Virus record (IMG/VR): IMGVR_UViG_3300032236_001850 | Span: 240,392-304,391 of that record | DNA from: a virus | DNA: 64,000 nt | Direction: 5' to 3' (one strand) | In this document: piece after piece, positions 1 through 64,000 of the stretch | Layout: every line of letters begins with the position of its first letter | How positions within the stretch are numbered: the stretch's first letter is position 1 | The notes under the pieces: generated by a model | The model's input: only the letters and a program-made list of their open reading frames with translations | Told to the model about the DNA's origin: nothing | Database searches by the model: none | Position numbers and translations under genes: made by a program

Positions 1-1
1 T

Positions 2-646
2 AATAAAATAAATAGCAACATACTAGATAGAAAAAATGACATCATAGAAAATCTTCAGGATAATATACATGACGTATTCTCAGAAAATTTAAAATTGCTA
101 GAGATTGAAAGCTATAATAATTGGATAGATAACCTTGATCCGGCAATCATAGAGATGATGTCATCAAAACTAATCGGAGGTGAGGCTGTAACCTCACCTC
201 CTCAATTGTATAAAATATACAAATGTAACCAATTAAAAACAACATACGAGAAATTAAATTCATTTGAATATGATATAGCTATAAGAGTCAGACCAGATCT
301 TATATTTATGGAAACACCAGAAATGACCAATCTTGATAAGATAAATCACATAAATTTTGGAATAAAAGGAGCATATTGGCCAATGAGAATCTTTGATATA
401 TTTTTCTACTCAAATAATGATTCTATGAATAAGATATCAAATTCATGGCTATCAATTTTAGAGGATTCGAATAACCCAATCAATAATGAATTAGATCCAA
501 GAGATGCATGTAGCTTACTATACATAAACGCAATTAAGAATAATATAGGTGTTAACGATCTACAAAAAAGAATATGTGGGGTTTATAGGGGTGAGGGTTA
601 TGAACAATTTGTCAGAAGCATAGAATGGATGAACAATGGAAAATAG
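2..646 (+). CDS. Putative glycosyltransferase-like protein (5' end cut by window edge)
   Basis: The frame is open from base 2, so the gene starts upstream and only its last ~214 codons are present. A TTG at 95 lies in frame, but nothing marks it as the start. The visible part has a hydrophobic strand followed by the motif R-V-R-P-D-L, a pattern seen in some glycosyltransferase-like proteins of polysaccharide loci, then aromatic-rich sequence (YWPMRIFDIFFYS). No catalytic DXD can be assigned with certainty. The 3' end overlaps the next gene by 11 bases. The function is inferred mainly from its place at the head of a sugar-nucleotide and glycosyltransferase block. Confidence 0.5.
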   Translation, partial: NKINSNILDRKNDIIENLQDNIHDVFSENLKLLEIESYNNWIDNLDPAIIEMMSSKLIGGEAVTSPPQLYKIYKCNQLKTTYEKLNSFEYDIAIRVRPDLIFMETPEMTNLDKINHINFGIKGAYWPMRIFDIFFYSNNDSMNKISNSWLSILEDSNNPINNELDPRDACSLLYINAIKNNIGVNDLQKRICGVYRGEGYEQFVRSIEWMNNGK

Positions 647-2531
647 CATGAATATAATAATACCAGTTTGCGGGGAAGGAAAGAGATTCTCTGAAGAGAA
701 TTATGACCACCCAAAACCACTAGTTAGAGCTCTAGGAAAACAAATTATATTCTGGAATCTCCAGAATATAATAACAGATGTCAATGACACAATATTTATA
801 ATATACAGAAAAGAATTTGAGATTTATAATTTTGAATCGTTGCTTAATAACGAGTTTCCAAAATATAACTTTAAATATGTAAAAGTAGCAAATAATACTA
901 GGGGAGCTGCAGAAACAGTATTGTGCGCAATTGATATTATGGATGACGATGAGCTAGAAAGGCAAACTTTAATCCTTGATTCGGATAACATATACCAAAA
1001 AGATATAGTGGATGTAACTAGAAGATTGGGTGGAAATATAATTTTTTTTACTGTTGATAAAAACGAGCTACCTATATTTTCATATATAAAAACATCCAAT
1101 GATTCATCCGTTATCGATATAAGGGAGAAAGAAAAAATATCGGACAATGCCTGTACTGGTGCATACGCATTCACAAATTCTAAGATATTGAGAGAATATT
1201 CAATAGATCTAATAAAAAGTGGGGAAACCCAGAAAAAAGAATATTATATATCAAGCGTATATAAAAGCATGCTGGAGAATGGTGAGAATATAAAGTCAAT
1301 AGAATCTACCGATTTTGACTGTTTAGGTACACCAAATCAACTTAAAACATTTTCCTCAAGTTTCAATGACAAAATGCAGAAATGTAGATTTTGTTTCGAT
1401 CTTGATAACACTTTGGTAACATATCCGGAGAAAAGTGGTGATTATTCAACGGTCAAGCCGATTAAAAAAACAATAGATTTTCTAAATTTTTTACATTCAC
1501 TTGGACACACTATCATAATCCACACTGCTAGAAGAATGAAAACACATAAGGGAAATGTAGGAGCTGTACAAGCAGATATAGCGTCAATCACTCTTAAAAC
1601 ATTGGAAGACTTTGGAATAAATTATGATGAAATATATTTCGGTAAACCCTATGCAAATTTCTATATAGATGATCTTTCATTAAATCCATCCAGAGATCTA
1701 GAAAAAGGTACAGGATTCTATAACATACATCCAGAAACCAGAAGTCACAATAAAATAGAAATTCTTGAAAATTCAATAAAAAAATATTCCTCAAATATAT
1801 CAGGAGAAAAATACTTCTATCAAAATATACCCTCAGATGTAAAGAATTTTTTTCCATCAATATTAGACAGCGGTGAAAATTACATAACGATAGAAAAAAT
1901 AAAGGGTATACCATTATCTTTTATAAATTCTAATAAAACGTTAACTAAAGATATAATATTTTCAATATTGAATCACATAGAAGTCTTACATTCAGCAAAA
2001 AAATGTGAGGAAGAAATTGACATCTATGAAAACTATTCAAAAAAACTTAGAGAAAGAATTTTAAATTATGATACAAAAAAATTTAATAATTCAGAAAAGA
2101 TCATAAATCATAACTTAGAATATCTTGAAAATTACGAGAAAGAAAAAAGGGGAAGATTAAGTGTTATACACGGGGATCCAGTTTTTAGTAATATATTAAT
2201 AGACAATAATAATCAAATAAAATTCATAGATATGAGGGGTAAAATAGGTGATACACTAACAATATTTGGTGATTCATTATACGATTATTCCAAAATATAT
2301 CAATCTATCATAGGATATGATTTTATTCTCATGGATAAAGAAATAGATTCACCTTATATAGAAAGGAATAAAGAAATATTTTGCAGCTGGATACTGGAAA
2401 AATATAATGATGAGTGTATAACCATATTATCAGATATAAAAGAAATAACAAAAAGTCTAATATTATCACTGTTACCAATCCACGATAATGAAAAATGTAT
2501 CCATTATTATAAACTTATAGAAATGCTATGA
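636..2531 (+). CDS. Trifunctional sugar/alcohol-phosphate nucleotidyltransferase - HAD phosphatase - APH/choline-kinase-like fusion
   Basis: Three domains are visible in 631 residues. Residues ~5-245 are a nucleotidyltransferase: the N-terminal strand IIIPVCGEGKRF followed by HPKPLV matches the GxGxRF...KPL signature of sugar-phosphate nucleotidyltransferases. Residues ~246-370 are a HAD phosphatase: FDLDNTL is the catalytic DxD loop, followed by HTARRM and YIDDLS. Residues ~375-631 resemble aminoglycoside phosphotransferase/choline kinase: VIHGDPVFSNIL is the catalytic loop and FIDMRG the metal-binding step. Such a chain could phosphorylate and NDP-activate a small alcohol or sugar for glycan decoration; the substrate is unknown. 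A second ATG at 648 starts directly before the first strand and is an equally good start. Confidence 0.75.
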   Translation: MENSMNIIIPVCGEGKRFSEENYDHPKPLVRALGKQIIFWNLQNIITDVNDTIFIIYRKEFEIYNFESLLNNEFPKYNFKYVKVANNTRGAAETVLCAIDIMDDDELERQTLILDSDNIYQKDIVDVTRRLGGNIIFFTVDKNELPIFSYIKTSNDSSVIDIREKEKISDNACTGAYAFTNSKILREYSIDLIKSGETQKKEYYISSVYKSMLENGENIKSIESTDFDCLGTPNQLKTFSSSFNDKMQKCRFCFDLDNTLVTYPEKSGDYSTVKPIKKTIDFLNFLHSLGHTIIIHTARRMKTHKGNVGAVQADIASITLKTLEDFGINYDEIYFGKPYANFYIDDLSLNPSRDLEKGTGFYNIHPETRSHNKIEILENSIKKYSSNISGEKYFYQNIPSDVKNFFPSILDSGENYITIEKIKGIPLSFINSNKTLTKDIIFSILNHIEVLHSAKKCEEEIDIYENYSKKLRERILNYDTKKFNNSEKIINHNLEYLENYEKEKRGRLSVIHGDPVFSNILIDNNNQIKFIDMRGKIGDTLTIFGDSLYDYSKIYQSIIGYDFILMDKEIDSPYIERNKEIFCSWILEKYNDECITILSDIKEITKSLILSLLPIHDNEKCIHYYKLIEML

Positions 2532-3175
2532 TAAACAAAATATTCGAAAAAATATACTGCATTAATCTCGATAAAAGAACAGATCGATGGGAGAGATGTA
2601 AAAAAATATTTCAGGATAATAAAATAGAGGTTGAAAGAATATCAGCAATGGAAGGTGAATCCATACAACTTGATGTACCAAATGATTTAAAACCAGGGGA
2701 ACTTGGTTGTATGTTTTCACATCTTAATATTATCAAAAATGCAAAGGATAATGGAATAGAATCTGTGCTTATATTCGAGGATGATGTGGAATTTGCTGAA
2801 GATTTCAATAATCTATTCGAAGCATATATGAAACAAGTACCAGAAGATTGGCAACTTTTATATCTCGGAGGAAATCATTCTTTATGTAATATACATATGA
2901 GAACCGATGATATTCCACCAGTTCAGATTTCCGAAAATGTATATAAAATAAACAGAGCATTCTCATGTCATGCATATGCAGTTAGAAATAATATGTACGA
3001 GAGGTTAATAGAAAAAGCAAACCACGCATCATACAATCTTCCAATAGATGTATTATACTCCCAATTGCAGTATGATTCGAGATCCTATCTAATCAGACCG
3101 CATTTATGTTGGCAAAGAGAAGACTATTCAGATATACAAAAAGAAAATGTAAATTACGAATTTTTAAGATATTAA
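2528..3175 (+). CDS. Glycosyltransferase family 25 (LPS-type)
   Basis: This 215-residue protein matches GT25 (LPS beta-galactosyltransferase type) end to end: INLDKRTDRW near residues 12-21, GELGCMFSH at 57-65, and FEDDVEF with its acidic EDD at 84-86, the presumed metal/nucleotide-sugar site. Length is usual for the catalytic domain. It would add a sugar from a nucleotide sugar to a growing glycan in the host cytoplasm. Its ATG overlaps the stop of the preceding gene by 4 bases, indicating translational coupling. Donor and acceptor cannot be told from sequence. Confidence 0.85.
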   Translation: MINKIFEKIYCINLDKRTDRWERCKKIFQDNKIEVERISAMEGESIQLDVPNDLKPGELGCMFSHLNIIKNAKDNGIESVLIFEDDVEFAEDFNNLFEAYMKQVPEDWQLLYLGGNHSLCNIHMRTDDIPPVQISENVYKINRAFSCHAYAVRNNMYERLIEKANHASYNLPIDVLYSQLQYDSRSYLIRPHLCWQREDYSDIQKENVNYEFLRY

Positions 3176-3176
3176 A

Positions 3177-3986
3177 ATGTTTAGATTAAATATGAAATCG
3201 AGCGAATTCTCTACTGGTACATGTTCAACCGGGAACAGAGAACTGAATAAATTCACATGGGATTTCTTCTCGTCGGAAAACAACATCTCAGTATACCTAG
3301 ATTCCGATGCAAGAATGGGTATAGAGAATAAAAATGACGGAAAGATAAAATTTCTATGGACCATAGAATCGAGATGTTTTAATAATGGAACATTCGATTT
3401 CATCAAAAATAATATGAATGAGATATTAGAAACATATGAAATGATATTTACATATAATGATGAACTTCTAAAATATAGTGATAAATTCAAATGGATATTT
3501 GCTATGGGTTCATGGATAAAAAATCCAGAGATTCATAAAAAAACAAAGTTATTGTCCATGATAACATCAAACAAAATAGGAACCGAACAACAAATATACA
3601 GGTACAATTTTGCAATAAATAATATTGGGAAGTTTGATATTTATGGTAGAGGATTTAGAGAAATAGTAGACAAGGAAGAGGGACTAAACGATTATATGTT
3701 TTCCGTATGCATAGAAAATGATACCCTTGACACATATTTCACCGAAAAGATATTAGATTGCTTTGCAACTGGAACAATACCAGTATATAAGGGTACAAGA
3801 AATATAGTTAATCATTTCAATTCTGATGGAATTATATTTCTTGATGATATCGAATTATCAGAACTTACTCCAGATCTGTATAATTCGAAATTATCAGCAA
3901 TTGCGGACAACTTTGAAAGGGTTAAAAATTATATGTTACCAGAGAATTATATGTATGACGAATATCTAAAATTTTTTAACAAGTGA
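3177..3986 (+). CDS. Glycosyltransferase family 10 (alpha-1,3-fucosyltransferase type)
   Basis: Residues ~175-205 carry the hallmark of GT10 fucosyltransferases: an acidic/Asn pair (EN at 180-181), then YFTEK (187-191), then A-T-G-T-I-P-V-Y-K-G. This block binds GDP-fucose in known family members. The 269-residue length fits the catalytic domain without the membrane stem seen in eukaryotic enzymes. The same cluster encodes the two enzymes that convert GDP-mannose to GDP-L-fucose (5978-7902), so donor synthesis and transfer are encoded together. The acceptor is unknown. Confidence 0.82.
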   Translation: MFRLNMKSSEFSTGTCSTGNRELNKFTWDFFSSENNISVYLDSDARMGIENKNDGKIKFLWTIESRCFNNGTFDFIKNNMNEILETYEMIFTYNDELLKYSDKFKWIFAMGSWIKNPEIHKKTKLLSMITSNKIGTEQQIYRYNFAINNIGKFDIYGRGFREIVDKEEGLNDYMFSVCIENDTLDTYFTEKILDCFATGTIPVYKGTRNIVNHFNSDGIIFLDDIELSELTPDLYNSKLSAIADNFERVKNYMLPENYMYDEYLKFFNK

Positions 3987-4693
3987 AAAAATATCTTATA
4001 AATTATGCTGATCTTTCGCATACATTGGCACAAAAAAGAAATACAACATCCGGGTATGATGTGGGTGGATTTGATGAAATAATCGAATACAATAGAAACA
4101 GCATAGATCCAGTATTTTTAGAATCAAATAAAACAATATTCGACAGCTCAAGAGGTGCTGGATATTGGTTATGGAAATCCTATATAATAAATAAAACACT
4201 TGAATCGATGAGCGAGGAAGACGTATTGTTTTATTCGGATTCGGGTATAACATTCATAAATAATATAGATCCACTCATTGAGAAATTAAATAGATCAGAG
4301 AATGGAATATTGTTATTCGAACTGGAGGATTACCACACAAATAAAAAATGGACAAAGCGGGATACTTTTTACTACATGGGATGTGACTCAGCAGAATACT
4401 CAGACAGGACACAAATACTTGCAAGCTATATTATATTAAGAAAAAACAACTTCACAGTATCATTTATAAAAGAGTGGCTTAATTTCTCACAGGATTCTAG
4501 AATCATAACAGATTCACCGAATGAATGTGGACTACCAAACTACGAAGAATTCATAGATCATAGACACGATCAAAGTATATTAAGTCTACTCGGAAGAAAA
4601 TACCAAATAGATACACTTCCCGATATATCTCAATACGGAGAAGGAAGAAACACAATGAAGCAAATAATAGATCATAATAGAAATAGAGATTAA
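3983..4693 (+). CDS. Putative capsular-polysaccharide-type glycosyltransferase, family uncertain
   Basis: Starts with GTG overlapping the previous TGA by 4 bases. The protein (236 aa) has the motif RGAGYWLWKSYII near residue 54, then FYSDSG, which looks like the DxD-type acidic turn of a GT-A fold, and HRHDQSILSLL near the C-terminus, a common end motif of GT-A-like enzymes. Proteins with GxGYWLWKP-type motifs occur in capsule and O-antigen loci and in large phages, usually annotated as hypothetical or glycosyltransferase. The position between GT10 and GT2 genes supports the role; the sugar is unknown. Confidence 0.55.
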   Translation: MKKYLINYADLSHTLAQKRNTTSGYDVGGFDEIIEYNRNSIDPVFLESNKTIFDSSRGAGYWLWKSYIINKTLESMSEEDVLFYSDSGITFINNIDPLIEKLNRSENGILLFELEDYHTNKKWTKRDTFYYMGCDSAEYSDRTQILASYIILRKNNFTVSFIKEWLNFSQDSRIITDSPNECGLPNYEEFIDHRHDQSILSLLGRKYQIDTLPDISQYGEGRNTMKQIIDHNRNRD

Positions 4694-4695
4694 TC

Positions 4696-5397
4696 ATGAA
4701 AAAAATATCAATAGCTATACCAACATCAGGGTATAAGGGTAATGGTGATAAATATCTTGGAGATCTTCTGGAATCAATAAGAAAGCAAACATACAGGAAT
4801 TTCAACATAGTCATATCAGATCACTGTCAGGACTCATTAATAGAGAATAAGATTGCAGAGTTTAGTGACATGGAAATAATATATCATAAAAATCCAAATG
4901 ATATAGGAAATAGTCCATTAAATCTAAACAAAGCAATAGAACTCTGTGATGGTGAGATAATAAAAATAATGTTCCAGGATGATGTTTTTTTCTCAGAAAA
5001 TTCACTTGCTATCATATCGGAAAATCTAGGAAATTCTGAAAAAATGTGGCTTCTCAACGGGTGCAATCATATGGACGATGGTACAAATGTAACCTACGGT
5101 ACAATGGTACCCCGACATAACCCAAATTTATTAATGGGTGCAAATACAATAAGCTCACCGTCTGTATTATCAATTAGAAAAGAATGTGAAGTTAGATTCG
5201 ATGGAAACTTGACTTATTTTATGGATGTTGAATATTACTATGCAATGTGGGAAAAATACGGGGATCCTGTAATAATAGACGAAACACTTATAACAAATAG
5301 AAATAGTAACAACTCGATATCCGGATCGGTAAATGATTGGAGCGAAATATCAAACATTGAAAGAGAATATTGTCGTAAAAAATATAATAAACAATGA
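4696..5397 (+). CDS. Glycosyltransferase family 2
   Basis: The first 45 residues show the GT2 Rossmann start: ISIAIPTSG, then LGDLLESIRKQTYRNFNIVISDH (Q-T-Y-x-N-x-x-I-x-x-x-D), followed near residue 93 by FQDDVF, the metal-binding DD of GT-A enzymes. It is 233 residues long, the size of a bare catalytic domain with no membrane segment, so it is a cytoplasmic transferase. It lies 2 bases after the preceding gene and overlaps the next by 4 bases (ATGA), within one operon. Confidence 0.82.
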   Translation: MKKISIAIPTSGYKGNGDKYLGDLLESIRKQTYRNFNIVISDHCQDSLIENKIAEFSDMEIIYHKNPNDIGNSPLNLNKAIELCDGEIIKIMFQDDVFFSENSLAIISENLGNSEKMWLLNGCNHMDDGTNVTYGTMVPRHNPNLLMGANTISSPSVLSIRKECEVRFDGNLTYFMDVEYYYAMWEKYGDPVIIDETLITNRNSNNSISGSVNDWSEISNIEREYCRKKYNKQ

Positions 5398-5978
5398 TAA
5401 CTTTTGTAATTCCTAGTATAGGAAGGCCAACATTAAAAAGATCACTAGAATCTCTAATAAATCAGAAGAATAAAAACTGGAAGTGTATTGTTGGATTTGA
5501 TGGCATAGGAGAAGAATCTGTAGACAATAATTTATTAGTCGATGATCCAAGAATAAGTTATCTCTATTTCAATGAAAAGATTGGACAATCAGCAGAGCAT
5601 GGAAACGGTGGTATGGTTAGGAATAGAATAATGAGCCATGTTGATACTGAATGGATAGGGTTTCTTGACGATGATGATTGCTTATACGAAAACTATACAG
5701 AGGAGCTAGAGCTATGCAATCCTGATGATCTTGATTGTGTAGTTTTTAGAATGAGATATGAAAATAATCCATCAGTCGTATTACCACCTCCTGGAATGAA
5801 TATATTAGCACAAAATCTTGTTGGTATATCTTTTGCTGTTAGAAACGATTTCATAAAAAATAAAAACATCGAATTTATAAATTCCAACTCGGAGGATTTT
5901 AACTTTCTTTCCTCTGTATTAGCAAACGATGCAAGATTGAAAATATCTGAAAGTATAACATATTTAGTTTGTAGTTAA
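5394..5978 (+). CDS. Glycosyltransferase family 2 (short)
   Basis: A second GT2-type protein: TFVIPSIGRPTLKRSLESL at the N-terminus, WKCIVGFDG at the second strand, and FLDDDDCLYENY near residue 88 as the acidic DxD site. At 194 residues it is short and ends soon after the nucleotide-binding half, so the acceptor-binding part is reduced. It is coupled to both neighbours by ATGA and TAATG overlaps. The sequence is only distantly like the preceding GT2, so the two are probably not a recent duplicate. Confidence 0.72.
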   Translation: MITFVIPSIGRPTLKRSLESLINQKNKNWKCIVGFDGIGEESVDNNLLVDDPRISYLYFNEKIGQSAEHGNGGMVRNRIMSHVDTEWIGFLDDDDCLYENYTEELELCNPDDLDCVVFRMRYENNPSVVLPPPGMNILAQNLVGISFAVRNDFIKNKNIEFINSNSEDFNFLSSVLANDARLKISESITYLVCS

Positions 5979-6904
5979 TGAAAAAAATATTGGTAACAGG
6001 AGCTTATGGCTTAGTTGGATCACAGTTTACTGGGAACGAATACGAAAGAATTGGTTCGGGTGATCTGAATCTACTTAATCAAAAGTATATAGATGAACAT
6101 TTCAAACGGTCGGAAAAATTGGATGAATTACCGGAAGGTATAATTCACTGCGCAGCTAAAGTTGGCGGGATACAAGGTAATATGGAGGGACAGGGTAAAT
6201 TCTTTTATGAAAATATTTCAATGAATACTTCAATAATAGAATCAGCAAGGAAATTCGGCATAAAAAAATTCATTGCTTTCCTATCAACTTGCGTTTTTCC
6301 AGATGCGATTGAATATCCATTAACACCGGATAAAATACATCTTGGACCACCACATCCTTCTAACTACGCATATGCATATGCTAAAAGAATGGCAGAGGTA
6401 CAAATAAGAGCATATAGAGAACAATATGGTGTGAATTATTTTAGCGTAATTCCGTGTAACATATACGGACCTTCAGATAATTATAATCTTGAATCAGGTC
6501 ATGTTATACCAATGCTAATACACAAGATGTATCTTGCAAAAAAGAATAACACCGAATTTAAAGTTTGGGGATCAGGAACACCGCTAAGAGAATTCATATT
6601 CTCTGAGGATGTTGCAAGATTGACACGGTTGTTGTATGACAATTACGAAGGATCAGATCCAGTAATACTTTCAACATCAGAGGAAATATCAATAGGATCC
6701 GTTGTTGAAATCATTGCAGAGATAATGGAATATGATGGTGAGATTATATTTGATAAAACCAAACCAGATGGGCAATACAGAAAGCCAAGTGATAATTCAG
6801 TGATAAAGGAATTATTTCCAAATTTTGAATTTACTCCAATCAGGAAGGGATTGAAAAAATCGATCGATTGGTTTAATGAAAACTATCCAAAAGTTAGACT
6901 ATAA
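5978..6904 (+). CDS. fcl: GDP-L-fucose synthase (epimerase/reductase)
   Basis: An extended short-chain dehydrogenase/reductase of 308 residues. Residues 1-15 hold the NADP-binding glycine motif (ILVTGAYGLVGS), and the catalytic Ser-Tyr-Lys set is visible as LSTCVFP and Y-x-x-x-K in NYAYAYAKRM. The HLGPPHPSN stretch is typical of Fcl/WcaG. It converts GDP-4-keto-6-deoxy-D-mannose to GDP-L-fucose with NADPH. It lies 5 bases upstream of the dehydratase gene that makes its substrate, forming a complete two-step pathway from GDP-mannose. Confidence 0.9.
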   Translation: MKKILVTGAYGLVGSQFTGNEYERIGSGDLNLLNQKYIDEHFKRSEKLDELPEGIIHCAAKVGGIQGNMEGQGKFFYENISMNTSIIESARKFGIKKFIAFLSTCVFPDAIEYPLTPDKIHLGPPHPSNYAYAYAKRMAEVQIRAYREQYGVNYFSVIPCNIYGPSDNYNLESGHVIPMLIHKMYLAKKNNTEFKVWGSGTPLREFIFSEDVARLTRLLYDNYEGSDPVILSTSEEISIGSVVEIIAEIMEYDGEIIFDKTKPDGQYRKPSDNSVIKELFPNFEFTPIRKGLKKSIDWFNENYPKVRL

Positions 6905-6909
6905 TAAAG

Positions 6910-7902
6910 ATGGAAAATAAAAAAAGAGCACTTATAACGGGAATCAATGGCCAGGATGGAAGTTATCTTGCCGAATTCCTAATTTCAAGGGGATATGAGG
7001 TATTTGGAACAATAAAAAGAAACTCAGTTGCGGAGAATCAAACTGTAAGATTGGATTCAATATATGACAAAATAAAAGATAATCTAATATACGCAGATCT
7101 TCTTGACGTGCCGTCATTATTACATGCACTAAAAATATCAGATCCACAGGAAGTCTATAACCTAGCTGCACAGTCACACGTAAGAATATCCTTCGATCAA
7201 CCAGTCTATACAGCACAAGCAACAGGTATAGGTACATTAAATCTACTGGAGGCAATAAGATTACACAATCCAAAAATAAAGGTGTATCAGGCATCATCTT
7301 CGGAAATGTTTGGAAATTCTATAGATGATGACGGCTATCAAAGGGAGACAACCCCAATGAATCCAGTTTCTCCGTACGGATGCGCGAAGGTCTTCTCGTA
7401 TAATATTTGTAGGAACTACAGGAATTCTTACGACATGTTCATAAGTAACGGTATCCTGTTCAATCACGAATCACCTCGTAGAGGCACAAATTTTGTCACT
7501 AACAAGGTTGTAAAGACCGCGGTGAGGATTTATATGGGATTGGAAAAAAAGCTTGTCTTAGGCAATCTAAATGCGACGAGAGATTGGGGACATGCAAAAG
7601 ATTATGTGGAAGCAATGTGGATGATGTTACAGCAGGAAAAATCTGGAGATTATGTTTGTTCAACTGGCGTCTCGCATTCAGTGCAAGATCTTGTTGAGTA
7701 TGTTTTTGGAAAGCTTGGTCTAGATTGGAAACAATTCACTGAAACAGATCCCAAGTTTTTAAGACCAGAAGAACTGGAGGATCTTAAAGGTGATTCTACT
7801 AAACTTATAAAAGAAACTGGATGGCAACCTAGATACACATTCGAATCAATGTTGGATGAAATGATAGAATATTGGTTAGATTATTATATGATTCCACAGT
7901 AA
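6910..7902 (+). CDS. gmd: GDP-mannose 4,6-dehydratase
   Basis: Extended SDR protein of 330 residues, full length for Gmd. The N-terminus has ALITGINGQDGSYLAEFL, the Gmd form of the NADP-binding loop; VYNLAAQSHV, YQASSSEMFG (catalytic Ser/Thr-Glu region) and PYGCAKVF (Tyr-x-x-x-Lys) follow, then FNHESPRRG, the GDP-mannose-binding block. It forms GDP-4-keto-6-deoxymannose, which feeds the upstream fucose synthase. It is the last gene of the glycan operon and is followed by a strong terminator. Confidence 0.93.
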   Translation: MENKKRALITGINGQDGSYLAEFLISRGYEVFGTIKRNSVAENQTVRLDSIYDKIKDNLIYADLLDVPSLLHALKISDPQEVYNLAAQSHVRISFDQPVYTAQATGIGTLNLLEAIRLHNPKIKVYQASSSEMFGNSIDDDGYQRETTPMNPVSPYGCAKVFSYNICRNYRNSYDMFISNGILFNHESPRRGTNFVTNKVVKTAVRIYMGLEKKLVLGNLNATRDWGHAKDYVEAMWMMLQQEKSGDYVCSTGVSHSVQDLVEYVFGKLGLDWKQFTETDPKFLRPEELEDLKGDSTKLIKETGWQPRYTFESMLDEMIEYWLDYYMIPQ

Positions 7903-7925
7903 AGGTAAAAATATCAGAAGCTAAC

Positions 7926-7959
7926 AAAAACCATAACATATTACGTTATGGTTTTTTTT
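7926..7959 (+). terminator. Rho-independent terminator after the glycan operon
   Basis: A 12-bp stem (AAAAACCATAAC / GTTATGGTTTTT) with a 7-base loop runs into a T tract. It ends the glycan operon and is followed 3 bases later by a GATATATA promoter box. Confidence 0.85.
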
Positions 7960-7962
7960 GTT

Positions 7963-7970
7963 GATATATA
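7963..7970 (+). promoter_or_regulatory. Putative late promoter box GATATATA
   Basis: GATATATA lies between a terminator and the ATG at 7995 (24 bases between). The same box precedes many virion genes here and resembles the T4 late box TATAAATA read by gp55. Confidence 0.6.
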
Positions 7971-7994
7971 CATTAAAAATTATACGTCATAAAT

Positions 7995-9491
7995 ATGAAA
8001 AGAGTATTAGATTTTAGTGGATATAGCAAAATATTCGAAGCAGATACACCACCTGCACCTGCACCAGCGGGAGGAGCAACACCAGCTCCAACAACAGGAA
8101 CAACACCTGCACCAGCGGGAGGAGCAACACAAGCTCCAGCAACGGGAACAACACCTGCACCAGCGGGAGGAGCAACACCTGCACCAGCAGGCGATAAAAA
8201 AGAAGCTGCTCCTGATAAAAAAGATGCCACTCCAGATAAAGCAAAATCATCCAATGCGCCAACAGCTGCCACATCAGTTGGGGATCAGCTATATAATGCT
8301 TTTATTGACATATATTTCATATTAGTTTCAGGTATAGATGGGGGATATCCAGACGTGGTTGCTGATCTTCAAAGTGTTTCACAACAAACAGATGCAACTA
8401 AAAAAGGTGATGCAATGGCAGATGCTCTTAATAAGGTTTCGCAAAAATTAAATGCTGATTATAAATCACAAATAGGTGGAGATGTTAAAGGATTTAGCGA
8501 CGATCTTAAAAAAGCATACACTACACTTGTTACTTCTGACGAGGGTAAAAAATCATTGGATGGTATTAACAAGAGAATAGACGATTCGATTAATAAATAT
8601 GTAACTGAACTTGCTGCTGAGCTTAAAAAAGCAAAAGCACCTATTAAGGAATCATTCCAAGCTTGGAGAGAATCTGAACAATTAAACGAGGGATTATTTG
8701 ATAAAAATCTATTTCCAGAAAGAAGACAAGAATTACTTAGCACCATAATAACTCCTAAAATGTCGCAATTTAAAACGATTGCTGACACCACGATGGATAG
8801 CGCTTACAAGCAAGCTGCTCAAACAGCATATGATGCAATGAGTAAGTTATCTGATGAATTATCCAAGGATGACACTTGGGACAAAATGAAGAGAAGAGAA
8901 AGAAAGGATAGATTAGAAGCTATTCCTGGTGATGTTGATAAGATACAATCTGCAATGAATGATGCTACAACTAAATTTACTGCTCAACTTAAGATAGACA
9001 AGGATGTGACTGATAGTCTTAAATCAGTTGATGATAAAGCTAAAGACATCAAATCAAAAGCAACGGAACTTGTTAATAAACAAGCTGCTGCTGAAGCTAA
9101 GAAAAAAGAAGAGGAAGAAAAGAAAAAAGGTGGTGATAAAAAAGAGGAAGATAAAAACGCTCCTAAAGAAATAAAATCGGGTAATATAGATAAAGATAAT
9201 CTTAAGAAAACTGGATCTAATTATCAAGCAATTAAAGACTTCCAAGGAAAACTTAATACAATTCTACCAGATAATCAGCAGATAAAAGCTGACGGTGGTT
9301 ACGGTAAAAATACAGAAGAAGCAATTAGAAGGGTTGCTAGACTTATAGGCGGTTCAACTGGTGAAGATCTAGTTAAGAGCACGGACGATGGTAAAAAACT
9401 AACACCAGAATTCCAAACAATGGTTGCTAATTGGATAGATCCAAAGGTGCAGGCAAAAATGAAAGATCTAGTAAGCGGAAAGACATCATAA
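7995..9491 (+). CDS. Putative virion-internal protein with capsid-targeting-like leader, Pro/Ala repeats and peptidoglycan-binding-like C-terminus
   Basis: 498 residues. The N-terminus MKRVLDFSGYSKIFE|A resembles T4 internal-protein leaders (MKTYQEFIAE) with an I-x-E cleavage site at residue 15. Residues ~21-67 are 16-residue Pro/Ala/Gly repeats, then a long helical region with a further L-N-E|G site at 230-232. Residues ~405-470 look like a peptidoglycan-binding domain 1: AIKDFQGKLN, then DGGYGKNTEEAIRRV. Lys/Glu-rich linkers separate the parts. Gene context (late promoter, head-like neighbours) supports a virion protein, perhaps packaged and processed by the prohead protease. The exact role is unknown. 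Confidence 0.6.
   Translation: MKRVLDFSGYSKIFEADTPPAPAPAGGATPAPTTGTTPAPAGGATQAPATGTTPAPAGGATPAPAGDKKEAAPDKKDATPDKAKSSNAPTAATSVGDQLYNAFIDIYFILVSGIDGGYPDVVADLQSVSQQTDATKKGDAMADALNKVSQKLNADYKSQIGGDVKGFSDDLKKAYTTLVTSDEGKKSLDGINKRIDDSINKYVTELAAELKKAKAPIKESFQAWRESEQLNEGLFDKNLFPERRQELLSTIITPKMSQFKTIADTTMDSAYKQAAQTAYDAMSKLSDELSKDDTWDKMKRRERKDRLEAIPGDVDKIQSAMNDATTKFTAQLKIDKDVTDSLKSVDDKAKDIKSKATELVNKQAAAEAKKKEEEEKKKGGDKKEEDKNAPKEIKSGNIDKDNLKKTGSNYQAIKDFQGKLNTILPDNQQIKADGGYGKNTEEAIRRVARLIGGSTGEDLVKSTDDGKKLTPEFQTMVANWIDPKVQAKMKDLVSGKTS
8059..8178 (+). repeat. 48-bp tandem repeat (2.5 copies) within the 7995 gene
   Basis: Units begin at 8059, 8107 and 8155 (last one partial), each starting CTGCACCAGCGGGAGGAGCA. 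The unit is 16 codons, so copy number can change without frame loss. It encodes a Pro/Ala/Gly/Thr linker. GC content is clearly above that of the neighbourhood. Confidence 0.85.
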
Positions 9492-10225
9492 TGGAAATTA
9501 AAAAATTCAGTGAATTTTCTGTTCTTCAAAGGGTATACGAAAAAAACGGAGACCCGGTTGAGCAGAACACACCAACAAAGACTGGCATAAAATATAGGGA
9601 TAATATAAATCTCCCAACCGAAGATACCGGAGACGACTCAGCGGGGCTATATACTATATTTCTAACACAAGCTTCATCTGTTATCAGTAGCATGTCAGAT
9701 AATGTTGCACCCATCAATCCAGATAAAGGGACTAAAGCAAGTAAAGACATAGCTGAATTAATAAAAAATCTGAAACCAACATATGAATCTCACAAGAATT
9801 TATGGAGTGAAATAGAAAAAATAAGTGACTATGTTGGCGGTGATTGGCAAAATATAAGCAAGGGGGAATTATCATCATTACATGCCTTTGATCCACAAGG
9901 AAATGTTTTGGGTACCTTTAAGCAGAATATGAAGAATCTTGATACTAGACTTAAATCAAAGGATATTACAGATTCACAATATGCAGACGAAGCTAAAAAT
10001 CTTAGGATTGAAGCGAATAATAACCTGGATAGCTCAAGATCATTATACTATATGAAAATAGGTGAGGCTCTAGATTATTATATGCAGGCAACCAAGGTTT
10101 TTAAACAAGGAGCACTTTTATGCTTACAAAATATGGAATCTGAAGCAAAAGAAAATCCATCATCAGGAAAAAATTATCTGAATATTATAACGGAAAGTGC
10201 AAAAAACATACTAGGTCATAATTAA
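9491..10225 (+). CDS. Hypothetical helical protein with capsid-targeting-like N-terminus
   Basis: The frame is open further upstream (to 9431), but the ATG at 9491 forms a TAATG overlap with the preceding stop and gives MEIKKFSEFSVLQ, the F-x-x-F type leader common to several proteins here; I chose that start. The ~244-residue product is mostly predicted helix with no recognised domain; a conserved-looking stretch near the C-terminus (YYMKIGEALDYYMQATKVF) could be amphipathic. It lies between two other putative virion-internal proteins and probably shares their role. Confidence 0.6.
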   Translation: MEIKKFSEFSVLQRVYEKNGDPVEQNTPTKTGIKYRDNINLPTEDTGDDSAGLYTIFLTQASSVISSMSDNVAPINPDKGTKASKDIAELIKNLKPTYESHKNLWSEIEKISDYVGGDWQNISKGELSSLHAFDPQGNVLGTFKQNMKNLDTRLKSKDITDSQYADEAKNLRIEANNNLDSSRSLYYMKIGEALDYYMQATKVFKQGALLCLQNMESEAKENPSSGKNYLNIITESAKNILGHN

Positions 10226-11254
10226 ATGTCAAACATATCAAATAAAATAGTAAATGAAAGCTTTGGTTCTTGGCTTAATCAGGCAAGACAATGGGCAAGT
10301 GGTGTTGGTCAGGGTGCATTGAGTGGAACTGTATTTGACAAGGGAGACAAACAGGACTATAATGCACGAGTTCAGGATCAATTACAAAGAGCTGAAATAT
10401 TACAAAGCGCAATTTTTGATGCAGGAAACACTATAGATAGTGTTCTTAATAGTCTAGAAGGCACAGATCTACAGAAAAAAGCAAAAAATGCTGCTTCTGA
10501 TATGATATCATTTCTACAGCAATCAATAAAAACTGTACAATCCATAATAAGCGAGGGAGGTCAGGGTGATATGACCAATAAATCTAGCTATGCAAATAAT
10601 GGAGGATTGGATCCGGGTAGAAAAAAACAACTCGATGACGTTGCTGCAGGACTGGATAGAATCACTCAAAGAAGTGGGAGCAGCAAAGGCTATGAGAATA
10701 GTCCACTGGATACATGGTGTAGAGAATTCTTAGGTAAACATAACGAGAACTTTGAATCCAACGAATATCTTTCAACGGGAAATTCACTTGTTGCTAAAGC
10801 ACAATCCATTATCAACGAAATAAGAAATGCAGCAGAGGTAGATAGAAAAATAGCAGAAAAAGACGTTGATAAGGTTATATCCAAAGGATTAAAACAGCTA
10901 CAAAGATTTATAGGTGGTAAAAGTGATACACAAGCAATATTAGTACCTAAACCAGGAAGTCAATTAGAGGAATTAATTAATAGGAATTCAAATAAGCCAC
11001 AATCAGCAGCGGTACAGAAATTCAGAGAAGACCTAAGAAAACTCAACATTCAAACTTCAACCGAAGATGTTTGGTCAGAGAAGGACGATCCTTGTGCAGA
11101 AGAAGCTGCAACAGTCGTTAGTGCTATAACTAAGAAAAAATATGAACCTAAAGAAAAGGAGGGATTTAAAGAGTTACAGAGAGACGTTAAAACACTTGTG
11201 AAAAATCAACCAAAGATAAAGGAGATATTAACACAAAAACCACCGAAAATTTAG
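10226..11254 (+). CDS. Hypothetical helical protein, putative virion-internal
   Basis: 342 residues, starting at the base after the previous stop. The N-terminus contains IVNE|S (residues 8-12), a possible prohead-protease site of the form hydrophobic-x-Glu, followed by SFGSWLNQARQWASG, an amphipathic segment. The rest is helical, Gln/Lys/Asp-rich, without a recognised domain or membrane segment. It is the last gene of the 7995 operon; the ~270 bases after it contain no gene. Confidence 0.58.
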   Translation: MSNISNKIVNESFGSWLNQARQWASGVGQGALSGTVFDKGDKQDYNARVQDQLQRAEILQSAIFDAGNTIDSVLNSLEGTDLQKKAKNAASDMISFLQQSIKTVQSIISEGGQGDMTNKSSYANNGGLDPGRKKQLDDVAAGLDRITQRSGSSKGYENSPLDTWCREFLGKHNENFESNEYLSTGNSLVAKAQSIINEIRNAAEVDRKIAEKDVDKVISKGLKQLQRFIGGKSDTQAILVPKPGSQLEELINRNSNKPQSAAVQKFREDLRKLNIQTSTEDVWSEKDDPCAEEAATVVSAITKKKYEPKEKEGFKELQRDVKTLVKNQPKIKEILTQKPPKI

Positions 11255-11527
11255 GGTCCGTTAAAGTTTCGTTAAATAGTTAAAAAACCGAAACCAAAAC
11301 GAAAAAACACTGTAAGATAATTATCTTAATTTTCCCCCTGGTGAAGAATCTATTACTTATCTAATACATCTTAGAGCCCAAACTTTATTTTAAATAGATA
11401 AACATACCCCAATCTTAGACCCAGATTTTTAAATATAATAAAGATCCCCTAATCTTAATAATTCATTTAAAAAAGAAACAAAACACAAGATTTTCCATAT
11501 TATAATAGATAAAAATATTAATGTAAT
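11255..11527 (+). promoter_or_regulatory. Longest gene-free region, upstream of uvsX
   Basis: About 270 AT-rich bases without a credible ORF. It contains a perfect 16-bp palindrome at 11313-11328, C-runs followed by (A/T)ATCTTA at about 11410 and 11446, and a TATAATAG stretch at about 11501-11508 that could be a -10 element for uvsX. No clear hairpin-T terminator is seen. It may hold the uvsX promoter, an operator or a replication start; none of these is proven. Confidence 0.4.
11313..11328. repeat. Perfect 16-bp palindrome TAAGATAATTATCTTA
   Basis: Both halves are exact reverse complements with no spacer. It lies ~200 bases upstream of uvsX in gene-free DNA, the form expected of a dimeric regulator's operator or a replication-protein site. 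Confidence 0.6.
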
Positions 11528-12709
11528 ATGGCTAAAACAAACACAACAAAATCTTCATCCGGTTTTTCCTTTCTCAGCATGGACAAGGAGCTATCAAAAA
11601 TATCCGGATTTGAAACTGGATCAATCCTAGCAACAAATACTTTTAGTGAGGTTGACGAATGGATTCCAACAGGAAACTACCTATTAAATGCACAAATTTC
11701 TGGATCCCTATTCGGCGGTGTACCAAACACTAGATCTTTTGGTGTTATGGGAGATCCTGGTACTGGTAAATCTTTCTTCTGTTTAAATGTGGTTAGGGAA
11801 GCACAAAAAATTGGCTATGATGTTATCTATTGTGATACTGAAGGAGCCATTGATAAATCAGGAGCTGTTAAATTTGGTATAGATGTAAATAAGATTAGAT
11901 ACCAACCTATACAAACTGTATCACAATTCCAGACTTTCGTTGCTAATGTTCTTGACATTGTCAAGAAAGCAAAAGCAAATGGTGATAATCCAAAAATCCT
12001 TATAGTTCTTGACTCCCTTGGTATGTTAAGTACTGATAAAGAATTGGCTGATGCAATGAAAGGTCATAACGCAGCAGATATGGGTGCTAAGGCTAAGGAA
12101 CTTAGAAAGTTATTCAGAGTAATCACATTGGATCTTACTGCTGCTAAAATTCCGTTGATCTGTACCAATCACGTTTATGCTGGCGGTGGATATGTACCAA
12201 CAAAAGAAAGCTCAGGTGGTGATGGACCTATCTTCGCTATGTCTGTTGTTGCTTTTCTTTCTAAAGCTCAATTGAAAGATGGATCTGGTACCAAAACTGG
12301 TATCGTTTGTACCTCGACATTAAAGAAAAGCAGATTCACTATACCTGAACAGATTAAATTCCATATATCATTCTCCCATGGTATGAATCCATATGTTGGG
12401 TTACAGGATTATGTTACTTGGGAAGCATGCGGAATAGAAAGAGGTAAATTCGAGGAAGTTAAAAATGCTGATGGAAAGAAGGAATTGGTATTTAAACCAA
12501 GCGCATCTTCGACAAGATGGGGTGTTAGACATCTTGGTAAAACTGTTGCTTCCACTGAATTGTTTACTGATAAGGTTTTCACTATGGAAGTTCTTCAGCA
12601 ACTTGATGTTAATGTAATAAAAGATAAGTTTAAATTTCCGGATCTTGCAGATCATTCAGAATTGCTTGACTCTATAGAGGATGAGGATTTAGAAGATGGA
12701 GAAGAATAA
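11528..12709 (+). CDS. uvsX: UvsX/RecA-like recombinase
   Basis: 393 residues, the size of T4 UvsX. Walker A is GDPGTGKS at residues 75-82; CDTEGAIDK follows, and ILIVLDSLGML forms Walker B. The stretch from MKGHNAADMG to CTNHVYAGGG matches UvsX/RecA motifs for ATP coupling and DNA binding. It should coat single-stranded DNA and drive strand invasion for recombination-dependent replication and repair, in line with nearby gp46/gp47. The acidic C-terminal tail (EDEDLEDGEE) resembles RecA tails that regulate DNA binding. The following gene overlaps its end by 14 bases. Confidence 0.93.
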   Translation: MAKTNTTKSSSGFSFLSMDKELSKISGFETGSILATNTFSEVDEWIPTGNYLLNAQISGSLFGGVPNTRSFGVMGDPGTGKSFFCLNVVREAQKIGYDVIYCDTEGAIDKSGAVKFGIDVNKIRYQPIQTVSQFQTFVANVLDIVKKAKANGDNPKILIVLDSLGMLSTDKELADAMKGHNAADMGAKAKELRKLFRVITLDLTAAKIPLICTNHVYAGGGYVPTKESSGGDGPIFAMSVVAFLSKAQLKDGSGTKTGIVCTSTLKKSRFTIPEQIKFHISFSHGMNPYVGLQDYVTWEACGIERGKFEEVKNADGKKELVFKPSASSTRWGVRHLGKTVASTELFTDKVFTMEVLQQLDVNVIKDKFKFPDLADHSELLDSIEDEDLEDGEE

Positions 12710-12995
12710 AATAAAATTCAAATATATCATGGGTCTTTGGAAAACTCTTCCAAATTACCCAACAAAAGAGGATATAGTCTATGAGATTAGTCTATATCTT
12801 CTTAAGGATAAAAGACCCAATGGTGAATTTTCTCCACAAACTTTTAATTCGATATTTGGTTCTAAATGGGAAAGTGGATCTCATGGGCTTGTAATCAAAA
12901 AAATGATTGAAGATGGTGATTTTATAGAAACAAAAAAAAGCACCGCAAGTAAGATATGGTATAAGATAAACAATAACCCTTATTATAAAAATTAA
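12696..12995 (+). CDS. Small hypothetical protein, possible winged-helix fold
   Basis: 99 residues overlapping the end of uvsX; an in-frame ATG at 12729 would remove most of the overlap and is a plausible alternative start. The sequence has three short helices followed by an EDGDFIETKKS-type turn and aromatic C-terminus, compatible with a small winged-helix DNA-binding protein, but no named family is recognised. Its place between recombinase and helicase suggests a replication accessory role. Confidence 0.6.
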   Translation: MEKNKIKFKYIMGLWKTLPNYPTKEDIVYEISLYLLKDKRPNGEFSPQTFNSIFGSKWESGSHGLVIKKMIEDGDFIETKKSTASKIWYKINNNPYYKN

Positions 12996-12997
12996 AA

Positions 12998-14296
12998 ATG
13001 GATTTAACAAACTCGGAAAATGTAATACTTAGGTATATTCTTCAAAATTCACCTTATCTCGACACGTGTAAACCCGACTTCTTCAAGAATGAATCTCTTG
13101 GTGTCATTTTTACCGGGGTCAAGGAGTTTTGGGACAGATACCATGAGATGCCCTCCGCTGAGCAGATGATAGAATCTTTTAAGATGAAAGGTGGGAATCT
13201 TGTGGATGCTTCCGAGATCAGATCAATCTATGCTATAGATCTTGCTAAGTACGAGGATGCTTGGTTAAAGGAAACAACCGAATTTTTTGTTGAGTATAAA
13301 AATCTAACAAAATCTGCTGTTGATGGATTAAAATATATTCAATCAACACCTGTTTCTTCTGAGAATATAAAAACTGTTATAGATACTTTCAAAAATATCA
13401 TTGTTGAAAGAAACAGCATAAATTTTAGTTTTGATGAGGGACTAGATTTCTTCAATCCTGAAAACCATAAGCAGCTGACCCAAAATACCTTCTCTAGTGG
13501 ATTTCCATTTATAGATACAGTTCTTGGTGGTGGATTTTCCGCTAAAGCTCTTTACGTTTTTATGGGTATGCCTAAGGTTGGAAAATCATTATGGCTGGGT
13601 AATATAGCAGCACAAGCGGTTAAGACTGGGCATAATGTTGCTGTTTTATCTTTAGAGATGAGTGATCGTAAATATGTTAAGAGAATGGGAGCTAATATAC
13701 TTGGTGTTCCTGTATCTGAATATAATAAAATTGCTGACGATGAACAAGCAATGAAGAAAAAATTGGGATCGATGATGTATGACAATCTGAAGGTTCCTGG
13801 TCATTTAACAATTAAGGAGTTTCCTACTTCACAAGCATCCGTTAATGACATTGAGAGATATTTGAAAAAAATGGAGGAAATTAAGGGTATCAAATTTAAG
13901 GTGATTGTGGTGGATTATATTAATATTATGAAGAACTGGAGGAATGCAAACTCCGAGAATACTTATATGAAGATCAAGCAAATTGCTGAGGATTTAAGAG
14001 GTATGGCCATGCAAAACAATTGGTCAATCATTACCGCTACCCAAACTAAACAGGGTGATTTCGATGCTTCCGATTTAAGTATAAACTCGGCAGCTGAATC
14101 ATCAGGTCTTGTTGCTACCGTTGACGGAATGTTCGGTATCATACAAGATCCAATTATGTATGCTAATAAGGAATATAAATTAAAAATTCTGGCAAACAGA
14201 GATGATGGCTATAAAAACGCCTACAAGGTATTTAGCGTTGATTACAGGTATATGAGAATTACCGAAGACGTGAATGTACCTATGCACGTAGAGTAA
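12998..14296 (+). CDS. DnaB-type replicative helicase (T4 gp41-like)
   Basis: 432 residues with a small N-terminal helical domain and a RecA-type core. Walker A is GMPKVGKS at 190-197, then VAVLSLEMSDRKYVKRMGANILGV (DnaB motif H1a region), VIVVDYINIM as Walker B, and ITATQTKQG, the glutamine switch. These are diagnostic of DnaB/gp41 hexameric helicases that unwind the fork on the lagging strand. Length and domain order match gp41. It lies 2 bases after the small upstream gene. Confidence 0.9.
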   Translation: MDLTNSENVILRYILQNSPYLDTCKPDFFKNESLGVIFTGVKEFWDRYHEMPSAEQMIESFKMKGGNLVDASEIRSIYAIDLAKYEDAWLKETTEFFVEYKNLTKSAVDGLKYIQSTPVSSENIKTVIDTFKNIIVERNSINFSFDEGLDFFNPENHKQLTQNTFSSGFPFIDTVLGGGFSAKALYVFMGMPKVGKSLWLGNIAAQAVKTGHNVAVLSLEMSDRKYVKRMGANILGVPVSEYNKIADDEQAMKKKLGSMMYDNLKVPGHLTIKEFPTSQASVNDIERYLKKMEEIKGIKFKVIVVDYINIMKNWRNANSENTYMKIKQIAEDLRGMAMQNNWSIITATQTKQGDFDASDLSINSAAESSGLVATVDGMFGIIQDPIMYANKEYKLKILANRDDGYKNAYKVFSVDYRYMRITEDVNVPMHVE

Positions 14297-14312
14297 AAAT
14301 AACCATTAAAAA

Positions 14313-14801
14313 ATGGAAGAAATCCAAGAAACCCCCGAGAATGAAAATGTAAATCCGGAGGTTGCAAAAAAACAGCTTGGTGATAAGATATTTGGAGCTC
14401 ATAACAATCCAACAAAGGACAACGATTATAATGACAGTTTTGATATAGATCAGAGTCATAATATATTAAGCGAGTCCTATGATGAAGAGGAATATCTACA
14501 TAGAAAAAAATTAGAGGAATTGGTTTATGAAGCATTTCAAACTTCCAGATGGTTTCCTTTAAGTTACAAGAAGAAGATACCTAAGGATTTGGTACCTCAT
14601 TTATTTCAAGAGATACTTGAAAAATTGGAGGATACTGAATTTTCATTTTCTGAAAAATTTGTTTCTATATGTGATTATGTTCAAATACCATACGCTAAAG
14701 CTTATGAAATAACTCCTATCAAATATAAGGAGATTATTATAAACGAGCTGGAAGCAAAATACAGCATTTTAACAAAAAGAAAAATTAGAAAATTGTTTTA
14801 A
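14313..14801 (+). CDS. Hypothetical protein between helicase and gp47
   Basis: 162 residues: an acidic, disordered N-terminal third (many Glu/Asn/Asp) and a helical C-terminal part with basic end (KRKIRKLF). No motif is recognised. It ends 1 base before the gp47 gene, so it is co-transcribed with replication-recombination genes; a helicase-loading or single-strand-binding accessory function is conceivable but not supported by sequence. Confidence 0.6.
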   Translation: MEEIQETPENENVNPEVAKKQLGDKIFGAHNNPTKDNDYNDSFDIDQSHNILSESYDEEEYLHRKKLEELVYEAFQTSRWFPLSYKKKIPKDLVPHLFQEILEKLEDTEFSFSEKFVSICDYVQIPYAKAYEITPIKYKEIIINELEAKYSILTKRKIRKLF

Positions 14802-14802
14802 T

Positions 14803-15921
14803 ATGAATGAGCCTATAAAATTAGTAAACGATAAAGCAAAAAGAGTTTGGTTTATAACGGATACTCATTTAGGTGTAAGAAACAATTCGAATGAATGGAT
14901 AGACCAAACAAGGGAATATTTCTTTGATTGGTTTTTTCCATTAGTTAGAAAAAATTATCAGCCGGGTGATATTCTTATTCATCTCGGCGATTTTTTTGAT
15001 TCCAGACAAAGTATAAATTTAAAAGTGCTTAATCTTGGAATATCCATCGCCGAGGAAATGTCTTCCATATTCGTAGATGGTGTTTACGTGATAATTGGAA
15101 ATCATGATATTTTCGGTAAAAATACAAATGATGTTAACTCCCTTAAATCTATAAAATGGATTCCTGGAATAAATGTTTTAGAGGATCCCGTTACTCTTGA
15201 ATTACCAGATAAGAATTTCTTTTTAATGCCATGGAGGAGGGATCATAATGCAGAGATGGAAACACTCGATCTCATTAATCCGCATGATGTTCTTTGTTGT
15301 CATGCTGATATAAGAGGCTTGAAATTTAATAAATATGTTAATGTTGAATCAGGAGCAGATGTAACAAAATTTAGAAAATTCACAAAGGTGTATTCTGGTC
15401 ATATCCATTATGCTCAGAAGCATGAGAATATAACCATGCTTGGATCACCTTATGAACTGACCAGATCAGACATGGACAATCAAAAATCAATAACAGTTTT
15501 AAACATCAAGGATATGGTGGAAACTGTTTATGTTAATGATTTCTCTCCAAGGTTCAGAAAATTTTATTTCAGCGATATTTTGGAATCAACTCCTGAGGAA
15601 CTTGAAATTAATTTCAGAAACAATTTTGTTGATATTATGATTGATCCTGTTATGGCTCTTAAAGCTCCTCTTAGCATGCTCACTGATATGGTGACCTCTC
15701 AGAGATTCCTAAAATTCCATCCGTATGATCCTGAAAAATCTACAAGTTTAACTGACCAGATTGTTGATTCTGATGGTGACACACAATTTAACGTTTTAGA
15801 TTTCATTAAGACTTATGTTGAATCAATGGACTCCGACGAGGAGACAAAGAAAAAAATAATTGCTAGTTTATTTAAACTGCATACCATAGTAATAAACCAG
15901 GAACAAGAAAAGAAATTATAA
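14803..15921 (+). CDS. Recombination nuclease subunit, Mre11/SbcD-like (T4 gp47)
   Basis: 372-residue calcineurin-like phosphoesterase. Metal-binding motifs are in order: ITDTHLG (D-x-H), HLGDFFDSR (GDxxD), IIGNHD (GNHD), CHADIRG and SGHIHYA (GHxH). This is the Mre11/SbcD/gp47 nuclease set. With gp46, encoded immediately downstream with a TAATG overlap, it resects DNA ends to give single strands for UvsX and contributes to host-DNA breakdown. Length is close to T4 gp47 (339). Confidence 0.92.
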   Translation: MNEPIKLVNDKAKRVWFITDTHLGVRNNSNEWIDQTREYFFDWFFPLVRKNYQPGDILIHLGDFFDSRQSINLKVLNLGISIAEEMSSIFVDGVYVIIGNHDIFGKNTNDVNSLKSIKWIPGINVLEDPVTLELPDKNFFLMPWRRDHNAEMETLDLINPHDVLCCHADIRGLKFNKYVNVESGADVTKFRKFTKVYSGHIHYAQKHENITMLGSPYELTRSDMDNQKSITVLNIKDMVETVYVNDFSPRFRKFYFSDILESTPEELEINFRNNFVDIMIDPVMALKAPLSMLTDMVTSQRFLKFHPYDPEKSTSLTDQIVDSDGDTQFNVLDFIKTYVESMDSDEETKKKIIASLFKLHTIVINQEQEKKL

Positions 15922-17585
15922 TGAAAATACTGAAGATTGAATGGAGAAATTTCTCCTCTTATGGTAATAGATTACAAACTTTAGAATTTCCTAACGAGGC
16001 TTGTCTTTTTCAAATTGTTGGTGAAAATGGAGCAGGAAAAACTACAATATCTCAGGTAATAGCATTTGCTCTTTATGGAAAGGTAGAGGGTAAGAAACTT
16101 GGTGATATTCCTAATAGAATAAATGGACATGCATGGGTTAGGATAGAATTTGAAAATAATGGTAAAATAATATCAGTGGAGAGAGGTCTGGAGCCTTCTG
16201 TTTTCTCCCTTTCTATAAATGGTATACCCTATGATCAAGCAGGAAATAGTAATGTTCAATCTTATCTTGCCGACGATTTAATAGGTATTCCTTATTATGT
16301 TTTTAATAATACAATATCCCTCTCAATAAATGATTTTAAATCTTTTGTGAAGATGTCACCTCAGGATAAAAGAGCCATTATAGATAAAATATTCGGGTTC
16401 AATATACTTAACCAAATGAGAGAATTATTAAAAGGAGAGATTAAAAAAATAAAGGAATCTTTGGACATTCTTTCAGGTAGCTTGGCTACTACTGAGTCAA
16501 CCATTAATAAATCGACCGAGGAAATGGAATTATTAATAGAACAGATGGATGAGGATATAAAGAATGAAATGAGTTTGCTTTCTGAATCATTGGAGAAATT
16601 TCAGAATTTACAAAAGCTTCATGCTGGTAAGATTACAGATTTCAAAGCAGAGGAATCAAAATTGGGTGATCTTATATACACATCAACAAAGGAACTTATA
16701 GAGATCAGAGGAAATATAGATACGTTAACAAATGGTCTAAAGTTATATGAGTCTGACATGTGTCCCACGTGCGAGAGCTCGCTCGAGGGGGAATTTCACA
16801 ATCATAAGAAATCAATCATGGAATCTGATTTGGATTCATCAAAAAATAAATTGGATGAAGCTGAAGGTGTGATGGTTAAGCTAAGAGAGAAAGAATCAGA
16901 AATGATAAAAACCAAATCTGATCTTAGCGATAAAAATAATAAGATCCAGCAAAAAATAAGCGAAATCCTTAGAGATATAAAACTATTGAATGATAGAAAA
17001 AATGATGCACAGGTAAAATCTCTAGAAAAAATTATAAAAAATCTGGAGGGCGAAAGAGATAGAATAAAAGAGGATGTTTTTAAATCTGCTGAAAAAAATG
17101 CTTGGATAAAAACTTTAGATGACATCTTAAGCGAGAAGGGTGTTAAGCAAATGGCTATAAAAACAATACTTCCCTCATTAAATTCCGAAATAATGGATCT
17201 ACTAGAGGCTCTCCATCTGGATTATCAGGTTATTTTTGACGAAGAATTCAAAGCTTCCATTTATCAGATGGGTATAGAAATACCTGTCCAGACTCTAAGT
17301 ACTGGTGAGATGAAAAAGGTTGATTTCGTGGTTCTTATCGCCATAATGAAACTGATGAAATTAAAATTTAGTTCGATAAATCTTTTGTTTCTTGATGAAT
17401 TATTCAGTTCTGTAGATCCTGATGGTGTAACATCAATACTTAGAATTCTACAAAAAAATTCTAGAGAGATGGGTCTTAATATATTCGTTATAAATCATGC
17501 TCCGATGCCACATGAAATATTCGATTGGAAAATAGATATTAAAAAGACAAATAGTTTTTCTTCTATGACGATAGATCAATTTTAA
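15921..17585 (+). CDS. Recombination ATPase subunit, Rad50/SbcC-like (T4 gp46)
   Basis: 554 residues. Walker A (GENGAGKTT) at ~34-42, long coiled coils on both sides of a zinc-hook CPTC near residue 283, then the ABC signature LSTGEMKKVDF and Walker B LLFLDELFSS. The final FVINHAP holds the H-loop. This is the architecture of SbcC/Rad50/gp46, partner of the upstream gp47 nuclease. The start codon is fixed by the TAATG overlap. Confidence 0.92.
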   Translation: MKILKIEWRNFSSYGNRLQTLEFPNEACLFQIVGENGAGKTTISQVIAFALYGKVEGKKLGDIPNRINGHAWVRIEFENNGKIISVERGLEPSVFSLSINGIPYDQAGNSNVQSYLADDLIGIPYYVFNNTISLSINDFKSFVKMSPQDKRAIIDKIFGFNILNQMRELLKGEIKKIKESLDILSGSLATTESTINKSTEEMELLIEQMDEDIKNEMSLLSESLEKFQNLQKLHAGKITDFKAEESKLGDLIYTSTKELIEIRGNIDTLTNGLKLYESDMCPTCESSLEGEFHNHKKSIMESDLDSSKNKLDEAEGVMVKLREKESEMIKTKSDLSDKNNKIQQKISEILRDIKLLNDRKNDAQVKSLEKIIKNLEGERDRIKEDVFKSAEKNAWIKTLDDILSEKGVKQMAIKTILPSLNSEIMDLLEALHLDYQVIFDEEFKASIYQMGIEIPVQTLSTGEMKKVDFVVLIAIMKLMKLKFSSINLLFLDELFSSVDPDGVTSILRILQKNSREMGLNIFVINHAPMPHEIFDWKIDIKKTNSFSSMTIDQF

Positions 17586-17600
17586 TAGGTTGATCTTTCG

Positions 17601-17608
17601 AATATATA
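17601..17608 (+). promoter_or_regulatory. Putative late promoter box (AATATATA variant)
   Basis: AATATATAGAATAAA 16 bases before the TTG start at 17624. The extended form TATATAGAATAAA recurs at 30111 and 31423. It separates gp46 from the neck/tail genes. Confidence 0.5.
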
Positions 17609-17623
17609 GAATAAAAAACTAAA

Positions 17624-18853
17624 TTGAGACCTAGACAATCAATAAGAGTAAATCCGGATCCCAAGGAGCTAAGTCCTAAACAGGAGAATGCACAAATAAA
17701 AAGCAATAAGGATCAAATTCCTGAGCTTATTAATGTTCCTGTTACTAGTTTTGAAATTCCTCCTTCCAACACCCAACAAAATATGCTTATAAAAAGCACA
17801 AAAAATAAGGTTGATGGAACTCAGGCTATTTCTATAGAGGACTTAAATGTTTTACCTTCTGAGACAAAACAGATGGGTATATTTGGTGTTGGTCTTCTTG
17901 CCCCTAGAACAAATATACCTAATGAATATCTAACAAATGTTGTTTCACCAAGAAATATACCTGTTGTTTCTAAAGTTACTACGAGCACTTATTTTTTTAT
18001 AATTTATGATAATCCAAATATAGCTAGAGTTACAATAGAAAGCACAGTTAAATCTTTTGCTGTTATAGAAACCCTAAATCCGTGTACAGTTAGAGATTGT
18101 TCGGAGATGCTTAGATTGCATTATACAAACATAACTGCCATATCGGAATCTGATTATCTTACTGGGTTCTTTGAGCATCCAACTTATTGTAATGATTCTG
18201 GGTATCCCTTACAGATAAGGTATGCAGAAATTCCTATTATTAAACAGAAAACTCCGGGAAGATTGGATAATATTCCTTTAGGATATCCTAATTTTGATAG
18301 CACACCCGATGGTGTCATAACAAGACAAGGTCCTGTTCCAACCCCTCCTTATACTAATTTTTCTTATTCTGGTAGTCCCAATGAATACATATCATATCCA
18401 GGTGCTACTAGTTCAGGATCTACAATCTATGTTTCGAGTACAATTGGATTAACTGCTGGTATGTACTTAACTATAACAACCCAAGGTGTAGGGACGCTTA
18501 GTCCAAATACTAAGGTCATTAGTGTTTTGGATATTGGAAGATTTACAGTTAGTCCATCACCGCTTGTTCAACTTAGTGGAAAAAATAACGTTGTTACTGG
18601 GATCCTTCCTGCAAAAATAATACCGGGGGGAACGGTTCAATTTTCAGATACTAGTGTTAGAAACCCTTGGCAATTTGCTCCAACCGGATGGAAATGGACT
18701 TTTGGCCCTAGTGCTTCACCTACTGGTAGTACTGGAAGAAATCCACTTGTTACGTACGGAGCAACTGGTATCTATAGTGTTACGCTGACTGCATCTAATC
18801 AATCTGGTGCTACAACAAAAACAAAAACAAATTTTATAATAGTAACAAATTAA
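17624..18853 (+). CDS. Structural protein with C-terminal PKD/Ig-like domain
   Basis: 409 residues from a TTG start; the TTG is supported by a promoter box just upstream, but ATG at ~17786 is possible. Residues ~1-60 are disordered; ~80-210 form a globular part without a known family; ~250-310 is beta-rich Gly/Ser/Thr sequence; ~330-409 reads as a PKD domain (VQFSDTS ... WKWTFG ... YGATGIYSVTLTASNQSG). PKD/Ig-like domains decorate phage heads, necks and tails and bind carbohydrate weakly. Lying directly before the gp15-like gene, it is probably a virion neck or tail decoration protein. Confidence 0.6.
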   Translation: MRPRQSIRVNPDPKELSPKQENAQIKSNKDQIPELINVPVTSFEIPPSNTQQNMLIKSTKNKVDGTQAISIEDLNVLPSETKQMGIFGVGLLAPRTNIPNEYLTNVVSPRNIPVVSKVTTSTYFFIIYDNPNIARVTIESTVKSFAVIETLNPCTVRDCSEMLRLHYTNITAISESDYLTGFFEHPTYCNDSGYPLQIRYAEIPIIKQKTPGRLDNIPLGYPNFDSTPDGVITRQGPVPTPPYTNFSYSGSPNEYISYPGATSSGSTIYVSSTIGLTAGMYLTITTQGVGTLSPNTKVISVLDIGRFTVSPSPLVQLSGKNNVVTGILPAKIIPGGTVQFSDTSVRNPWQFAPTGWKWTFGPSASPTGSTGRNPLVTYGATGIYSVTLTASNQSGATTKTKTNFIIVTN

Positions 18854-18854
18854 T

Positions 18855-19601
18855 ATGTCTGGATTTTTAGAAAAGTTTAATATGGATGATGTGTATTTAA
18901 GAAACCTTATAATAGGTTTACTTAGATCGCTAAATGATAAAGTTACTTATTTCCAAGTGAATGATCAGCAGGAAAAAATAGAGGTTTATGTTCCTTTCTT
19001 TTTCTCGCTTACCGGGGATGAAGCTTTTTTGGAAGATTCTTTCATAGAATATCAAAATTGTGTAACAGATCTTCCTCACGCCGAAGGAAATTATGATATT
19101 CTACCTAGAGGTGTGGTTTCTTATCAGTCAAGTTCAATTGATGCTCAAGCATTAACTAATAAATATGTTAGAATGTCTTATGCTGTTGAAGATGTTAAGG
19201 GTGAAATGAAAACATTGTCTGCACATACCACATCAATACCACTAAACATTACGTTTAACGTAGCTATGAAAATAGATACACTCCTTGATTCATTTAAGAT
19301 GTATCAGAGTGTAATTAGAACTTTCTATAAAACTTATGGTTATAGTTTTGAATTTGAAGGTATGAGAATACCAGTTACTGTTGGATTTCCTGAGGAATAT
19401 GAGTCTACAAAACAATATGAGTTTACTTACCAAAATGAGGAACCAATAACTTTTAACTTTTCAATAGCTCTTGAAACTTATTTTCCTGATAAGGATCTAT
19501 CAACCGAAAGATTCAGAGGTAATCTTATGCAGGCTGGGCTTAAAGCTAAACAAGTAATATCTAAAAATACAAATCCACCTAATAACAGGGAGATACTATA
19601 A
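18855..19601 (+). CDS. Tail sheath stabiliser/completion protein (T4 gp15-like)
   Basis: 248 residues versus 272 in T4 gp15. The layout agrees with gp15: a beta-strand pair near the start (KIEVYVPFFFS), ILPRGVVSYQSSS, then FNVAMKIDTLLDSFKMYQSVIRTFY in the position of gp15's central helix, and a final ITFNFSIALETYFPD strand. Gene order (before gp14-like, gp16, gp17, gp18, gp19) also fits the T4 13-19 block. It would cap the tail at the head-proximal end. The identification rests on remembered family pattern and synteny. Confidence 0.62.
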   Translation: MSGFLEKFNMDDVYLRNLIIGLLRSLNDKVTYFQVNDQQEKIEVYVPFFFSLTGDEAFLEDSFIEYQNCVTDLPHAEGNYDILPRGVVSYQSSSIDAQALTNKYVRMSYAVEDVKGEMKTLSAHTTSIPLNITFNVAMKIDTLLDSFKMYQSVIRTFYKTYGYSFEFEGMRIPVTVGFPEEYESTKQYEFTYQNEEPITFNFSIALETYFPDKDLSTERFRGNLMQAGLKAKQVISKNTNPPNNREIL

Positions 19602-19614
19602 AAAAATTAAAAAC

Positions 19615-19905
19615 ATGGCAATAGACGATAGAATATTATCTATAGAAAATAGAATAATAGACGGAAGTGACAGTAAAACGAGAGACCAATTATATTTTAT
19701 TGGTACTGGTGATGATTACGTTAGAAAAACTGATACCATAGAAATTATGACTGCTAAGTCGTCGGGGAATTTTTATTCCAATCCAAATCCAGTGGGTAAA
19801 GATTTTAGTGATATATTAGACGGCGGAGATTCGAGAAAAGGTGCATCACAATTTATTGCTCCTATAATCGGTGGGGTATTTCCAACAAGAAGAAGTGGGA
19901 TATAA
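19615..19905 (+). CDS. Small hypothetical protein in neck/tail operon
   Basis: 96 residues, with no recognised domain. Short N-terminal helix (DDRILSIENRII), then Gly/Ser/Asn-rich sequence ending in PIIGGVFPTRRSGI. It is co-directional and 13 bases after the gp15-like gene. Probably a minor structural or assembly protein by position only. Confidence 0.5.
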   Translation: MAIDDRILSIENRIIDGSDSKTRDQLYFIGTGDDYVRKTDTIEIMTAKSSGNFYSNPNPVGKDFSDILDGGDSRKGASQFIAPIIGGVFPTRRSGI

Positions 19906-19949
19906 TTGAAACAATAACAGCTAATATTAGTATAAATTAAAAAATAAAA

Positions 19950-20222
19950 ATGAGTCAAGAAATTAAACTAAGCGATGAGCTATTATTAGAGGTCCAAACA
20001 TTAAAGGACGAACTTACCGAAAATGTTGTAAAAATTGGTAGGTTGAATGTTCAGGTTTCTTTCTATGAAAGGGATTTGAAATTAATGAATCAGGAGCTTG
20101 AATACCTTTATGAGGAAGCTGCTAAGATAAATATCAGAGAAGAGGAATTACAAGCTAAAGTTGTTGCTGAACACGGTGAAGGAAAACTGGATCTCATCAG
20201 CGGGATATACAGAAAAGAGTAA
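19950..20222 (+). CDS. Small coiled-coil hypothetical protein
   Basis: 90 residues, almost entirely heptad-like helix with Leu/Ile/Val at regular spacing and strong charge (LSDELLLEVQTLKDELTEN onward). Likely a short coiled-coil dimer. It is the last gene before the terminator at 20241. No family recognised. Confidence 0.5.
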   Translation: MSQEIKLSDELLLEVQTLKDELTENVVKIGRLNVQVSFYERDLKLMNQELEYLYEEAAKINIREEELQAKVVAEHGEGKLDLISGIYRKE

Positions 20223-20240
20223 TTCTCACAAAACAGGTTT

Positions 20241-20270
20241 AAAAGAGGATCCATTGGATCCTCTTTTTTT
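20241..20270 (+). terminator. Rho-independent terminator
   Basis: 12-bp perfect stem AAAAGAGGATCC / GGATCCTCTTTT with a 3-base loop and T tract, after the coiled-coil gene and just before a GATATATA box. Confidence 0.88.
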
Positions 20271-20291
20271 GTTTATAGTCTAACATTTTTT

Positions 20292-20299
20292 GATATATA
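20292..20299 (+). promoter_or_regulatory. Putative late promoter box GATATATA
   Basis: TTTTTTGATATATAATAAAA, 19 bases upstream of the ATG at 20319 and immediately after a terminator, so it starts a new unit (gp14-like, terminase). Confidence 0.65.
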
Positions 20300-20318
20300 A
20301 TAAAAAGTATAAACAAGA

Positions 20319-22811
20319 ATGAGTTTTTACCCAGAAAATAGATTTCCTAAGAAAGGTACTCCCGTATACAATACTGAGGGTGAACAATACGATATTTCCG
20401 ATCCTAGATATGCATATCATGATGGACTTCAGAATACTGATAAAGTTCTTGAATCTTCGGTTGATAATATATTTAGCACTGAAGGTGGTGCAATGGCAAG
20501 AGCTAAACAAATAGGCTGTGGAGGATTTCACGAGGTTATTGTAAACGGCAATAAGATGTATATGCCATGCGAAAGCCCGGAGTATTATGGTTTAAGAATA
20601 GAGCAACTTGAAAGTGCCTTAAACTTCACCTATATAGGTAGTTACAGGGTATTAACATGGGATAAACCATTTGAAAATGTTACAAAGTTTAAAGGATGGA
20701 TAATAGATACTGTTTACTCCAATAATAATGGATCTATACTCGATTCCAATGATATAGCCATAGATTTTAGATATAGCATAGATGGAAAGACATGGTCGTT
20801 ATGGACAAATGTTGGTACAGCATTAAATGGATTAACAAACGATTTTTCTGATATATTCGTAATAAATCTTGATCCCTCTAATAAATTCTATCCGGAATTT
20901 AGATTCACCTCCGTTCTGATTGGTCCCGATGGCGGAATAATTTATAATAGTAACGAACCAATAGATCCATCCATAGTAATAGTTAGTTTTGATTTGGATC
21001 TTGAATTTGGTGATAGTCCAGAGAAAGTTCAAATTAAACCCGCACCTGTGTGTTCTGCTGAGATATCTAATCGCCCTGTTGTTTTTTCTGATTGCGGATT
21101 TACTTTCAAACCTTATGCTGTTAATAAAGCTCTAAACATATATCAAGATTTAAGTCTTATGGTTAATAAAATGTTTGGACTGGATGCAAACTATTATTCT
21201 GTTCAACCACAGGCTAGAGGTAGGGATGTTGTTCTTAGAGAATATACGCTGTTTAATGTTGTTGCTGAGAAGTGTGTTAAATTGATGGTAAATCAAAATC
21301 AGTTTCCTGATAATAAAATCAATTTTGATCCATTCGGATTAAATTATGAGGATCCTTTTGAGGTTCAAATGGATAAAAGATATTTTGAATCTATCTTTGG
21401 TAAAGGATCTCAACCAAGAAAAAGAGATATTATATACTTCCCAATAACGAATAGGATATATGAAATAAATTCAACATATTTGTTTAGAGATTTCATGAAT
21501 GCGCCAGTTTATTTTAAAATGGAGCTTAAGAAATATAATCCTAAGAGCAATACTTATTTCAGAGATCCGGCTCACAAGGAGGAACTTGATGGTATTAGCC
21601 TAACTACTAATGATCTTTTTGGTGCTGAAGTTGAGAGTGAGGAATTAAAATTTGCTAATCCTCAACAATATGCAACAACAATAACACAGATGTCTCAGGA
21701 TCCTATAAGATCATATGTTTACAAGGATCTACAAATAATAGGATACGATCTTAATAATAATTGGACAATAGTATTTAATGATTATTATGATCTCTATGCA
21801 GCTTTTACCGATGATTCTGATTTTACCTATGATCCAAGACAATACAGACAAGCAATAAGATATAAGCTTCTTCCTAAAATAAGCATAGGTGAGGAACTAG
21901 CTTTTACTTCTTGGTTTAATATAAGAAATCTTTATAATAATCAGCAGTTATTGAAAAAACCATACCCTGTAATAAATGTTACCTTGGAATCTCATGATGA
22001 TAATTATCTAACTTTTAATTCGTATCCAAGGAAGCATAATCTTCATAGATGGGAATCCTATAGTACAAATCCGGAGGGCTATGTTGCAATAAAAGGTGAT
22101 GCTACACACAGTGGTGGATATCAGGTTGAATTGGTATTGGATGAATATAGATTTACTGTTATAAATAAATCTCAGAATTTTTCATTACAACCAACAACCT
22201 GGAGAATGCAAAAAGCACAATCTAGAAATTTAATAAGTGGTCTATATCAAGATCAGAATGGCGATACTAAAGGATTTAGAGCTGATATAATACATTCCGG
22301 AATTATTGACGAATTAACAAATCAATTTTTAGAAACAGGTAGTCTTGTTGTCAGATTTAATGATCTTATAATCAATTCTACTCTTCAGTTTGTTCCTCAA
22401 ATTGATGAATGGTATGGTATAGTTATAAATTTCTCCAATGTCTATAAACAAATATCGTCTATAATTTGGGGAATGACTTATGATCCAACAAATAGTTCAC
22501 CTGACCAATCTAGCAAATTACAGAAGCTTCACGAGGATTCTAGAATGTTTACTGATCATATAGTTTTTAATGCTCCTTCAGATATAGTAACTGATAAATT
22601 CAGTCCATATTACGGAACGGATAATAATTCGTATAAAATATACACTGGACCAATATACCTTAGTAATATTAGATTATTCAAAAATATGATAGATATAGAT
22701 AACCAGTCAACTGTGCTTAATCAAAATATAGTTAGAGATTCACAGTTAGCACATATAATAGATAATGCTAAACCATTGCTAAATATACCAAAATTTGCAA
22801 GAAATAAATAA
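20319..22811 (+). CDS. Neck protein with T4 gp14-like segment and lectin/LamG-like C-terminal region
   Basis: 830 residues, over three times T4 gp14 (256). Residues ~345-395 (FESIFGKGSQPRKRDIIYFP, then ITNRIYEIN) closely match the T4 gp14 segment with KEPKEGDLIYFP and FEIN, including spacing; the following E-rich stretch also agrees. Residues ~75-230 are beta-rich and ~575-720 look like a concanavalin/LamG sandwich (YVAIKGDATHSGGYQVELVL ... WYGIVINFSN). It lies between gp15-like and gp16 genes, the right place for neck genes. Likely a head-tail connector protein carrying an added carbohydrate-binding domain. Confidence 0.6.
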   Translation: MSFYPENRFPKKGTPVYNTEGEQYDISDPRYAYHDGLQNTDKVLESSVDNIFSTEGGAMARAKQIGCGGFHEVIVNGNKMYMPCESPEYYGLRIEQLESALNFTYIGSYRVLTWDKPFENVTKFKGWIIDTVYSNNNGSILDSNDIAIDFRYSIDGKTWSLWTNVGTALNGLTNDFSDIFVINLDPSNKFYPEFRFTSVLIGPDGGIIYNSNEPIDPSIVIVSFDLDLEFGDSPEKVQIKPAPVCSAEISNRPVVFSDCGFTFKPYAVNKALNIYQDLSLMVNKMFGLDANYYSVQPQARGRDVVLREYTLFNVVAEKCVKLMVNQNQFPDNKINFDPFGLNYEDPFEVQMDKRYFESIFGKGSQPRKRDIIYFPITNRIYEINSTYLFRDFMNAPVYFKMELKKYNPKSNTYFRDPAHKEELDGISLTTNDLFGAEVESEELKFANPQQYATTITQMSQDPIRSYVYKDLQIIGYDLNNNWTIVFNDYYDLYAAFTDDSDFTYDPRQYRQAIRYKLLPKISIGEELAFTSWFNIRNLYNNQQLLKKPYPVINVTLESHDDNYLTFNSYPRKHNLHRWESYSTNPEGYVAIKGDATHSGGYQVELVLDEYRFTVINKSQNFSLQPTTWRMQKAQSRNLISGLYQDQNGDTKGFRADIIHSGIIDELTNQFLETGSLVVRFNDLIINSTLQFVPQIDEWYGIVINFSNVYKQISSIIWGMTYDPTNSSPDQSSKLQKLHEDSRMFTDHIVFNAPSDIVTDKFSPYYGTDNNSYKIYTGPIYLSNIRLFKNMIDIDNQSTVLNQNIVRDSQLAHIIDNAKPLLNIPKFARNK

Positions 22812-22814
22812 ATT

Positions 22815-23612
22815 ATGCCAAGAAGAAAACCAAAACCGGAGAAAGTAATAGAGGAAAGAATAAAACAAAATCTTGATTCTATATTAATGGACGAGGGATT
22901 TAATGCTTCATTCACTGCAGATTCTTTAGATCTACCAAGAATAAAAACAACAGATCTTATGGATTTTGCAGGAGCTCAGTCTTCTGCAGCTTCTGATGCT
23001 AAAGTTTTAATGGATTCACTAGCTGAATTTTATGTTGATTTATCAACTGAGAATCAATCAGCTTTTCATGTCGAGCAGAAGAAAAAAATGGACACGATGA
23101 ATGTTTCTGCCATGATGTTTCAACTAAAAACAGCACAACACACAATAACAAAGATTCTTGAGGAAATAGATCTTGGTAATACTAATCCAAGATTATTTGA
23201 GGTTTTAGCTCAAATGCAATCCCAGATAATGCAGATGCCTAAGGACTATCAGGCTTACCTCGAAAAGATGGAACAAAATTATAAGAAATCTAGAATTGAG
23301 ATAGACGAGAAGAAACAATCCAATAGTGTTGTTATGAGTCAAGATTCCAATAGTGATTCATACAGTAGTCAATCTTCATCTGTTACTGAAAATGGCGGAA
23401 TAAAATCAAGAGGAACTAGAGGTATAATGGAGGGTCTTAGGGATATAATAGGATCTGAGGTTGTTGATATCACGCCAGAGATAGTTGAACCAAATGCAGT
23501 AGTGAACGCTAAACATAAAAAAGTAATGGACCTTGATAATCCAAATGTTTCAAGAATTGATAACGATTCCGATGATTCGGATGGATTTATTATAGAGGAT
23601 GATCTTTATTAA
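22815..23612 (+). CDS. Small terminase subunit (T4 gp16-like)
   Basis: 265 residues. The central helical pair (SDAKVLMDSLAEFYVDL ... LFEVLAQMQSQIMQMPKDY) corresponds to the oligomerisation helices of T4 gp16, including the E-V-x-A-x-M-x-x-Q-(I/M) pattern. A basic N-terminus (PRRKPKPEK) may contact DNA, and a Ser/Asp-rich C-terminal tail is an addition to the 164-residue T4 protein. It lies 2 bases before the large terminase. It would recognise DNA and regulate the gp17 motor. Confidence 0.72.
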   Translation: MPRRKPKPEKVIEERIKQNLDSILMDEGFNASFTADSLDLPRIKTTDLMDFAGAQSSAASDAKVLMDSLAEFYVDLSTENQSAFHVEQKKKMDTMNVSAMMFQLKTAQHTITKILEEIDLGNTNPRLFEVLAQMQSQIMQMPKDYQAYLEKMEQNYKKSRIEIDEKKQSNSVVMSQDSNSDSYSSQSSSVTENGGIKSRGTRGIMEGLRDIIGSEVVDITPEIVEPNAVVNAKHKKVMDLDNPNVSRIDNDSDDSDGFIIEDDLY

Positions 23613-23614
23613 TA

Positions 23615-25441
23615 ATGGGTGAATTAATACAAAAGAAACAAGAACAGATAGAAACCTCTCTGTGGAACACCGAGAGAGTAAATGAGCTTCTTAGAAGAAT
23701 AGATGAGGAGGGATTGGACTACAAAGATGTGGATAATCCTTTTTATGAACAAGATCCGGAATTAAAAAAACCTAGTCTTCAGTGGGAATATACTAGGGAG
23801 GAGGTTTTTGAGATGAAGAAGTGTGCAGAAGACGTCTCATATTTTGCAAAATATTGCAAAGTTATGACGGACGTTGGATTGGAATATATTCATCTTAGAG
23901 ATTATCAGGAATCTGTTCTTAGAGAATATCAATCAAATAGATTCAACATATTTTTAGCTCCAAGACAGGTTGGTAAATCTATAACGTCTTCTATAATATT
24001 AGTTTGGTATCTCCTTTTTAACCATGATAAAAATGCGATGATCCTTGCTAACGTCGGTGACACTGCGGAGGAGTTAATGGATAAGATAAAATCCATAATC
24101 AAAGGGCTTCCATTTTTTCTTAAACCTGGAATGATTATTAATAATGTGATGTCAATGCGTTTCGATAACGGATGTAGGGTATTAGCTAAAACAACCACGA
24201 AAACATCTGGTATTGGTTTTACCATTCACTTTCTATACATGGACGAGTTTGCACACATTAATGAAAACTTCATGGAAGCTTTCTTCAGATCAACCTATCC
24301 AACTGTATCTTCTTCCAAGGTTTCACGTATTATAATTACGTCAACCCCAAACGGGATGAATAAATTCTATGAGCTTTACCAGGGTGCATTAGATGGTGAC
24401 AACAGTTTCAATCCGATAAGGGTTGACTGGTGGCAAGTACCTGGTAGAGATGAAGCTTGGAAACAAAGAGAAATTGGTAACCTTGGTAGTGAGGAGTTGT
24501 TCAACCAGGAGTATGGTAACCAGTTTTTAAGTTCATCCAGTTTATTATTAGGATCGGACGAACTAAAAAGAATCAAGAAAAACGAGACTGAATATGAATG
24601 GAAGGAAATAAGTGAACTGCATAATAATAATATAAATTATGAAAACTTCAGATGGCATCCTAAATTCGATATTGATAAGTGTGATGAACCAGGCAAAAAG
24701 TTCGTTCTGTCTATAGATCTTAGTGGTGGTGGAAAGGGAGATTTTACAGTTATTAATATATTTAAAGTTACACCTCTTCCCAAAGTTATTATAGAAAAGA
24801 TGACCGAATATGAGGATGAATCTGATTTCTTTGGATTGATTCAGGTTGGTGTGTTCAGAGACAATGAGATAAAACTAGAGGATGTTGTTAAGCTTCTTCA
24901 GATATTGTGCGAGAATGTATTCACTGTGGATAGGGTTAAAATAGCCCTTGAGATGAATTTTAAAGGTGAGCTTCTTTATGATAAATTAATATCTAGAGAT
25001 GAATTTTTCGATGAAATGTTTCTTTTTACTAAACACACGGAGAGCGCAAGAACTCTAAAACCAGGCATAAAATACAACGAAAAAAACAAAATGAAATATT
25101 GTGAGTTGTTAAGAAGCTTGATAAGGGAAAACAGAATACTGGTAAATGAAAAGAAATGGACAATTCCTGAATTATTTACTTTTGGTTTAAATAACAGAGG
25201 AACTTATTCCAGTCAGAGTGGACATGATGACGTTGCGATGACTCTAGTTAATCTTCCTGGTTTATTGGATGGATACGATTTCAATCACATGGTCGGTGAG
25301 GTGTTTGATGAAATGGTGGACAGTCCCTATAGGGATATAATAATTAGAAAACTTGAAGGTGATCAGATTTTTGATGAGGATAGGAAGGGACCTTCGACCA
25401 AGGAAGGTAAATCATATAGTGACTTCAATAACTTAATGTAG
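23615..25441 (+). CDS. Large terminase subunit (T4 gp17-like packaging ATPase-nuclease)
   Basis: 608 residues, equal to T4 gp17 (610). Walker A is APRQVGKS at 115-122, Walker B/catalytic Glu FLYMDEF near 207-212, and the coupling motif IIITSTPNG follows. The C-terminal RNase H-fold nuclease shows VLSIDLSGGGKGDFTVI and GHDDVAMTL with the conserved acids. It powers DNA translocation into the prohead and makes the packaging cuts. Confidence 0.95.
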   Translation: MGELIQKKQEQIETSLWNTERVNELLRRIDEEGLDYKDVDNPFYEQDPELKKPSLQWEYTREEVFEMKKCAEDVSYFAKYCKVMTDVGLEYIHLRDYQESVLREYQSNRFNIFLAPRQVGKSITSSIILVWYLLFNHDKNAMILANVGDTAEELMDKIKSIIKGLPFFLKPGMIINNVMSMRFDNGCRVLAKTTTKTSGIGFTIHFLYMDEFAHINENFMEAFFRSTYPTVSSSKVSRIIITSTPNGMNKFYELYQGALDGDNSFNPIRVDWWQVPGRDEAWKQREIGNLGSEELFNQEYGNQFLSSSSLLLGSDELKRIKKNETEYEWKEISELHNNNINYENFRWHPKFDIDKCDEPGKKFVLSIDLSGGGKGDFTVINIFKVTPLPKVIIEKMTEYEDESDFFGLIQVGVFRDNEIKLEDVVKLLQILCENVFTVDRVKIALEMNFKGELLYDKLISRDEFFDEMFLFTKHTESARTLKPGIKYNEKNKMKYCELLRSLIRENRILVNEKKWTIPELFTFGLNNRGTYSSQSGHDDVAMTLVNLPGLLDGYDFNHMVGEVFDEMVDSPYRDIIIRKLEGDQIFDEDRKGPSTKEGKSYSDFNNLM

Positions 25442-25466
25442 CATCAATAATTCTTATTTCTTTTTT

Positions 25467-25474
25467 GATATATA
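25467..25474 (+). promoter_or_regulatory. Putative late promoter box GATATATA
   Basis: TTTTTTGATATATAG, 29 bases before the sheath ATG at 25504, in the gap after the terminase gene. Confidence 0.65.
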
Positions 25475-25503
25475 GTACAGAAGTAAAAATATATTGAAAA
25501 ATA

Positions 25504-28500
25504 ATGGCAAATAAGGTAAAAATAGACTATTCTCAATTTAGAGCATCTGGTGTCTATACGCTTGAATTTGACGCATCACAAAACGTCATACTTACATCAC
25601 AAACAATAAGACTGGTTATAGGTTTCTCAAATAAGGGACCTTTCAATACTCCTGTCTATATTCCTGATGCAACAACGATGATATCAATCTTTGGTGACAT
25701 TGACGCGTCTCTTGAAAATAAAGGATCTTTCTTCCATAGATCAATATTAACCTGTTTAAATGCTGGACCAGTTTTCGCATTGAATCTTTTAAAATTGAAC
25801 GATAATTTGGAAACTTCTGATCCTGATATGGTTACGTATAGATCTTTTTCGGTTGATACTGAGGAATACAATGGCGAAGTTACTAGTGAATTATACTCTT
25901 CCTATTACAATAAGGAGAGATTCTGGTTTGCAGATCCTAATTATTTCTTAGCAACTTTAAGTTTTGCAGATCAGGGTAAATTACTAAGTTTAACTAATCT
26001 TGGTAAATCACCTATGAGTTTAATAATCAGAAAATCTACTGATTCAACTACACCTCTACTTGGATATAATATATTTGCCATTGATTGGTATGGTGCTAAC
26101 AATGTACCTACATTTATGCACCCATATGATTATATAAGTGATTATTTTATAGATGTAATAGCAGTTTATGGTAATTGGACAAATTACCAAGCATTGTCTG
26201 TAGATCCATATTGGGGAGCTACTGGCCTTCAAATGTTTACTAATAATGGATTTGTAAAGAACAAAATAGATCAATTCCTTGCTAATCCAAATGTTTCAAT
26301 AGTTACTTCTGTTACTGGATGTATCATCCCAGATTTTGTTGATCTTAATGGTGTTAATAAATACATTCAAACCCTTATAAATAACAATACAGCATCAACA
26401 GGTTTATTCTGTGCAATAGATGAACAAGCCTTTGATGATCTTTGTAACAATCCATATAGAATTGATCTTGTTGGAAATCACTTAATAGATGAACTTAGCG
26501 GTGATAGGGATCTTCCAAATCCAAGAATAAATTTCTTAAGTTACGATCAGGCATTAGAGGCTGATTACCTATACACACAAAATGTAGTTGGTATAACCGG
26601 TGCTACTGGATTTGTTAGTCCTGTTGGGGTTACCGGTTTTACAAAAGGTGCTAAGGTTGGTACTCTATTTACTATAGGTGGAGGAACAGGAGCTACTGCT
26701 GGTGTTTATCAGGGATCCTTTGTTACTTATGATCCAAATGCATATGATACAGGTATGCATTATCTTTTAACTAAAAGTATTACTGGTACAACCGGAGGTA
26801 TTTTACAAAATGCTGCTCAGAAAGCTGCTCTTAAATCTTTCCTTAGCGTAACCTCATCCGATGACGAAAAATTCATTCTTGGAGTTGTACAGGGTGTAGC
26901 TGGTTTAACCGGAGCTCTTATAAGTCAATTCAACGAAGCTGATATAGTAAAACTTAAAGTTACTGGAACTAAGGATGTTAGTGGGGAATTACTTATTTGG
27001 TGGACTCATCCTCTAGATACTGCACAATACAGATCTCAAGGAGTTACTGTTAAACCTACATATAACTTATCAACATACAACACTGGTGCTTCTGGAAGTA
27101 ATAAACCATATTATCCTAATTCCTATCAGTTTGGTAATTCTGATTATTTTGATATAATAAGTTTAGCAACACCAACTGGAGCTACTGGACCTGGTGCTCC
27201 TACTGGTTATACAAATTCTGTTGTTGCTTATAATGCATCAACATTCTTTCAGAATCACAAATATAAGGAGATAGTTGATGGAGATTCTATTTGGATCACA
27301 CCAACGGGTACACCGTACGAACAATATCTTGGATTCCAGAATACTGTTGATAGAGATCAATTTGATCTTACATATGCTAGAGCATATTCACAACAAGGTA
27401 CTCTTGATTCTAGTACGATAGTAAATATTGCAGATTTCGGTACATCTTATGCTTCTAATAATATAGGTCTTCCCGTAAGTGCACAAAAGCTTGATATAAT
27501 TTCTCAAATAGGTTCAATCAATCAATTTATAGATTGTACTAAATTAGATGTTAGTAAATTTACAATAAACACTGTTAATAACGTTTCACCTTTATCTGTG
27601 GGAGATTGGGTAGTTTCTACGGATCTTGATATATGTGTGCCAGCTAATGGTAATAGACAAAGTAGACTTACTAAAGTTAAATCTGTTGCACAAACAGGAA
27701 CTCCTGGTTTATTGAAAGTTGAAACTACGAGACCAGTTTTATATTATTCTGGCGTTGGTGGTGCTCTTAGAGTACAAAAATTCAAATCAATACCACAGTT
27801 TACAACATCTTTTGATTTTACATTCCTTAAAGGATTTACAATGAAGGAAAGACATAGACCTAATGGAACTGACGCAAGATTAAATGAGATACTTAACGTT
27901 TTATATGATACAAATATTGCTAAGACACTTGCTTCTAAGGATGTAATCTCATTCAGATATATCGTGGATACTTTTAGTGGTATTATAGGACCAGAATCTA
28001 AATCACAATATAGTAGACTTGCAAAAATGAGACAGCAAGCTTTGGCTATTATAAATGCGCCATCTATGGCACAATTTAGAGCTAGTACTGATCCTAGATT
28101 TACTGATGCAGCTACTGCTTCTAATCCTTATCCTCCACTAAATACAGCTTATATTGCTGATGGTGGTAATCTTTCATTGAATCCATCATACACATTTAGT
28201 TTACCGACTGAGGAAGATGGATCTAAATTCTGTGCATTCTATTCTCCTTATATAGTTATAAGAAATGGTAATAAGAATCTTAGTGTTCCACCAGCTGCTT
28301 ACGTTTCTAACAATTTCATTAGAAAATTTGCAAACGGTGAACCATATGCTATCGTTGCTGGTCAGAAAAGAGGTATCATAAGCGGTGGTAATATAGTTGG
28401 TGTTGAATATGACTTTACTAATGAGGATAGAGGAAATCTTGAACCTTTTGGTATCAATCCAATTATTAAAAGAAAAGGCATCGGTGTGGTTATATACGGT

Positions 28501-28872
28501 AACCAAACAGCTTATCAGCAAGTAAACTCAGCATTCAACCTAGTTCATGTTAGAGATTTGTTGATCAGTATTGAGAATGACGTTCAGGAGATATTAGCAA
28601 ACTATCTTTTTGATTTCAATGAAGATTCAATAAGATTGGAGATTAAGACATTAGTTGATAACTATCTTGATGGAGTTAGATCAGGTGGTGGTATTTATGC
28701 TTACCAAACGATAATGGACTCGTCAAATAACACTCCAGCTATTATAGACATGAATATGGGTATAATAGACATCATAATCGAACCTGCTAGAGGTATTCAT
28801 AAATTCATCAATAGAATTACAGTTACCAGAACAGGTGGAATAGCTGCTGGAGGATTTATACAGTTCGTATAA
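25504..28872 (+). CDS. Tail sheath protein (T4 gp18-like), enlarged
   Basis: 1122 residues, much longer than T4 gp18 (659). The C-terminal ~200 residues are the conserved sheath core: GIGVVIYGNQTAYQ, VHVRDLLISIENDV, then FNEDSIRLEI and the final IIEPARGIHKFINRITVTRTG. The N-terminal part (VIGFSNKGPFNTPVYI) is also sheath-like. Extra length comes from central beta-rich insertions with Thr-Gly-Ala-Thr-Gly repeats (~residues 365-430 and 550-570), likely outward-facing domains. It polymerises round the tube and contracts at infection. Confidence 0.9.
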   Translation: MANKVKIDYSQFRASGVYTLEFDASQNVILTSQTIRLVIGFSNKGPFNTPVYIPDATTMISIFGDIDASLENKGSFFHRSILTCLNAGPVFALNLLKLNDNLETSDPDMVTYRSFSVDTEEYNGEVTSELYSSYYNKERFWFADPNYFLATLSFADQGKLLSLTNLGKSPMSLIIRKSTDSTTPLLGYNIFAIDWYGANNVPTFMHPYDYISDYFIDVIAVYGNWTNYQALSVDPYWGATGLQMFTNNGFVKNKIDQFLANPNVSIVTSVTGCIIPDFVDLNGVNKYIQTLINNNTASTGLFCAIDEQAFDDLCNNPYRIDLVGNHLIDELSGDRDLPNPRINFLSYDQALEADYLYTQNVVGITGATGFVSPVGVTGFTKGAKVGTLFTIGGGTGATAGVYQGSFVTYDPNAYDTGMHYLLTKSITGTTGGILQNAAQKAALKSFLSVTSSDDEKFILGVVQGVAGLTGALISQFNEADIVKLKVTGTKDVSGELLIWWTHPLDTAQYRSQGVTVKPTYNLSTYNTGASGSNKPYYPNSYQFGNSDYFDIISLATPTGATGPGAPTGYTNSVVAYNASTFFQNHKYKEIVDGDSIWITPTGTPYEQYLGFQNTVDRDQFDLTYARAYSQQGTLDSSTIVNIADFGTSYASNNIGLPVSAQKLDIISQIGSINQFIDCTKLDVSKFTINTVNNVSPLSVGDWVVSTDLDICVPANGNRQSRLTKVKSVAQTGTPGLLKVETTRPVLYYSGVGGALRVQKFKSIPQFTTSFDFTFLKGFTMKERHRPNGTDARLNEILNVLYDTNIAKTLASKDVISFRYIVDTFSGIIGPESKSQYSRLAKMRQQALAIINAPSMAQFRASTDPRFTDAATASNPYPPLNTAYIADGGNLSLNPSYTFSLPTEEDGSKFCAFYSPYIVIRNGNKNLSVPPAAYVSNNFIRKFANGEPYAIVAGQKRGIISGGNIVGVEYDFTNEDRGNLEPFGINPIIKRKGIGVVIYGNQTAYQQVNSAFNLVHVRDLLISIENDVQEILANYLFDFNEDSIRLEIKTLVDNYLDGVRSGGGIYAYQTIMDSSNNTPAIIDMNMGIIDIIIEPARGIHKFINRITVTRTGGIAAGGFIQFV

Positions 28873-28912
28873 TTTTCGTTCTTTTGATCATCAAAGATAA
28901 ATATAAGTAATT

Positions 28913-29467
28913 ATGGCAGGACTATCACATTATCAAAACTCACTATCAGCAATAAACAAGTATGAACCTGTTTATCTGAACCAATTTGAAGTAACAATAA
29001 TACCTCCAGCTGCTGTGGCAGGGGGTAGTATTTTGTTACAGCACGTTAGCAAAGTTAATGGACTTTCGTTAGATAAAAATCCAGGAACAGTTCAACAAAA
29101 ATATAAATTTGCTAAAAGGAATTATGCGGGATCAAAGCCTGAAAATACCTTTATGGATCTTAGTATCACTTTCAGTGTCAACCTTAATGATGCGAATTCA
29201 ATGTACGTTTTTAAAACATTAAGACAGTGGTCTGATTTGATCTATAATCCATTAACTGGAGCAATGGGTCTAAAAAACGATTACACAGGAAGTATAATCA
29301 TCTCTGTTTTTAATAAAGCTGGTGACGTTTATAGAAGAATAACATGTAAAGATACGTTTCCGACTAAACCTATCTCGCCAATGAACTTGAACTATACAAG
29401 TACTGATCTATATAAAATAGATGATATGGTGTTTGCGGTTGATTATTGGGACGATCTATTCCTATAA
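28913..29467 (+). CDS. Tail tube protein, copy 1 (T4 gp19-like)
   Basis: 184 residues (T4 gp19: 163). Features of the tube fold: N-terminal NKYEPVYLNQFEVTIIPP, a central FAKRNYAGSKPE, a strand pair, then W-S-D-L-I-Y-N-P and a final AVDYWDDLFL. Its position immediately after the sheath gene is the universal sheath-tube order. The next gene is a diverged paralogue of the same length, with the two sharing an exactly identical 56-base stretch. Confidence 0.88.
   Translation: MAGLSHYQNSLSAINKYEPVYLNQFEVTIIPPAAVAGGSILLQHVSKVNGLSLDKNPGTVQQKYKFAKRNYAGSKPENTFMDLSITFSVNLNDANSMYVFKTLRQWSDLIYNPLTGAMGLKNDYTGSIIISVFNKAGDVYRRITCKDTFPTKPISPMNLNYTSTDLYKIDDMVFAVDYWDDLFL
29228..29283 (+). repeat. 56-bp identical block shared by the two tube genes (copy 1)
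   Basis: Identical base for base to 29821-29876, encoding WSDLIYNPLTGAMGLKNDY, although flanking sequence has diverged even at silent sites. Suggests recent gene conversion. Confidence 0.85.
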
Positions 29468-29481
29468 AATAAAAAACATAA

Positions 29482-30057
29482 ATGGCTGGATTACCACATT
29501 TTACAAATTCTCTTGCAGGTATAAATAATTTTGAGCCTGTATACCTTAATCAGTTTGAGGTACTGATAAGCCCACCTGCTGCTATTGTTTCAGCAAGTAC
29601 GACTTTCCATGGTGAGAGTATATTAACTCAACAGGCTAAATCCATAACTGGATTAGCTGTTGATATTGCTCCAGCACAAACGGTAAACCAAAACTATAAG
29701 TTTGCAACTAGAAGATATGCTGGGGGTGAACCTCAAACGAGTGATATGAATTTAACCATTGAATTCGAGGTTAACCTTAACAAGTCAAATTCTATGGAAC
29801 TTTATAAAATTCTTAGACAATGGTCTGATTTGATCTATAATCCATTAACTGGAGCAATGGGTCTAAAAAACGATTATGTTGGTTCCATACTTATCTCAAT
29901 ATTCAACAAACAAGGGGACGTTTTCAGAAGAATAAGAATTCCTTCGTGTTTTATAAGTGAACCTATAAACGCTATGGATCTTGATTACGAAACTCCTGCT
30001 ATCTATACTATAAGAACTTCGTGGGTCTGTGATTATTGGGAAGATCTATTCCTATAA
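29482..30057 (+). CDS. Tail tube protein, copy 2 (T4 gp19-like)
   Basis: 191 residues, clearly homologous to copy 1 over its full length (FEPVYLNQFEVLISPP, YKFATRRYAGGEPQ, CDYWEDLFL) but with a 7-10 residue insertion near residue 35. It may build a distinct part of the tube, such as its tip or its head-proximal end, or mix with copy 1. It is separated from copy 1 by 14 bases and followed by a terminator. Confidence 0.86.
   Translation: MAGLPHFTNSLAGINNFEPVYLNQFEVLISPPAAIVSASTTFHGESILTQQAKSITGLAVDIAPAQTVNQNYKFATRRYAGGEPQTSDMNLTIEFEVNLNKSNSMELYKILRQWSDLIYNPLTGAMGLKNDYVGSILISIFNKQGDVFRRIRIPSCFISEPINAMDLDYETPAIYTIRTSWVCDYWEDLFL
29821..29876 (+). repeat. 56-bp identical block shared by the two tube genes (copy 2)
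   Basis: Second copy of the block at 29228-29283, same orientation, 593 bases apart. Confidence 0.85.
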
Positions 30058-30075
30058 GAAATAAAATTTTAGAAG

Positions 30076-30101
30076 AAGGTCAAATTTTGACCTTTTTTTT
30101 T
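30076..30101 (+). terminator. Rho-independent terminator after tube genes
   Basis: 8-bp stem AAGGTCAA / TTGACCTT, 3-base loop, followed by a T tract. Highly expressed sheath/tube unit ends here. Confidence 0.82.
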
Positions 30102-30108
30102 GTGGTAT

Positions 30109-30116
30109 GTTATATA
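30109..30116 (+). promoter_or_regulatory. Putative late promoter box (GTTATATA variant)
   Basis: GTTATATAGAATAAA, 18 bases before the ATG at 30135 and just after a terminator. Same extended form as at 17601 and 31421. Confidence 0.5.
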
Positions 30117-30134
30117 GAATAAAATTAATTTTTT

Positions 30135-31247
30135 ATGAATAATATGGACATATCACCGGAAGAGATATTAAAAAGAAGAGAGGAACTGAGCGGAATCGTT
30201 TACGATGATCCGGTAGAAGACGAAGAAGTTCCAGTAATAAATCAACCAGTATTAAATCAGGAACCAGAAATTGTAAAAACACAAGATCAACCAATTTTCA
30301 AACAACCTGAGGTATTATCAACTCTTGGTAATATAAATGACGGTAAACCGGAACCTGAACCAATTACATCATTTGGTAAAGCTCAATCTTACGCCGATTC
30401 ACCATCATTCGATATCGGATGGAAGAATCTTCCTGTGGATCTGTTACCTTCTGGTGGACTATTTTATCCAAGTGGAACAAAAATAGCTATTAGAGCTGCT
30501 GAGGTTAAAGAGATAAGACACTTCTCTGCTATTGACGAGGACGATAGACTTGATATAGAGGAAAAACTTGGTTATATTATTGAAAGATGTCTCAGAATGG
30601 ATTTTCCTGGTGAAGGTGTGGTTTCTTTTAAAGATCTTGTTCAGGAAGATAGATTTTTTGCAATTATGGCTATAAGGGATTTAACCTTTATAAATGGTGA
30701 AAATTCAATTATACTCATGCCTAAAATAAAATGTGATGATAATGCTGAATGTCCATTTTCTAGAGGTATTGAATTAAGAACGGGAGCATTGAGATCCTAT
30801 GATTTGGATCCTCAGATAACAAAATATTATAATCCATCCAGTAGAAGTTTTACATTCGATGTTAAAAAAATAGGAAAAACAATAGAGATGACTGTACCTA
30901 CTATAGGTATAAATAGAGCTATTAGTGATTTTATAGTTTATTGTTCTGCAAGAAGTATAGATATAGATGAGGGATTTTTAAAAATAGCACCTTTCATTCT
31001 TAAAGAATGGAGAGGACTAACAAATGAAAAGATTCTAATGAGAATGAGAGAGGCTGATTATTGGTCCAAAGAGGAATATAGTTTATATTTTGGGCTTTCT
31101 GAGAAAATAAAGATCGGCACAGAGATTGACGTAAAACAAGTTTGTCCGGTTTGTGGTAAGGAGGTCACTGCGGACATTGCCTTTCCCTCAGGGCTCAGAT
31201 CTCTTTTCGTTATTTCAGATATCTTTGGAGAATTACTTGGAAATTAA
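30135..31247 (+). CDS. Baseplate hub/tail assembly protein (T4 gp26-like)
   Basis: 370 residues. After a disordered Pro/Glu-rich first 95 residues, the core reads LPVDLLPSGGLFYPSGTKIAIRAAEVKEI, the LPS-x-G-x-x-YP start typical of T4-type baseplate/hub assembly proteins (gp26 group), and ends with a Cys pair (CPVCGKEV) that could bind zinc with C-D-D-N-A-E-C upstream. It lies between tube and tape-measure-like genes, where tail-assembly chaperones are found. ATG at 30144 is an alternative start. The family assignment is from memory of the motif and is moderate. Confidence 0.52.
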   Translation: MNNMDISPEEILKRREELSGIVYDDPVEDEEVPVINQPVLNQEPEIVKTQDQPIFKQPEVLSTLGNINDGKPEPEPITSFGKAQSYADSPSFDIGWKNLPVDLLPSGGLFYPSGTKIAIRAAEVKEIRHFSAIDEDDRLDIEEKLGYIIERCLRMDFPGEGVVSFKDLVQEDRFFAIMAIRDLTFINGENSIILMPKIKCDDNAECPFSRGIELRTGALRSYDLDPQITKYYNPSSRSFTFDVKKIGKTIEMTVPTIGINRAISDFIVYCSARSIDIDEGFLKIAPFILKEWRGLTNEKILMRMREADYWSKEEYSLYFGLSEKIKIGTEIDVKQVCPVCGKEVTADIAFPSGLRSLFVISDIFGELLGN

Positions 31248-31413
31248 ATTCAGATTGTTTTATGAGCACGATTTAGACATGAATTGGGTAGAGAATGTTC
31301 CATACTACGAATATCAAATATTTCTAGCTAATCTCAATAAAAAGATAGAGGCTGAAAATCTGGAGAGTCAGGAAAGCGAAGGTCTTAAACAGCTATTCAA
31401 CTTTTCCAAGTAA
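31237..31413 (+). CDS. Small protein overlapping the end of the gp26-like gene; possible tail-assembly chaperone part
   Basis: The frame is open from 31153 and overlaps the preceding gene out of frame. TTG at 31237 has GGAG six bases upstream and begins LEIKFRLFYEHDLDMNW; other starts are TTG 31225 or ATG 31279. The segment VPYYEYQIFLANLNKKIEAEN resembles C-terminal parts of tail-assembly chaperones placed just before tape-measure genes, which are often made by ribosomal frameshift. Either translational coupling or a +1/-2 frameshift could express it. Confidence 0.45.
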   Translation: MEIKFRLFYEHDLDMNWVENVPYYEYQIFLANLNKKIEAENLESQESEGLKQLFNFSK

Positions 31414-31420
31414 ATTTTAA

Positions 31421-31428
31421 AATATATA
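31421..31428 (+). promoter_or_regulatory. Putative late promoter box (AATATATA variant)
   Basis: AATATATAGAATAAA ending close to the ATG at 31441 (12 bases between box and start). Same extended sequence as 17601. Confidence 0.45.
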
Positions 31429-31440
31429 GAATAAACCTAA

Positions 31441-33015
31441 ATGGCTACAGACCAAAAACTTGTTGCTCAATTATTAGATCTTAGCAGAAATGTAGAGAAA
31501 CTTTCTGGTGAGATAAAAAAGAATACAAGTGTAAATAAGGACCTAGTAAAATCCGATGCAGCAGAAACAAAATCTCCTGTTGAATCTAAGGATGCAGCAA
31601 AGATAGCGGAAGGATTAAAATCTCTTGATTTTAAGGGTCTTAAGGATGAATTTAAAGGACTTAAAGATGGATTAAAGGGTATAGATAAGCTTGACTTTAA
31701 AGGCCTTGAAAATGGTCTTAAAAGTCTTGATTTCAAAGGCCTTGAAAAAGGATTGAAAGGTTTAGATTTTAAAGGTCTTGAAGCTGGTTTAAAAGGATTT
31801 GATGTAAAGAGTATTACAGAATCATTTAAGGGCATCAGTGATCTCAAAAATATTGATATTGGTGGGATTACTAAAAACCTTGCTTCTGGCGGAGGAGTTA
31901 AGGATCTCATATCTGGATCGATTGGTAATCTAGGAAAGGGACTTCTTGGCGGATTTGCAAGCGGAGGTGTTGTTAAAAATCCTGGTGCTTATTTAGTGGG
32001 AGAAAAAGGTCCAGAGATTGCTAATCTTCCAAAGGATGCCACTGTAATACCCAATGATAAAACTGAGGCCATTTTATCCGGAAATCCATCGTCAATAAAT
32101 GCTAAGCTTAAAGCAAAGAATGGTACACAATATCCATCCAAGGAAGAAATAGAAGCAAAGAAAAGTGAACTTTTAAAAAGTGATCCAATTTTCTATTCTG
32201 ATCCTACTGAACTCAATGATGAACTTGAGTATTACATTAATAATTATAAAGCAGTTAAACAATTAGATGCTTACAACAAAGGAGGTTTAGAACAGCTTGG
32301 TAAAAGTACAGCTAAACCAGCAACAGAACAAACATCTGAGGTTAAAAAAACTGCAGATGAGTTAACAAAAGTTAATCCAATTCAAAATAAAAAAGAAACC
32401 AAGGCTGAGTCAGTCGAGAAAAAACCTGGACTTTTTTCCAAAATATTTTCCAAAGAAAATATTAAAAATATTGGGGGTAAGATTGAAGCAGGTGCAGCTG
32501 GTTTATTAGGTGGTGGATTAAAAGATAAGCTAACTGGTACATTGAAGGGATCTGCAGAATCATTGATTAATAAGGAAAGTTTAGGAATACCAGATTTTGC
32601 TAAAAGCTCGTTAGCATCGGGTCTTTCATTTCTCAATAAAGAACCAAAAAAACAGTCTGCTGATCTTGGTATTGCTGTGCCTGATATCAAACAGAATTTA
32701 CCGTCTCTTTCTAATCTACCGATAGTAAAACCTAAAAATGAGCCTGTACAAAAAAATGAGCCACAAGCACCTGTTGCTAAAGCCGCGCCAGTAAATGATG
32801 CTCAGACAAATCCGGTCGCAAGCGCTCCCGCGGGAGAAACAGAGTCTCCAGGTAGCAATATTACGGAAACGAAATCACAGGCAGAGTCACCAATAACAAA
32901 AAAAGATATAGATACAATAATTTCCTTACTTTCCAGAATGGGATCTCTATTGGAAGGACCACTGAGCGTGGCATCTCTAGATTCTCCTTTTAGACCAGAT
33001 TCCAGAAGAATTTAA
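31441..33015 (+). CDS. Tape-measure-like tail protein
   Basis: 524 residues. Residues ~55-140 are repeats of a 12-residue unit (GLKxLDFKGLEx), probably helical. Residues ~175-215 hold GGFASGGVVKNPGAYLVGEKGPE, then IANLPKDATVIPN, a motif common in tape-measure proteins. The C-terminal third is a Pro/Lys-rich linker ending in a short helical part. The position after tube and assembly genes matches a tape measure; the length is near T4 gp29 (590). Little hydrophobic sequence is visible, which is unusual, so a hub or accessory role remains possible. Confidence 0.5.
   Translation: MATDQKLVAQLLDLSRNVEKLSGEIKKNTSVNKDLVKSDAAETKSPVESKDAAKIAEGLKSLDFKGLKDEFKGLKDGLKGIDKLDFKGLENGLKSLDFKGLEKGLKGLDFKGLEAGLKGFDVKSITESFKGISDLKNIDIGGITKNLASGGGVKDLISGSIGNLGKGLLGGFASGGVVKNPGAYLVGEKGPEIANLPKDATVIPNDKTEAILSGNPSSINAKLKAKNGTQYPSKEEIEAKKSELLKSDPIFYSDPTELNDELEYYINNYKAVKQLDAYNKGGLEQLGKSTAKPATEQTSEVKKTADELTKVNPIQNKKETKAESVEKKPGLFSKIFSKENIKNIGGKIEAGAAGLLGGGLKDKLTGTLKGSAESLINKESLGIPDFAKSSLASGLSFLNKEPKKQSADLGIAVPDIKQNLPSLSNLPIVKPKNEPVQKNEPQAPVAKAAPVNDAQTNPVASAPAGETESPGSNITETKSQAESPITKKDIDTIISLLSRMGSLLEGPLSVASLDSPFRPDSRRI
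31609..31812 (+). repeat. 36-bp (12-residue) imperfect repeats in the tape-measure-like gene
   Basis: At least five imperfect copies encoding GLKxLDFKGLEx. Codons differ between copies, so the array is not recent. Confidence 0.7.
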
Positions 33016-33024
33016 AAATAATTC

Positions 33025-33050
33025 AAAAATAATTCAAAAATTATTTTTTT
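33025..33050 (+). terminator. Rho-independent terminator
   Basis: 10-bp stem AAAAATAATT / AATTATTTTT with loop CAAA and a T tract. The T tract overlaps the T-run that may be the -33 part of the next promoter. Confidence 0.75.
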
Positions 33051-33075
33051 ATCCCGTATTTTTAATTTATATTTG
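33044..33075 (+). promoter_or_regulatory. Bacteroidetes-type promoter (T-run ... TATATTTG)
   Basis: TATATTTG at 33068-33075 fits the Bacteroidetes -7 consensus TAnnTTTG; a T7 run followed by ATCCC lies 17 bases upstream. The same pair precedes the ligase and exonuclease genes. Confidence 0.65.
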
Positions 33076-33097
33076 TAGGTAATAAAAATTGTTCCCT

Positions 33098-33652
33098 ATG
33101 AAATTTGAAATCTACCGAGATACCTCATTTATAACTGAGGATTTTCTCAAAAAACCTACCTGGAAAATTAAGAAAAATAAACTTGAGAATTATTTCGAGG
33201 TTTATTTTTCTGAATCAATAAATTCTAAGCTTGACTCAGAACCTAGAGAACACCAGAAGGACTCGATATACATGGAGATGTCCCAGGTGTGGGCTAAAAA
33301 TTCTAAATGTAAGAGAATGCAGGTTGGATCCTTGATAGTTAAGGATAAATCTATCATATCCGATGGATATAATGGTTCACCCAGTGGATTCCCTAATATC
33401 TGTGAGGTTGATGATGTTACCCTACCTTATGTGCTTCATGCTGAAGCTAACGCAATAACAAAATTAGCCAGAGGAACTCAAAGTTCCGATGGCTCGACAT
33501 TATATGTAACCTTATCTCCCTGTTACGAATGTTCAAAACTCATAATACAATCAGGAATCAAGAGGGTTGTATTTTCAGAAATTTATAGAAAGCCAGAATC
33601 AATATCTTTTCTTGCTGAAGCCGGAATAGAGATTTTAAGAAAACCCAAATAA
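33098..33652 (+). CDS. dCMP deaminase (CDA/ComEB family)
   Basis: The ATG at 33098 was chosen over an in-frame TTG at 33089. The zinc-binding motifs are H-A-E-A-N (LHAEANAI) and PCYEC, with GSLIV and SDGYNGSPSGFPN earlier as substrate-binding parts, all as in deoxycytidylate deaminases such as T4 Cd. It makes dUMP from dCMP for dTTP synthesis. N-terminal ~55 residues are an addition without recognised role. It leads a unit that starts at a host-type promoter. Confidence 0.88.
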   Translation: MKFEIYRDTSFITEDFLKKPTWKIKKNKLENYFEVYFSESINSKLDSEPREHQKDSIYMEMSQVWAKNSKCKRMQVGSLIVKDKSIISDGYNGSPSGFPNICEVDDVTLPYVLHAEANAITKLARGTQSSDGSTLYVTLSPCYECSKLIIQSGIKRVVFSEIYRKPESISFLAEAGIEILRKPK

Positions 33653-33653
33653 T

Positions 33654-34322
33654 ATGCAAGGAAAAGAAAAAAATATACAAAAATTAGCAAGTGAATTTAT
33701 AAAACATAGAAATGACAGATCCTTTAGAAATCTATTTGAAAGATTAAAACCTGGTATATTAAATCATTGTTTTTTAATAGTAAAAGATCCTTCTCTTGCG
33801 GAGGATGCTTTTTTGAACACCATGTCAAAGATCTGGCAAAAGATAGATCAATATAATGACGAGAGAGGTAATTTTTCAACCTGGTGTTACAACATAGCAA
33901 GGAATGAAACTTTACTTCTAATGAAGGAGGAAAAGAAGTATAATGCAAGAACAAGTCTGGAGATGGAATTTTTCTCTTCTAATAATGAAGTAGGTGATAT
34001 TGGTGGAACCTACAGCATGGAGGAGGATCAGACAAATTCTTTTTTCAACGAAACAAGTAAATTTGATGAAATATATGGTTCTGTTATAGATGAAATAGAA
34101 GGACTTCCGGATCTTTATAAGAATATTATGATTGATAGGGAGATCAATAATATGAAATATAAAGATATAGCTGAAAAATATGATTTAAAGAAAAGATCAG
34201 TAGCAACAAGAATTAGAAGGGCTAGAAGCAAAATTACAAAGAATGTTGGTACGGAAGCTGTTGAAATTATAACAGGTAAAAGCAGAAACGTTACGAGAAA
34301 TTCAACATCAAAGAAACTTTAA
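33654..34322 (+). CDS. ECF-like sigma factor
   Basis: 222 residues with sigma region 2 (LVKDPSLAEDAFLNTMSKIWQKIDQYNDERGNFSTWCYNIARNETL, spanning core-binding and -10 recognition helices; quoted in parts: AEDAFLNTMSKIW, FSTWCYNIARN) and region 4 near residues 155-205 (LPDLYKNIMIDREI ... YKDIAEKYDLKKRSVATRIRRARSKI, a helix-turn-helix). Region 3 is missing, as in ECF factors. An acidic linker joins the two. It should redirect host RNA polymerase, separately from the gp55-like factor at 41274; its promoter class is unknown. Confidence 0.85.
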   Translation: MQGKEKNIQKLASEFIKHRNDRSFRNLFERLKPGILNHCFLIVKDPSLAEDAFLNTMSKIWQKIDQYNDERGNFSTWCYNIARNETLLLMKEEKKYNARTSLEMEFFSSNNEVGDIGGTYSMEEDQTNSFFNETSKFDEIYGSVIDEIEGLPDLYKNIMIDREINNMKYKDIAEKYDLKKRSVATRIRRARSKITKNVGTEAVEIITGKSRNVTRNSTSKKL

Positions 34323-34354
34323 GTGATTTTTTCTGTATAAAATAATAAATTGTT

Positions 34355-34801
34355 ATGTTTAAATTGCATAGAGTAATTAAAGAAATAGCACTATATAGAG
34401 AATTTACTAAACAGATAAAATCTGAGGAACTCAATTCACCTTCATGGAGTAGAAGAAATTTAAGAAGAGATTATTTGAATAGAATATACACTGTGGTAAA
34501 TCTACCACCTGAGGTTCTCCTGTCTAATGATCTACCAAAGGAAGCTAGACCTTCTTTCGTTCTTAATGAGATAAAACCAATAAACGATTATCTAAAATCT
34601 TTAAATCTAGAAGAAATACTGACACTTTGGATAGATCCAGTTAAAGGTACAAATGAGGAATCATATCTAGTTGTCTACCAGTTTGTTTTTAGAGAAATAA
34701 GTTGGTTATGGATATTTAGATTTATTATCGAGCTTGGTGTTATTGGGTTTGCCGTTATAAAATGGCCATGGATTTCTAATCTATTACACCTTCCATGGTA
34801 G
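34355..34801 (+). CDS. Hypothetical protein with C-terminal membrane segment
   Basis: 148 residues. Soluble basic N-terminal part (RRNLRRDYLNRI), then a hydrophobic stretch at ~122-143 (WIFRFIIELGVIGFAVIKW) likely to span the membrane. The next gene starts within its last codons (ATGGTAG overlap). TATAAAATAATAAA about 20 bases upstream may be a promoter variant. No family recognised. Confidence 0.6.
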   Translation: MFKLHRVIKEIALYREFTKQIKSEELNSPSWSRRNLRRDYLNRIYTVVNLPPEVLLSNDLPKEARPSFVLNEIKPINDYLKSLNLEEILTLWIDPVKGTNEESYLVVYQFVFREISWLWIFRFIIELGVIGFAVIKWPWISNLLHLPW

Positions 34802-35607
34802 AGGCAATAGAGAAGGCAAGACTTGAGATAAATGCCAAGCTAAAGTTTTTTGAAGATAATAAATTCAATTTTGATGAGCCCAGTCATGTTTATAGATATA
34901 ATGGAGTAAAGTTTGATTCTGTTACTACATATCTTAAAACATTTAAAACTCCGTTTGACAAGGAATATTGGTCCAAGAAGAAAGCTAGGGAGCAAGGAGT
35001 CGATCAATCCGTTATATTGAACGAATGGAAAAAGAAAGGAGATGTTGCTAATGATCTTGGAACAAGAGTACATAAATTTATAGAGGATTTCTGGAGTGGA
35101 TTAAATCCTGAATTACCGGAGGAGGGAACTGAATATAGAACAAGAGTTGATAAATTTTTGGATTTATATAACAGAAAATTCCATTCTCTCGTCCCTTTAA
35201 AATCTGAATTAAGAATATTTTCTAAGAAGTGGAGACTAGCAGGAACCATAGATCAACCATTTCTTTTTTGGGATTCTAAAAGAAATAGAGTACTCTTTAT
35301 ATTGGGTGATTGGAAAACGAATGGTGAATTTAAGGATGACAACCATCCTAAGGGAAAATACAAAAAGCTTCTTAGACCATTTACATTCCTTTATGAAAAT
35401 CACCATAATGAGTATTCCATTCAAATATCCCTTTATAGATTAATATTGGAAGAAGAATTGGGTATAGAAACAGAGAGCGGATTTTTGTGTCATATTGGAC
35501 CTGATGATGAGCCCAAAATATATCCTGCTAAAGATCTAAGAGAACCGTTAAAGGCATATTTGGATCAAAATAGATGTAATAATCTTGATATTTTTGATCT
35601 AGCATAG
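34795..35607 (+). CDS. PD-(D/E)XK nuclease, Cas4/RecB-like
   Basis: 270 residues. The RecB-family nuclease pattern is present in order: GTRVHKFIEDF (motif I helix, with H), SELRIFS...LAGTIDQPF (conserved Glu then the GxxD step), ILGDWKTNG (D-x-K), and QISLYRLILEEELG (Q-x-x-x-Y helix). These residues hold metal and cleave DNA in Cas4, RecB and lambda-type exonucleases. It probably acts on DNA ends in recombination or host-DNA breakdown. No iron-sulphur cysteines are visible. Confidence 0.78.
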   Translation: MVEAIEKARLEINAKLKFFEDNKFNFDEPSHVYRYNGVKFDSVTTYLKTFKTPFDKEYWSKKKAREQGVDQSVILNEWKKKGDVANDLGTRVHKFIEDFWSGLNPELPEEGTEYRTRVDKFLDLYNRKFHSLVPLKSELRIFSKKWRLAGTIDQPFLFWDSKRNRVLFILGDWKTNGEFKDDNHPKGKYKKLLRPFTFLYENHHNEYSIQISLYRLILEEELGIETESGFLCHIGPDDEPKIYPAKDLREPLKAYLDQNRCNNLDIFDLA

Positions 35608-35654
35608 AAACAAAAAATAAAAATCAACTAAAAATATAAAATATAAAAACTATT

Positions 35655-36182
35655 ATGTCAAAACAAGGTAAAAAATTAGAAAAAATTGAGGCTATAAATG
35701 ATGGCCCTGACGCATCATCAGCTGTTGATTTTAACGATACAGATTTTGTTAGTACTCTTGATGATGCTTTAATTAAAGAATTAAAAGAAAAGCTTGAGAA
35801 TAAAAAATCGGAAATCAGAACTAAAGTTTATGCTGTTTCTTGTACTAAAGAGATTTTCTCTCTATATAGCGACTTCATAAAAAATAAAGCTGAATGGGCT
35901 TCCACTGAAGCTCTTGGTATCATCCAAATCAACAAGGAGATTCAAAAAATTGAGAAAGACGGAATAAAAGATAATGTTATCTTTTTAGGAGCTCTTCCTC
36001 TTGAGGCTAGTCACTATTTCATATCTAAATCTAAAGGTATAGGAGTTGATAGTGCAACTGAATTTATTACACTTTATAAAGCTTTTGATCAGGCACTTTC
36101 TGATGCTAAGAAAGATGCAACAGAGGTTAAGGAGATTGAATCTCAGCTTAATGCAGCAATGCAAGGTGTATCATTGGGATAA
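35655..36182 (+). CDS. Hypothetical helical protein
   Basis: 175 residues, highly charged and helical, with no recognised domain, membrane segment or signal peptide. Followed by a strong terminator at 36203, so it ends the unit. An AT-rich stretch (ATATAAAATATAAAAA) upstream could start transcription. Confidence 0.6.
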   Translation: MSKQGKKLEKIEAINDGPDASSAVDFNDTDFVSTLDDALIKELKEKLENKKSEIRTKVYAVSCTKEIFSLYSDFIKNKAEWASTEALGIIQINKEIQKIEKDGIKDNVIFLGALPLEASHYFISKSKGIGVDSATEFITLYKAFDQALSDAKKDATEVKEIESQLNAAMQGVSLG

Positions 36183-36202
36183 TAACAACACATACAAAAA
36201 AT

Positions 36203-36228
36203 AAAGCTAGGTTATCCTAGCTTTTTTT
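36203..36228 (+). terminator. Rho-independent terminator
   Basis: 9-bp stem AAAGCTAGG / CCTAGCTTT, loop TTAT, T tract. Confidence 0.86.
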
Positions 36229-36243
36229 GTGATTATTTTTTTG

Positions 36244-36251
36244 GATATATA
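36244..36251 (+). promoter_or_regulatory. Putative late promoter box GATATATA
   Basis: TTGGATATATAAAAAATAAA follows the terminator and lies 26 bases before the ATG at 36278. Confidence 0.65.
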
Positions 36252-36277
36252 AAAAATAAACATTTAAACTTGTGAAG

Positions 36278-36553
36278 ATGAACAAATTTTTAAACGAAAA
36301 CGGAAACAAAATAATTATAGGACTTCTGATTCTGATATTTTTTAAGTCGTGTTTTAATGGCAGTGACATTAAATCAATAAGAAAGGAATTATCAAAAGTT
36401 GAATCTAAGGTTGATACATTAGCTACAAAAAAAGATATCACAATAGAGGGTCTTAGAGTTGAAAAAAGAATGATACAGTCCACTGACAGAAAAATACTTG
36501 ATGTTAATAGACAAAGCGAGATTGACAAGGAAATATCTAGATTAAATAAATAA
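36278..36553 (+). CDS. Small membrane-anchored or lipoprotein-like protein
   Basis: ATG at 36278 preferred over GTG 36272. 91 residues: short polar start, hydrophobic segment IIIGLLILIFFKSC at ~12-25, then a charged coiled-coil-like tail. The Cys after the hydrophobic run is suggestive of a lipobox, but Phe at -3 is atypical. It is followed by a gene for a multi-span membrane protein, and the two may act together. A spanin role was considered; evidence is weak. Confidence 0.6.
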   Translation: MNKFLNENGNKIIIGLLILIFFKSCFNGSDIKSIRKELSKVESKVDTLATKKDITIEGLRVEKRMIQSTDRKILDVNRQSEIDKEISRLNK

Positions 36554-36556
36554 TTG

Positions 36557-37162
36557 ATGGAAAATAGGAGCAAACTGGTTAGAGGATTTGTTATAACTAC
36601 ATTTGTACTTTTATATCTGATTGTTTCCATCATTTCAACAATACATGTTATAGATTTCTTTAAATTGTCAAATCCTGAATGGCTTGCTATATCATTAGCA
36701 TTGGCATTTGAGGTTGGTGCTGCTGCATCATTAGCTTCTTTGGTTGTTTTACATAAGATGAACAAATTTATAGTTTGGAGTCTTTTTATATTATTAACAT
36801 TGGTACAAGCGATGGGTAATACATACTACGCTTATTCACATCTTGCCAATTTTAATAAATGGATAGAACTATTTGGTCTTGTTGATGAGGATGTAATCTA
36901 TCAGAAAAGAATACTTTCTATAATAAGCGGTGCAATATTACCATTGGTTTCTTTGGGTTTTATTAAATCCCTTGTCGATTACATAAGACCGGAAGAACAA
37001 ATGGAAAATCAAATTGAGAATAGCGAACCTGAAGTTTTGGAAGATTCCCACAAGATAGAAGATATCGTGGATATAGAAAATCCACAGGAGAAAAAGATTA
37101 CACCACTGAGAGATATGGTTTACACAGAAGCTCCACATATAGATCCAACTCTTCTTAGATAA
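36557..37162 (+). CDS. Multi-span membrane protein
   Basis: ATG at 36557 (a TTG lies 3 bases before). About 201 residues with four hydrophobic segments: ~10-30 (VITTFVLLYLIVSIIST), ~45-65 (LAISLALAFEVGAAASLASL), ~72-92 (FIVWSLFILLTLVQAMGN) and ~122-142 (LSIISGAILPLVSLGFIKSL), then an acidic cytoplasmic tail. No family is recognised. Possible roles are in lysis, superinfection exclusion or membrane remodelling; none is shown. Confidence 0.65.
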   Translation: MENRSKLVRGFVITTFVLLYLIVSIISTIHVIDFFKLSNPEWLAISLALAFEVGAAASLASLVVLHKMNKFIVWSLFILLTLVQAMGNTYYAYSHLANFNKWIELFGLVDEDVIYQKRILSIISGAILPLVSLGFIKSLVDYIRPEEQMENQIENSEPEVLEDSHKIEDIVDIENPQEKKITPLRDMVYTEAPHIDPTLLR

Positions 37163-37178
37163 AATAACAAATATAAAA

Positions 37179-37868
37179 GTGCAAAATTTAGAAACACCCA
37201 GCATTAACAATTACGACGGTGGATCCTCAGCAAGTCCTGGAGGCAACGAAATATTCGGTGGAAATTCTGGATTTCCCATAGGTCCTGGACAATACCCAAC
37301 AAACGGTGCTACTGGTTCTTTTAAAACAGAATATAAAAACATAGTAAATACTAGGGATCAATTTAAACTAATAGAGGCTACCTTTCAGAGGTTTAATGAA
37401 CCAGTGGGAGTAAAATTTATAAAAGAATCTTTTGATGTTGTCTATCAGTCTCAGGTTTTAGATTTTCTTGATGTTGCTGAATTTTTTCATCCACTGCAGG
37501 ATTTTTCAAATTATCAAAAGCAAACAATAATAATAAATCCAACAACATCATTCAATCTTGATTCTGGATCATTTACTGACACAAATGGAGAAATATCTAT
37601 GTTGATTGCAAGAGCTGAGTATCTACCAGAGGCTGCTAATAATGATAGAGTTTTATTATGGGACTATTTGGGTTCTCAGAGAAATTTAATGGGAGATTTT
37701 ATGGTTCTAACCGGAGCTATAAAAAAAGGATACAATTGGAAAGGATGGGATATAGATCCTTTCAGTAATTATGCACATAACGGATTAGCAAATAGTGCTA
37801 ACGGTGGATTTATATTTACCAATCCAACAAGTATGGTTGTAAAACTAACAATAATAACAGCAAACTAA
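37179..37868 (+). CDS. Hypothetical structural protein, paralogue of the next gene
   Basis: GTG start. 229 residues: a Gly/Ser/Asn-rich first 45 residues, then a beta-rich domain. The C-terminal half shares a pattern with the next protein: L-x-W-x-Y-x-G, then M-G-x-(F/L)-M-(V/I)-L-(T/S)-G-A, DGW-like WKGWDID, and a final NGGFIFTNPTSM-x-x-K-L-x-I. Probably a virion surface or fibre-associated protein by context; no known family. Confidence 0.58.
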   Translation: MQNLETPSINNYDGGSSASPGGNEIFGGNSGFPIGPGQYPTNGATGSFKTEYKNIVNTRDQFKLIEATFQRFNEPVGVKFIKESFDVVYQSQVLDFLDVAEFFHPLQDFSNYQKQTIIINPTTSFNLDSGSFTDTNGEISMLIARAEYLPEAANNDRVLLWDYLGSQRNLMGDFMVLTGAIKKGYNWKGWDIDPFSNYAHNGLANSANGGFIFTNPTSMVVKLTIITAN

Positions 37869-37869
37869 C

Positions 37870-38355
37870 ATGGCAACAAGACCAATAGCGTGTCCTTATG
37901 ACGCACCTGAAGGATTTAGATTTTATAGAGATAATCTAGTTTTAGATGATGGTACAAAATCATCTCCTCCTAAATATCTTTCTATGAAGGATCTTTTTAT
38001 TGGAGTTGATTCTTTTTCGAAAAGTAGGGTTTCTTTAAATCCTGGTGAATCTTTTCTGTTGAGTCAAAGTGACATTGGTGATGATATGGGCTATGTTTCT
38101 TTTATTGCAATAAAAGCAAAATTCCCGGACACTGTTGTTGAATCTAGGAAATATTTAACCTGGACATATAAGGGTCAAATGATGAATATGGGAGAGTTAA
38201 TGATTCTTTCTGGTGCTAAACAATATGCAACAGATTCATCATACGATGGATGGAATTTATCTAAACCTAATGAATACCTTAATAATGGCGGAATGATATT
38301 TAATAATCCACATACGGATTTTCAGATAAAATTAGAGATATTGATAGGTAGATAG
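37870..38355 (+). CDS. Hypothetical structural protein, paralogue of the preceding gene
   Basis: 161 residues, starting 1 base after the previous stop. Matches the preceding protein over the C-terminal ~100 residues (LTWTYKGQMMNMGELMILSG ... NNGGMIFNNPHTDFQIKLEI). It lacks the Gly/Ser-rich N-terminal arm, so the pair arose by tandem duplication with loss or gain of that arm. Confidence 0.58.
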   Translation: MATRPIACPYDAPEGFRFYRDNLVLDDGTKSSPPKYLSMKDLFIGVDSFSKSRVSLNPGESFLLSQSDIGDDMGYVSFIAIKAKFPDTVVESRKYLTWTYKGQMMNMGELMILSGAKQYATDSSYDGWNLSKPNEYLNNGGMIFNNPHTDFQIKLEILIGR

Positions 38356-38374
38356 CAAAATATTTTGTTTAGTA

Positions 38375-38382
38375 AATATATA
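38375..38382 (+). promoter_or_regulatory. Possible late promoter box (AATATATA variant)
   Basis: AATATATAGTAAAAAG, 33 bases before a stronger GATATATA at 38408. The pair may be tandem promoters for the 38438 gene. Confidence 0.4.
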
Positions 38383-38407
38383 GTAAAAAGTTTCTTGTCC
38401 TTGTATG

Positions 38408-38415
38408 GATATATA
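38408..38415 (+). promoter_or_regulatory. Putative late promoter box GATATATA
   Basis: ATGGATATATAATCAATAAA, 22 bases before the ATG at 38438. Confidence 0.65.
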
Positions 38416-38437
38416 ATCAATAAAAAAAAAGTAAACC

Positions 38438-41011
38438 ATGGACTTTATAAATCAAGTTAAAAAAGTAAAAGAATCAACAAAATCTCCTGAGGTGAAGGCT
38501 TTATGTGAAAGTTACCTTAGTGGTGGTACAGTTTCTAGAGAGAAATTAGTACTTTTGATTAGTGAGAATAACGCATCCGTGGAATCAGATAATACTGGAA
38601 ATAACATACAAAATCATATGGATTTAATAAAAAGAGAAGAGTCGGAGATCTCTAAAAAAGCTGCTGCTTCCCTAATGGAATCATGGGGAGGATTAGGAAA
38701 ATCTACAACAGGTAGTAATTCTGGATCTTATAACGGTAAACCGAATGAGACCAAAAATGATGAAAACTCTCTTTATGAAAGTATTAGTAGTTTAGAATCT
38801 TTAGATCCTGCTGCAAAATCATTTATTGAAACACAGAGTATCAAAAATCTTGGTGTTAGAGGTGCTATAGAGAAAATAAAAGAATCTTCAATATACACAT
38901 ATCCTAAAGCAAAAATGGTTTGCGAACAATATCAGTACCTTTTGGAAAACAAAGGCATTCCTGAATTTTCACTTATTCATAATTTTGTAAATGAACTTGC
39001 TTCATTTTCTTGGGATTCTTCAATAGCTCCTATTGCTGAGGAACTTAAGGAAAAAACTAAAAAATTATCTAGAGAAATAGAGGTTGCTAAAGTTTTAGAA
39101 TCTATTAAAGGAAGCGGAAGCTCTTCATTCTACTCTGAACTTTCTGATACCCTTAATACCTGGTTGGTTTCTGAGAGCAAATCTAATGGATTGTTAATTA
39201 GAAACATCTCTAAGTATTCATTTAACCCAGTAGTAAAAAATCTTATTAATTTCTTAAATATTCAAGAAAGTACAGATAGTAGAAAATTAGAGGTTCCTGT
39301 TAATGTACAAGGTGAATCTACGGTTTCTAAAGTTTATTCTCCCGTTCTTTTTGAAGGTGGAAGAACATTCTTCTTTATTGGCGGATGTATATTCGAAGCA
39401 ACTTCAAATTCATTAAGAAAGTTAGCAAAATCTGAGTATTCTGCTTTATCAGAAGGTTATTTAAGACTTTCTTTAACTACAATGAAACCACACGTTAAAA
39501 TAAACGAATCTGGTATTTCTGTTAAACTGGGTAACAAGATAGTTACTATGGTTGAAGAAAATGATAAAGTTTCTGTTTATCTTGGAAAAGATAAACTTAG
39601 ATTTGGTGACACAATAGGTTTAGCTAAGATCGTTGGTCTTGAATCCTCATCATATTTCGGAGTTAATGAATCTGAGGCTGTTGATGATATCATGACACTT
39701 TATACAAACTATTCAAATGTTGTTGAATTGGATTTCGCTAAATCGATAACTTCCAATGTTTATGAAGGACTTGCTATTAATCTTTTCAAATGGAATGGAC
39801 AAATTTATCTTCAGAAGATAAACGAGGCTATGAGAGAAAATTCACTTTATGAAGTTAATGGATCTCAAGCAGTTGCGATGGTTAAAAACTTTATGAGATA
39901 TGATATATCTGAGGGATTAACAGAATTCTTAGAAGGTGAATCTAGAATTAAATCAGTAATGATTAATGATAGAAACAAGGTTCTTGAAAATATTTCTAAG
40001 ATAGAAGGAGAAATCAATAAGGTTGAATCTCTTATGGAATCAAATCCATTATACAAAAACTCTAAGGAAATAAGAGTTGCTCATTCTATGTTGGAAAAAG
40101 AATTACAATCGCTTAAAACTAAATGGAATCAAATAAACATAGAAATCCAAAAAATTGAGGAAGATATAGAGCTTCAGCCAAATCCGGATTTATTTGAGGA
40201 TCAAAAATTCAATATTGGTTCTTTTGTGAAAGTTAAAGAATCTGGGGAAACTGGTAAAGTTATCTCTATAGATGGATCATCGGGAAGATACACAGTTCTT
40301 TTAGACAGCGGTAAAACTGCTGATCATCAAATAAACGAGCTTGCTGATTTAGACGAGGCTTTAAACAAAGCTGCTGATGATAATGCAGAATCTGCTGAGG
40401 ATAACAATGATGATGCTGGAGAAGTTAAAGAATCAAACAACCTTAATAAATCTCAGCTTCCTATAGGAGAGCAAAAGAAAATGCTTAAAAAACTTGCAGG
40501 AATGCACGGATTCTCAAAAGCACCTGGTGCTAATAACGAGAAAATAGATATGGACGGTGATTCATTACATGGATACAACAGAACAATGAACGAGGGTAAA
40601 GCTGATCTTAAGAACGGAACACCTAAAACTAATTATTCTAAAGCTCCTGGTAACGATAAAAAAGCTCCCGCTTCAACTCCTAAAAATAAAACATTAGCAA
40701 GTGCTCCTAATAAAAAAGGAAATTCTAAGCTTACTAAAGGAACAACAGATCCTAATTTTTCTGATGCTCCTGGTGATGATGTATTAGGCAAAGGTAAAAA
40801 TGCAAATCCAAAAAAGAGTTTAGCTGTTGCTCCTGGTGATGGTGCTAGAATAAAAGCTAAAGAATACGGTAAGGATAAACTTAGAGAAGCACCAGATGAT
40901 AAAAACGGTGATTTAAGATTTGACGTTTCTGGAGTTAGAGATGAAAAAGAGTACAAAGCTGGATACAATCTTAAGGATCTTAAAGAATCTGAAGAAGTAA
41001 AAAAAAACTAA
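38438..41011 (+). CDS. Large virion-associated protein of unknown role, possible -1 frameshift extension to 41169
   Basis: 857 residues in the zero frame. The N-terminal ~200 are helical, ~280-480 mixed, ~591-635 look like a KOW/SH3-type barrel (FNIGSFVKVKESGETGKV), and ~685-830 are Lys/Gly/Pro-rich with repeated (S/F/V)-x-APG motifs. The gene ends A9-C-TAA. Slipping one base back on A_AAA_AAC (41002-41008) would add 53 codons up to the TAA at 41167, including another FAKAPTGKD motif like those upstream. So the gene either uses programmed frameshifting or has suffered a homopolymer error or mutation. Its driving by a late promoter suggests a virion or assembly protein. Confidence 0.65.
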   Translation: MDFINQVKKVKESTKSPEVKALCESYLSGGTVSREKLVLLISENNASVESDNTGNNIQNHMDLIKREESEISKKAAASLMESWGGLGKSTTGSNSGSYNGKPNETKNDENSLYESISSLESLDPAAKSFIETQSIKNLGVRGAIEKIKESSIYTYPKAKMVCEQYQYLLENKGIPEFSLIHNFVNELASFSWDSSIAPIAEELKEKTKKLSREIEVAKVLESIKGSGSSSFYSELSDTLNTWLVSESKSNGLLIRNISKYSFNPVVKNLINFLNIQESTDSRKLEVPVNVQGESTVSKVYSPVLFEGGRTFFFIGGCIFEATSNSLRKLAKSEYSALSEGYLRLSLTTMKPHVKINESGISVKLGNKIVTMVEENDKVSVYLGKDKLRFGDTIGLAKIVGLESSSYFGVNESEAVDDIMTLYTNYSNVVELDFAKSITSNVYEGLAINLFKWNGQIYLQKINEAMRENSLYEVNGSQAVAMVKNFMRYDISEGLTEFLEGESRIKSVMINDRNKVLENISKIEGEINKVESLMESNPLYKNSKEIRVAHSMLEKELQSLKTKWNQINIEIQKIEEDIELQPNPDLFEDQKFNIGSFVKVKESGETGKVISIDGSSGRYTVLLDSGKTADHQINELADLDEALNKAADDNAESAEDNNDDAGEVKESNNLNKSQLPIGEQKKMLKKLAGMHGFSKAPGANNEKIDMDGDSLHGYNRTMNEGKADLKNGTPKTNYSKAPGNDKKAPASTPKNKTLASAPNKKGNSKLTKGTTDPNFSDAPGDDVLGKGKNANPKKSLAVAPGDGARIKAKEYGKDKLREAPDDKNGDLRFDVSGVRDEKEYKAGYNLKDLKESEEVKKN

Positions 41012-41169
41012 GCCGCAACTTCTATTTCGCTCCTAAGGGCGAGAATCAGGATAAACCTGGACAACCATTCGTTCAATCGATGAAGGGAAAATTCGCTAAA
41101 GCACCCACGGGTAAGGACACCAATCCCAAGGATGAGGAGGAAGATGATTCAGGCGAAAAGAAACAATAA
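41002..41169 (+). other. Candidate -1 ribosomal frameshift site and extension frame
   Basis: A_AAA_AAC is in phase with the zero frame directly before its stop. The -1 frame stays open for 53 codons and continues the APG-type composition. A 6-bp stem UCGCUC/GGGCGA with loop CUAA lies ~19 bases downstream (41028-41043), further than usual. Confidence 0.5.
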
Positions 41170-41174
41170 TTTAT

Positions 41175-41208
41175 AAGAATGTAGTATTTTTTACTACATT
41201 CTTTTTTT
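41175..41208 (+). terminator. Rho-independent terminator
   Basis: Perfect 12-bp stem AAGAATGTAGTA / TACTACATTCTT, loop of five T, T tract. It lies just after the end of the -1 extension frame (41169), which fits that frame being the true gene end. Confidence 0.9.
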
Positions 41209-41273
41209 ATGAATGAAATCTTTTAGCATTTAGCAACTAAAATACTAAATACCCAAATATAACCCAAATATTA

Positions 41274-41633
41274 ATGGCAAAAGTTTATGTAAAGAATAGT
41301 GAACTCATGGCAGCAGTGATTGAATCAAAAAATGCTGGAAAATTGACACCCGAAACTATAGAGATGTTCAATCTTATGATTGAAGGTATATCTAAGAAGA
41401 TGTCATACAAAGATCCTGAGGATAAAGAGGATTGTATGGCTTTTGCCATGGAAGATCTTTGTAAATATTGGAATAGATTCAATCCAGAAAAATCAAATAA
41501 TCCATTTGCTTATTTTACTCAGATAGCAAAACACGGATTTGCTAAGGGATGGAAAAAATTACATCCACCAAAAAATCCAGTAACGATACCATTTAGTTAT
41601 ATTACTGGTGATGATAATTCATATAACGTATAG
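41274..41633 (+). CDS. Late-transcription sigma factor (T4 gp55-like)
   Basis: 119 residues. It aligns by eye with T4 gp55: VYVKNSELMAAVIESK (T4: YVNNKELLQAIIDWK), MIEGISKKMSYKDPEDKEDC (T4: IAEGLSKRF), and FNPEKSNNPFAYFTQIAKHGFAKGWKK (quoted in parts; T4: [23 protein letters not shown]), i.e. sigma region 2 for core binding and -10 recognition. T4 gp55 is 185 residues and ends in a clamp-binding tail; that tail is missing here, so coupling to replication may differ. It would direct host polymerase to the GATATATA boxes. Confidence 0.8.
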   Translation: MAKVYVKNSELMAAVIESKNAGKLTPETIEMFNLMIEGISKKMSYKDPEDKEDCMAFAMEDLCKYWNRFNPEKSNNPFAYFTQIAKHGFAKGWKKLHPPKNPVTIPFSYITGDDNSYNV

Positions 41634-41636
41634 ATT

Positions 41637-42122
41637 ATGACTGATATTAAAAAGATAAAACCTAACGGTGAATATAAATCTGGTAAATATGATCCAAAAA
41701 ATCCAGAAAAGTATATAGGCGATATCCATAATATCATATACAGATCATCATGGGAATATAGATTCTGTACATATTGTGACACTAATGAAGCAATATTAAA
41801 ATGGAGTTCTGAACCCGTGGTTATACCATATTATAATCCTCTTGATAAAAAAGACCATAATTATAATGTCGATTTCTATATTAAGGTTTTGAAAGAAGAT
41901 AATAGTGAGCAGGAATGGATCATAGAGATAAAACCTGAAAAACAAACGGTTAAACCTATAATGGAAGGGGTTGTAACGATGGCTAAATTGAAATCCTATA
42001 ATAGAAATATGCAAATATGGATAACAAATCAAGCTAAATTTAAAGCAGCCAAGGAATGGGCTGATAAAAGAGGATATAGATTTGGTGTTATCGATGAAAA
42101 CTTCCTATTCAAGAGCAGATAA
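41637..42122 (+). CDS. Head-completion nuclease (T4 gp4-like)
   Basis: 161 residues (T4 gp4: 150). Matches T4 gp4 in order: KYIGDIHNIIYRSSWEYRF (T4 KYRGDPKKITYRSNWE), ILKWSSEPVVIPYYNP, NYNVDFYIK, then EWIIEIKPEKQTVKP and the final AKEWADKRGYRFGVI. D in NVDFY and E-x-K in IEIKP make a PD-(D/E)XK/TnsA-like active site. In T4 this protein finishes DNA-filled heads before tail joining. It lies between the sigma factor and portal genes. Confidence 0.85.
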   Translation: MTDIKKIKPNGEYKSGKYDPKNPEKYIGDIHNIIYRSSWEYRFCTYCDTNEAILKWSSEPVVIPYYNPLDKKDHNYNVDFYIKVLKEDNSEQEWIIEIKPEKQTVKPIMEGVVTMAKLKSYNRNMQIWITNQAKFKAAKEWADKRGYRFGVIDENFLFKSR

Positions 42123-42132
42123 CAAAAATATC

Positions 42133-42140
42133 GATATATA
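42133..42140 (+). promoter_or_regulatory. Putative late promoter box GATATATA
   Basis: ATCGATATATACATATC, 20 bases before the first portal gene. Confidence 0.65.
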
Positions 42141-42160
42141 CATATCAAATAATAAATTAA

Positions 42161-43795
42161 ATGGCAGGTTTTGTAGATAATAATAAACCATCAGAGTCAC
42201 CGGTTATACAGAGGATAAGGGAATCAGTTAAAAAATTGAGTACCTTTGGTATGAAGTATGATGACATGGTAATAAGAAATTCGCAAGCTGTCGGTGTAAC
42301 TGAAGCTGCATTTCTTAACAAGAATAAAGCTAACGTTGAAGACGAAAGCATGCTATGGTCTCTAGCCAAGCAGGATATTACATCCAGACAATTCATAGGT
42401 TACTTTGACAAGGATTATAAGGGAAAAAGAGATTTTCTAAGAATGTTTTCTTTGAATCCTGAAGTTGAATGGGTTCTTGATACCATTTGTGACGAGGCTA
42501 TAACATATGATCCAGCAAACTTTTTTGCGTACCCAGATTTTATAGATCTTTCCGATGTAAACGAAAAGGTAAAAGACGAGCTTTATGACGTTTATAAGAA
42601 CCTATACGATATATGGGGATTCTCCGATGATATAACAGCATGGCAATATTTTAGACAGTTTATAATTGATGGATTTCTAGCTTTTGAAATTGTTTACGAT
42701 GACAGCGGAAAAAATATAGTTGGCTTCAAGGAACTTGATCCTATAACATTAATTCCTAGCGTTGAAAAACAACTTGATGGAAGTTTTGTTAGTACATGGA
42801 CACAATATCCGCAAGATCCTAAAAAGAAGCGTACTCTCTACGATCCACAAATAATCTATATCTCATATGCTAAGGGTAACTCCATATCGAGAGTTAGTTA
42901 CATTGAAAGATTAATAAGACCTTATAATATATTAAGAATTATAGAATATACTAGGGTTATATGGTCTGTAATGAACGCTTCATTCAAATTGAAAATGACC
43001 GTTCCAATTGGTACCAAATCTCAACAGAAAGGCATGCAAACTCTGGGTGAACTTATGAGTGTATATAAGGAGGACATACAACTTAATGATGAGAGTGGTG
43101 AACTTACAGTTGATGGTAGACCTAAGATTCAATTTTATAAAAATTACCTTATGCCATCAGGTGTTAATGGTACACCAACAATAGAACCAATTAATACGGA
43201 GGGACCTAATCTTAACGATCCAGCTCCTCTTACATATTTCTTTGATAAATTCATACTTGAATCTAAGGTTCCACCTTCAAGATTTCATAACCCAGATGGT
43301 GGTAGCACTTCACCATATTCAAATGGAGCTGAAGGTCTAGATAAAGAGGAGATAAGATTTTATAAATTTATTTCTAGACTGAGATCAGTGTTTCAGGAGA
43401 TATTGGTTAAACCTATGTGGATACAAATGGTTAAAAAATATCCTCATTTAGAAAAGGATTTTCTTTTCAAAAGTCAACTTGGACTTAATTATTGGTCTGA
43501 TAATCCATTTAAGGAAAATCAGGAAATTGGTAAAATGACTCAAAGAAAAGAAACAATTACCGGTCTTGGTGCTCTTATGAACGATGACGGTAAACCTTTC
43601 TTCTCGAATGCTTTTCTTATAGAGGAATTTTTAGGTATGTCTAAACAAGACATAGCAGCAAACAAAGAGGCTAAAGAAAGAAAAATAAAGGAAAAAGCAG
43701 CAGCTGAGAAAAAAGCAGCAGGAGCAACTGGAGCAGCAGGCGGCGGGGGTAAAAAAGAAGGCGGTGAAGAAAAACCACCACAAGTAACACTATAG
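42161..43795 (+). CDS. Portal protein, copy 1 (T4 gp20-like)
   Basis: 544 residues (T4 gp20: 524). Portal features: VEWVLDTICDEAITYD near residue 105, FRQFIIDGFLAFEIVYDD, IEYTRVIWSVMNASFKLKMTVPIG and the ELTVDGRPKIQFYKNYL wing, followed by EEIRFYKFISRLRSVFQEILVKPM, which matches gp20's clip/stem region ([23 protein letters not shown]; both quoted from family memory). The C-terminal tail is Ala/Gly/Lys-rich and ends PPQVTL. It forms the DNA-entry ring at the head vertex. The next gene is a full-length paralogue. Confidence 0.9.
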   Translation: MAGFVDNNKPSESPVIQRIRESVKKLSTFGMKYDDMVIRNSQAVGVTEAAFLNKNKANVEDESMLWSLAKQDITSRQFIGYFDKDYKGKRDFLRMFSLNPEVEWVLDTICDEAITYDPANFFAYPDFIDLSDVNEKVKDELYDVYKNLYDIWGFSDDITAWQYFRQFIIDGFLAFEIVYDDSGKNIVGFKELDPITLIPSVEKQLDGSFVSTWTQYPQDPKKKRTLYDPQIIYISYAKGNSISRVSYIERLIRPYNILRIIEYTRVIWSVMNASFKLKMTVPIGTKSQQKGMQTLGELMSVYKEDIQLNDESGELTVDGRPKIQFYKNYLMPSGVNGTPTIEPINTEGPNLNDPAPLTYFFDKFILESKVPPSRFHNPDGGSTSPYSNGAEGLDKEEIRFYKFISRLRSVFQEILVKPMWIQMVKKYPHLEKDFLFKSQLGLNYWSDNPFKENQEIGKMTQRKETITGLGALMNDDGKPFFSNAFLIEEFLGMSKQDIAANKEAKERKIKEKAAAEKKAAGATGAAGGGGKKEGGEEKPPQVTL

Positions 43796-43799
43796 TAAC

Positions 43800-45452
43800 A
43801 TGGCAGGATTTTTAGACTTTTTAAAACCCAATCAAGCAGCTTTGGGTAACATACTTAAAAATTTGGGTAGCATATCCAAATTTGGTATGCAGTACGATGA
43901 CATGGTTGTTAGAAATTCGCAGGCTATTGGTAGAACCGAGGGTGCTTTTTTCAATCAGGAAGGAACAGGATATACTAAGGATAGCGCATTTCAATGGACA
44001 GCTTCGTATCATGACACTAAGGTAAGAAAATACATAGCTTATTTTGATAAATCATATGGAGAAAAAAGAGATTATTTAAGAAAGTTTTCCATAAATGGTG
44101 AGATAGAATTCATACTGGATATCATAACAGATGAGGCCATAGTATATGACGATAGAAACTATTTTGCGCAGCCTTCATTTTCCAATCTTGATCTTAAGGA
44201 CAAAGTTAAGGAGAGGGTAAGCACACATTTCAATAGACTTTATAATATATTTCAGTTCCAGAATACAGTATTGGGCTGGCAATATTTCAGACAATTTATA
44301 ATAGATGGATTCTTGGCTTTTGAGATAATCTATGATAATAAGGGAAAGGAGATAATAGGATTCAAGGAACTTGATGCTATTTCTTTACAACCAACGGTAG
44401 AAAAAGTTGGTGAAAATGAATATAAGCAGTTCTGGATACAATATCCAAGTAATCCACAAATGTTTAGAAAACTTACTAATGAACAAGTTATCTACATATC
44501 ATATGCGAAGGGTAATACTATATCAAGAACAAGTTACGTTGAAAGACTTGTAAGATCTTATAACATTCTAAGAATTATGGAGAATTCTAGAGTTATCTGG
44601 AACGTAATGAATGCCAGTTATAGAATGAAATTCATAATTCCCATAGGAACACAGTCTCCACAAAAAGCCATGCAAACTTTGGGACAACTTATGTCCAACT
44701 ATAAGGAAGAGATTAGCATAAATGATTCATCCGGAGAATTAACAGTAAACGGTAGACCTAAGGTTCAATTCTATAAGAATTATTTATTTCCCGAACAGAA
44801 TGGAGTTTCACCAGAGATATCTTCTCTGAATCCAGCTGGACCTGATTTCAATGTTATGGATAATGTTCTTTATTTCTTCAATAAATTAAAAATGGATTCT
44901 AAAATCCCATATGCTAGATTTGCTGCAAAAAATGGAACACCTGCTAATTACCAAATAGCAATAGATCAGCTTGAAAGAGATGAAATAAGATTCGAAAAGT
45001 TTCTAAGAAGACTTCGTTCAATATTCCAGGAAATCCTGGTTAAACCACTCTATATACAAATGTGTTTGGAATACCCAGAATTGGCTAAAGATAGAAATTT
45101 TAAAACCAACATAGGTTTAAATTTTAATAGAGATCTTGAATTCGAGGATCAGGTTGAAATGACTAATCTTAAAAAGAAAAGTGAATTTGTAACTGCTCTT
45201 TCAGATTTAAAGGTAAAAGCTGGGGAGGAGGATGTACCTTATTTCGATAATGACTTTCTGATACAGAGATTTTTAGGTATGTCTCCTGATCAATTGAAAT
45301 TGAACGAGGAATACAAGAAAAAAGAGGAAAAAGCCGGAGCTGCACCTCCTGCTGCTGGCGGAGAATCAGCACCCGCTGCCGGATCGGCTGCTCCCGCGGG
45401 AGAAACCCCACCAGCAGGTGGCGAAGCAAAAGCACCACAGGTAACACTATAA
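43800..45452 (+). CDS. Portal protein, copy 2 (T4 gp20-like paralogue)
   Basis: 550 residues, about half identical by eye to copy 1 along the whole length: FGMQYDDMVVRNSQAIG, YFRQFIIDGFLAFEIIYD, VIWNVMNASYRMKFIIPIG, EIRFEKFLRRLRSIFQEILVKPL, and the same end APQVTL. No part of the core is missing, so both look functional. It starts 4 bases after copy 1. Whether they form mixed rings, alternative rings, or serve different stages is unknown. Confidence 0.9.
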   Translation: MAGFLDFLKPNQAALGNILKNLGSISKFGMQYDDMVVRNSQAIGRTEGAFFNQEGTGYTKDSAFQWTASYHDTKVRKYIAYFDKSYGEKRDYLRKFSINGEIEFILDIITDEAIVYDDRNYFAQPSFSNLDLKDKVKERVSTHFNRLYNIFQFQNTVLGWQYFRQFIIDGFLAFEIIYDNKGKEIIGFKELDAISLQPTVEKVGENEYKQFWIQYPSNPQMFRKLTNEQVIYISYAKGNTISRTSYVERLVRSYNILRIMENSRVIWNVMNASYRMKFIIPIGTQSPQKAMQTLGQLMSNYKEEISINDSSGELTVNGRPKVQFYKNYLFPEQNGVSPEISSLNPAGPDFNVMDNVLYFFNKLKMDSKIPYARFAAKNGTPANYQIAIDQLERDEIRFEKFLRRLRSIFQEILVKPLYIQMCLEYPELAKDRNFKTNIGLNFNRDLEFEDQVEMTNLKKKSEFVTALSDLKVKAGEEDVPYFDNDFLIQRFLGMSPDQLKLNEEYKKKEEKAGAAPPAAGGESAPAAGSAAPAGETPPAGGEAKAPQVTL

Positions 45453-45478
45453 AGGAATATTCATATATTCCTTTTTTT
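45451..45478 (+). terminator. Rho-independent terminator after the portal genes
   Basis: 10-bp stem AAAGGAATAT / ATATTCCTTT, loop TCAT, T tract; overlaps the stop of portal copy 2. Confidence 0.87.
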
Positions 45479-45488
45479 GTGTCTATTA

Positions 45489-45519
45489 TTTTTTTATCCG
45501 AATAATTTTATTAAATTTG
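45489..45519 (+). promoter_or_regulatory. Bacteroidetes-type promoter (T-run ... TAAATTTG)
   Basis: TAAATTTG at 45512-45519 fits TAnnTTTG, with T7-ATCC 16 bases upstream, the same pair as before the dCMP deaminase. It drives the ligase/clamp-loader unit. Confidence 0.68.
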
Positions 45520-45540
45520 TAGAGAATTAAAAAATTAAAC

Positions 45541-46878
45541 ATGATAGAGAAATTAAAACTTTTTAAAGAGCTTGAATCATTAACAGGCAACGGGTCACAA
45601 AAATCAAAACAGGATTTAATCAGAAGTAACATTGACGATGAACTAAAGTATATTCTTGATGTTTGCTTCAACCCATTCGTGACAACAAAACTTCATAAGA
45701 TTACTTTTAATGAAACTATATCGGAAAGTAATCATAATCTATGGGAAGATTTTAGATCTCTCTTAGAGGAGCTTAAAACAGCTCCAGCAGCAAACGATTT
45801 CCTTAGAGGTAGAGCAAGCAACCTCATTTCATCAAGAATTAGTGATGATCCCAAAGAGGATCTTGAACTTAGATCCATTTTGATGAAGATCATAACTAAA
45901 AGAATGAATATAGGAATCGGTGCTAAATTAATAAACAAAGCACTTTCCTATGAGCTTATACCAGATCCTTCCGTGATGCTTGCTACTGATGACCAGGAAA
46001 CAATTGAATCGTGGAAAAAAATATATTGTGAGGAAAAATATGACGGTGTAAGAGTTATTGCTATATGTAAATCTGGTGAAATCTCATACTTTACCAGGGC
46101 TTTCAATGAGCTTGATCCAACTTGTCTTTCCCGTATTTCTTTCTCGTTAAAAACAGCCATGATTAATAGTGGACAAGGAATATTGGGAGACTGGTTCTTT
46201 GATGGCGAATTGACAGATCTTAATAGAAAATCGGTAAGTGGTAAGGTGACACAAATACTAAAGGGAACAGCACCTAAAAACATAGATGATAATATGTTAT
46301 TTAATGTTTTTGATTTTGAGGAAGTTTCAACACTAACTCATGGATCTGGTGTTCTAGATTATCTTACAAGAAGAGCAACCCTAGAAAAGGTCACTTCTTT
46401 CCTTCCTGAGAATAGTCCGGTAGTTCTTGCTAGAATGTGGGAGCTTGATAATTCTGCGGATGTTACTGAGATTTATAAAAAAATAGTTGCTGATGGTGGT
46501 GAGGGTGTTATCTGTAAAAGCAACTCGGTTTATGAATGTAAAAGATCTAAAACATGGATCAAGCTGAAAGAAGTTAATGATTGTGATTTAGTTGTTAGTG
46601 GATGGTATCCAGGTGAAGGTAAAAGGGAGGGATTTATAGGTGGTTTCATTTGTACCGATGCATCGGGAACACTGAACGTGAAGGTTGGTTCCGGTTTTAC
46701 CGATAATGATCTTAAAACTTTAAGTGAAACACCGGATCAGCATATCGGTAAAATAATTGCAGTTCAATATAATGTTACGATAGAAGACAAGCATGGTAAT
46801 AGATCTTTATTTTTACCTAGATTTATCGAAATAAGAAATGATAAGGATACTGCTGATGATTTAAGTAATAAATTTTAA
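45541..46878 (+). CDS. ATP-dependent DNA ligase (T4 gp30-like)
   Basis: 445 residues (T4 ligase 487). Motif I with the adenylated lysine is EEKYDGVR (K166). Then WFFDGELTDL (motif III-type), GEGVICKS (motif IV: EG-V/I), and KTWIKLK (motif V). An N-terminal helical DNA-binding region precedes. It seals nicks in lagging-strand DNA and repair intermediates. It leads the second DNA-metabolism unit behind a host-type promoter. Confidence 0.92.
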   Translation: MIEKLKLFKELESLTGNGSQKSKQDLIRSNIDDELKYILDVCFNPFVTTKLHKITFNETISESNHNLWEDFRSLLEELKTAPAANDFLRGRASNLISSRISDDPKEDLELRSILMKIITKRMNIGIGAKLINKALSYELIPDPSVMLATDDQETIESWKKIYCEEKYDGVRVIAICKSGEISYFTRAFNELDPTCLSRISFSLKTAMINSGQGILGDWFFDGELTDLNRKSVSGKVTQILKGTAPKNIDDNMLFNVFDFEEVSTLTHGSGVLDYLTRRATLEKVTSFLPENSPVVLARMWELDNSADVTEIYKKIVADGGEGVICKSNSVYECKRSKTWIKLKEVNDCDLVVSGWYPGEGKREGFIGGFICTDASGTLNVKVGSGFTDNDLKTLSETPDQHIGKIIAVQYNVTIEDKHGNRSLFLPRFIEIRNDKDTADDLSNKF

Positions 46879-46885
46879 TTAATAC

Positions 46886-47830
46886 ATGATACAAGAATTA
46901 TTAACAGAAAAGCTCCGACCAAAGAAGCTGGAGCATATGATATTACCATCCAGAATATCAAAGGTTTTTGAAAATGGATTGGGTCAGAATGTTTTATTAA
47001 GTGGATCTCCAGGATGTGGCAAAACTACATTAGCAAAAATATTAGCCTCCCCATTTCCCCATTTATTTATAAATGTATCCGATGAGAGCTCTGTGGAGGT
47101 CATCAGAACTAAAATAACGGACTTTTGTTCAACTATATCCGTTATGGATGGTAAATCTTCCAAAAAGGTTGTCGTATTGGATGAGTTTGATGGTGCATCT
47201 GATCAATTTTATAAAGCATTAAGAGGAACTGTTGAAAAATATGCAGCAAACACAAGATTCATAGCAACCTGTAACTACATAAATAAAGTTCCGGATGCTA
47301 TGCAAAGCCGATTTGAAGTTATTGACTTCAATCCAATAAGTACCTCTGAGGATGAAGCTTTGAAAGGGGAATGGTCGAATAGAGTAAAACTCATTCTTGG
47401 TAAGATTAACGTTACTATAGAGGAGGAAGCACTTTCTGAATTTCAAAAGAGTTATTATCCAGATTTCAGAGCAGCACTAAATAAGATTCAAGCATGGATG
47501 ATTGAAGGTGTTACTAATATAGATTCAGCTAGAGTTAAGGAGTTTGGCTGGTCATATGAACATCTTTACAATTTATTAGTTTCATCTAAGGATCCGGTTA
47601 AGAATTACCAGATGCTTGTCGGTGAATATCAAGGAAAAACTGATGATGTCATGTCAGCTCTTGGCGAAGAGTTCATAAATTGGATAATAAACAATAAACC
47701 AGAATTATCTAAAATTATACCAGCAGTTATCGTTCTCGTTGCTGAACATCAGGCTCAGAGGATCCAAGTAATAGATCCAATGGTTTCTTTGCTATCCTTA
47801 TTCTTTCAAATTCAGAAACTTATAGAATAA
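46886..47830 (+). CDS. Sliding-clamp loader large subunit (T4 gp44-like)
   Basis: 314-residue AAA+ protein (T4 gp44: 319). Walker A GSPGCGKT at 40-47, Walker B VVLDEFDG near 97-103, sensor 1 FIATCNY and arginine finger in MQSRFEV. The N-terminal TEKLRPKKLEHMILP is the clamp-loader start. It loads the DNA polymerase clamp with the small subunit, probably the protein at 49525. It overlaps the next gene by one base (TAATG). Confidence 0.9.
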   Translation: MIQELLTEKLRPKKLEHMILPSRISKVFENGLGQNVLLSGSPGCGKTTLAKILASPFPHLFINVSDESSVEVIRTKITDFCSTISVMDGKSSKKVVVLDEFDGASDQFYKALRGTVEKYAANTRFIATCNYINKVPDAMQSRFEVIDFNPISTSEDEALKGEWSNRVKLILGKINVTIEEEALSEFQKSYYPDFRAALNKIQAWMIEGVTNIDSARVKEFGWSYEHLYNLLVSSKDPVKNYQMLVGEYQGKTDDVMSALGEEFINWIINNKPELSKIIPAVIVLVAEHQAQRIQVIDPMVSLLSLFFQIQKLIE

Positions 47831-48351
47831 TGGATAATAAAAGAATTATATTAGTTGGAAAGGGTGCATGTGGTAAAGATTATGCAAGACAACAATTAGA
47901 AAATTACGGCTTTAGATACTGTGTTTCCCATACAACCAGACCTCCTAGGGAAGGTGAAATAAATGGTACCGATTATCATTTTATAAGTTTGGATTCTGCA
48001 ATACATCATTTTATTGCAAAGAATCTGTTTTACGAGTATGTAGAATTTAATGGCTGGATATATGGGACTACCATAGAGGAATTTCAAAAATCTAATCTTT
48101 TTATCATGACTCCAGGGGGTATAAGTAAATTAAAAACCTTTGATAGGGAGGAATCATGGATAGTCTATATAGATATACCAGAAAACATCAGAAGGGAGAG
48201 ACTACTCAAACGTAACGATGCTGATGATGTCGAGAGAAGATTGGCTGCTGACGAAAAAGATTTTGAAAACTTTACTGATTTTGACGCTAGAATAACTGAT
48301 CCTAACTTTAATATAGAAGGTGAATTAAAATGGATAAACTTATCCAATTAA
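47830..48351 (+). CDS. Guanylate kinase-like nucleotide kinase
   Basis: 173 residues. P-loop is GKGACGKDY near 8-16, followed by the GMP-binding block SHTTRPPREGEINGTDYHFIS, then EYVEFNGWIYGT and the lid RLLKRNDADDVERR, all as in guanylate kinases. It would convert (d)GMP to (d)GDP for DNA synthesis. T4 uses a different nucleotide kinase (gp1), so this is a functional substitute. Its P-loop has Ala-Cys in place of the usual Ser/Val-Gly. Confidence 0.8.
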   Translation: MDNKRIILVGKGACGKDYARQQLENYGFRYCVSHTTRPPREGEINGTDYHFISLDSAIHHFIAKNLFYEYVEFNGWIYGTTIEEFQKSNLFIMTPGGISKLKTFDREESWIVYIDIPENIRRERLLKRNDADDVERRLAADEKDFENFTDFDARITDPNFNIEGELKWINLSN

Positions 48352-48367
48352 TTAAAAAAAATTAATA

Positions 48368-49522
48368 ATGATAAACATATGTATAGATGGTAATCACCAT
48401 TTCCATAAAACCTTTGGAGTTTTTGCAGGTTATGGAAATCTTGATCCAGGAAAGGTCCTTAAGGAAAAATCGGAACAAGCTGCTTTTATAAGAAAAGTTG
48501 CTACTGATCTTTGTGCATCTCTTAAAATGCTTCCACAAGGTGGAAGAATGATATTTACTGCGGATAGCAGAAGTTGGAGAAAGGACGTTGAGATAGAGGA
48601 TGGCGGGTATAAATCAGGGAGAGTAAAAGATGAAAATGTGGATTGGACTATATTCTTTGAACTTATGGCATCCTTTGGTGAGCAATTAGAAAAAATGGGA
48701 TTTATATTTTCAAGGGTTGAAGGAGCGGAGGGAGACGATCTTCTGATGTTTTGGTCCGATTATTTCAATTTGCTTGGTGAAAACTGTTTAATTATAAGCG
48801 GGGATCACGATATGCACCAATTAGCAAAAATGAATGATAAGGCTTGGACTGCTGTTTGGAATACAAATTCTAAAAAGAATATGCTTTCTGTGCATGGTGG
48901 ATGGGAGAATGAATGGTTGAATAAGAATGAATCTGTTGGAATGAGTATATTTAATATGTCATCCGCAATTTCACCAGAGAAGGATAGATTTAAGGAATTT
49001 CTAAAAAAAGTAAATATAGAAAAAATTGATAGCTACGCTTTTATATTTCATAAGATACTAATTGGTGATGATGGTGATTCTGTTCCTAGTGTTTGGGAAT
49101 ATAAAGTTAAGGACAAAAATGGTGAAGATAAGGTTGTTAGGTTTACTGACAGTAAAGCAAAGAAAGTTTATTCTGCATTTCTTGAAACTGAATGGATTAA
49201 TATACCATTTGATAAACTAATTAAAAATCAGGATTTTCTTAATTGGATAAGCGGTTTAATTCTGAGAACAACTAAAGATCTTGATAGCATGGACAATAGA
49301 AAGAAAGTTTCTAGTAATCTTGAAAGAAATTTAATTCTTATGTGGCTTAATCATAAAGTTATTCCGCAGTTTGTCATTAAGGGTGCATCTCAAGAAATTT
49401 TAAGAGGGATGGAGATGCAAAAGAAAAATGTTACTCTCGATCGCATAAAAATACTTGAAGGTAGCGAATGGGTAACTTCTGGATATCAACCGAAAGGATT
49501 TGATCCTTTCTCATATTTATAA
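48368..49522 (+). CDS. 5'-3' exonuclease/flap nuclease (T4 RNase H-like)
   Basis: 384 residues (T4 Rnh 305). N-terminal CIDGNHHFHKTF gives the first acid, FTADSRSWR the second, then VEGAEGDDLLMFW and LIISGDHDMHQL the metal-site aspartates, and ILIGDDGDSVPSV the helix-hairpin region (GDxxDxxP). This is the FEN/T4 RNase H fold, which removes RNA primers and flaps during lagging-strand synthesis. Extra length lies in the middle and C-terminus. Confidence 0.85.
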   Translation: MINICIDGNHHFHKTFGVFAGYGNLDPGKVLKEKSEQAAFIRKVATDLCASLKMLPQGGRMIFTADSRSWRKDVEIEDGGYKSGRVKDENVDWTIFFELMASFGEQLEKMGFIFSRVEGAEGDDLLMFWSDYFNLLGENCLIISGDHDMHQLAKMNDKAWTAVWNTNSKKNMLSVHGGWENEWLNKNESVGMSIFNMSSAISPEKDRFKEFLKKVNIEKIDSYAFIFHKILIGDDGDSVPSVWEYKVKDKNGEDKVVRFTDSKAKKVYSAFLETEWINIPFDKLIKNQDFLNWISGLILRTTKDLDSMDNRKKVSSNLERNLILMWLNHKVIPQFVIKGASQEILRGMEMQKKNVTLDRIKILEGSEWVTSGYQPKGFDPFSYL

Positions 49523-49524
49523 AA

Positions 49525-49947
49525 ATGGAACTTTTTGATATAGTAAAAAATATATTCTCAAAAAATCAAAGAATCTGGGATTCCGTAGGAAAAAACGACA
49601 AGACTCGTAATTTTTTTATGATCAACAGAATAATGGCTATACAGTTTCCTGTACAAGCAAACCAATTCAACAAAATGAGGGTTACTCCACATTTTGTTGT
49701 CGATTGGTGGAGAAACACATTATCTAATAGATTTTCAAAACCACCAACCTGGATATACACGAAAACAATAAAGAAAGAAACTGTAAATAAAAAAACAAAA
49801 ACATCAGATTATAGCGAAGTTGAAAATTTTATTTGTGATAAATATAAGATATCCAAGAGGGATCTTCTGCAAATAAAGGAATTCTATCCCGATAGATATA
49901 ATGCCTGGATGATTGACGTTGCAGATCAGTTAGGTTTAAAAAAATAG
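49525..49947 (+). CDS. Clamp loader small subunit (T4 gp62-like), tentative
   Basis: 140 residues (T4 gp62: 187). The pattern FFMINRIMAIQFPVQANQFN resembles the 'FMVNRALS...ANxMN' stretch of gp62 proteins of T4-like phages, followed by a basic Trp/Tyr part and a C-terminal helical pair. No catalytic motif is expected in this family. The gp44 gene lies three genes upstream in the same unit. The assignment rests on pattern memory and synteny. Confidence 0.5.
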   Translation: MELFDIVKNIFSKNQRIWDSVGKNDKTRNFFMINRIMAIQFPVQANQFNKMRVTPHFVVDWWRNTLSNRFSKPPTWIYTKTIKKETVNKKTKTSDYSEVENFICDKYKISKRDLLQIKEFYPDRYNAWMIDVADQLGLKK

Positions 49948-49954
49948 ATATATA
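49947..49954 (+). promoter_or_regulatory. Possible GATATATA box overlapping a gene end
   Basis: GATATATA overlaps the stop of the preceding gene and lies only 4 bases before the ATG at 49959. The spacing is too short for a normal leader, so it may be chance. Confidence 0.25.
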
Positions 49955-49958
49955 GAGG

Positions 49959-50495
49959 ATGAAAAAGGAAACCGATAAAGTTATTGATAAGATCCTTTCC
50001 GGGATGGATTGGGATGTTATATTTGAGGTTAATAAATGTTTTAAACATGGTGTCGGTGACGGGGTATCTGTCATTCCTGGTGTTAAAAGAAAAGCATTTG
50101 CCGACGGAATCACTAAAAATGATTTAAAAAATGAATTAAAAAGTCTCCTTAAGTATGTCATAGAAAACAATATTCCTGAATTAATATACGGTTATTGGAT
50201 GATATTTTGGAATAATCCTTTATGGACTGATGAATATCTTGATGAAATCAAGGAAGAAATGGGTGAGGATGAGAGTGATCTAATAGGAGATCTTATAATA
50301 GATCCAACATTAGAGGTAATATATTCTCCTCAAAGAATGTACATCATAGCTAATAATATAAAAAATCAACAGGAGACTGTAAGTACAGATTCCGATGCTC
50401 TTGAGACAATGTTAAATAAAGCACTTGGTGATGAAAAATTTGAACTTGCTGCTAAGATAAGAGACGTTATCAATTTGCAGAAGGATCAAAAGTAA
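49959..50495 (+). CDS. Hypothetical protein with C-terminal UVR-like motif
   Basis: 178 residues. The last ~32 (LETMLNKALGDEKFELAAKIRDVINLQ) match the UvrB/UvrC UVR helix-pair: L-x-x-A-L-x-x-E-x-(F/Y)-E-x-A-A-x-x-R-D. The preceding part, acidic and with aromatic residues (YGYWMIFWNNPLW), is unrecognised. UVR motifs mediate protein contacts; here the partner is unknown, although a UV endonuclease gene lies two genes downstream. Confidence 0.6.
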   Translation: MKKETDKVIDKILSGMDWDVIFEVNKCFKHGVGDGVSVIPGVKRKAFADGITKNDLKNELKSLLKYVIENNIPELIYGYWMIFWNNPLWTDEYLDEIKEEMGEDESDLIGDLIIDPTLEVIYSPQRMYIIANNIKNQQETVSTDSDALETMLNKALGDEKFELAAKIRDVINLQKDQK

Positions 50496-50510
50496 AATAA
50501 TAATCTTTAG

Positions 50511-50990
50511 ATGAAACACATTAAGAGCATATACGAGTACCTTGACGGCGGAGTATTTGGTGACACGTACGGTCTAGGTAGCGGTAACGGTGTTATGAAA
50601 GTTAGTTATAAACCATATAACGATCTTTCAGTATCCGTTGGTCCTGATCCTAATATAGATAGAACTGTGAAAGGTTCAGAATTTCAGCTTGGTGATGTTG
50701 TAGAATCACAACCCTTGGATTCTAAGAAAAAGGTTATTGGTGTTATAGTGAGATGTTTCAGAAACCCAGACAATAAGCAATATAGATACTTTATACAAGC
50801 TTATTATAAGGGTAAGAAAAGTAAGAAAATCATAGAAATAAAATCAGATTGTATTAAATTTGCTGAAGGTGGAGATCATGGAAACATGGAAACAATATCA
50901 AAATCTAAAGCAAGTGATATACCAGGATCAGCTTATAATTCTAAAACTGTTTATGGATCTAGTGAATTAGGTCAAGAAAACAACGTTTAG
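50511..50990 (+). CDS. Hypothetical small beta-rich protein
   Basis: 159 residues starting MKHIKSIYEYLDGG, an aromatic leader like those of other proteins in this genome. The central part (FQLGDVVESQPLDSKKKVIGV ... YRYFIQAYY) looks like a small SH3/KOW-type barrel, comparable to the barrel in the 38438 protein. No known family. Confidence 0.55.
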   Translation: MKHIKSIYEYLDGGVFGDTYGLGSGNGVMKVSYKPYNDLSVSVGPDPNIDRTVKGSEFQLGDVVESQPLDSKKKVIGVIVRCFRNPDNKQYRYFIQAYYKGKKSKKIIEIKSDCIKFAEGGDHGNMETISKSKASDIPGSAYNSKTVYGSSELGQENNV

Positions 50991-51035
50991 AGAAACCAAT
51001 TCAATCATTTATAGTACAAATAAGAAACCCTATAG

Positions 51036-51941
51036 ATGATATTCGGACACAATCAAACAAACATATCGTATCTTGGTATCCCCAAGAAATCAATAACAGT
51101 AGACAAGAGGATATGCTCATATGAGGATATCCTCGATCTTATTTTGGCACTATGCATTGTCAATTCTAAAATATCCTCAAAAATAGTTTGTCTAAATCTT
51201 GGTGAACTTGAAATAACTGGTGAATTCCTGAATTCTGATTTTATAGAGGAGGAAGATCCAATTATATCCGAAAGAATAAACGAGATAAACTCCATAATAA
51301 ATAAGAACTCCATGAGAGTTGTATTTTTTATAGGAAAGGATTATTTTTTAGGTAGTCAGCTTGAGGAGGTTAAGGAAAAAACAATAAAAGTTTTAAACAA
51401 ACTTTCGGATGTCCTAGAAGCTATAGGTATGAATGGTCCATCAATTGTTATAAGAATTGGATCAGCATACGGGAACAGAAAAAGAACAATGTCCGAGTTT
51501 TGTACCATGACCAAGAAGCTGAATTATTCAACAATACAAAGATTGACCGTAATGAATGACGAGAAACCTAGTTTATTCTCTATTACGGATCTACTCTCTG
51601 GGGTTTACTACGAAACCGGTATTCCTTTATGTTTTAGAATATTACCACATCAATTTAACGACGGTGGTTTAACAATAAGGGAAGCCATGTTTCTTGCAGC
51701 TTCAACATGGAAAGTTAATTCAAAACCTTTCTTTTTTCATTCGGAAGCATCTGATATTGATAGCAATGGTAAAGCATTATCTCCCGAATGTTCAGATTCA
51801 CTAACTATGAGAATACCAACATTCGGTCTTGATATTGATGTTATAATCGATTCACCAAGCAGAGAACTTTGCTATCTTGGTTACCTGAAATCCCATAGAG
51901 GTTTACCTCCAACTGTTATTAATAAAATTTCAAAGAAATAA
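51036..51941 (+). CDS. uvdE: UV damage endonuclease (UvdE/Uve1-like)
   Basis: 301 residues, the size of bacterial UvdE. The order YLGIPKKSI, then FIGKDYFLGS (in place of the usual HP-Q-x-x-x-LGS), VIRIGSAYGNRKRTMSEFC (H-x-G...K-x-x-x-x-x-RF region), RLTVMNDEKPSLFSITDLL (R-L-x-x-E-N-D), GIPLCFRILPHQFN and PFFFHSEASD follows the TIM-barrel UvdE pattern. Some usual metal ligands are replaced (for example N-D-E for E-N-D), so activity is uncertain. It would nick next to UV lesions. Confidence 0.68.
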   Translation: MIFGHNQTNISYLGIPKKSITVDKRICSYEDILDLILALCIVNSKISSKIVCLNLGELEITGEFLNSDFIEEEDPIISERINEINSIINKNSMRVVFFIGKDYFLGSQLEEVKEKTIKVLNKLSDVLEAIGMNGPSIVIRIGSAYGNRKRTMSEFCTMTKKLNYSTIQRLTVMNDEKPSLFSITDLLSGVYYETGIPLCFRILPHQFNDGGLTIREAMFLAASTWKVNSKPFFFHSEASDIDSNGKALSPECSDSLTMRIPTFGLDIDVIIDSPSRELCYLGYLKSHRGLPPTVINKISKK

Positions 51942-51972
51942 TTTTTATTTCCGTAATTATTGATTATATTTG
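51942..51972 (+). promoter_or_regulatory. Bacteroidetes-type promoter (T-run ... TATATTTG)
   Basis: TATATTTG at 51965-51972 with TTTTTATTTCCG ~19 bases upstream, the third copy of this promoter pair. An in-frame TTG inside the -7 element is therefore not the start of the next gene. Confidence 0.65.
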
Positions 51973-51987
51973 GATAAAATTATAATT

Positions 51988-52686
51988 ATGTTCAAACTAG
52001 AAACAATAGAAAATTACCTTTATTTTGATGTTGAAACAGTCTGCTCAGAGAAGGATCTTTCAACACTACAGATTAAAAATCCAAGACTTGCTGAGCTATG
52101 GAAAAAAAGAGCCACTTATTACAGAGGTGCCAATCCTGAGATCTCACAATGGAGTGATGATGATGTATATCTAGCTAAGGCATCACTGGAACCTGAATTT
52201 TCTAGAGTTGTTTGTGTTTCCTTTGGATCTTTTAGTAATGGAGAAAAAGTTTTTAAATCTTTTTACGGAACCGATGAAATAGACATTTTAGAAAAAAGTA
52301 ACAAAGTTTTTAATAACGCATTGGCAAAAAATTGGAAATTATGTGGACATAACATAAAGGGTTTTGATGTACCTTGTTTAGGTAAGAGAATGGTTTATAA
52401 TGGTATAAATCCATCTTTAAATTTGCAGGTATGGGATAAAAAACCCTGGGAAATACCTTATATTGATACCTCAGATGTTTTTGCTTTTGGAAGCTGGACT
52501 CAACAAAAATACCTAAGTCTGGATCTTCTCTCGTGTTCACTTGGTATTAAATCACCCAAAGAAAATATGGATGGCTCCAAAGTTAATGAACATTTTTGGA
52601 ATAATCAAGCATATGAGGAGATAAAGGATTATTGCGAGATAGATGTCAGAACAGTCATGGACGTTCTCCAGAAAGTCTGCTTCTAA
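51988..52686 (+). CDS. 3'-5' exonuclease, DnaQ/PolB-type (DEDDy)
   Basis: ATG at 51988 is used because the upstream TTG lies within the promoter. About 232 residues: YFDVETV (Exo I, D-x-E), CGHNIKGFDVPCLGKR (Exo II, N-x-x-x-F/D), and YCEIDVRTVMDVL (Exo III, Y-x-x-x-D). This matches predicted 3'-5' exonucleases related to the PolB proofreading domain. As a stand-alone gene it might serve repair or nucleotide recycling. Confidence 0.82.
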   Translation: MFKLETIENYLYFDVETVCSEKDLSTLQIKNPRLAELWKKRATYYRGANPEISQWSDDDVYLAKASLEPEFSRVVCVSFGSFSNGEKVFKSFYGTDEIDILEKSNKVFNNALAKNWKLCGHNIKGFDVPCLGKRMVYNGINPSLNLQVWDKKPWEIPYIDTSDVFAFGSWTQQKYLSLDLLSCSLGIKSPKENMDGSKVNEHFWNNQAYEEIKDYCEIDVRTVMDVLQKVCF

Positions 52687-52704
52687 AAAACAATCAAATA
52701 CATT

Positions 52705-52741
52705 AAAGCTTTCCTTGGATATATAAAGGAAAGCTTTTTTT
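52705..52741 (+). terminator. Rho-independent terminator with promoter box in its loop
   Basis: Perfect 12-bp stem AAAGCTTTCCTT / AAGGAAAGCTTT and T tract. The 9-base loop is GGATATATA, i.e. the late promoter box. Confidence 0.88.
52718..52725 (+). promoter_or_regulatory. Putative late promoter box inside terminator loop
   Basis: GATATATA forms the hairpin loop. The GTG start of the next gene lies 16 bases after it. Transcripts starting here would lose most of the 5' arm and so would not form the terminator. Confidence 0.6.
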
Positions 52742-53557
52742 GTGGACAAAATATTCAATTTTAATTTATTTATAGAAAATGATGGTGACTCAATTTTTGA
52801 AAAGAAAGTTGGAGCATTCTATCATGATGAATTAAATCCAATTTTCTGGAAAAAGAAAAAGGATAAAAATGGAAATATCGAATGGGTATTCGATCAGCGA
52901 GTTAGAAGAAAACTTTTAAGAATAGCTAACGATTTCTATGAAAAATACTCCGAATTGTTAAAAGGAAGAGTAATAAAGGACATCCAACTAACCGGATCCT
53001 TATCTAATTATAACTACACTAATTTCTCTGATCTTGATGTACATATCATTGTAAATCTTGATGGTATAGATGACGAGAATCCAAAAATACTTAAGACTGC
53101 CATTGATGGTATAAGATTTGTCTGGAATCTTAGACATAATATATCAATTAGAGGATATGACACCGAACTATATCTTCAGAGTGAGGATGAACCACATGAC
53201 TCATCCGGTCTTTTCTCACTATTAAATAATGAATGGATAAAGACACCAGTATTTTCACCGCCTGTAGTGGATGAGATGGATGTGAATAAAAAGTATGGAT
53301 CCATAGTTTTTGAGATAGACAAATTACAAACGAAATTAAGAGATCTTTCGGATCTTCCAAGTAATGCCAAGTCTTTATACAAAAGATGTATTAAACTTAA
53401 AGATAAGATCCAAAAAATGAGGAAAGAAAGCCTTTCTAGAGACGGTGAGATGTCAATTGGTAATCTTGTATTTAAAAAGCTAAGAAATGAGGGATATATA
53501 GAAAAATTAATAGATACCATATCTAAATCTTACGATAAAATTTACACTGAAAAATAA
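52742..53557 (+). CDS. Predicted nucleotidyltransferase with capsid-targeting-like leader
   Basis: GTG start. 271 residues. Residues 82-101 carry the polymerase-beta-type nucleotidyltransferase signature: G85-S86, then SDLDVH with D97 and D99 as metal ligands; DTELYLQ near 140 may supply the third acid. The N-terminus (FNFNLFIE|N and SIFE|K) resembles T4 Alt and internal-protein leaders with hydrophobic-x-Glu cleavage sites. C-terminal part is helical and basic. It opens the head-gene unit, so it may be packaged and injected; the acceptor (nucleotide, RNA or protein) is unknown. Confidence 0.65.
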   Translation: MDKIFNFNLFIENDGDSIFEKKVGAFYHDELNPIFWKKKKDKNGNIEWVFDQRVRRKLLRIANDFYEKYSELLKGRVIKDIQLTGSLSNYNYTNFSDLDVHIIVNLDGIDDENPKILKTAIDGIRFVWNLRHNISIRGYDTELYLQSEDEPHDSSGLFSLLNNEWIKTPVFSPPVVDEMDVNKKYGSIVFEIDKLQTKLRDLSDLPSNAKSLYKRCIKLKDKIQKMRKESLSRDGEMSIGNLVFKKLRNEGYIEKLIDTISKSYDKIYTEK

Positions 53558-53565
53558 TTTGAATT

Positions 53566-56349
53566 ATGAATATAATTTTACCTAAAGCTGGAAAATATAA
53601 CATGGGTGATGACTTTCCTATGATAAGTATTCCAACTGATATATCATCACTTAACCCAGAGGAAAAAACATTCGATGATTTTCAATGGTGGGCACAAACA
53701 AGTGAGTTCAAAAAGTGGATGGACAAAAATAAGAGAGAATGGCAAGCTGATTCTGAGGATATGTCTAAATATGGTGGTTCAATAACAGATATAATTAAGG
53801 AACATGTTGAATCATACATTCTTGATAATCAATTGAATGAATCTGATGTTCTTTCTTTTAATGAATTTGATACCATTAACGAGGCTGACGAGAATGCTCT
53901 TTCTGAGGATGCAAAAAAAGGTATTAAATTTCATTATGCTTACAATAAACTCAAATCAGAAGGAAAATTAAAAAATATAACAAATGTTGATGCAGATTTT
54001 CCTACTGGTGCTGAAAAAGCAGTTTTTATAAGTATGGAAGATCAGGAGACTAAAAAAAATATAGATGAGACATTGAAAGCCTTCAAAATGATAGGTTTAC
54101 AAAGCTCTTCTGAATCAAAAGTAAAAATAATTTCAGTTACTGAATCTCTACCTGGCGGAAAATTAGATCCTGATACAACTATGCAGGAACTTGTTGAGGG
54201 AATGTTAAAAACAGCTGGTGAATATGCTGCTATTGGTGTTGGTGTAGGTATAGCATGGGCGGTATTAAAAAGAGTTGGTTACGGGGTTAGCGCTGGATAT
54301 GTTCTTAAAAAAATAAAAGGCCTTGCTCCTGTAGCCAAGGAAGGCGAGGAAGTGGTAAAAACAACAGGGGCTTTAGCTAAAGCCGGTAAATATGTTAAGG
54401 GTCTTGCATCCGGAGGTATTAAAAAAGTTAAAGTTCTTGGTAGTGGATTGGTGGATCTTGCTCAATTTAAGAATATAAGAAATGCGGGGGTTGGTGCTTA
54501 TAAGGGTTTTACATCATCCTTTAAATTTACTAGAGGTCAATCGTCAGCAACAAGAATAGGAAAGGCTTTATTAAAGGGTAAAAATTTAGGTGCCGAGGGT
54601 GCTGTTAAAATAGCAACAGAAGCCGGTGCTAAGGGAGCTTCTAGATTTATCCCCTTTGTCGGCGAAGTTCTTTTAGCAATAGACGCCATTGGGTCAACTT
54701 TCAACTGGTTTGGTACAAATCAAGCACCAAAATGGGATGAAATTGAAGGAACTATTGCAACAGGTAAGGGTGGTAAAGAATTCGATCCTGGTAAAATAGC
54801 GGATGGTACTTCAATTACGATATGCTGGAGACAACCGGCAGGAACCGGTCTTGGTATCGCTGCAAGTTTTGCTTGGAATAATGATACAAGAACAACAGCC
54901 GAATTATTTAAGATTGGTAAGGGTAAGGATGGTGATTCCATATTTATATTAACTGCAATAAATTCTAAGGAATACCAAAAAGCTCTATCCGATCATGCAG
55001 TTACGTTAGTATCCATTAAGAATGGTCCTATAAATTCACAGAGTGGATTTTCAGCATTAAGAAGAATCGTTGATAATGAGGATATGGACGTTAAAGTAGC
55101 TTATTTAGATACTCCAGATAAGATTGCAAGTAGTTTTAATTTTATGGGTATATGTGACTGGAATCTTCTTATGCAATATTACGATCAGGCATCTGATCAG
55201 TATTTAATAACAGATAGTAATGCTCCAGAAACATACGAATATTACTATCAGACAGCAAGAAAGGATTATGTGAACGTTTCTGGTAAGCTTCTAAATAATG
55301 AAGAATTAGGTGCAAAAAGTATTACTGATATAGATGAAATATTCGCAGATTCTAATAAAAAATTAAATAATAAAAAGCCTGAGGAGAAAGAAACTGAAAA
55401 AAAGAAGGAAAAACATGTTGTTAATCCTGGAGATAATGGACCACCTAAATACGATGAAAAGAAGCAGGGTGCAACAGGATCTTCTGAGCCTAAGGTAAAT
55501 GATTCCGAAAATAACAAGGAACTTTGGATGGTTCCTATGATCTCTGAAGCATCTAATAGTGGTTTAGTTATTCGTAAGTTTTCTGAATTTGAGGATGTTC
55601 TTGAATATGTAAATACCATAGGTAAATACCCGGAACATATGAAAATTAACGAGAGTAAAGGTGATGATGTATTAAGACCGACCGCGGAGGAAGCATCAGG
55701 CCCTGCCAAACTAGCAGTATATGACGTTACAAGTATGCAATATGCAAACCCTGCAGATAAACAATATACACCAAATGCCTTCAAATACTTCATCATAGGT
55801 CCTGATGATTTTGATGCCAAAGTTGGATCCAGTATAGAGGTAGGTATTAGTACAGATGAGACCTTAATAGATCCTAGAAGAGGTGTTTATGAATACAAGG
55901 AAGAGGTTAAGAAGAAAGACGAGGAAGAAGGAAAAACGTCAACGAATCCTGAAGAGAATCCAAAACAAAATGACGAAGAATCTGGTGACGACCAAACAAA
56001 GCCTAGAAAGGATGATTACTTCATAACAGCAGATCCTGATGATATAAGCATTAAAAACAGAAAGAATGCTACAGTGATAAGGGATCATAATTTCAAGGGC
56101 GGTATAAACATTGTGGACGAATTCCTTACAGATAAGGAAAAAGAAGTTTTAGGAATACCTACATGGAAAGCAATAACATTAGCTAAAACATTCATGAATG
56201 GACAAGGTGAAGTTATAAAAGTTAAGCTTAAAAATAGATATGCTCCTATGTTTAATACTGTAAAAACATATGAAGTTAGGGATGGTGAAGCTTTCCAAAT
56301 TGCTAAAAAATTCGCTAAAGAGGTTGAAGATAGAATAAAATTTCAATAA
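53566..56349 (+). CDS. Large putative virion-internal protein with hydrophobic segments
   Basis: 927 residues. Residues ~86-115 contain three possible prohead-protease sites (LNE|S at 92, INE|A at 106, LSE|D at 114), so the first ~110 residues may be removed. Hydrophobic, Gly/Ala-rich stretches at ~216-245 (AAIGVGVGIAWAVLKRVGYGV) and ~360-382 (FIPFVGEVLLAIDAIGSTF) with a basic Gly/Lys region between could insert into membranes. The second half alternates globular blocks and Lys/Glu-rich linkers with a further INE|S near residue 701. No known family. Position directly before the prohead protease suggests a head-packaged ejection protein. Confidence 0.55.
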   Translation: MNIILPKAGKYNMGDDFPMISIPTDISSLNPEEKTFDDFQWWAQTSEFKKWMDKNKREWQADSEDMSKYGGSITDIIKEHVESYILDNQLNESDVLSFNEFDTINEADENALSEDAKKGIKFHYAYNKLKSEGKLKNITNVDADFPTGAEKAVFISMEDQETKKNIDETLKAFKMIGLQSSSESKVKIISVTESLPGGKLDPDTTMQELVEGMLKTAGEYAAIGVGVGIAWAVLKRVGYGVSAGYVLKKIKGLAPVAKEGEEVVKTTGALAKAGKYVKGLASGGIKKVKVLGSGLVDLAQFKNIRNAGVGAYKGFTSSFKFTRGQSSATRIGKALLKGKNLGAEGAVKIATEAGAKGASRFIPFVGEVLLAIDAIGSTFNWFGTNQAPKWDEIEGTIATGKGGKEFDPGKIADGTSITICWRQPAGTGLGIAASFAWNNDTRTTAELFKIGKGKDGDSIFILTAINSKEYQKALSDHAVTLVSIKNGPINSQSGFSALRRIVDNEDMDVKVAYLDTPDKIASSFNFMGICDWNLLMQYYDQASDQYLITDSNAPETYEYYYQTARKDYVNVSGKLLNNEELGAKSITDIDEIFADSNKKLNNKKPEEKETEKKKEKHVVNPGDNGPPKYDEKKQGATGSSEPKVNDSENNKELWMVPMISEASNSGLVIRKFSEFEDVLEYVNTIGKYPEHMKINESKGDDVLRPTAEEASGPAKLAVYDVTSMQYANPADKQYTPNAFKYFIIGPDDFDAKVGSSIEVGISTDETLIDPRRGVYEYKEEVKKKDEEEGKTSTNPEENPKQNDEESGDDQTKPRKDDYFITADPDDISIKNRKNATVIRDHNFKGGINIVDEFLTDKEKEVLGIPTWKAITLAKTFMNGQGEVIKVKLKNRYAPMFNTVKTYEVRDGEAFQIAKKFAKEVEDRIKFQ

Positions 56350-56386
56350 TTCAATAAAAAATCGAAAAAATACAGATATATCCGTT

Positions 56387-56394
56387 GATATATA
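56387..56394 (+). promoter_or_regulatory. Putative late promoter box GATATATA
   Basis: CGTTGATATATAAGTAAC, 13 bases before the ATG at 56408 (or 22 before ATG 56417). Drives the protease-scaffold and capsid genes. Confidence 0.65.
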
Positions 56395-56407
56395 AGTAAC
56401 ATAAAAT

Positions 56408-58372
56408 ATGTACAAAATGCCAACAACTAAAAAATTAAACGAAGAATTAGTTTTCATTCTAGAAAGACAATCATCCGTTCTTGAATCTTCAAGAAACGAT
56501 AATGATGATTATGTCCTTGAAGGTATTGCTGCTGTTTTCGGTAAAGAGAACAACAATAATAGAATATATGAAGAAGCTGAATATCTTCCTCACTTAAACT
56601 ATCTTAATGAGAAAATAGCTCAGAGAAGATTGGTTGGAGAATTGGATCATCCTGAAAAATTTGACGTTTCTCTTAAAAACATTTCCCATATAATCGAAAA
56701 ACTTGATTATGATAAAAATGGAAGAGAAATTAAAATTAAAGTTAGACTTTTAGATACACCAATGGGTCAGATAGCTAAAAATCTTGTTGATGCAGGAGTT
56801 CCTCTTTCTATTTCTTCCAGAGCAGCTGGTTCTGTTGGTAATGATAAAAAAGTTCAAATTAAAAAAATATTCACATATGACCTAGTTGCTGATCCTGGTT
56901 TTCAAGACGCACAACTAGAAAGAGTATATGAAAGCGCTGGTTATCATTTTAGTGATTTCTTCGAAATGAGAAATAAAAGTGTAACTAACGATCTACTTTG
57001 TGTAAATGAATCATTAGGTCTAAAAAATGATTCAGATGTGAAGATATATAAAGTTGAAAATAACGAAGAATTTAATAACCTCGTATCAAAATCAGATAAA
57101 AATAAGACGATCCTCATGGAGAATAATGAATTTGTGACTGCAGAAGAATTAAACCAATATTCTGTTTTCTTGAAAAAAGAGATGGAAGCAATGAATTCTA
57201 AAATTGCAGAAATTAAAGAACAAAAGCAAGTATTAACTGAATCTAGCTTTGAAGATAAAAATTCAAACCTTGAAGAAAGAGTTGCTAAATTAGAAAAATA
57301 TTCTGAGTATTTAGCTGAGAATTTAGATAATGCTATTAAGTATGGTGAATACCTTGCTGAAAACTTAGACGAGAGTATAAGTTATAGCAAATATTTAGCT
57401 GAAAACTTAGATAAGAATATTTCTTATTCTAAATATCTTGCTGAAAATGTTGACAAATCAATTTCTTATACTGAGTACGTTGCTGAATCAACAGATAAAG
57501 GTATAGAGTACACTAAATATCTTGCTGAGAAATTAGATCAGAACATTCAATACTCTGAGTACTTAGCAGAAAACTTAGACAAAGGTATTTCTTATTCTGA
57601 ATATCTTGGTGAGAACTTAGACAAAGGTATAGCTTACTCTGAGTACCTAGCAGAAAAATTAAATGATGGTATCGAGTATTCCGAATACCTTGCAGAGAAT
57701 CTTAACAAGAATATCCAATATTCCGATTACCTAGCAGAAAATGTTAATAAAGGTTTAGATTATTCTGATTACTTAGCAGAAAAATTGAAAAAATCAATCT
57801 CTTACAGTGAATATATAGCTGAGACAGTTAATACAACTAAATACAAAGCTACTGACTCATTAAGAGAAAGTGTAGATCTTTCAGCTTCAGCAGGATTAAA
57901 TGAATCAGGATTTGCTGGAGATTATACAGATCTTACAACAAGAATAGATAGTTTGATAGAATCAGTTAAAACACAAAAAACTGAGTCAAATATAAATGAA
58001 GCTTCTAAATCAATGAAGCAAACAGCCAACACACAAAAGGCAGACGAAGTTCTTAACGAAAATGAGAACAAAAACAAAACAGGTCTTAATTTTATTGACA
58101 CAATGCCTGAAGAATACACACAAGTTTGGGAATCACTTACTGAAGGACACAAGCAATCAATTATTGCTCAAAGTAACTTCTATAGATTAGATACACCTTA
58201 CCAAGTGAAAAACTTCTGGTCAACACGTCAATTAGGAACTGCACCAGTTGGAGTTCAAAAATTAGACGAGAGCGAAAATATCGCAATGCCTAATGCACAA
58301 ACAAGCGGTTATTCTAACGAATATATGAACGCTATTGCTGCTGCATTAGAGAAAAAATTTCAAACAAGATAA
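56408..58372 (+). CDS. Prohead protease (T4 gp21-like) fused to a coiled-coil scaffold domain
   Basis: 654 residues. Residues ~35-170 are a gp21-type serine protease: RLVGELDHPEKF with H81, and VPLSISSRAAGSV with the nucleophile Ser among 134-137. Residues ~295-480 are about 12 copies of a 14-residue unit (NLDKGISYSEYLAE consensus), two heptads each, so a coiled-coil rod. The C-terminal ~100 residues form a small domain (TMPEEYTQVWESLTEGH). T4 has separate protease (gp21) and core (gp22) genes; here both functions seem to be in one chain. LNE, INE-A and LNE-N sites in the chain suggest self-cleavage. The next gene is the capsid protein. Confidence 0.82.
   Translation: MYKMPTTKKLNEELVFILERQSSVLESSRNDNDDYVLEGIAAVFGKENNNNRIYEEAEYLPHLNYLNEKIAQRRLVGELDHPEKFDVSLKNISHIIEKLDYDKNGREIKIKVRLLDTPMGQIAKNLVDAGVPLSISSRAAGSVGNDKKVQIKKIFTYDLVADPGFQDAQLERVYESAGYHFSDFFEMRNKSVTNDLLCVNESLGLKNDSDVKIYKVENNEEFNNLVSKSDKNKTILMENNEFVTAEELNQYSVFLKKEMEAMNSKIAEIKEQKQVLTESSFEDKNSNLEERVAKLEKYSEYLAENLDNAIKYGEYLAENLDESISYSKYLAENLDKNISYSKYLAENVDKSISYTEYVAESTDKGIEYTKYLAEKLDQNIQYSEYLAENLDKGISYSEYLGENLDKGIAYSEYLAEKLNDGIEYSEYLAENLNKNIQYSDYLAENVNKGLDYSDYLAEKLKKSISYSEYIAETVNTTKYKATDSLRESVDLSASAGLNESGFAGDYTDLTTRIDSLIESVKTQKTESNINEASKSMKQTANTQKADEVLNENENKNKTGLNFIDTMPEEYTQVWESLTEGHKQSIIAQSNFYRLDTPYQVKNFWSTRQLGTAPVGVQKLDESENIAMPNAQTSGYSNEYMNAIAAALEKKFQTR
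57290..57830 (+). repeat. 42-bp (14-residue) repeat array, about 12 copies
   Basis: Encodes repeats of (N/K)-(L/V)-(D/N)-K-(G/S)-I-x-Y-(S/T)-(E/D/K)-Y-(L/V)-A-E. Codons vary freely between copies, so selection keeps the protein pattern. Confidence 0.88.
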
Positions 58373-58389
58373 AAAAAAGTAAATAAATC

Positions 58390-60114
58390 ATGAAATTGAT
58401 TAACGAACAAGAAATCTACGATACATGGTCACCGCTTATCGAGAGCAAAGCTGGTATCACAGATGAAGGAAAAAAAGGGTGGTTAACTAAATATTGCCAC
58501 TATCACTCATTAAACGAGTCTGCTGGTGCTTATAACACTTTAGGTGTTGTAAATGGTATGGGTAACGTTGCTCCTCCTGCATTCCCAGGAATGAATATGG
58601 GTGGTACAACATTATCTACACAAGCTAATGCTGGTTTCTACAACACACAATGGCAAGGTTCAGGTGATAAATTCCCATCATTATTACCTTTAGCAATTCA
58701 AGTTGCTGCAAAAACTATCGGTTTCGACATCGTTCCGGTTATCCCTATGTCAGGTCCAACTGGTATCTTATCATACTTGGATTATGTTTATGCTGGTGGT
58801 AAAATTGCTGCTGCTGCTGGTACTGATGCTGCTTCTCAGTTAGCTAGTGCCCCATCAATGATCAAATTCCCAGTTTATCAGTCATCTACTGGTGCTACTG
58901 GTGCTACTGGTGCTACTGCAGGTACATTTACAGCTGGTGCTACTGGTAACATTGGAACATTAAACTTAACATTCATAGGTCTTTCTAGAATTGATGGTTT
59001 CCCAATCTTCCAAGTAACTGGTATGGCTGCTGGTTCTAACATTGCTAGCTATATTAACGGTACTCCTACTGTACTTACTAACTTTGGTTCTAGTGGTTTC
59101 TATACTGGTGCTACATATTCTAGTAACGGTTATACAGCTCAATTAGTTAAAGCTTTAGAGGATCACATCCAAGGTTTCTCTGGTGCTGGTTTTAATAATA
59201 CTGATGCTTGGCAAGGTCCTTACGTTGATGGTACTAAAACTTACAATCCTATGTTAAGAGGTGTTGGTGAGTCTACTTACTTCAACTCAATGGGTCTTTC
59301 GACTTTCACTAAATTCGTTGAAGCTGAGACATTCCAAGTAGCTGCTTCTGTTACAACAGAGCAAATACAAGACCTTAACAAACAATTCGGTATCGATGTT
59401 ATTTCAATGATCGAGAACGCATTGGTTAATGAGGTATCTCAAGCTATTAACAAACACATCTTAGCAAGAGCATTTGCTTTAGGTTGGTCAAATCACGTTT
59501 TATTCAACAGTGTTGAAAACCAAAACTTGAACTTAAACCTTGTGATCAACGGTTCTGCTGGTACAACATTCTCTTACATCAACAAAATTGATGCTAACGT
59601 TGCAATGGCAATTCCAGCTGGTCCTGCTTCAGGCGGTTATGAGAACTTATCAACTCTTCAAAGAAGATTATTCTCAAGAATCCTTGCAGCTGCAAACGTA
59701 GTAGCTAACAGAGGTAGAAGAGGTCCTGCTAACTTCATCGTTACTAACGCTGCTGTAGCAAGTGCACTTCAAGATATCTCTCAGTTCACTTTCGCTCCAT
59801 TCTCTAACACATTAACTCAAAACAATGGTACTTTATACCCTGTAGGTTCTCTTGCTGGTATGACTGTTTACGTTGATCAGAATATGCAGTATTCTGATAC
59901 GAGAGTATTAGTTGGAAGAAAAGGTGGTGATGATGAACCAGGATTAAAATTCATGCCTTACATGATGGCAGAGTCTATTCAGACAATCTCTGAAGGTACT
60001 ATGTCACCTAAGATCGCAGTTAAATCTAGATATGCTTTAGTAGAAGCTGGTTTCTTACCAGAAACTATGTACTTAACATTCTTTGTTAACGTACCTGCTG
60101 GTGGTTTAGCATAA
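58390..60114 (+). CDS. Major capsid protein precursor (T4 gp23-like)
   Basis: 574 residues (T4 gp23: 521). The leader ends at SLNE|SAG (E43), the protease consensus, as in T4 where gp23 loses 65 residues. Then PLAIQVAAKTIGFDIVPVIPMSGPTGILSYLDYVY (quoted in parts: FDIVPVIPMSGPTG) corresponds to gp23's start of the mature HK97-type fold. An inserted Gly/Ala/Thr-rich part (~168-260) replaces the T4 insertion domain. The end (RYALVEAGFLPETMYLTFF) is the C-terminal strand. Codon choice is more uniform than in neighbours, as expected of the most expressed gene. A terminator follows. Confidence 0.92.
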   Translation: MKLINEQEIYDTWSPLIESKAGITDEGKKGWLTKYCHYHSLNESAGAYNTLGVVNGMGNVAPPAFPGMNMGGTTLSTQANAGFYNTQWQGSGDKFPSLLPLAIQVAAKTIGFDIVPVIPMSGPTGILSYLDYVYAGGKIAAAAGTDAASQLASAPSMIKFPVYQSSTGATGATGATAGTFTAGATGNIGTLNLTFIGLSRIDGFPIFQVTGMAAGSNIASYINGTPTVLTNFGSSGFYTGATYSSNGYTAQLVKALEDHIQGFSGAGFNNTDAWQGPYVDGTKTYNPMLRGVGESTYFNSMGLSTFTKFVEAETFQVAASVTTEQIQDLNKQFGIDVISMIENALVNEVSQAINKHILARAFALGWSNHVLFNSVENQNLNLNLVINGSAGTTFSYINKIDANVAMAIPAGPASGGYENLSTLQRRLFSRILAAANVVANRGRRGPANFIVTNAAVASALQDISQFTFAPFSNTLTQNNGTLYPVGSLAGMTVYVDQNMQYSDTRVLVGRKGGDDEPGLKFMPYMMAESIQTISEGTMSPKIAVKSRYALVEAGFLPETMYLTFFVNVPAGGLA

Positions 60115-60136
60115 TCTTAGGATTAACAAATATATC

Positions 60137-60166
60137 AAAAGTCCCGGATATACCGGGACTTTTTTT
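60137..60166 (+). terminator. Rho-independent terminator after the capsid gene
   Basis: 11-bp stem AAAAGTCCCGG / CCGGGACTTTT, loop ATATA, T tract. Strongest GC stem in the window. Confidence 0.92.
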
Positions 60167-60199
60167 ATGACCTGAACTTAAATAAAAAATCTCTGTTGG

Positions 60200-60207
60200 G
60201 ATATATA
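60200..60207 (+). promoter_or_regulatory. Putative late promoter box GATATATA abutting a start codon
   Basis: GATATATA ends 1 base before the ATG at 60209. If transcription starts 7-10 bases after the box, the first usable ATG would be 60230. Confidence 0.55.
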
Positions 60208-60208
60208 G

Positions 60209-61384
60209 ATGATAAAAATAAATCAATTTATGAAATGTATTCCATCTTTTGAGGATTTTGAAGAATATGAGGGTCTTATCGAAAATCTAGATCCTTCGCT
60301 ACTTAAAGAATTAAGATCCATAGAAATACCAGAATTAGAATCTCCTATAAACGAGGGAAGAATAGCAAATTTTCTAACAAATAAACTTTCCAGATTCCTT
60401 CTTGGATCATTTTCTGGTGTTGGTATGATAGATGAAGCTATTAGAGCAATTCTTTCAATTGAACTTGATCTTATAAGAAAAAATAGTGATTTCAAAAAAG
60501 TTATAGCTAAGTATGATGATCAAATAGATCAACTTGCTAAAGAAGGAAATAAAGATAAAATCTCTGCAGTTTCAAAGGAAAGAGAAGCTAAAACTAACGA
60601 GTTTGATGCATATGAAAAAGCTCAGAATCTTAAACTTAAGAAAGCTAAAGAGCTAGCTAAACATATTGTTAATGGTAATGCGAGAAGAAAAGAATATATT
60701 GAGTCTTGCTATGCTGAAAATGAAATAGAAATGGCTGAACTTGAATATAAATTAGCTAAGGAGAGATCCGAGGATCAGACAGCATTAAAAGCTTATGAGG
60801 AAAGAATAGCTAAAGCTAAGGAAGAAGCAGAAGCTAAAGCTAAGGAAATAGAAGATCAGATGAAGGATGCAGAGGAGAACGAACCAAAAGAATCCAAATC
60901 CGATGTTTCTATGGATGTGGAGAAGGAGAAAAAGGTTATTTCTAGAAAAAGAGGTGGTGACGTGATTAAAAGAAAAAATGAATTGGAGAAGGAAATAGCT
61001 GATATTAAATCCGACATGGAAAGAAAGCTAAATCAAATATCCAATAAAATTAAAAAGTCTCAAAAGCCTTTAACTGAAAGATATCTTGAAAACGCTAAGC
61101 TTGATCTAATAGAGATGGCTACAGCTTTGGATTATAAAAAAGAGCTTCTAACAACATTTAGAAATCTTGGCAAAAATGCAGCAGAAATCGAGAAGAAATT
61201 AGATAATAATAAAGAATTCAAGGATGCTATTGAGAAAATCAATAGAGGTGCAGGTAATGCTAAACAAATCAAGGGTGAGGTATTAAAAGCATTTAGAGAT
61301 GCTTTCTCGTCGGTTGGTATAGGTAAATCTGGGGTTTTAACCACAGAAATTATAGACAAACTTAAGGAAAAATTAAATAACTAA
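60209..61384 (+). CDS. Coiled-coil virion-internal/core protein with cleavable leader
   Basis: 391 residues from 60209; if the abutting promoter box is real, translation more likely starts at ATG 60230 (MKCIPSFEDFEEYEGL). A protease site PINE|G lies at residues 47-49, leaving a helical mature protein. Residues ~95-340 are Lys/Glu/Ala-rich coiled coil with KAKEEAEAKAKEIEDQ-type sequence. No known family. The pattern matches T4 core/internal proteins, packaged round the scaffold and trimmed. Confidence 0.6.
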   Translation: MIKINQFMKCIPSFEDFEEYEGLIENLDPSLLKELRSIEIPELESPINEGRIANFLTNKLSRFLLGSFSGVGMIDEAIRAILSIELDLIRKNSDFKKVIAKYDDQIDQLAKEGNKDKISAVSKEREAKTNEFDAYEKAQNLKLKKAKELAKHIVNGNARRKEYIESCYAENEIEMAELEYKLAKERSEDQTALKAYEERIAKAKEEAEAKAKEIEDQMKDAEENEPKESKSDVSMDVEKEKKVISRKRGGDVIKRKNELEKEIADIKSDMERKLNQISNKIKKSQKPLTERYLENAKLDLIEMATALDYKKELLTTFRNLGKNAAEIEKKLDNNKEFKDAIEKINRGAGNAKQIKGEVLKAFRDAFSSVGIGKSGVLTTEIIDKLKEKLNN

Positions 61385-61386
61385 TC

Positions 61387-62289
61387 ATGACTTTAAAATT
61401 TAAGGAGTGGGATCAGCTTAATGAAGCTAGCTTAATCGATAAAGTAAAAAATTGGTTTAGTAGTAAATTTGGTGGTCCGGTGGGCAAGATTGACGACCTT
61501 ATAGAGGAGTACAAGTCCGCGGAAAGTGACTATGTTGATGAATGGGAAAAATTACAATCCGAACTTGATAAGCTTGACCTAGAAAAAGGACAAACTAAAA
61601 GCGATCCTGCTGAATTAAAAAGAATTGAAAAATTCATAGATAAGAATACTCATGCACTCGAAGCTGGTGAAAAAGCACACGCTAAGAGAATAGATCTTTT
61701 GATGGCTAAGGTTAAACAAGAAATCAATGGTGACACAAAACTCAAGAAGTATTGGGAATTCAATAAAACAAAAGTTGATGCTGAAATTGCAGAGGACATG
61801 TATAAGAGAGCTAAAAATTTAGCGGATGCAACTTTAGGTAAATCCCTCTATAATAAATACAAAGCAACAGTACTTAGAGCAAAAGAAAAAGATGCTGAAT
61901 TTAGAAAACTGTATGGTGATCTAATAAATGGTACCGGAAGAGACAGGGAAAATGAACCAAATTCAAAAGTACCAGGTGGAGGATCTACAGGTTTAAGTGA
62001 TTCTCAGATGGAGCAATTCCTAAACATGTCAATAACCGAATTTGCCAAGGAGGTAAGAACAATGGAAAAAGGTGATATAAGAGAACTTGTTTCTTTTCTT
62101 ATAAGAAAAAGAAATGATCTTTATGTGCAAATGGACACTGAAAGAGATGCACTCAATGAATTGATTGCTAAGAAACAAGGTGCAGGTGCAACCAAAGAAA
62201 GCGCAGCAGCTAAGCTTAAAGAAATCCGTGAAAAATACATGGACAAGATTAGAGATCTTAGAGGAAAAATAACAATAGTTAGAAGATGA
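61387..62289 (+). CDS. Helical virion-internal/core protein with cleavable leader
   Basis: 300 residues. Leader MTLKFKEWDQLNE|A ends in an L-x-E site at residue 13, followed by SLIDKVKNWFSSKFGG, an amphipathic helix. The rest is coiled-coil-like, Lys/Glu-rich, with a Gly-rich break near residue 198. It is similar in style to the preceding protein (INE|G then IANFLTNKLSRFLLG), so the two may be distant paralogues. ATG lies 2 bases after the previous stop. Confidence 0.6.
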   Translation: MTLKFKEWDQLNEASLIDKVKNWFSSKFGGPVGKIDDLIEEYKSAESDYVDEWEKLQSELDKLDLEKGQTKSDPAELKRIEKFIDKNTHALEAGEKAHAKRIDLLMAKVKQEINGDTKLKKYWEFNKTKVDAEIAEDMYKRAKNLADATLGKSLYNKYKATVLRAKEKDAEFRKLYGDLINGTGRDRENEPNSKVPGGGSTGLSDSQMEQFLNMSITEFAKEVRTMEKGDIRELVSFLIRKRNDLYVQMDTERDALNELIAKKQGAGATKESAAAKLKEIREKYMDKIRDLRGKITIVRR

Positions 62290-62546
62290 TAACATTTAAT
62301 ACTTTCAGATTATTGGAGGATGATTCCGAAGCAACAAAGGTTCAGGAACTCAGATTACAATTATCACAAAATTTTGATGAACTAACAGATGCTAAAGCTC
62401 TTAAGAAGGAAGGTGATCCTGCTTCGGAATCTGCAAGTTTAGATAAGCAATCTGCTATTTATGTACAGATATCAAACACAATGAAGGCTCTTTCTGCCGA
62501 AATCAAAAAACAACAAACAACAGTAGCAACGCCTACTACAACATAA
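62286..62546 (+). CDS. Small protein with capsid-targeting-like leader
   Basis: 86 residues, starting inside the last codons of the preceding gene (4-base ATGA overlap). Leader MITFNTFRLLE|D fits the F-x-x-F...L-x-E form; the mature part would be a ~75-residue helical pair with a Thr-rich end. Size resembles T4 internal proteins. Confidence 0.58.
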   Translation: MITFNTFRLLEDDSEATKVQELRLQLSQNFDELTDAKALKKEGDPASESASLDKQSAIYVQISNTMKALSAEIKKQQTTVATPTTT

Positions 62547-62558
62547 AAAGATAAAGAG

Positions 62559-64000
62559 ATGAATCAATATTTAAAAAATAATCCAGTAGCTAGAGCAATC
62601 TTTGAAAACCATAGAGCTGAAAGACTATTTGAAAATGAAGCTGTTGATAATGTTTTAAGAACAATTACTGATGCTTGTATGGGCATATATCAGAAATTAG
62701 TTTTTGATATGGCACCTTCCAGAGAAAGAAATCCCGATGGTACAAGAACTAAGCTTTCTCCAATAATAGATGCAAAGGATATCGATGGATTAGTGGCAGT
62801 ACTTAGAAACGATTCAGCAGAAAGCGGGGTTAAATCCACAAATTATACCGAAGCTAAGAATTTATATTTACAAGCATTAGAAAAATATACCGAAGCTTTA
62901 GTAAGTGCATGTAAGGTAAACAAGGCTAATGAAAAATTCATTCTTGATTATGCTAAAAATAGTGCACAGACTATGCAGAGGAGAACTGAACAACTTGCAA
63001 AATCTGCTAAGGAGGAAAACGAAGCTAAGATGAATGATTCAGAATCTTTTTATTTTAATGGAGAACTTTCACGTCTCTACGAGAGCGGAATTTTTACTGG
63101 TTATAAAGGAAGAGTTGAGGATCTTAGAAAACTTTTAGCTAATCTTATACTTGCTTCAAATGGTAAAACATCCAAAAATGGCTATGGAAGGGATTGGCAA
63201 ACAACATTTGTTGATCTGGACGAAAAAAGAAAATCCCTTGATACATCTAAAGGTGCATTTGGGGAAAAGGATAAAAAAGCACTTGATGACCTTGAAGCTC
63301 AAGTTGATAAATACAGACTTGAGTTTATAAAGGCTTCTAATGCTGCAGTGGATAAATCTTTAGCTGCTGTTGAAAGTGACGAGGAGCTTAATGGTTCGTA
63401 TGGTGACGTTAATACCCTTTGTGACGAGGCTAAATTGCTTAAGACAAGAGCAGATTCACAATATGCAACAGCTCTAACAACAATAAAGGATGATCACAAG
63501 GAGAAGGAAGAGGTTTTCAATAAAACATTATTTCCTATAAAGAAAGGTGACACCGATGCTGATGATAAATTCAAAGATAGTGGATTGATATTTGCTATAC
63601 AAAAAGCTCTTTGTGACGGAATACCTGCAGCTGGTAAATTAATAAAATCAAAAGGTGGACCTAATGGTAAATATGGTCCAGCTACAAAATCTGTTATTGC
63701 AACATTACAAAAAATGGAGGGTAATAAGAATGTTAATGGTGATTTGGATCAGGCATTACTTTCTGATATTCTTTCATCCGATTGGGTTTCTGACGAGAAC
63801 AAAAAGGCTGTACACAAAGCACTCGATATAGCAAAGGTAAAGATGAATGAAAGTTTATCGACAGTTTTTTCTTTTGCTGATTTTGCTAAATCCTCTACGA
63901 TTAATGAGAATAAGATTGTTTTCAATAATGATGATTTTTCTAAGGAACTTGATGCTCAGTATAAAGAAACTGTTTCAAGTGAACCTCTTTCTCAGGAAGG
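62559..64000 (+). CDS. Putative virion-internal protein with peptidoglycan-binding-like domain (3' end cut by window edge)
   Basis: Open from ATG 62559 to the window end (480 codons seen). The N-terminus has two candidate protease sites, AIFE|N (residue 16) and LFE|N (25). A long helical middle follows. Residues ~345-400 (SGLIFAIQKALC ... GPNGKYGPATKSVIATLQKM) resemble a peptidoglycan-binding domain 1, as in the 7995 protein, with which it seems related in layout. Further on, FSFADFAKSSTINE|N is another leader-like site. Probably a packaged head protein; function unknown. Confidence 0.6.
   Translation, partial: MNQYLKNNPVARAIFENHRAERLFENEAVDNVLRTITDACMGIYQKLVFDMAPSRERNPDGTRTKLSPIIDAKDIDGLVAVLRNDSAESGVKSTNYTEAKNLYLQALEKYTEALVSACKVNKANEKFILDYAKNSAQTMQRRTEQLAKSAKEENEAKMNDSESFYFNGELSRLYESGIFTGYKGRVEDLRKLLANLILASNGKTSKNGYGRDWQTTFVDLDEKRKSLDTSKGAFGEKDKKALDDLEAQVDKYRLEFIKASNAAVDKSLAAVESDEELNGSYGDVNTLCDEAKLLKTRADSQYATALTTIKDDHKEKEEVFNKTLFPIKKGDTDADDKFKDSGLIFAIQKALCDGIPAAGKLIKSKGGPNGKYGPATKSVIATLQKMEGNKNVNGDLDQALLSDILSSDWVSDENKKAVHKALDIAKVKMNESLSTVFSFADFAKSSTINENKIVFNNDDFSKELDAQYKETVSSEPLSQE

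What the first reader, a model, noticed from the sequence alone, without database searches (positions are those of the whole stretch)
41000..41169. Candidate programmed -1 frameshift at A_AAA_AAC before the stop of the 38438 gene
The classic slippery heptamer is in phase, directly before the zero-frame TAA. The -1 frame stays open for 53 codons and continues the same Lys/Gly/APG-type sequence, and the terminator follows right after the -1 stop. Two end forms of one protein could be made, as in tail chaperones or DnaX. A weak stem-loop lies about 19 bases downstream.
Basis: partly seen in the sequence, partly recalled or inferred. Interest (0 to 1): 0.68.

Follow-up and report, generated by a model that had tools for sequence, protein, structure and literature searches.

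The report
Conserved slippage site in phage gene
In a widespread group of uncultured huge phages, one head-assembly-type gene ends in an evolutionarily frozen run of nine A's at which the gene-reading machinery evidently slips, so that one gene should yield a short and a longer version of the same protein.

Summary
A9 at 40999-41007, then C, then the zero-frame TAA (41009-41011); a 53-codon -1 extension (41008-41166), then a terminator. Of 75 distinct relative sites (core down to ~40% identity), all carry an A run of exactly 9 (69) or 10 (6) before the homologous extension. On a 68-taxon tree, third codon positions change 15.7 times on average; the three inside A9 never change. The zero-frame stop is kept as TAA, TGA or TAG. 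The extension evolves as protein in the -1 frame. Sequencing error and a separate start codon are excluded.

The base after the run varies freely, A_AAA_AAC is not avoided elsewhere and no RNA structure is conserved. What is fixed is run length, while long A runs are strongly avoided in other genes. This favours RNA-polymerase slippage (about 0.55) over ribosomal -1 slippage (about 0.38). Related lineages rewired the frames, all keeping A9/A10.

The protein is probably a prohead core/scaffold protein: 5-fold enriched in T4-type prohead-protease motifs, top of 50 ORFs. Programmed production of two C-terminal forms: about 0.93, no expression data.

The parts
38408..38416 (+). GATATATAA, late-promoter-like motif about 20-30 bases before the start codon
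   Evidence: 7 in window vs 2.4 expected; also just before ORFs 20319, 36272 and the prohead protease 56408; a GATATATA element precedes this gene in the relatives checked
38438..41011 (+). zero-frame gene, 857 aa (short form): helical and beta core of about 640 residues with an SH3/KOW-like piece (593-626), then a disordered KAPG-rich linker of variable length
   Evidence: relatives in viral contigs
40979..40990 (+). last [LIMV]xE site (LKE|S), T4-type prohead-protease motif, 7 residues before the end of the short form
   Evidence: a [LIMV]xE lies 7-12 residues before the end of the zero-frame product in 69 of 69 relatives; motif enrichment
40999..41007 (+). slippage site: run of nine As (contains in-phase A_AAA_AAA 40999-41005 and A_AAA_AAC 41002-41008)
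   Evidence: 9 or 10 As in 75 of 75 distinct relative sites; zero third-position changes on tree; only A9 inside a gene in the 434-kb record
41009..41011 (+). zero-frame stop TAA directly after the slippage site
   Evidence: kept as TAA, TGA or TAG in nearly all relatives
41008..41169 (+). -1 frame extension, 53 codons ([LV]SRNFYFAPK..NQN.PG..F....GK.SKAP.GK plus acidic tail) and its stop 41167-41169
   Evidence: conserved as protein: substitutions at codon positions 1/2/3 = 331/217/774; alignment A4; no ATG/GTG/TTG start in frame in 69 of 69
41175..41203 (+). terminator-like hairpin followed by a T run, right after the extension
   Evidence: near-identical in L001-L003

Best explanation
The gene makes two forms of one protein by programmed slippage at a fixed run of nine As. 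Normal reading gives a short form ending ...VKKN-stop. On a fraction of messages the RNA polymerase inserts one extra A while copying the run (A9 to A10). Ribosomes then read straight into the -1 frame and add the conserved 53-residue tail before the transcript ends at the terminator. The protein is probably a prohead core/scaffold component cut by the phage's T4-type prohead protease, and the ratio of tailed to untailed copies is what is under selection. Steps: conservation and coding of both forms are shown by comparison; polymerase rather than ribosome as the slipping machine, the prohead role and the meaning of the ratio are inferred.
For: 75 distinct sites all A9/A10. No change in the three third positions of the run against 15.7 on average elsewhere, although the first base of the codon before it changes 11 times and the base after the run 7 times. 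-1 frame coding signature 331/217/774. Zero-frame stop kept through TAA/TGA/TAG changes. No start codon for a separate gene. For the polymerase: the fixed feature is run length, not the heptamer. Runs of 9 or more As are avoided in other genes of these phages (2 seen, 26 expected) while A_AAA_AAC, A_AAA_AAT and A7 runs in any phase are not. No conserved RNA structure. Runs of more than 7 As are known polymerase-slippage sites (PMC3711429), A_AAA_AAC is poor on E. coli ribosomes (PMC4066793), and an A11 run 28 bases before a stop works in this way in Citrobacter tssM1 (PMC4256274). For the prohead role: [LIMV]xE[SAG] 23 seen vs 4.3 expected; next in the window are the protease-scaffold and the major capsid protein.
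Against: No RNA or protein data. Every A9 also contains an in-phase ribosomal slippery heptamer A_AAA_AAA, and in-frame A_AAA_AAG/A_AAA_AAA are somewhat avoided elsewhere (ratios 0.4-0.7), so the ribosome can slip here too. Avoidance of long A runs could be partly mutational. The codon phase of the run is constant in nearly all relatives, which polymerase slippage does not require. E. coli RNA polymerase slips less on poly-A than on poly-T (PMC6260861). The core has no match of known function, and the protease motif is short and was sharpened after looking at the sequence.
Confidence: 0.55

Rival explanations
1. Programmed -1 ribosomal frameshifting: tRNA-Lys pairs slip on A_AAA_AAA (40999-41005) or on A_AAA_AAC/G (41002-41008), with the stop codon next to it. 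Same two proteins, different machine.
For: In-phase slippery heptamers in nearly all relatives; A9 gives A_AAA_AAA built from the third base of the preceding codon, which would explain why that base is always A; stop directly after the site; A_AAA_AAA and A_AAA_AAG somewhat avoided elsewhere.
Against: No conserved stem-loop or pseudoknot. Lineages ending in the efficient A_AAA_AAG (L015, L039, L059, L087) still keep all nine As. A7 runs in the slippery phase are not avoided (65 seen, 53 expected) whereas A9 and longer are, in every phase.
Confidence: 0.38
2. Sequencing or assembly error in a homopolymer: the gene is simply continuous.
For: Homopolymers are error-prone; ten As would make it in frame here.
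Against: The run, the stop and the out-of-frame extension recur in 75 distinct sequences from many metagenomes, with the stop changed to TGA or TAG in some. The A run in the same gene's 5' leader varies in length across the same contigs while this one does not.
Confidence: 0.01
3. The extension is a separate small gene with its own start, or is reached by re-initiation.
For: In one lineage (L052-L054 = L114-L116) the extension really is in its own ORF, starting ATG TCA TCA.
Against: In 69 of 69 other sites there is no ATG, GTG or TTG in the -1 frame between the previous stop and codon 12 of the extension, and that frame is open for only a few codons upstream.
Confidence: 0.02
4. Contingency (phase-variation) tract: DNA-level gain or loss of an A switches the tail on or off in the population.
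For: A9 tracts can mutate by replication slippage.
Against: Run length is 9 in 69 and 10 in 6 of 75 distinct sites, the A10 sites lying in shifted codon contexts; a switching tract should be found in both states among close relatives.
Confidence: 0.04

Closest known systems
Citrobacter rodentium tssM1 transcriptional frameshifting (PMC4256274)
   Same: Poly-A run shortly before the zero-frame stop, no stimulators, extension encoded out of frame, short and long forms; there both forms and their ratio are needed.
   Different: A11 in a secretion gene of one bacterium; here A9 fixed across a whole family of huge phages, in a probable head-assembly gene, and the mechanism is unproven.
Thermus and Chlorobi dnaX (poly-A transcriptional realignment; PMC3711429, PMC5009743)
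   Same: Homopolymer of about 7-10 As giving two C-terminal forms; Chlorobi dnaX has two ORFs as here, Thermus has the long form in the zero frame, as in L049/L050/L111.
   Different: Unrelated protein and function.
Phage C-terminal frameshift extensions: T3 major capsid, Lactobacillus A2, Listeria A118/A500/PSA (PMC5009743)
   Same: Phage structural protein with an extended second form; indifference to the exact frame arrangement.
   Different: Those extensions are mostly Ig-like domains and the ribosome shifts; this extension has no predicted fold and the site is an A9 run.
Lambda G/GT tail assembly chaperone frameshift (PMC5009743)
   Same: -1 product in a set ratio for morphogenesis.
   Different: No tail-chaperone homology or location; here a prohead-protease-type substrate next to a late sigma factor, a head-closure protein and the portal genes.
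T4 prohead core proteins and gp21 protease (PMC9026906)
   Same: Many L/I-x-E sites; late head gene; the same phage has an S77 protease-scaffold and a Gp23 capsid.
   Different: No sequence or fold match of this protein to gp22, gp67, gp68 or Alt was found here.

Membership tests
Programmed -1 ribosomal frameshifting | slippery heptamer in phase | tested here: met
   A_AAA_AAC and A_AAA_AAA in phase in the window; A_AAA_AAN in nearly all relatives
Programmed -1 ribosomal frameshifting | downstream RNA structure or upstream Shine-Dalgarno stimulator (common, not obligatory) | tested here: not met
   no consensus structure, hairpin not shared; no conserved purine-rich stimulator seen upstream in the alignment
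Programmed -1 ribosomal frameshifting | trans-frame protein made from an unedited message | not testable with these tools
   needs proteomics plus cDNA
Programmed transcriptional slippage | homopolymer of eight or more A/T kept by selection | tested here: met
   A9/A10 in 75 of 75; no third-position change
Programmed transcriptional slippage | messages with extra or missing A | not testable with these tools
   no RNA data
Conserved recoding (either mechanism) | downstream frame under protein-level selection, no independent start | tested here: met
   331/217/774 changes by codon position; no start codon
T4-type prohead core protein | multiple gp21-type L/I-x-E cleavage sites | tested here: met
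   23 vs 4.3 expected for [LIMV]xE[SAG]; [LI]xE 26 vs 12; control motifs near expectation
T4-type prohead core protein | homology to gp22, gp67, gp68, Alt or internal proteins | tested here: not met
   no meaningful PHROGs, Pfam, PDB-sequence or PDB-fold match
T4-type prohead core protein | present in proheads and cleaved in virions | not testable with these tools
   needs mass spectrometry
Phage tail assembly chaperone (G/GT) | lies before the tape measure gene, chaperone homology | tested here: not met
   neighbours are late sigma factor, head closure and portals; no chaperone hit

The most novel reading that the evidence does not exclude
A widespread clade of uncultured huge phages uses RNA-polymerase slippage at a length-locked A9 run to set the ratio of two forms of a prohead core/scaffold protein, while purging long A runs from the rest of its genes; lineages that rewired the frames (long form in frame, other phase) kept both products available, and one split the gene in two.
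Probability: 0.45. Interest if true: 0.75.

Novelty: new member of a known kind. Interest (0 to 1): 0.62.

Why it matters
It appears to be an undescribed recoding site (none found in the papers searched) and an unusually well conserved one for a phage: a nine-base homopolymer without a synonymous change on a 68-taxon tree whose other third positions changed about 16 times each. It gives two protein products to an unnamed gene next to the late sigma factor and portal genes of huge phages, and it is a natural test bed for telling polymerase slippage from ribosomal slippage. Gene callers will cut off a conserved C-terminal part of this protein in these genomes.

Tried and rejected
Sequencing error, separate gene with own start, phase variation (see rivals). 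Conserved RNA pseudoknot or hairpin: none. Function of the core by PHROGs, Pfam, PDB sequence and PDB fold: no useful match; only a weak MSSS SH3-like piece and uncharacterised phage proteins such as one of Tenacibaculum phage PTm1. The extension model has no fold. A pattern scan of bacterial genomes found no relative. Lak phages (23% identity) and LR756500 (25%) have a core homologue, but no slippage site or extension was found there. Resemblance of AAGTCGTAAC after the run to a stretch of 16S rRNA (recalled, not tested here) was taken as chance because its third bases vary. The extension alone as 39 letters was too short a query; the alignment worked.

Full report
WHAT IS THERE. The window lies in a 434,509-base virus record. 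It carries T4-type head genes: terminase, tail sheath, late sigma factor, head closure, two portal genes, an S77 prohead protease fused to a scaffold-like repeat, and a Gp23-type capsid. The gene at 38438-41011 encodes 857 aa and ends GTA AAA AAA AAC TAA. The A run is 40999-41007. The -1 frame continues from 41008 for 53 codons to its stop at 41167-41169, and a terminator-like hairpin follows at 41175-41203.

CONSERVATION. Three close relatives (80-85%) have the same run, stop and extension. Wider scans gave relatives down to about 40% identity in the core. An extension profile found 209 loci (several overlap on the same contigs) with 75 distinct 100-base site sequences: 69 with exactly nine As and 6 with exactly ten; none shorter or longer. 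The linker before the site varies from almost nothing to over 100 residues, yet site and extension stay. Three contigs have apparent indels or internal stops further upstream in the gene (L038, L051, L184); these were set aside.

SELECTION ON THE RUN. On a tree of 68 canonical sites, third codon positions of 523 gapless core codons change 15.7 times on average; none except Met/Trp columns is unchanged, and seven invariant-Lys columns change 7-15 times. In the run, the third base of the codon before Lys-Lys never changes from A (codons TCA, TTA, GTA, CTA, CAA: first base changes 11 times), nor do the two Lys third bases. This tree was limited to sites with the standard arrangement (Lys AAA, Lys AAA, AAN, stop), so the two Lys third bases are partly fixed by that choice; the preceding third base is not, and the unfiltered count of 75 sites shows the same A9/A10.

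SELECTION ON THE EXTENSION. Read in the -1 frame, substitutions by codon position are 331, 217 and 774, a coding pattern. No ATG, GTG or TTG lies in that frame between the previous stop and codon 12 in 69 of 69 sites. So in those lineages the extension is evidently translated, and only as a fusion.

EXCEPTIONS THAT INFORM. In L049/L050/L057/L100 and L111 the run is followed by CCCCAGTCG, so the long form is in frame, and a -1 slip would give a short form ending KKKPQS-stop; this is the dnaX layout turned round. L021 has the run in another codon phase and still reaches the extension by -1. L046 has A10 and one more codon before the stop. In L052-L054 the core ends without the run, and the extension is a separate ORF that still contains A9. 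These lineages are 74-94% alike at DNA level around the site, so inertia can explain part of it.

WHICH MACHINE SLIPS. In 434 other genes of these phages, runs of seven As are not avoided in any codon phase. Runs of eight are mildly avoided, and runs of nine or more are nearly absent in all phases: in the 382 relatives' genes 2 were seen against 26 expected. In the window the only A9 in a gene is this one, against 9 expected; in the whole record there are seven A9/T9 runs and only this one is inside a gene. A_AAA_AAC and A_AAA_AAT are not avoided. The synonymous shuffle does not separate selection from mutational loss of long runs. The A run in the gene's own 5' leader varies in length (7 to 10) among relatives, unlike the slippage run. 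No RNA structure is conserved. Literature: runs of more than 7 As serve transcriptional realignment (PMC3711429); A_AAA_AAC is inefficient in E. coli (PMC4066793); Citrobacter tssM1 shows an A11 run before a stop giving 20-25% long form by extra As in the message (PMC4256274). I therefore favour the polymerase, but A9 always holds an in-phase A_AAA_AAA, so ribosomal slippage is a serious rival.

WHAT THE PROTEIN IS. Domain and fold searches give no function. The model has a moderately confident core to about residue 640 and a disordered tail. T4 gp21 cuts after L/I-x-E (PMC9026906). The motif [LIMV]xE[SAG] occurs 23 times against 4.3 in shuffles. Of 50 ORFs tested, this gene ranks first, the protease-scaffold second and the capsid protein third, and control motifs are near expectation. 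Distant relatives L072, L087 and L199 show the same. A [LIMV]xE lies 7-12 residues before the end of the short form in 69 of 69, so cleavage there would release about 10 residues from the short form and about 60 from the long. A GATATATAA element precedes this gene and the protease gene. I infer a late prohead core or internal protein; the ratio of tailed copies may tune assembly. This role is inference.

STATUS. Programmed two-form expression: about 0.93. Polymerase slippage as the main route: about 0.55; ribosomal: about 0.38. No paper found describes it, within an open-access library only.

Noticed in passing
42161-43795 and 43800-45452: Two tandem, diverged portal genes (both PHROG 213).
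   Followed up: partly
38422-38430 and the same place in relatives: A run of 7-10 As in the 5' leader just after the GATATATAA motif, about where transcription would start; its length varies between relatives. Possible slippage at initiation.
   Followed up: partly
window genes and relatives: Runs of 8 or more As inside genes are strongly avoided (2 seen, 21 expected in the window), while runs of 6-7 are not.
   Followed up: yes
20292, 36244, 38408, 56387: GATATATAA about 20-30 bases before ORF starts: candidate late promoter of this phage.
   Followed up: partly
56408-58372: Prohead protease fused to a long repeat region (YSEYLAENLDK-type repeats), rich in L-x-E motifs.
   Followed up: partly
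41014-41016 and relatives: First Arg of the extension in close relatives is mostly CGT/CGC although CGY is about 2% of Arg codons in the window; reason unknown.
   Followed up: partly
L052-L054, L114-L116: Lineage in which the extension has become a separate small ORF (MSSNKILDFFSYINEENADVKKNLSRNFYFAPK...) right after the core gene.
   Followed up: partly
L005 3951-5207 and 7537-9153 (LR756500): A TnpB-like ORF just before the core homologue and a homing-endonuclease-like ORF sharing its end with the sigma-factor gene; by eye only.
   Followed up: no
636-7902: Run of genes that look like sugar-nucleotide and glycosyl transfer enzymes (by eye, not tested).
   Followed up: no

Follow-up and report, generated by a model that had tools for sequence, protein, structure and literature searches.

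We know of few packaged host-modifying enzymes, and T4 Alt is the prototype. Alt and the internal proteins IPI-III of T4 bear a capsid-targeting sequence (CTS), are packaged and are ejected. For T4 IPIII, ten residues suffice for head targeting; positions 4 and 7 determine targeting, and positions 8 and 10 determine processing (PMC9026906). The T4 protease gp21 cleaves after L/I-X-E (PMC9026906). Pol-beta nucleotidyltransferases (NTases) were also reported in DNA-delivered polyvalent conflict proteins, and transfer of a nucleoside monophosphate to protein was proposed for them (Iyer et al. 2017, PMC5512222). These NTases belong to firmicute mobile elements, where they are minimal domains fused to ArdC-N, whereas the phage NTase described here combines a T4-type leader with a helical C-terminal domain. 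In the part of the open-licence literature that was covered, no description of a two-domain phage NTase family was found. The gene lies in a stretch of 64,000 nucleotides (the window), taken from a record of 434,509 bases; the record is that of a giant phage, and its head genes are of the T4 type.

The NTase gene and its predicted late-type unit

The features of the locus are listed below by window position. Relatives in which the NTase gene stands ahead of the protease/scaffold and capsid genes are called the head cluster.

52705-52741, + strand: terminator-like hairpin, arms 52705-52716 and 52726-52737, with a T-run; the promoter element is in the loop
52718-52725, + strand: GATATATA late-promoter-like element
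52742-53557, + strand: NTase gene, GTG start, 271 aa; match to PHROG 36119 over residues 18-266, E=1.2e-35
52742-52801, + strand: residues 1-20, a predicted leader for capsid targeting; F7/F10 form the aromatic pair, and the cut is predicted to follow I18-F19-E20 (alignment, model)
52994-53038, + strand: catalytic signature G85-S86-x10-D97-x-D99 (alignment)
53165-53167, + strand: third catalytic acid E142 (alignment and model)
53273-53545, + strand: helical C-terminal domain (residues 178-268), in which R227, N241, F244, K245 and R248 are invariant (alignment and model)
53566-56349, + strand: 927-aa protein of no known family, 8 bp 3' of the NTase gene, in the same direction
56408-58372, + strand: gp21-type prohead protease (Peptidase_S77) fused to an L-A-E-repeat scaffold, with its own GATATATA
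58390-60114, + strand: major capsid protein (Gp23), predicted cleavage site S-L-N-E|S-A at residues 40-45
Window positions 7963, 20292, 25467, 36244, 38408, 42133, 49947, 52718, 56387 and 60200: copies of GATATATA

The hairpin before the NTase gene had a z of -4.2, and the stretch 52705-52741 was read as a nested terminator-like and promoter-like element. The GATATATA element before the NTase was kept in every head-cluster relative, even amid diverged flanks. When the hairpin was compared with its equivalents in L009-L036, the stem varied among relatives and the loop motif stayed. Of the 13 copies of GATATATA in the window, 10 lay between genes, on the coding strand and at a distance of 1-29 nt 5' of a gene. 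Neck, sheath, portal and protease genes were among those preceded by the element. Across six related contigs we counted 49 occurrences of GGATATATA-N10-24-ATG, compared to 2 for the reversed control. These results made GATATATA a candidate for the late-promoter element in this clade of phages. Two other motifs were rejected. The T4 late-promoter octamer TATAAATA was found 9 times in the window against 13.8 expected, with none 5' of the NTase on its strand. In other lineages, [GAT]ATAAATA gave a weak excess (12/36 vs 74/402, p=0.046) and was set aside.

Since the hairpin and GATATATA sit directly 5' of the gene, the NTase opens its head unit, as the initial annotation had stated. This holds for the unit in question; the portal gene (42161) belongs to another one. 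By its promoter the unit is predicted to be late-type, and the 927-aa gene, the protease/scaffold and the capsid protein follow the NTase. In the scaffold part (window 57290-57830), we counted about a dozen repeats, each 14 residues long and bearing Y-L-A-E-[NK]. These are predicted to be regularly spaced cleavage sites. The S-L-N-E|S-A of the capsid protein was identical among the head-cluster relatives read, and the L-A-E repeats and L-N-E|S together gave the phage's own calibration for protease sites. In the case of the 927-aa neighbour, Pfam, PHROG and HEPN gave no match, and the predicted structure was unusable (pLDDT 37.5). It diverged fast, with 34-43% where the capsid protein keeps about 70% or more, and another unassigned protein replaced it in L037-L040, L077 and L078. 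A HEPN/MNT toxin-antitoxin pair was considered and rejected; the neighbours are an exonuclease and the 927-aa protein without HEPN, and the NTase is two-domain and not a minimal MNT.

The gene order was also compared with two other explanations. The position ahead of the protease/scaffold and capsid genes could mean that the NTase is a head-assembly protein, packaged or core-associated, whose enzyme works inside the prohead and not on the host. We regard this as very improbable, because other lineages place the NTase far from head genes and it is fused to other enzyme-like domains. The second explanation is an unpackaged intracellular enzyme of nucleic-acid or nucleotide metabolism, which would lie between an exonuclease and the head genes by chance and whose N-terminal extension would be neutral or a protein-interaction tail. 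The genes 5' of the NTase are UvdE-like and PolB-exonuclease-like, and the cyanophage and Cr30 relatives adjoin DNA polymerase, the cyanophage members having no shared leader. However, the hairpin and the late-type promoter cut the NTase off from the 5' genes in every head-cluster relative. The leader is also kept at the functional CTS positions and is common to unrelated proteins of the same phage. The unpackaged enzyme was thus judged quite unlikely.

Family, active site and fold of the NTase

The NTase reading frame and start region were kept in relatives, with identity up to 92%. PHROG 36119 is the same family and gives no function; the leader and the late head-unit context are described here. 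Relatives were carried by 45 phage records, which covered 635-735 kb megaphages, Prevotella Lak phages, Maribacter phages, cyanophages and Caulobacter phage Cr30, and IMG/VR gave at least 595 matches to the family. In about 85,000 bacterial and archaeal genomes, six contigs matched, some with phage-like neighbours, and the plasmid search gave zero matches. Because of these few cellular contigs and the absence of plasmid matches, the PHROG 36119 NTases apparently form a large, phage-specific family.

Family profiles gave weak results. Pfam NTP_transf_2 matched the window NTase weakly (E=0.016, below the cut-off), and it matched 53 of the 57 family members at E<0.1. Weak Pfam matches were also obtained for Polbeta and MTPAP-like_central in 36-38 of the 57 members and for SidM_N in 34 of them. 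PADLOC gave a single weak match (PDC-S09, E=0.0028), NCBIfam matched nothing in the NTase, and Rfam matched nothing around the locus. A Nudix-like gene recurred a few genes from the NTase in separate lineages (L001, L080, L081, L085, L094). Some relatives were fused to other modules (L105, L109, L110, L089, L073 and L006). The fusion partner was CTP_transf_like with DUF5661 in L105 and a PARP/KptA-like ART by Pfam in L109. By eye, it was ADP-ribosyltransferase-like in L110 and a ParB-like C-terminus in L089.

The active site was conserved throughout the alignment. The GS...DxD signature reported in the initial annotation was confirmed, with G85, S86, D97 and D99 invariant in 57/57 aligned NTases. 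The same was true of the third catalytic acid, E142, whose absence had been named as grounds for giving up the earlier proposal. In addition, H101, H132, S159, W165 and P169 were invariant in the 57-protein alignment, as were the five residues of the helical domain. The AlphaFold2 model was confident (pLDDT 85.5, pTM 0.71). In the model, the DxD begins strand 98-104, E142 (in T-E-L-Y-L) lies on strand 139-147, and a C-terminal helical bundle follows. By alignment and model, 52742-53557 encodes a Pol-beta-superfamily NTase with a complete predicted active site.

The comparison with NTase folds, which had been suggested earlier as a check, was run with Foldseek. The best PDB matches were all nucleotidyltransferases, namely AAD(9), CdnC, ANT(4') and AadA; they were weak (best E=1.6e-3) and did not fix the substrate. 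The likeness to the aminoglycoside nucleotidyltransferases AAD(9), ANT(4') and AadA consisted of the NTase core and the C-terminal helices. However, the identity was 11-13%, other C-terminal residues are conserved in those enzymes, and the phage NTase is predicted to be a late gene. In the case of the family profile, the best solved-sequence match was the DrrA AMPylation domain, again weak (E=0.0035) and not fixing the substrate. The GS-x10-DxD spacing of this N-terminal domain of DrrA/SidM is identical to that of the phage NTase, but the match is confined to the NTase core.

These matches bear on a third explanation, in which the NTase is packaged and acts on RNA or a small molecule, either in RNA-end repair or tagging (RlaP- or CCA-like) or as a modifier of nucleotide signals or small molecules (ANT-like). 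The Polbeta and MTPAP-like_central matches, the aminoglycoside nucleotidyltransferases and CdnC as best fold matches, and the invariant basic residues of the helical domain are consistent with it. However, RlaP and CCA-adding enzymes had no family match among the Pfam families listed for the 57 members, and the tRNA gene search within the 64-kb window found none. A protein-AMPylase domain was the best solved-sequence match, and an ADP-ribosyltransferase-like fusion also points away from RNA and small molecules. We consider such a substrate unlikely, although it is the most credible of the three alternatives. Because of the DrrA-like profile match and the fusions to ADP-ribosyltransferase-like domains in L109 and L110, a protein target is slightly favoured.

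The N-terminal leader

The N-terminus had been described earlier as a capsid-targeting leader, and the results agreed with this. Residues 1-22 of the NTase were disordered in the AlphaFold2 model (pLDDT<50). In the family alignment, position 7 was F/Y in 41/53 and position 10 was F/W in 37/53; position 11 was often L/I, and [LIV]-x-E stood at about 18-20. The pattern aromatic/aliphatic-x2-aromatic-x1-3-E was found in 27/61 NTase clusters, compared to 9.6% of control N-termini, which were length-matched and taken from other genes of the same contigs. In every head-cluster relative, [LIV]xE sat 3-7 residues ahead of the conserved F/Y of the fold. The excess of the pattern over the control and the [LIV]xE before the fold in all head-cluster relatives indicated a CTS-type leader beyond chance. 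Across all lineages the excess of [LIV]xE was modest (38/63 vs 0.37), and NTase relatives are non-independent samples. Compared with T4 IPIII, the NTase leader keeps mainly the aromatic pair and [LIV]-x-E, which match the targeting and processing determinants. The aromatic pair and the cut site are closer together in IPIII than in the NTase leader.

The leader was not uniform in the family. The megaphage relative L006 starts with MLKYNSFIKE and has a long N-terminal extension that opens with a CTS-like leader. The leader was essentially absent in L052, L060, L062 and L103. In the case of L048-L058, the called TTG starts run through a terminator-like stretch, and the real products probably begin at the fold, without an N-terminal leader.

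The leader was then compared with the N-termini of other proteins encoded by this phage. With a profile that had been trained on leader sequences picked by eye, the NTase being held out, the NTase ranked 14th of 236 genes; the background consisted of sampled stretches of the phage genome. GATATATA preceded 9 of the 14 top-scoring genes and 19 of the 222 others. The top-scoring genes encoded unrelated proteins, mostly without a known family, with one CHAP and one OmpA among them. We observed that the leader M-x-[KR]-I-x-x-F-x-x-F-I-x-E was common to otherwise unrelated proteins of this phage, many with their own GATATATA. The following leader-bearing proteins, one of which has a CHAP domain, are candidate packaged proteins.

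Window: 7995-9491
L117: 7339-10684 and 18358-19179
L118: 1730-3992 and 12663-13349
L120: 10468-11339
L025: 3261-3911 and 5576-6538

Other lineages showed local leaders of their own. The NTase of Maribacter phage Molly carries MNLKTLVET, which is also on several other Molly genes (p=0.001). With the predicted cut marked, the leader reads MNLKTLVE|T in the Maribacter phages Molly and Colly and MRKFSQLLE|D in Caulobacter phage Cr30. In marine relatives the NTase leader is FK-x-[FY]-[FY]-E, and neighbours are alike, e.g. MRTFKEYFEQQ and MKNFKLYFEQY. A local leader on the NTase was also found in L043, L061, L066, L072 and L101. In the local-leader test against other lineages, 7 of 46 gave p<0.05, with a combined p=2.5e-4. 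At head-cluster loci the test gave no significant same-locus match, and their leader genes lie elsewhere. The cyanophage members showed no shared leader in this test.

Proposed packaging, injection and target

We propose that the NTase is a late-made, packaged and host-acting enzyme with a T4-like leader that is injected with the DNA, and we give this reading a probability of about 0.6. The leader, the processing motif, the promoter and the leaders common to other proteins strongly suggest packaging and injection at the level of sequence; once packaged, the NTase is probably injected. We infer cleavage, packaging, injection, catalysis and target as follows. The NTase would be expressed late from the GATATATA promoter alongside the head genes. 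The F7/F10 aromatic pair would carry it into the prohead core, like the T4 capsid-targeting sequence. It would be trimmed after I-F-E20 by the gp21-type protease, whose gene lies two genes 3'. The mature NTase of about 251 residues, starting at K21, would be retained in the head and delivered to the next cell with the DNA. There, early in infection, it would modify a host molecule, most likely a protein, by transferring a nucleoside monophosphate to it. Packaging is probably a property of some lineages, because the NTase of the cyanophage members adjoins DNA polymerase and shows no shared leader, and some members are leaderless.

The initial annotation had likened the NTase to the injection of T4 Alt. 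The comparison held for the logic of a packaged host-modifying transferase and failed for homology. Alt is an ADP-ribosyltransferase, whereas the phage protein is a Pol-beta nucleotidyltransferase, and an ART catalytic domain gave no match in the window NTase, which has the NTase fold instead. The likeness to Alt and IPI-III consists of the short leader, the aromatic i/i+3 pair, the L/I-x-E site, a gp21-type protease in the same phage and, by prediction from the promoter element, late-type expression. Alt is a host-modifying transferase, as is proposed for the phage NTase.

A broader proposal is made tentatively. The family may be a phage-specific group of injected protein-modifying (AMPylating/UMPylating) NTases, acting as 'Alt-equivalents' in T4-like and giant phage heads, each addressed to the capsid in the dialect of the phage that carries it. 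If true, the family, with its hundreds of IMG/VR members, would extend the takeover of the host in its first minute by a new chemistry. By means of the leader 'dialects' and GATATATA, candidates for packaging may be listed from sequence for uncultured giant phages, so that the question of what giant phages inject would become testable.
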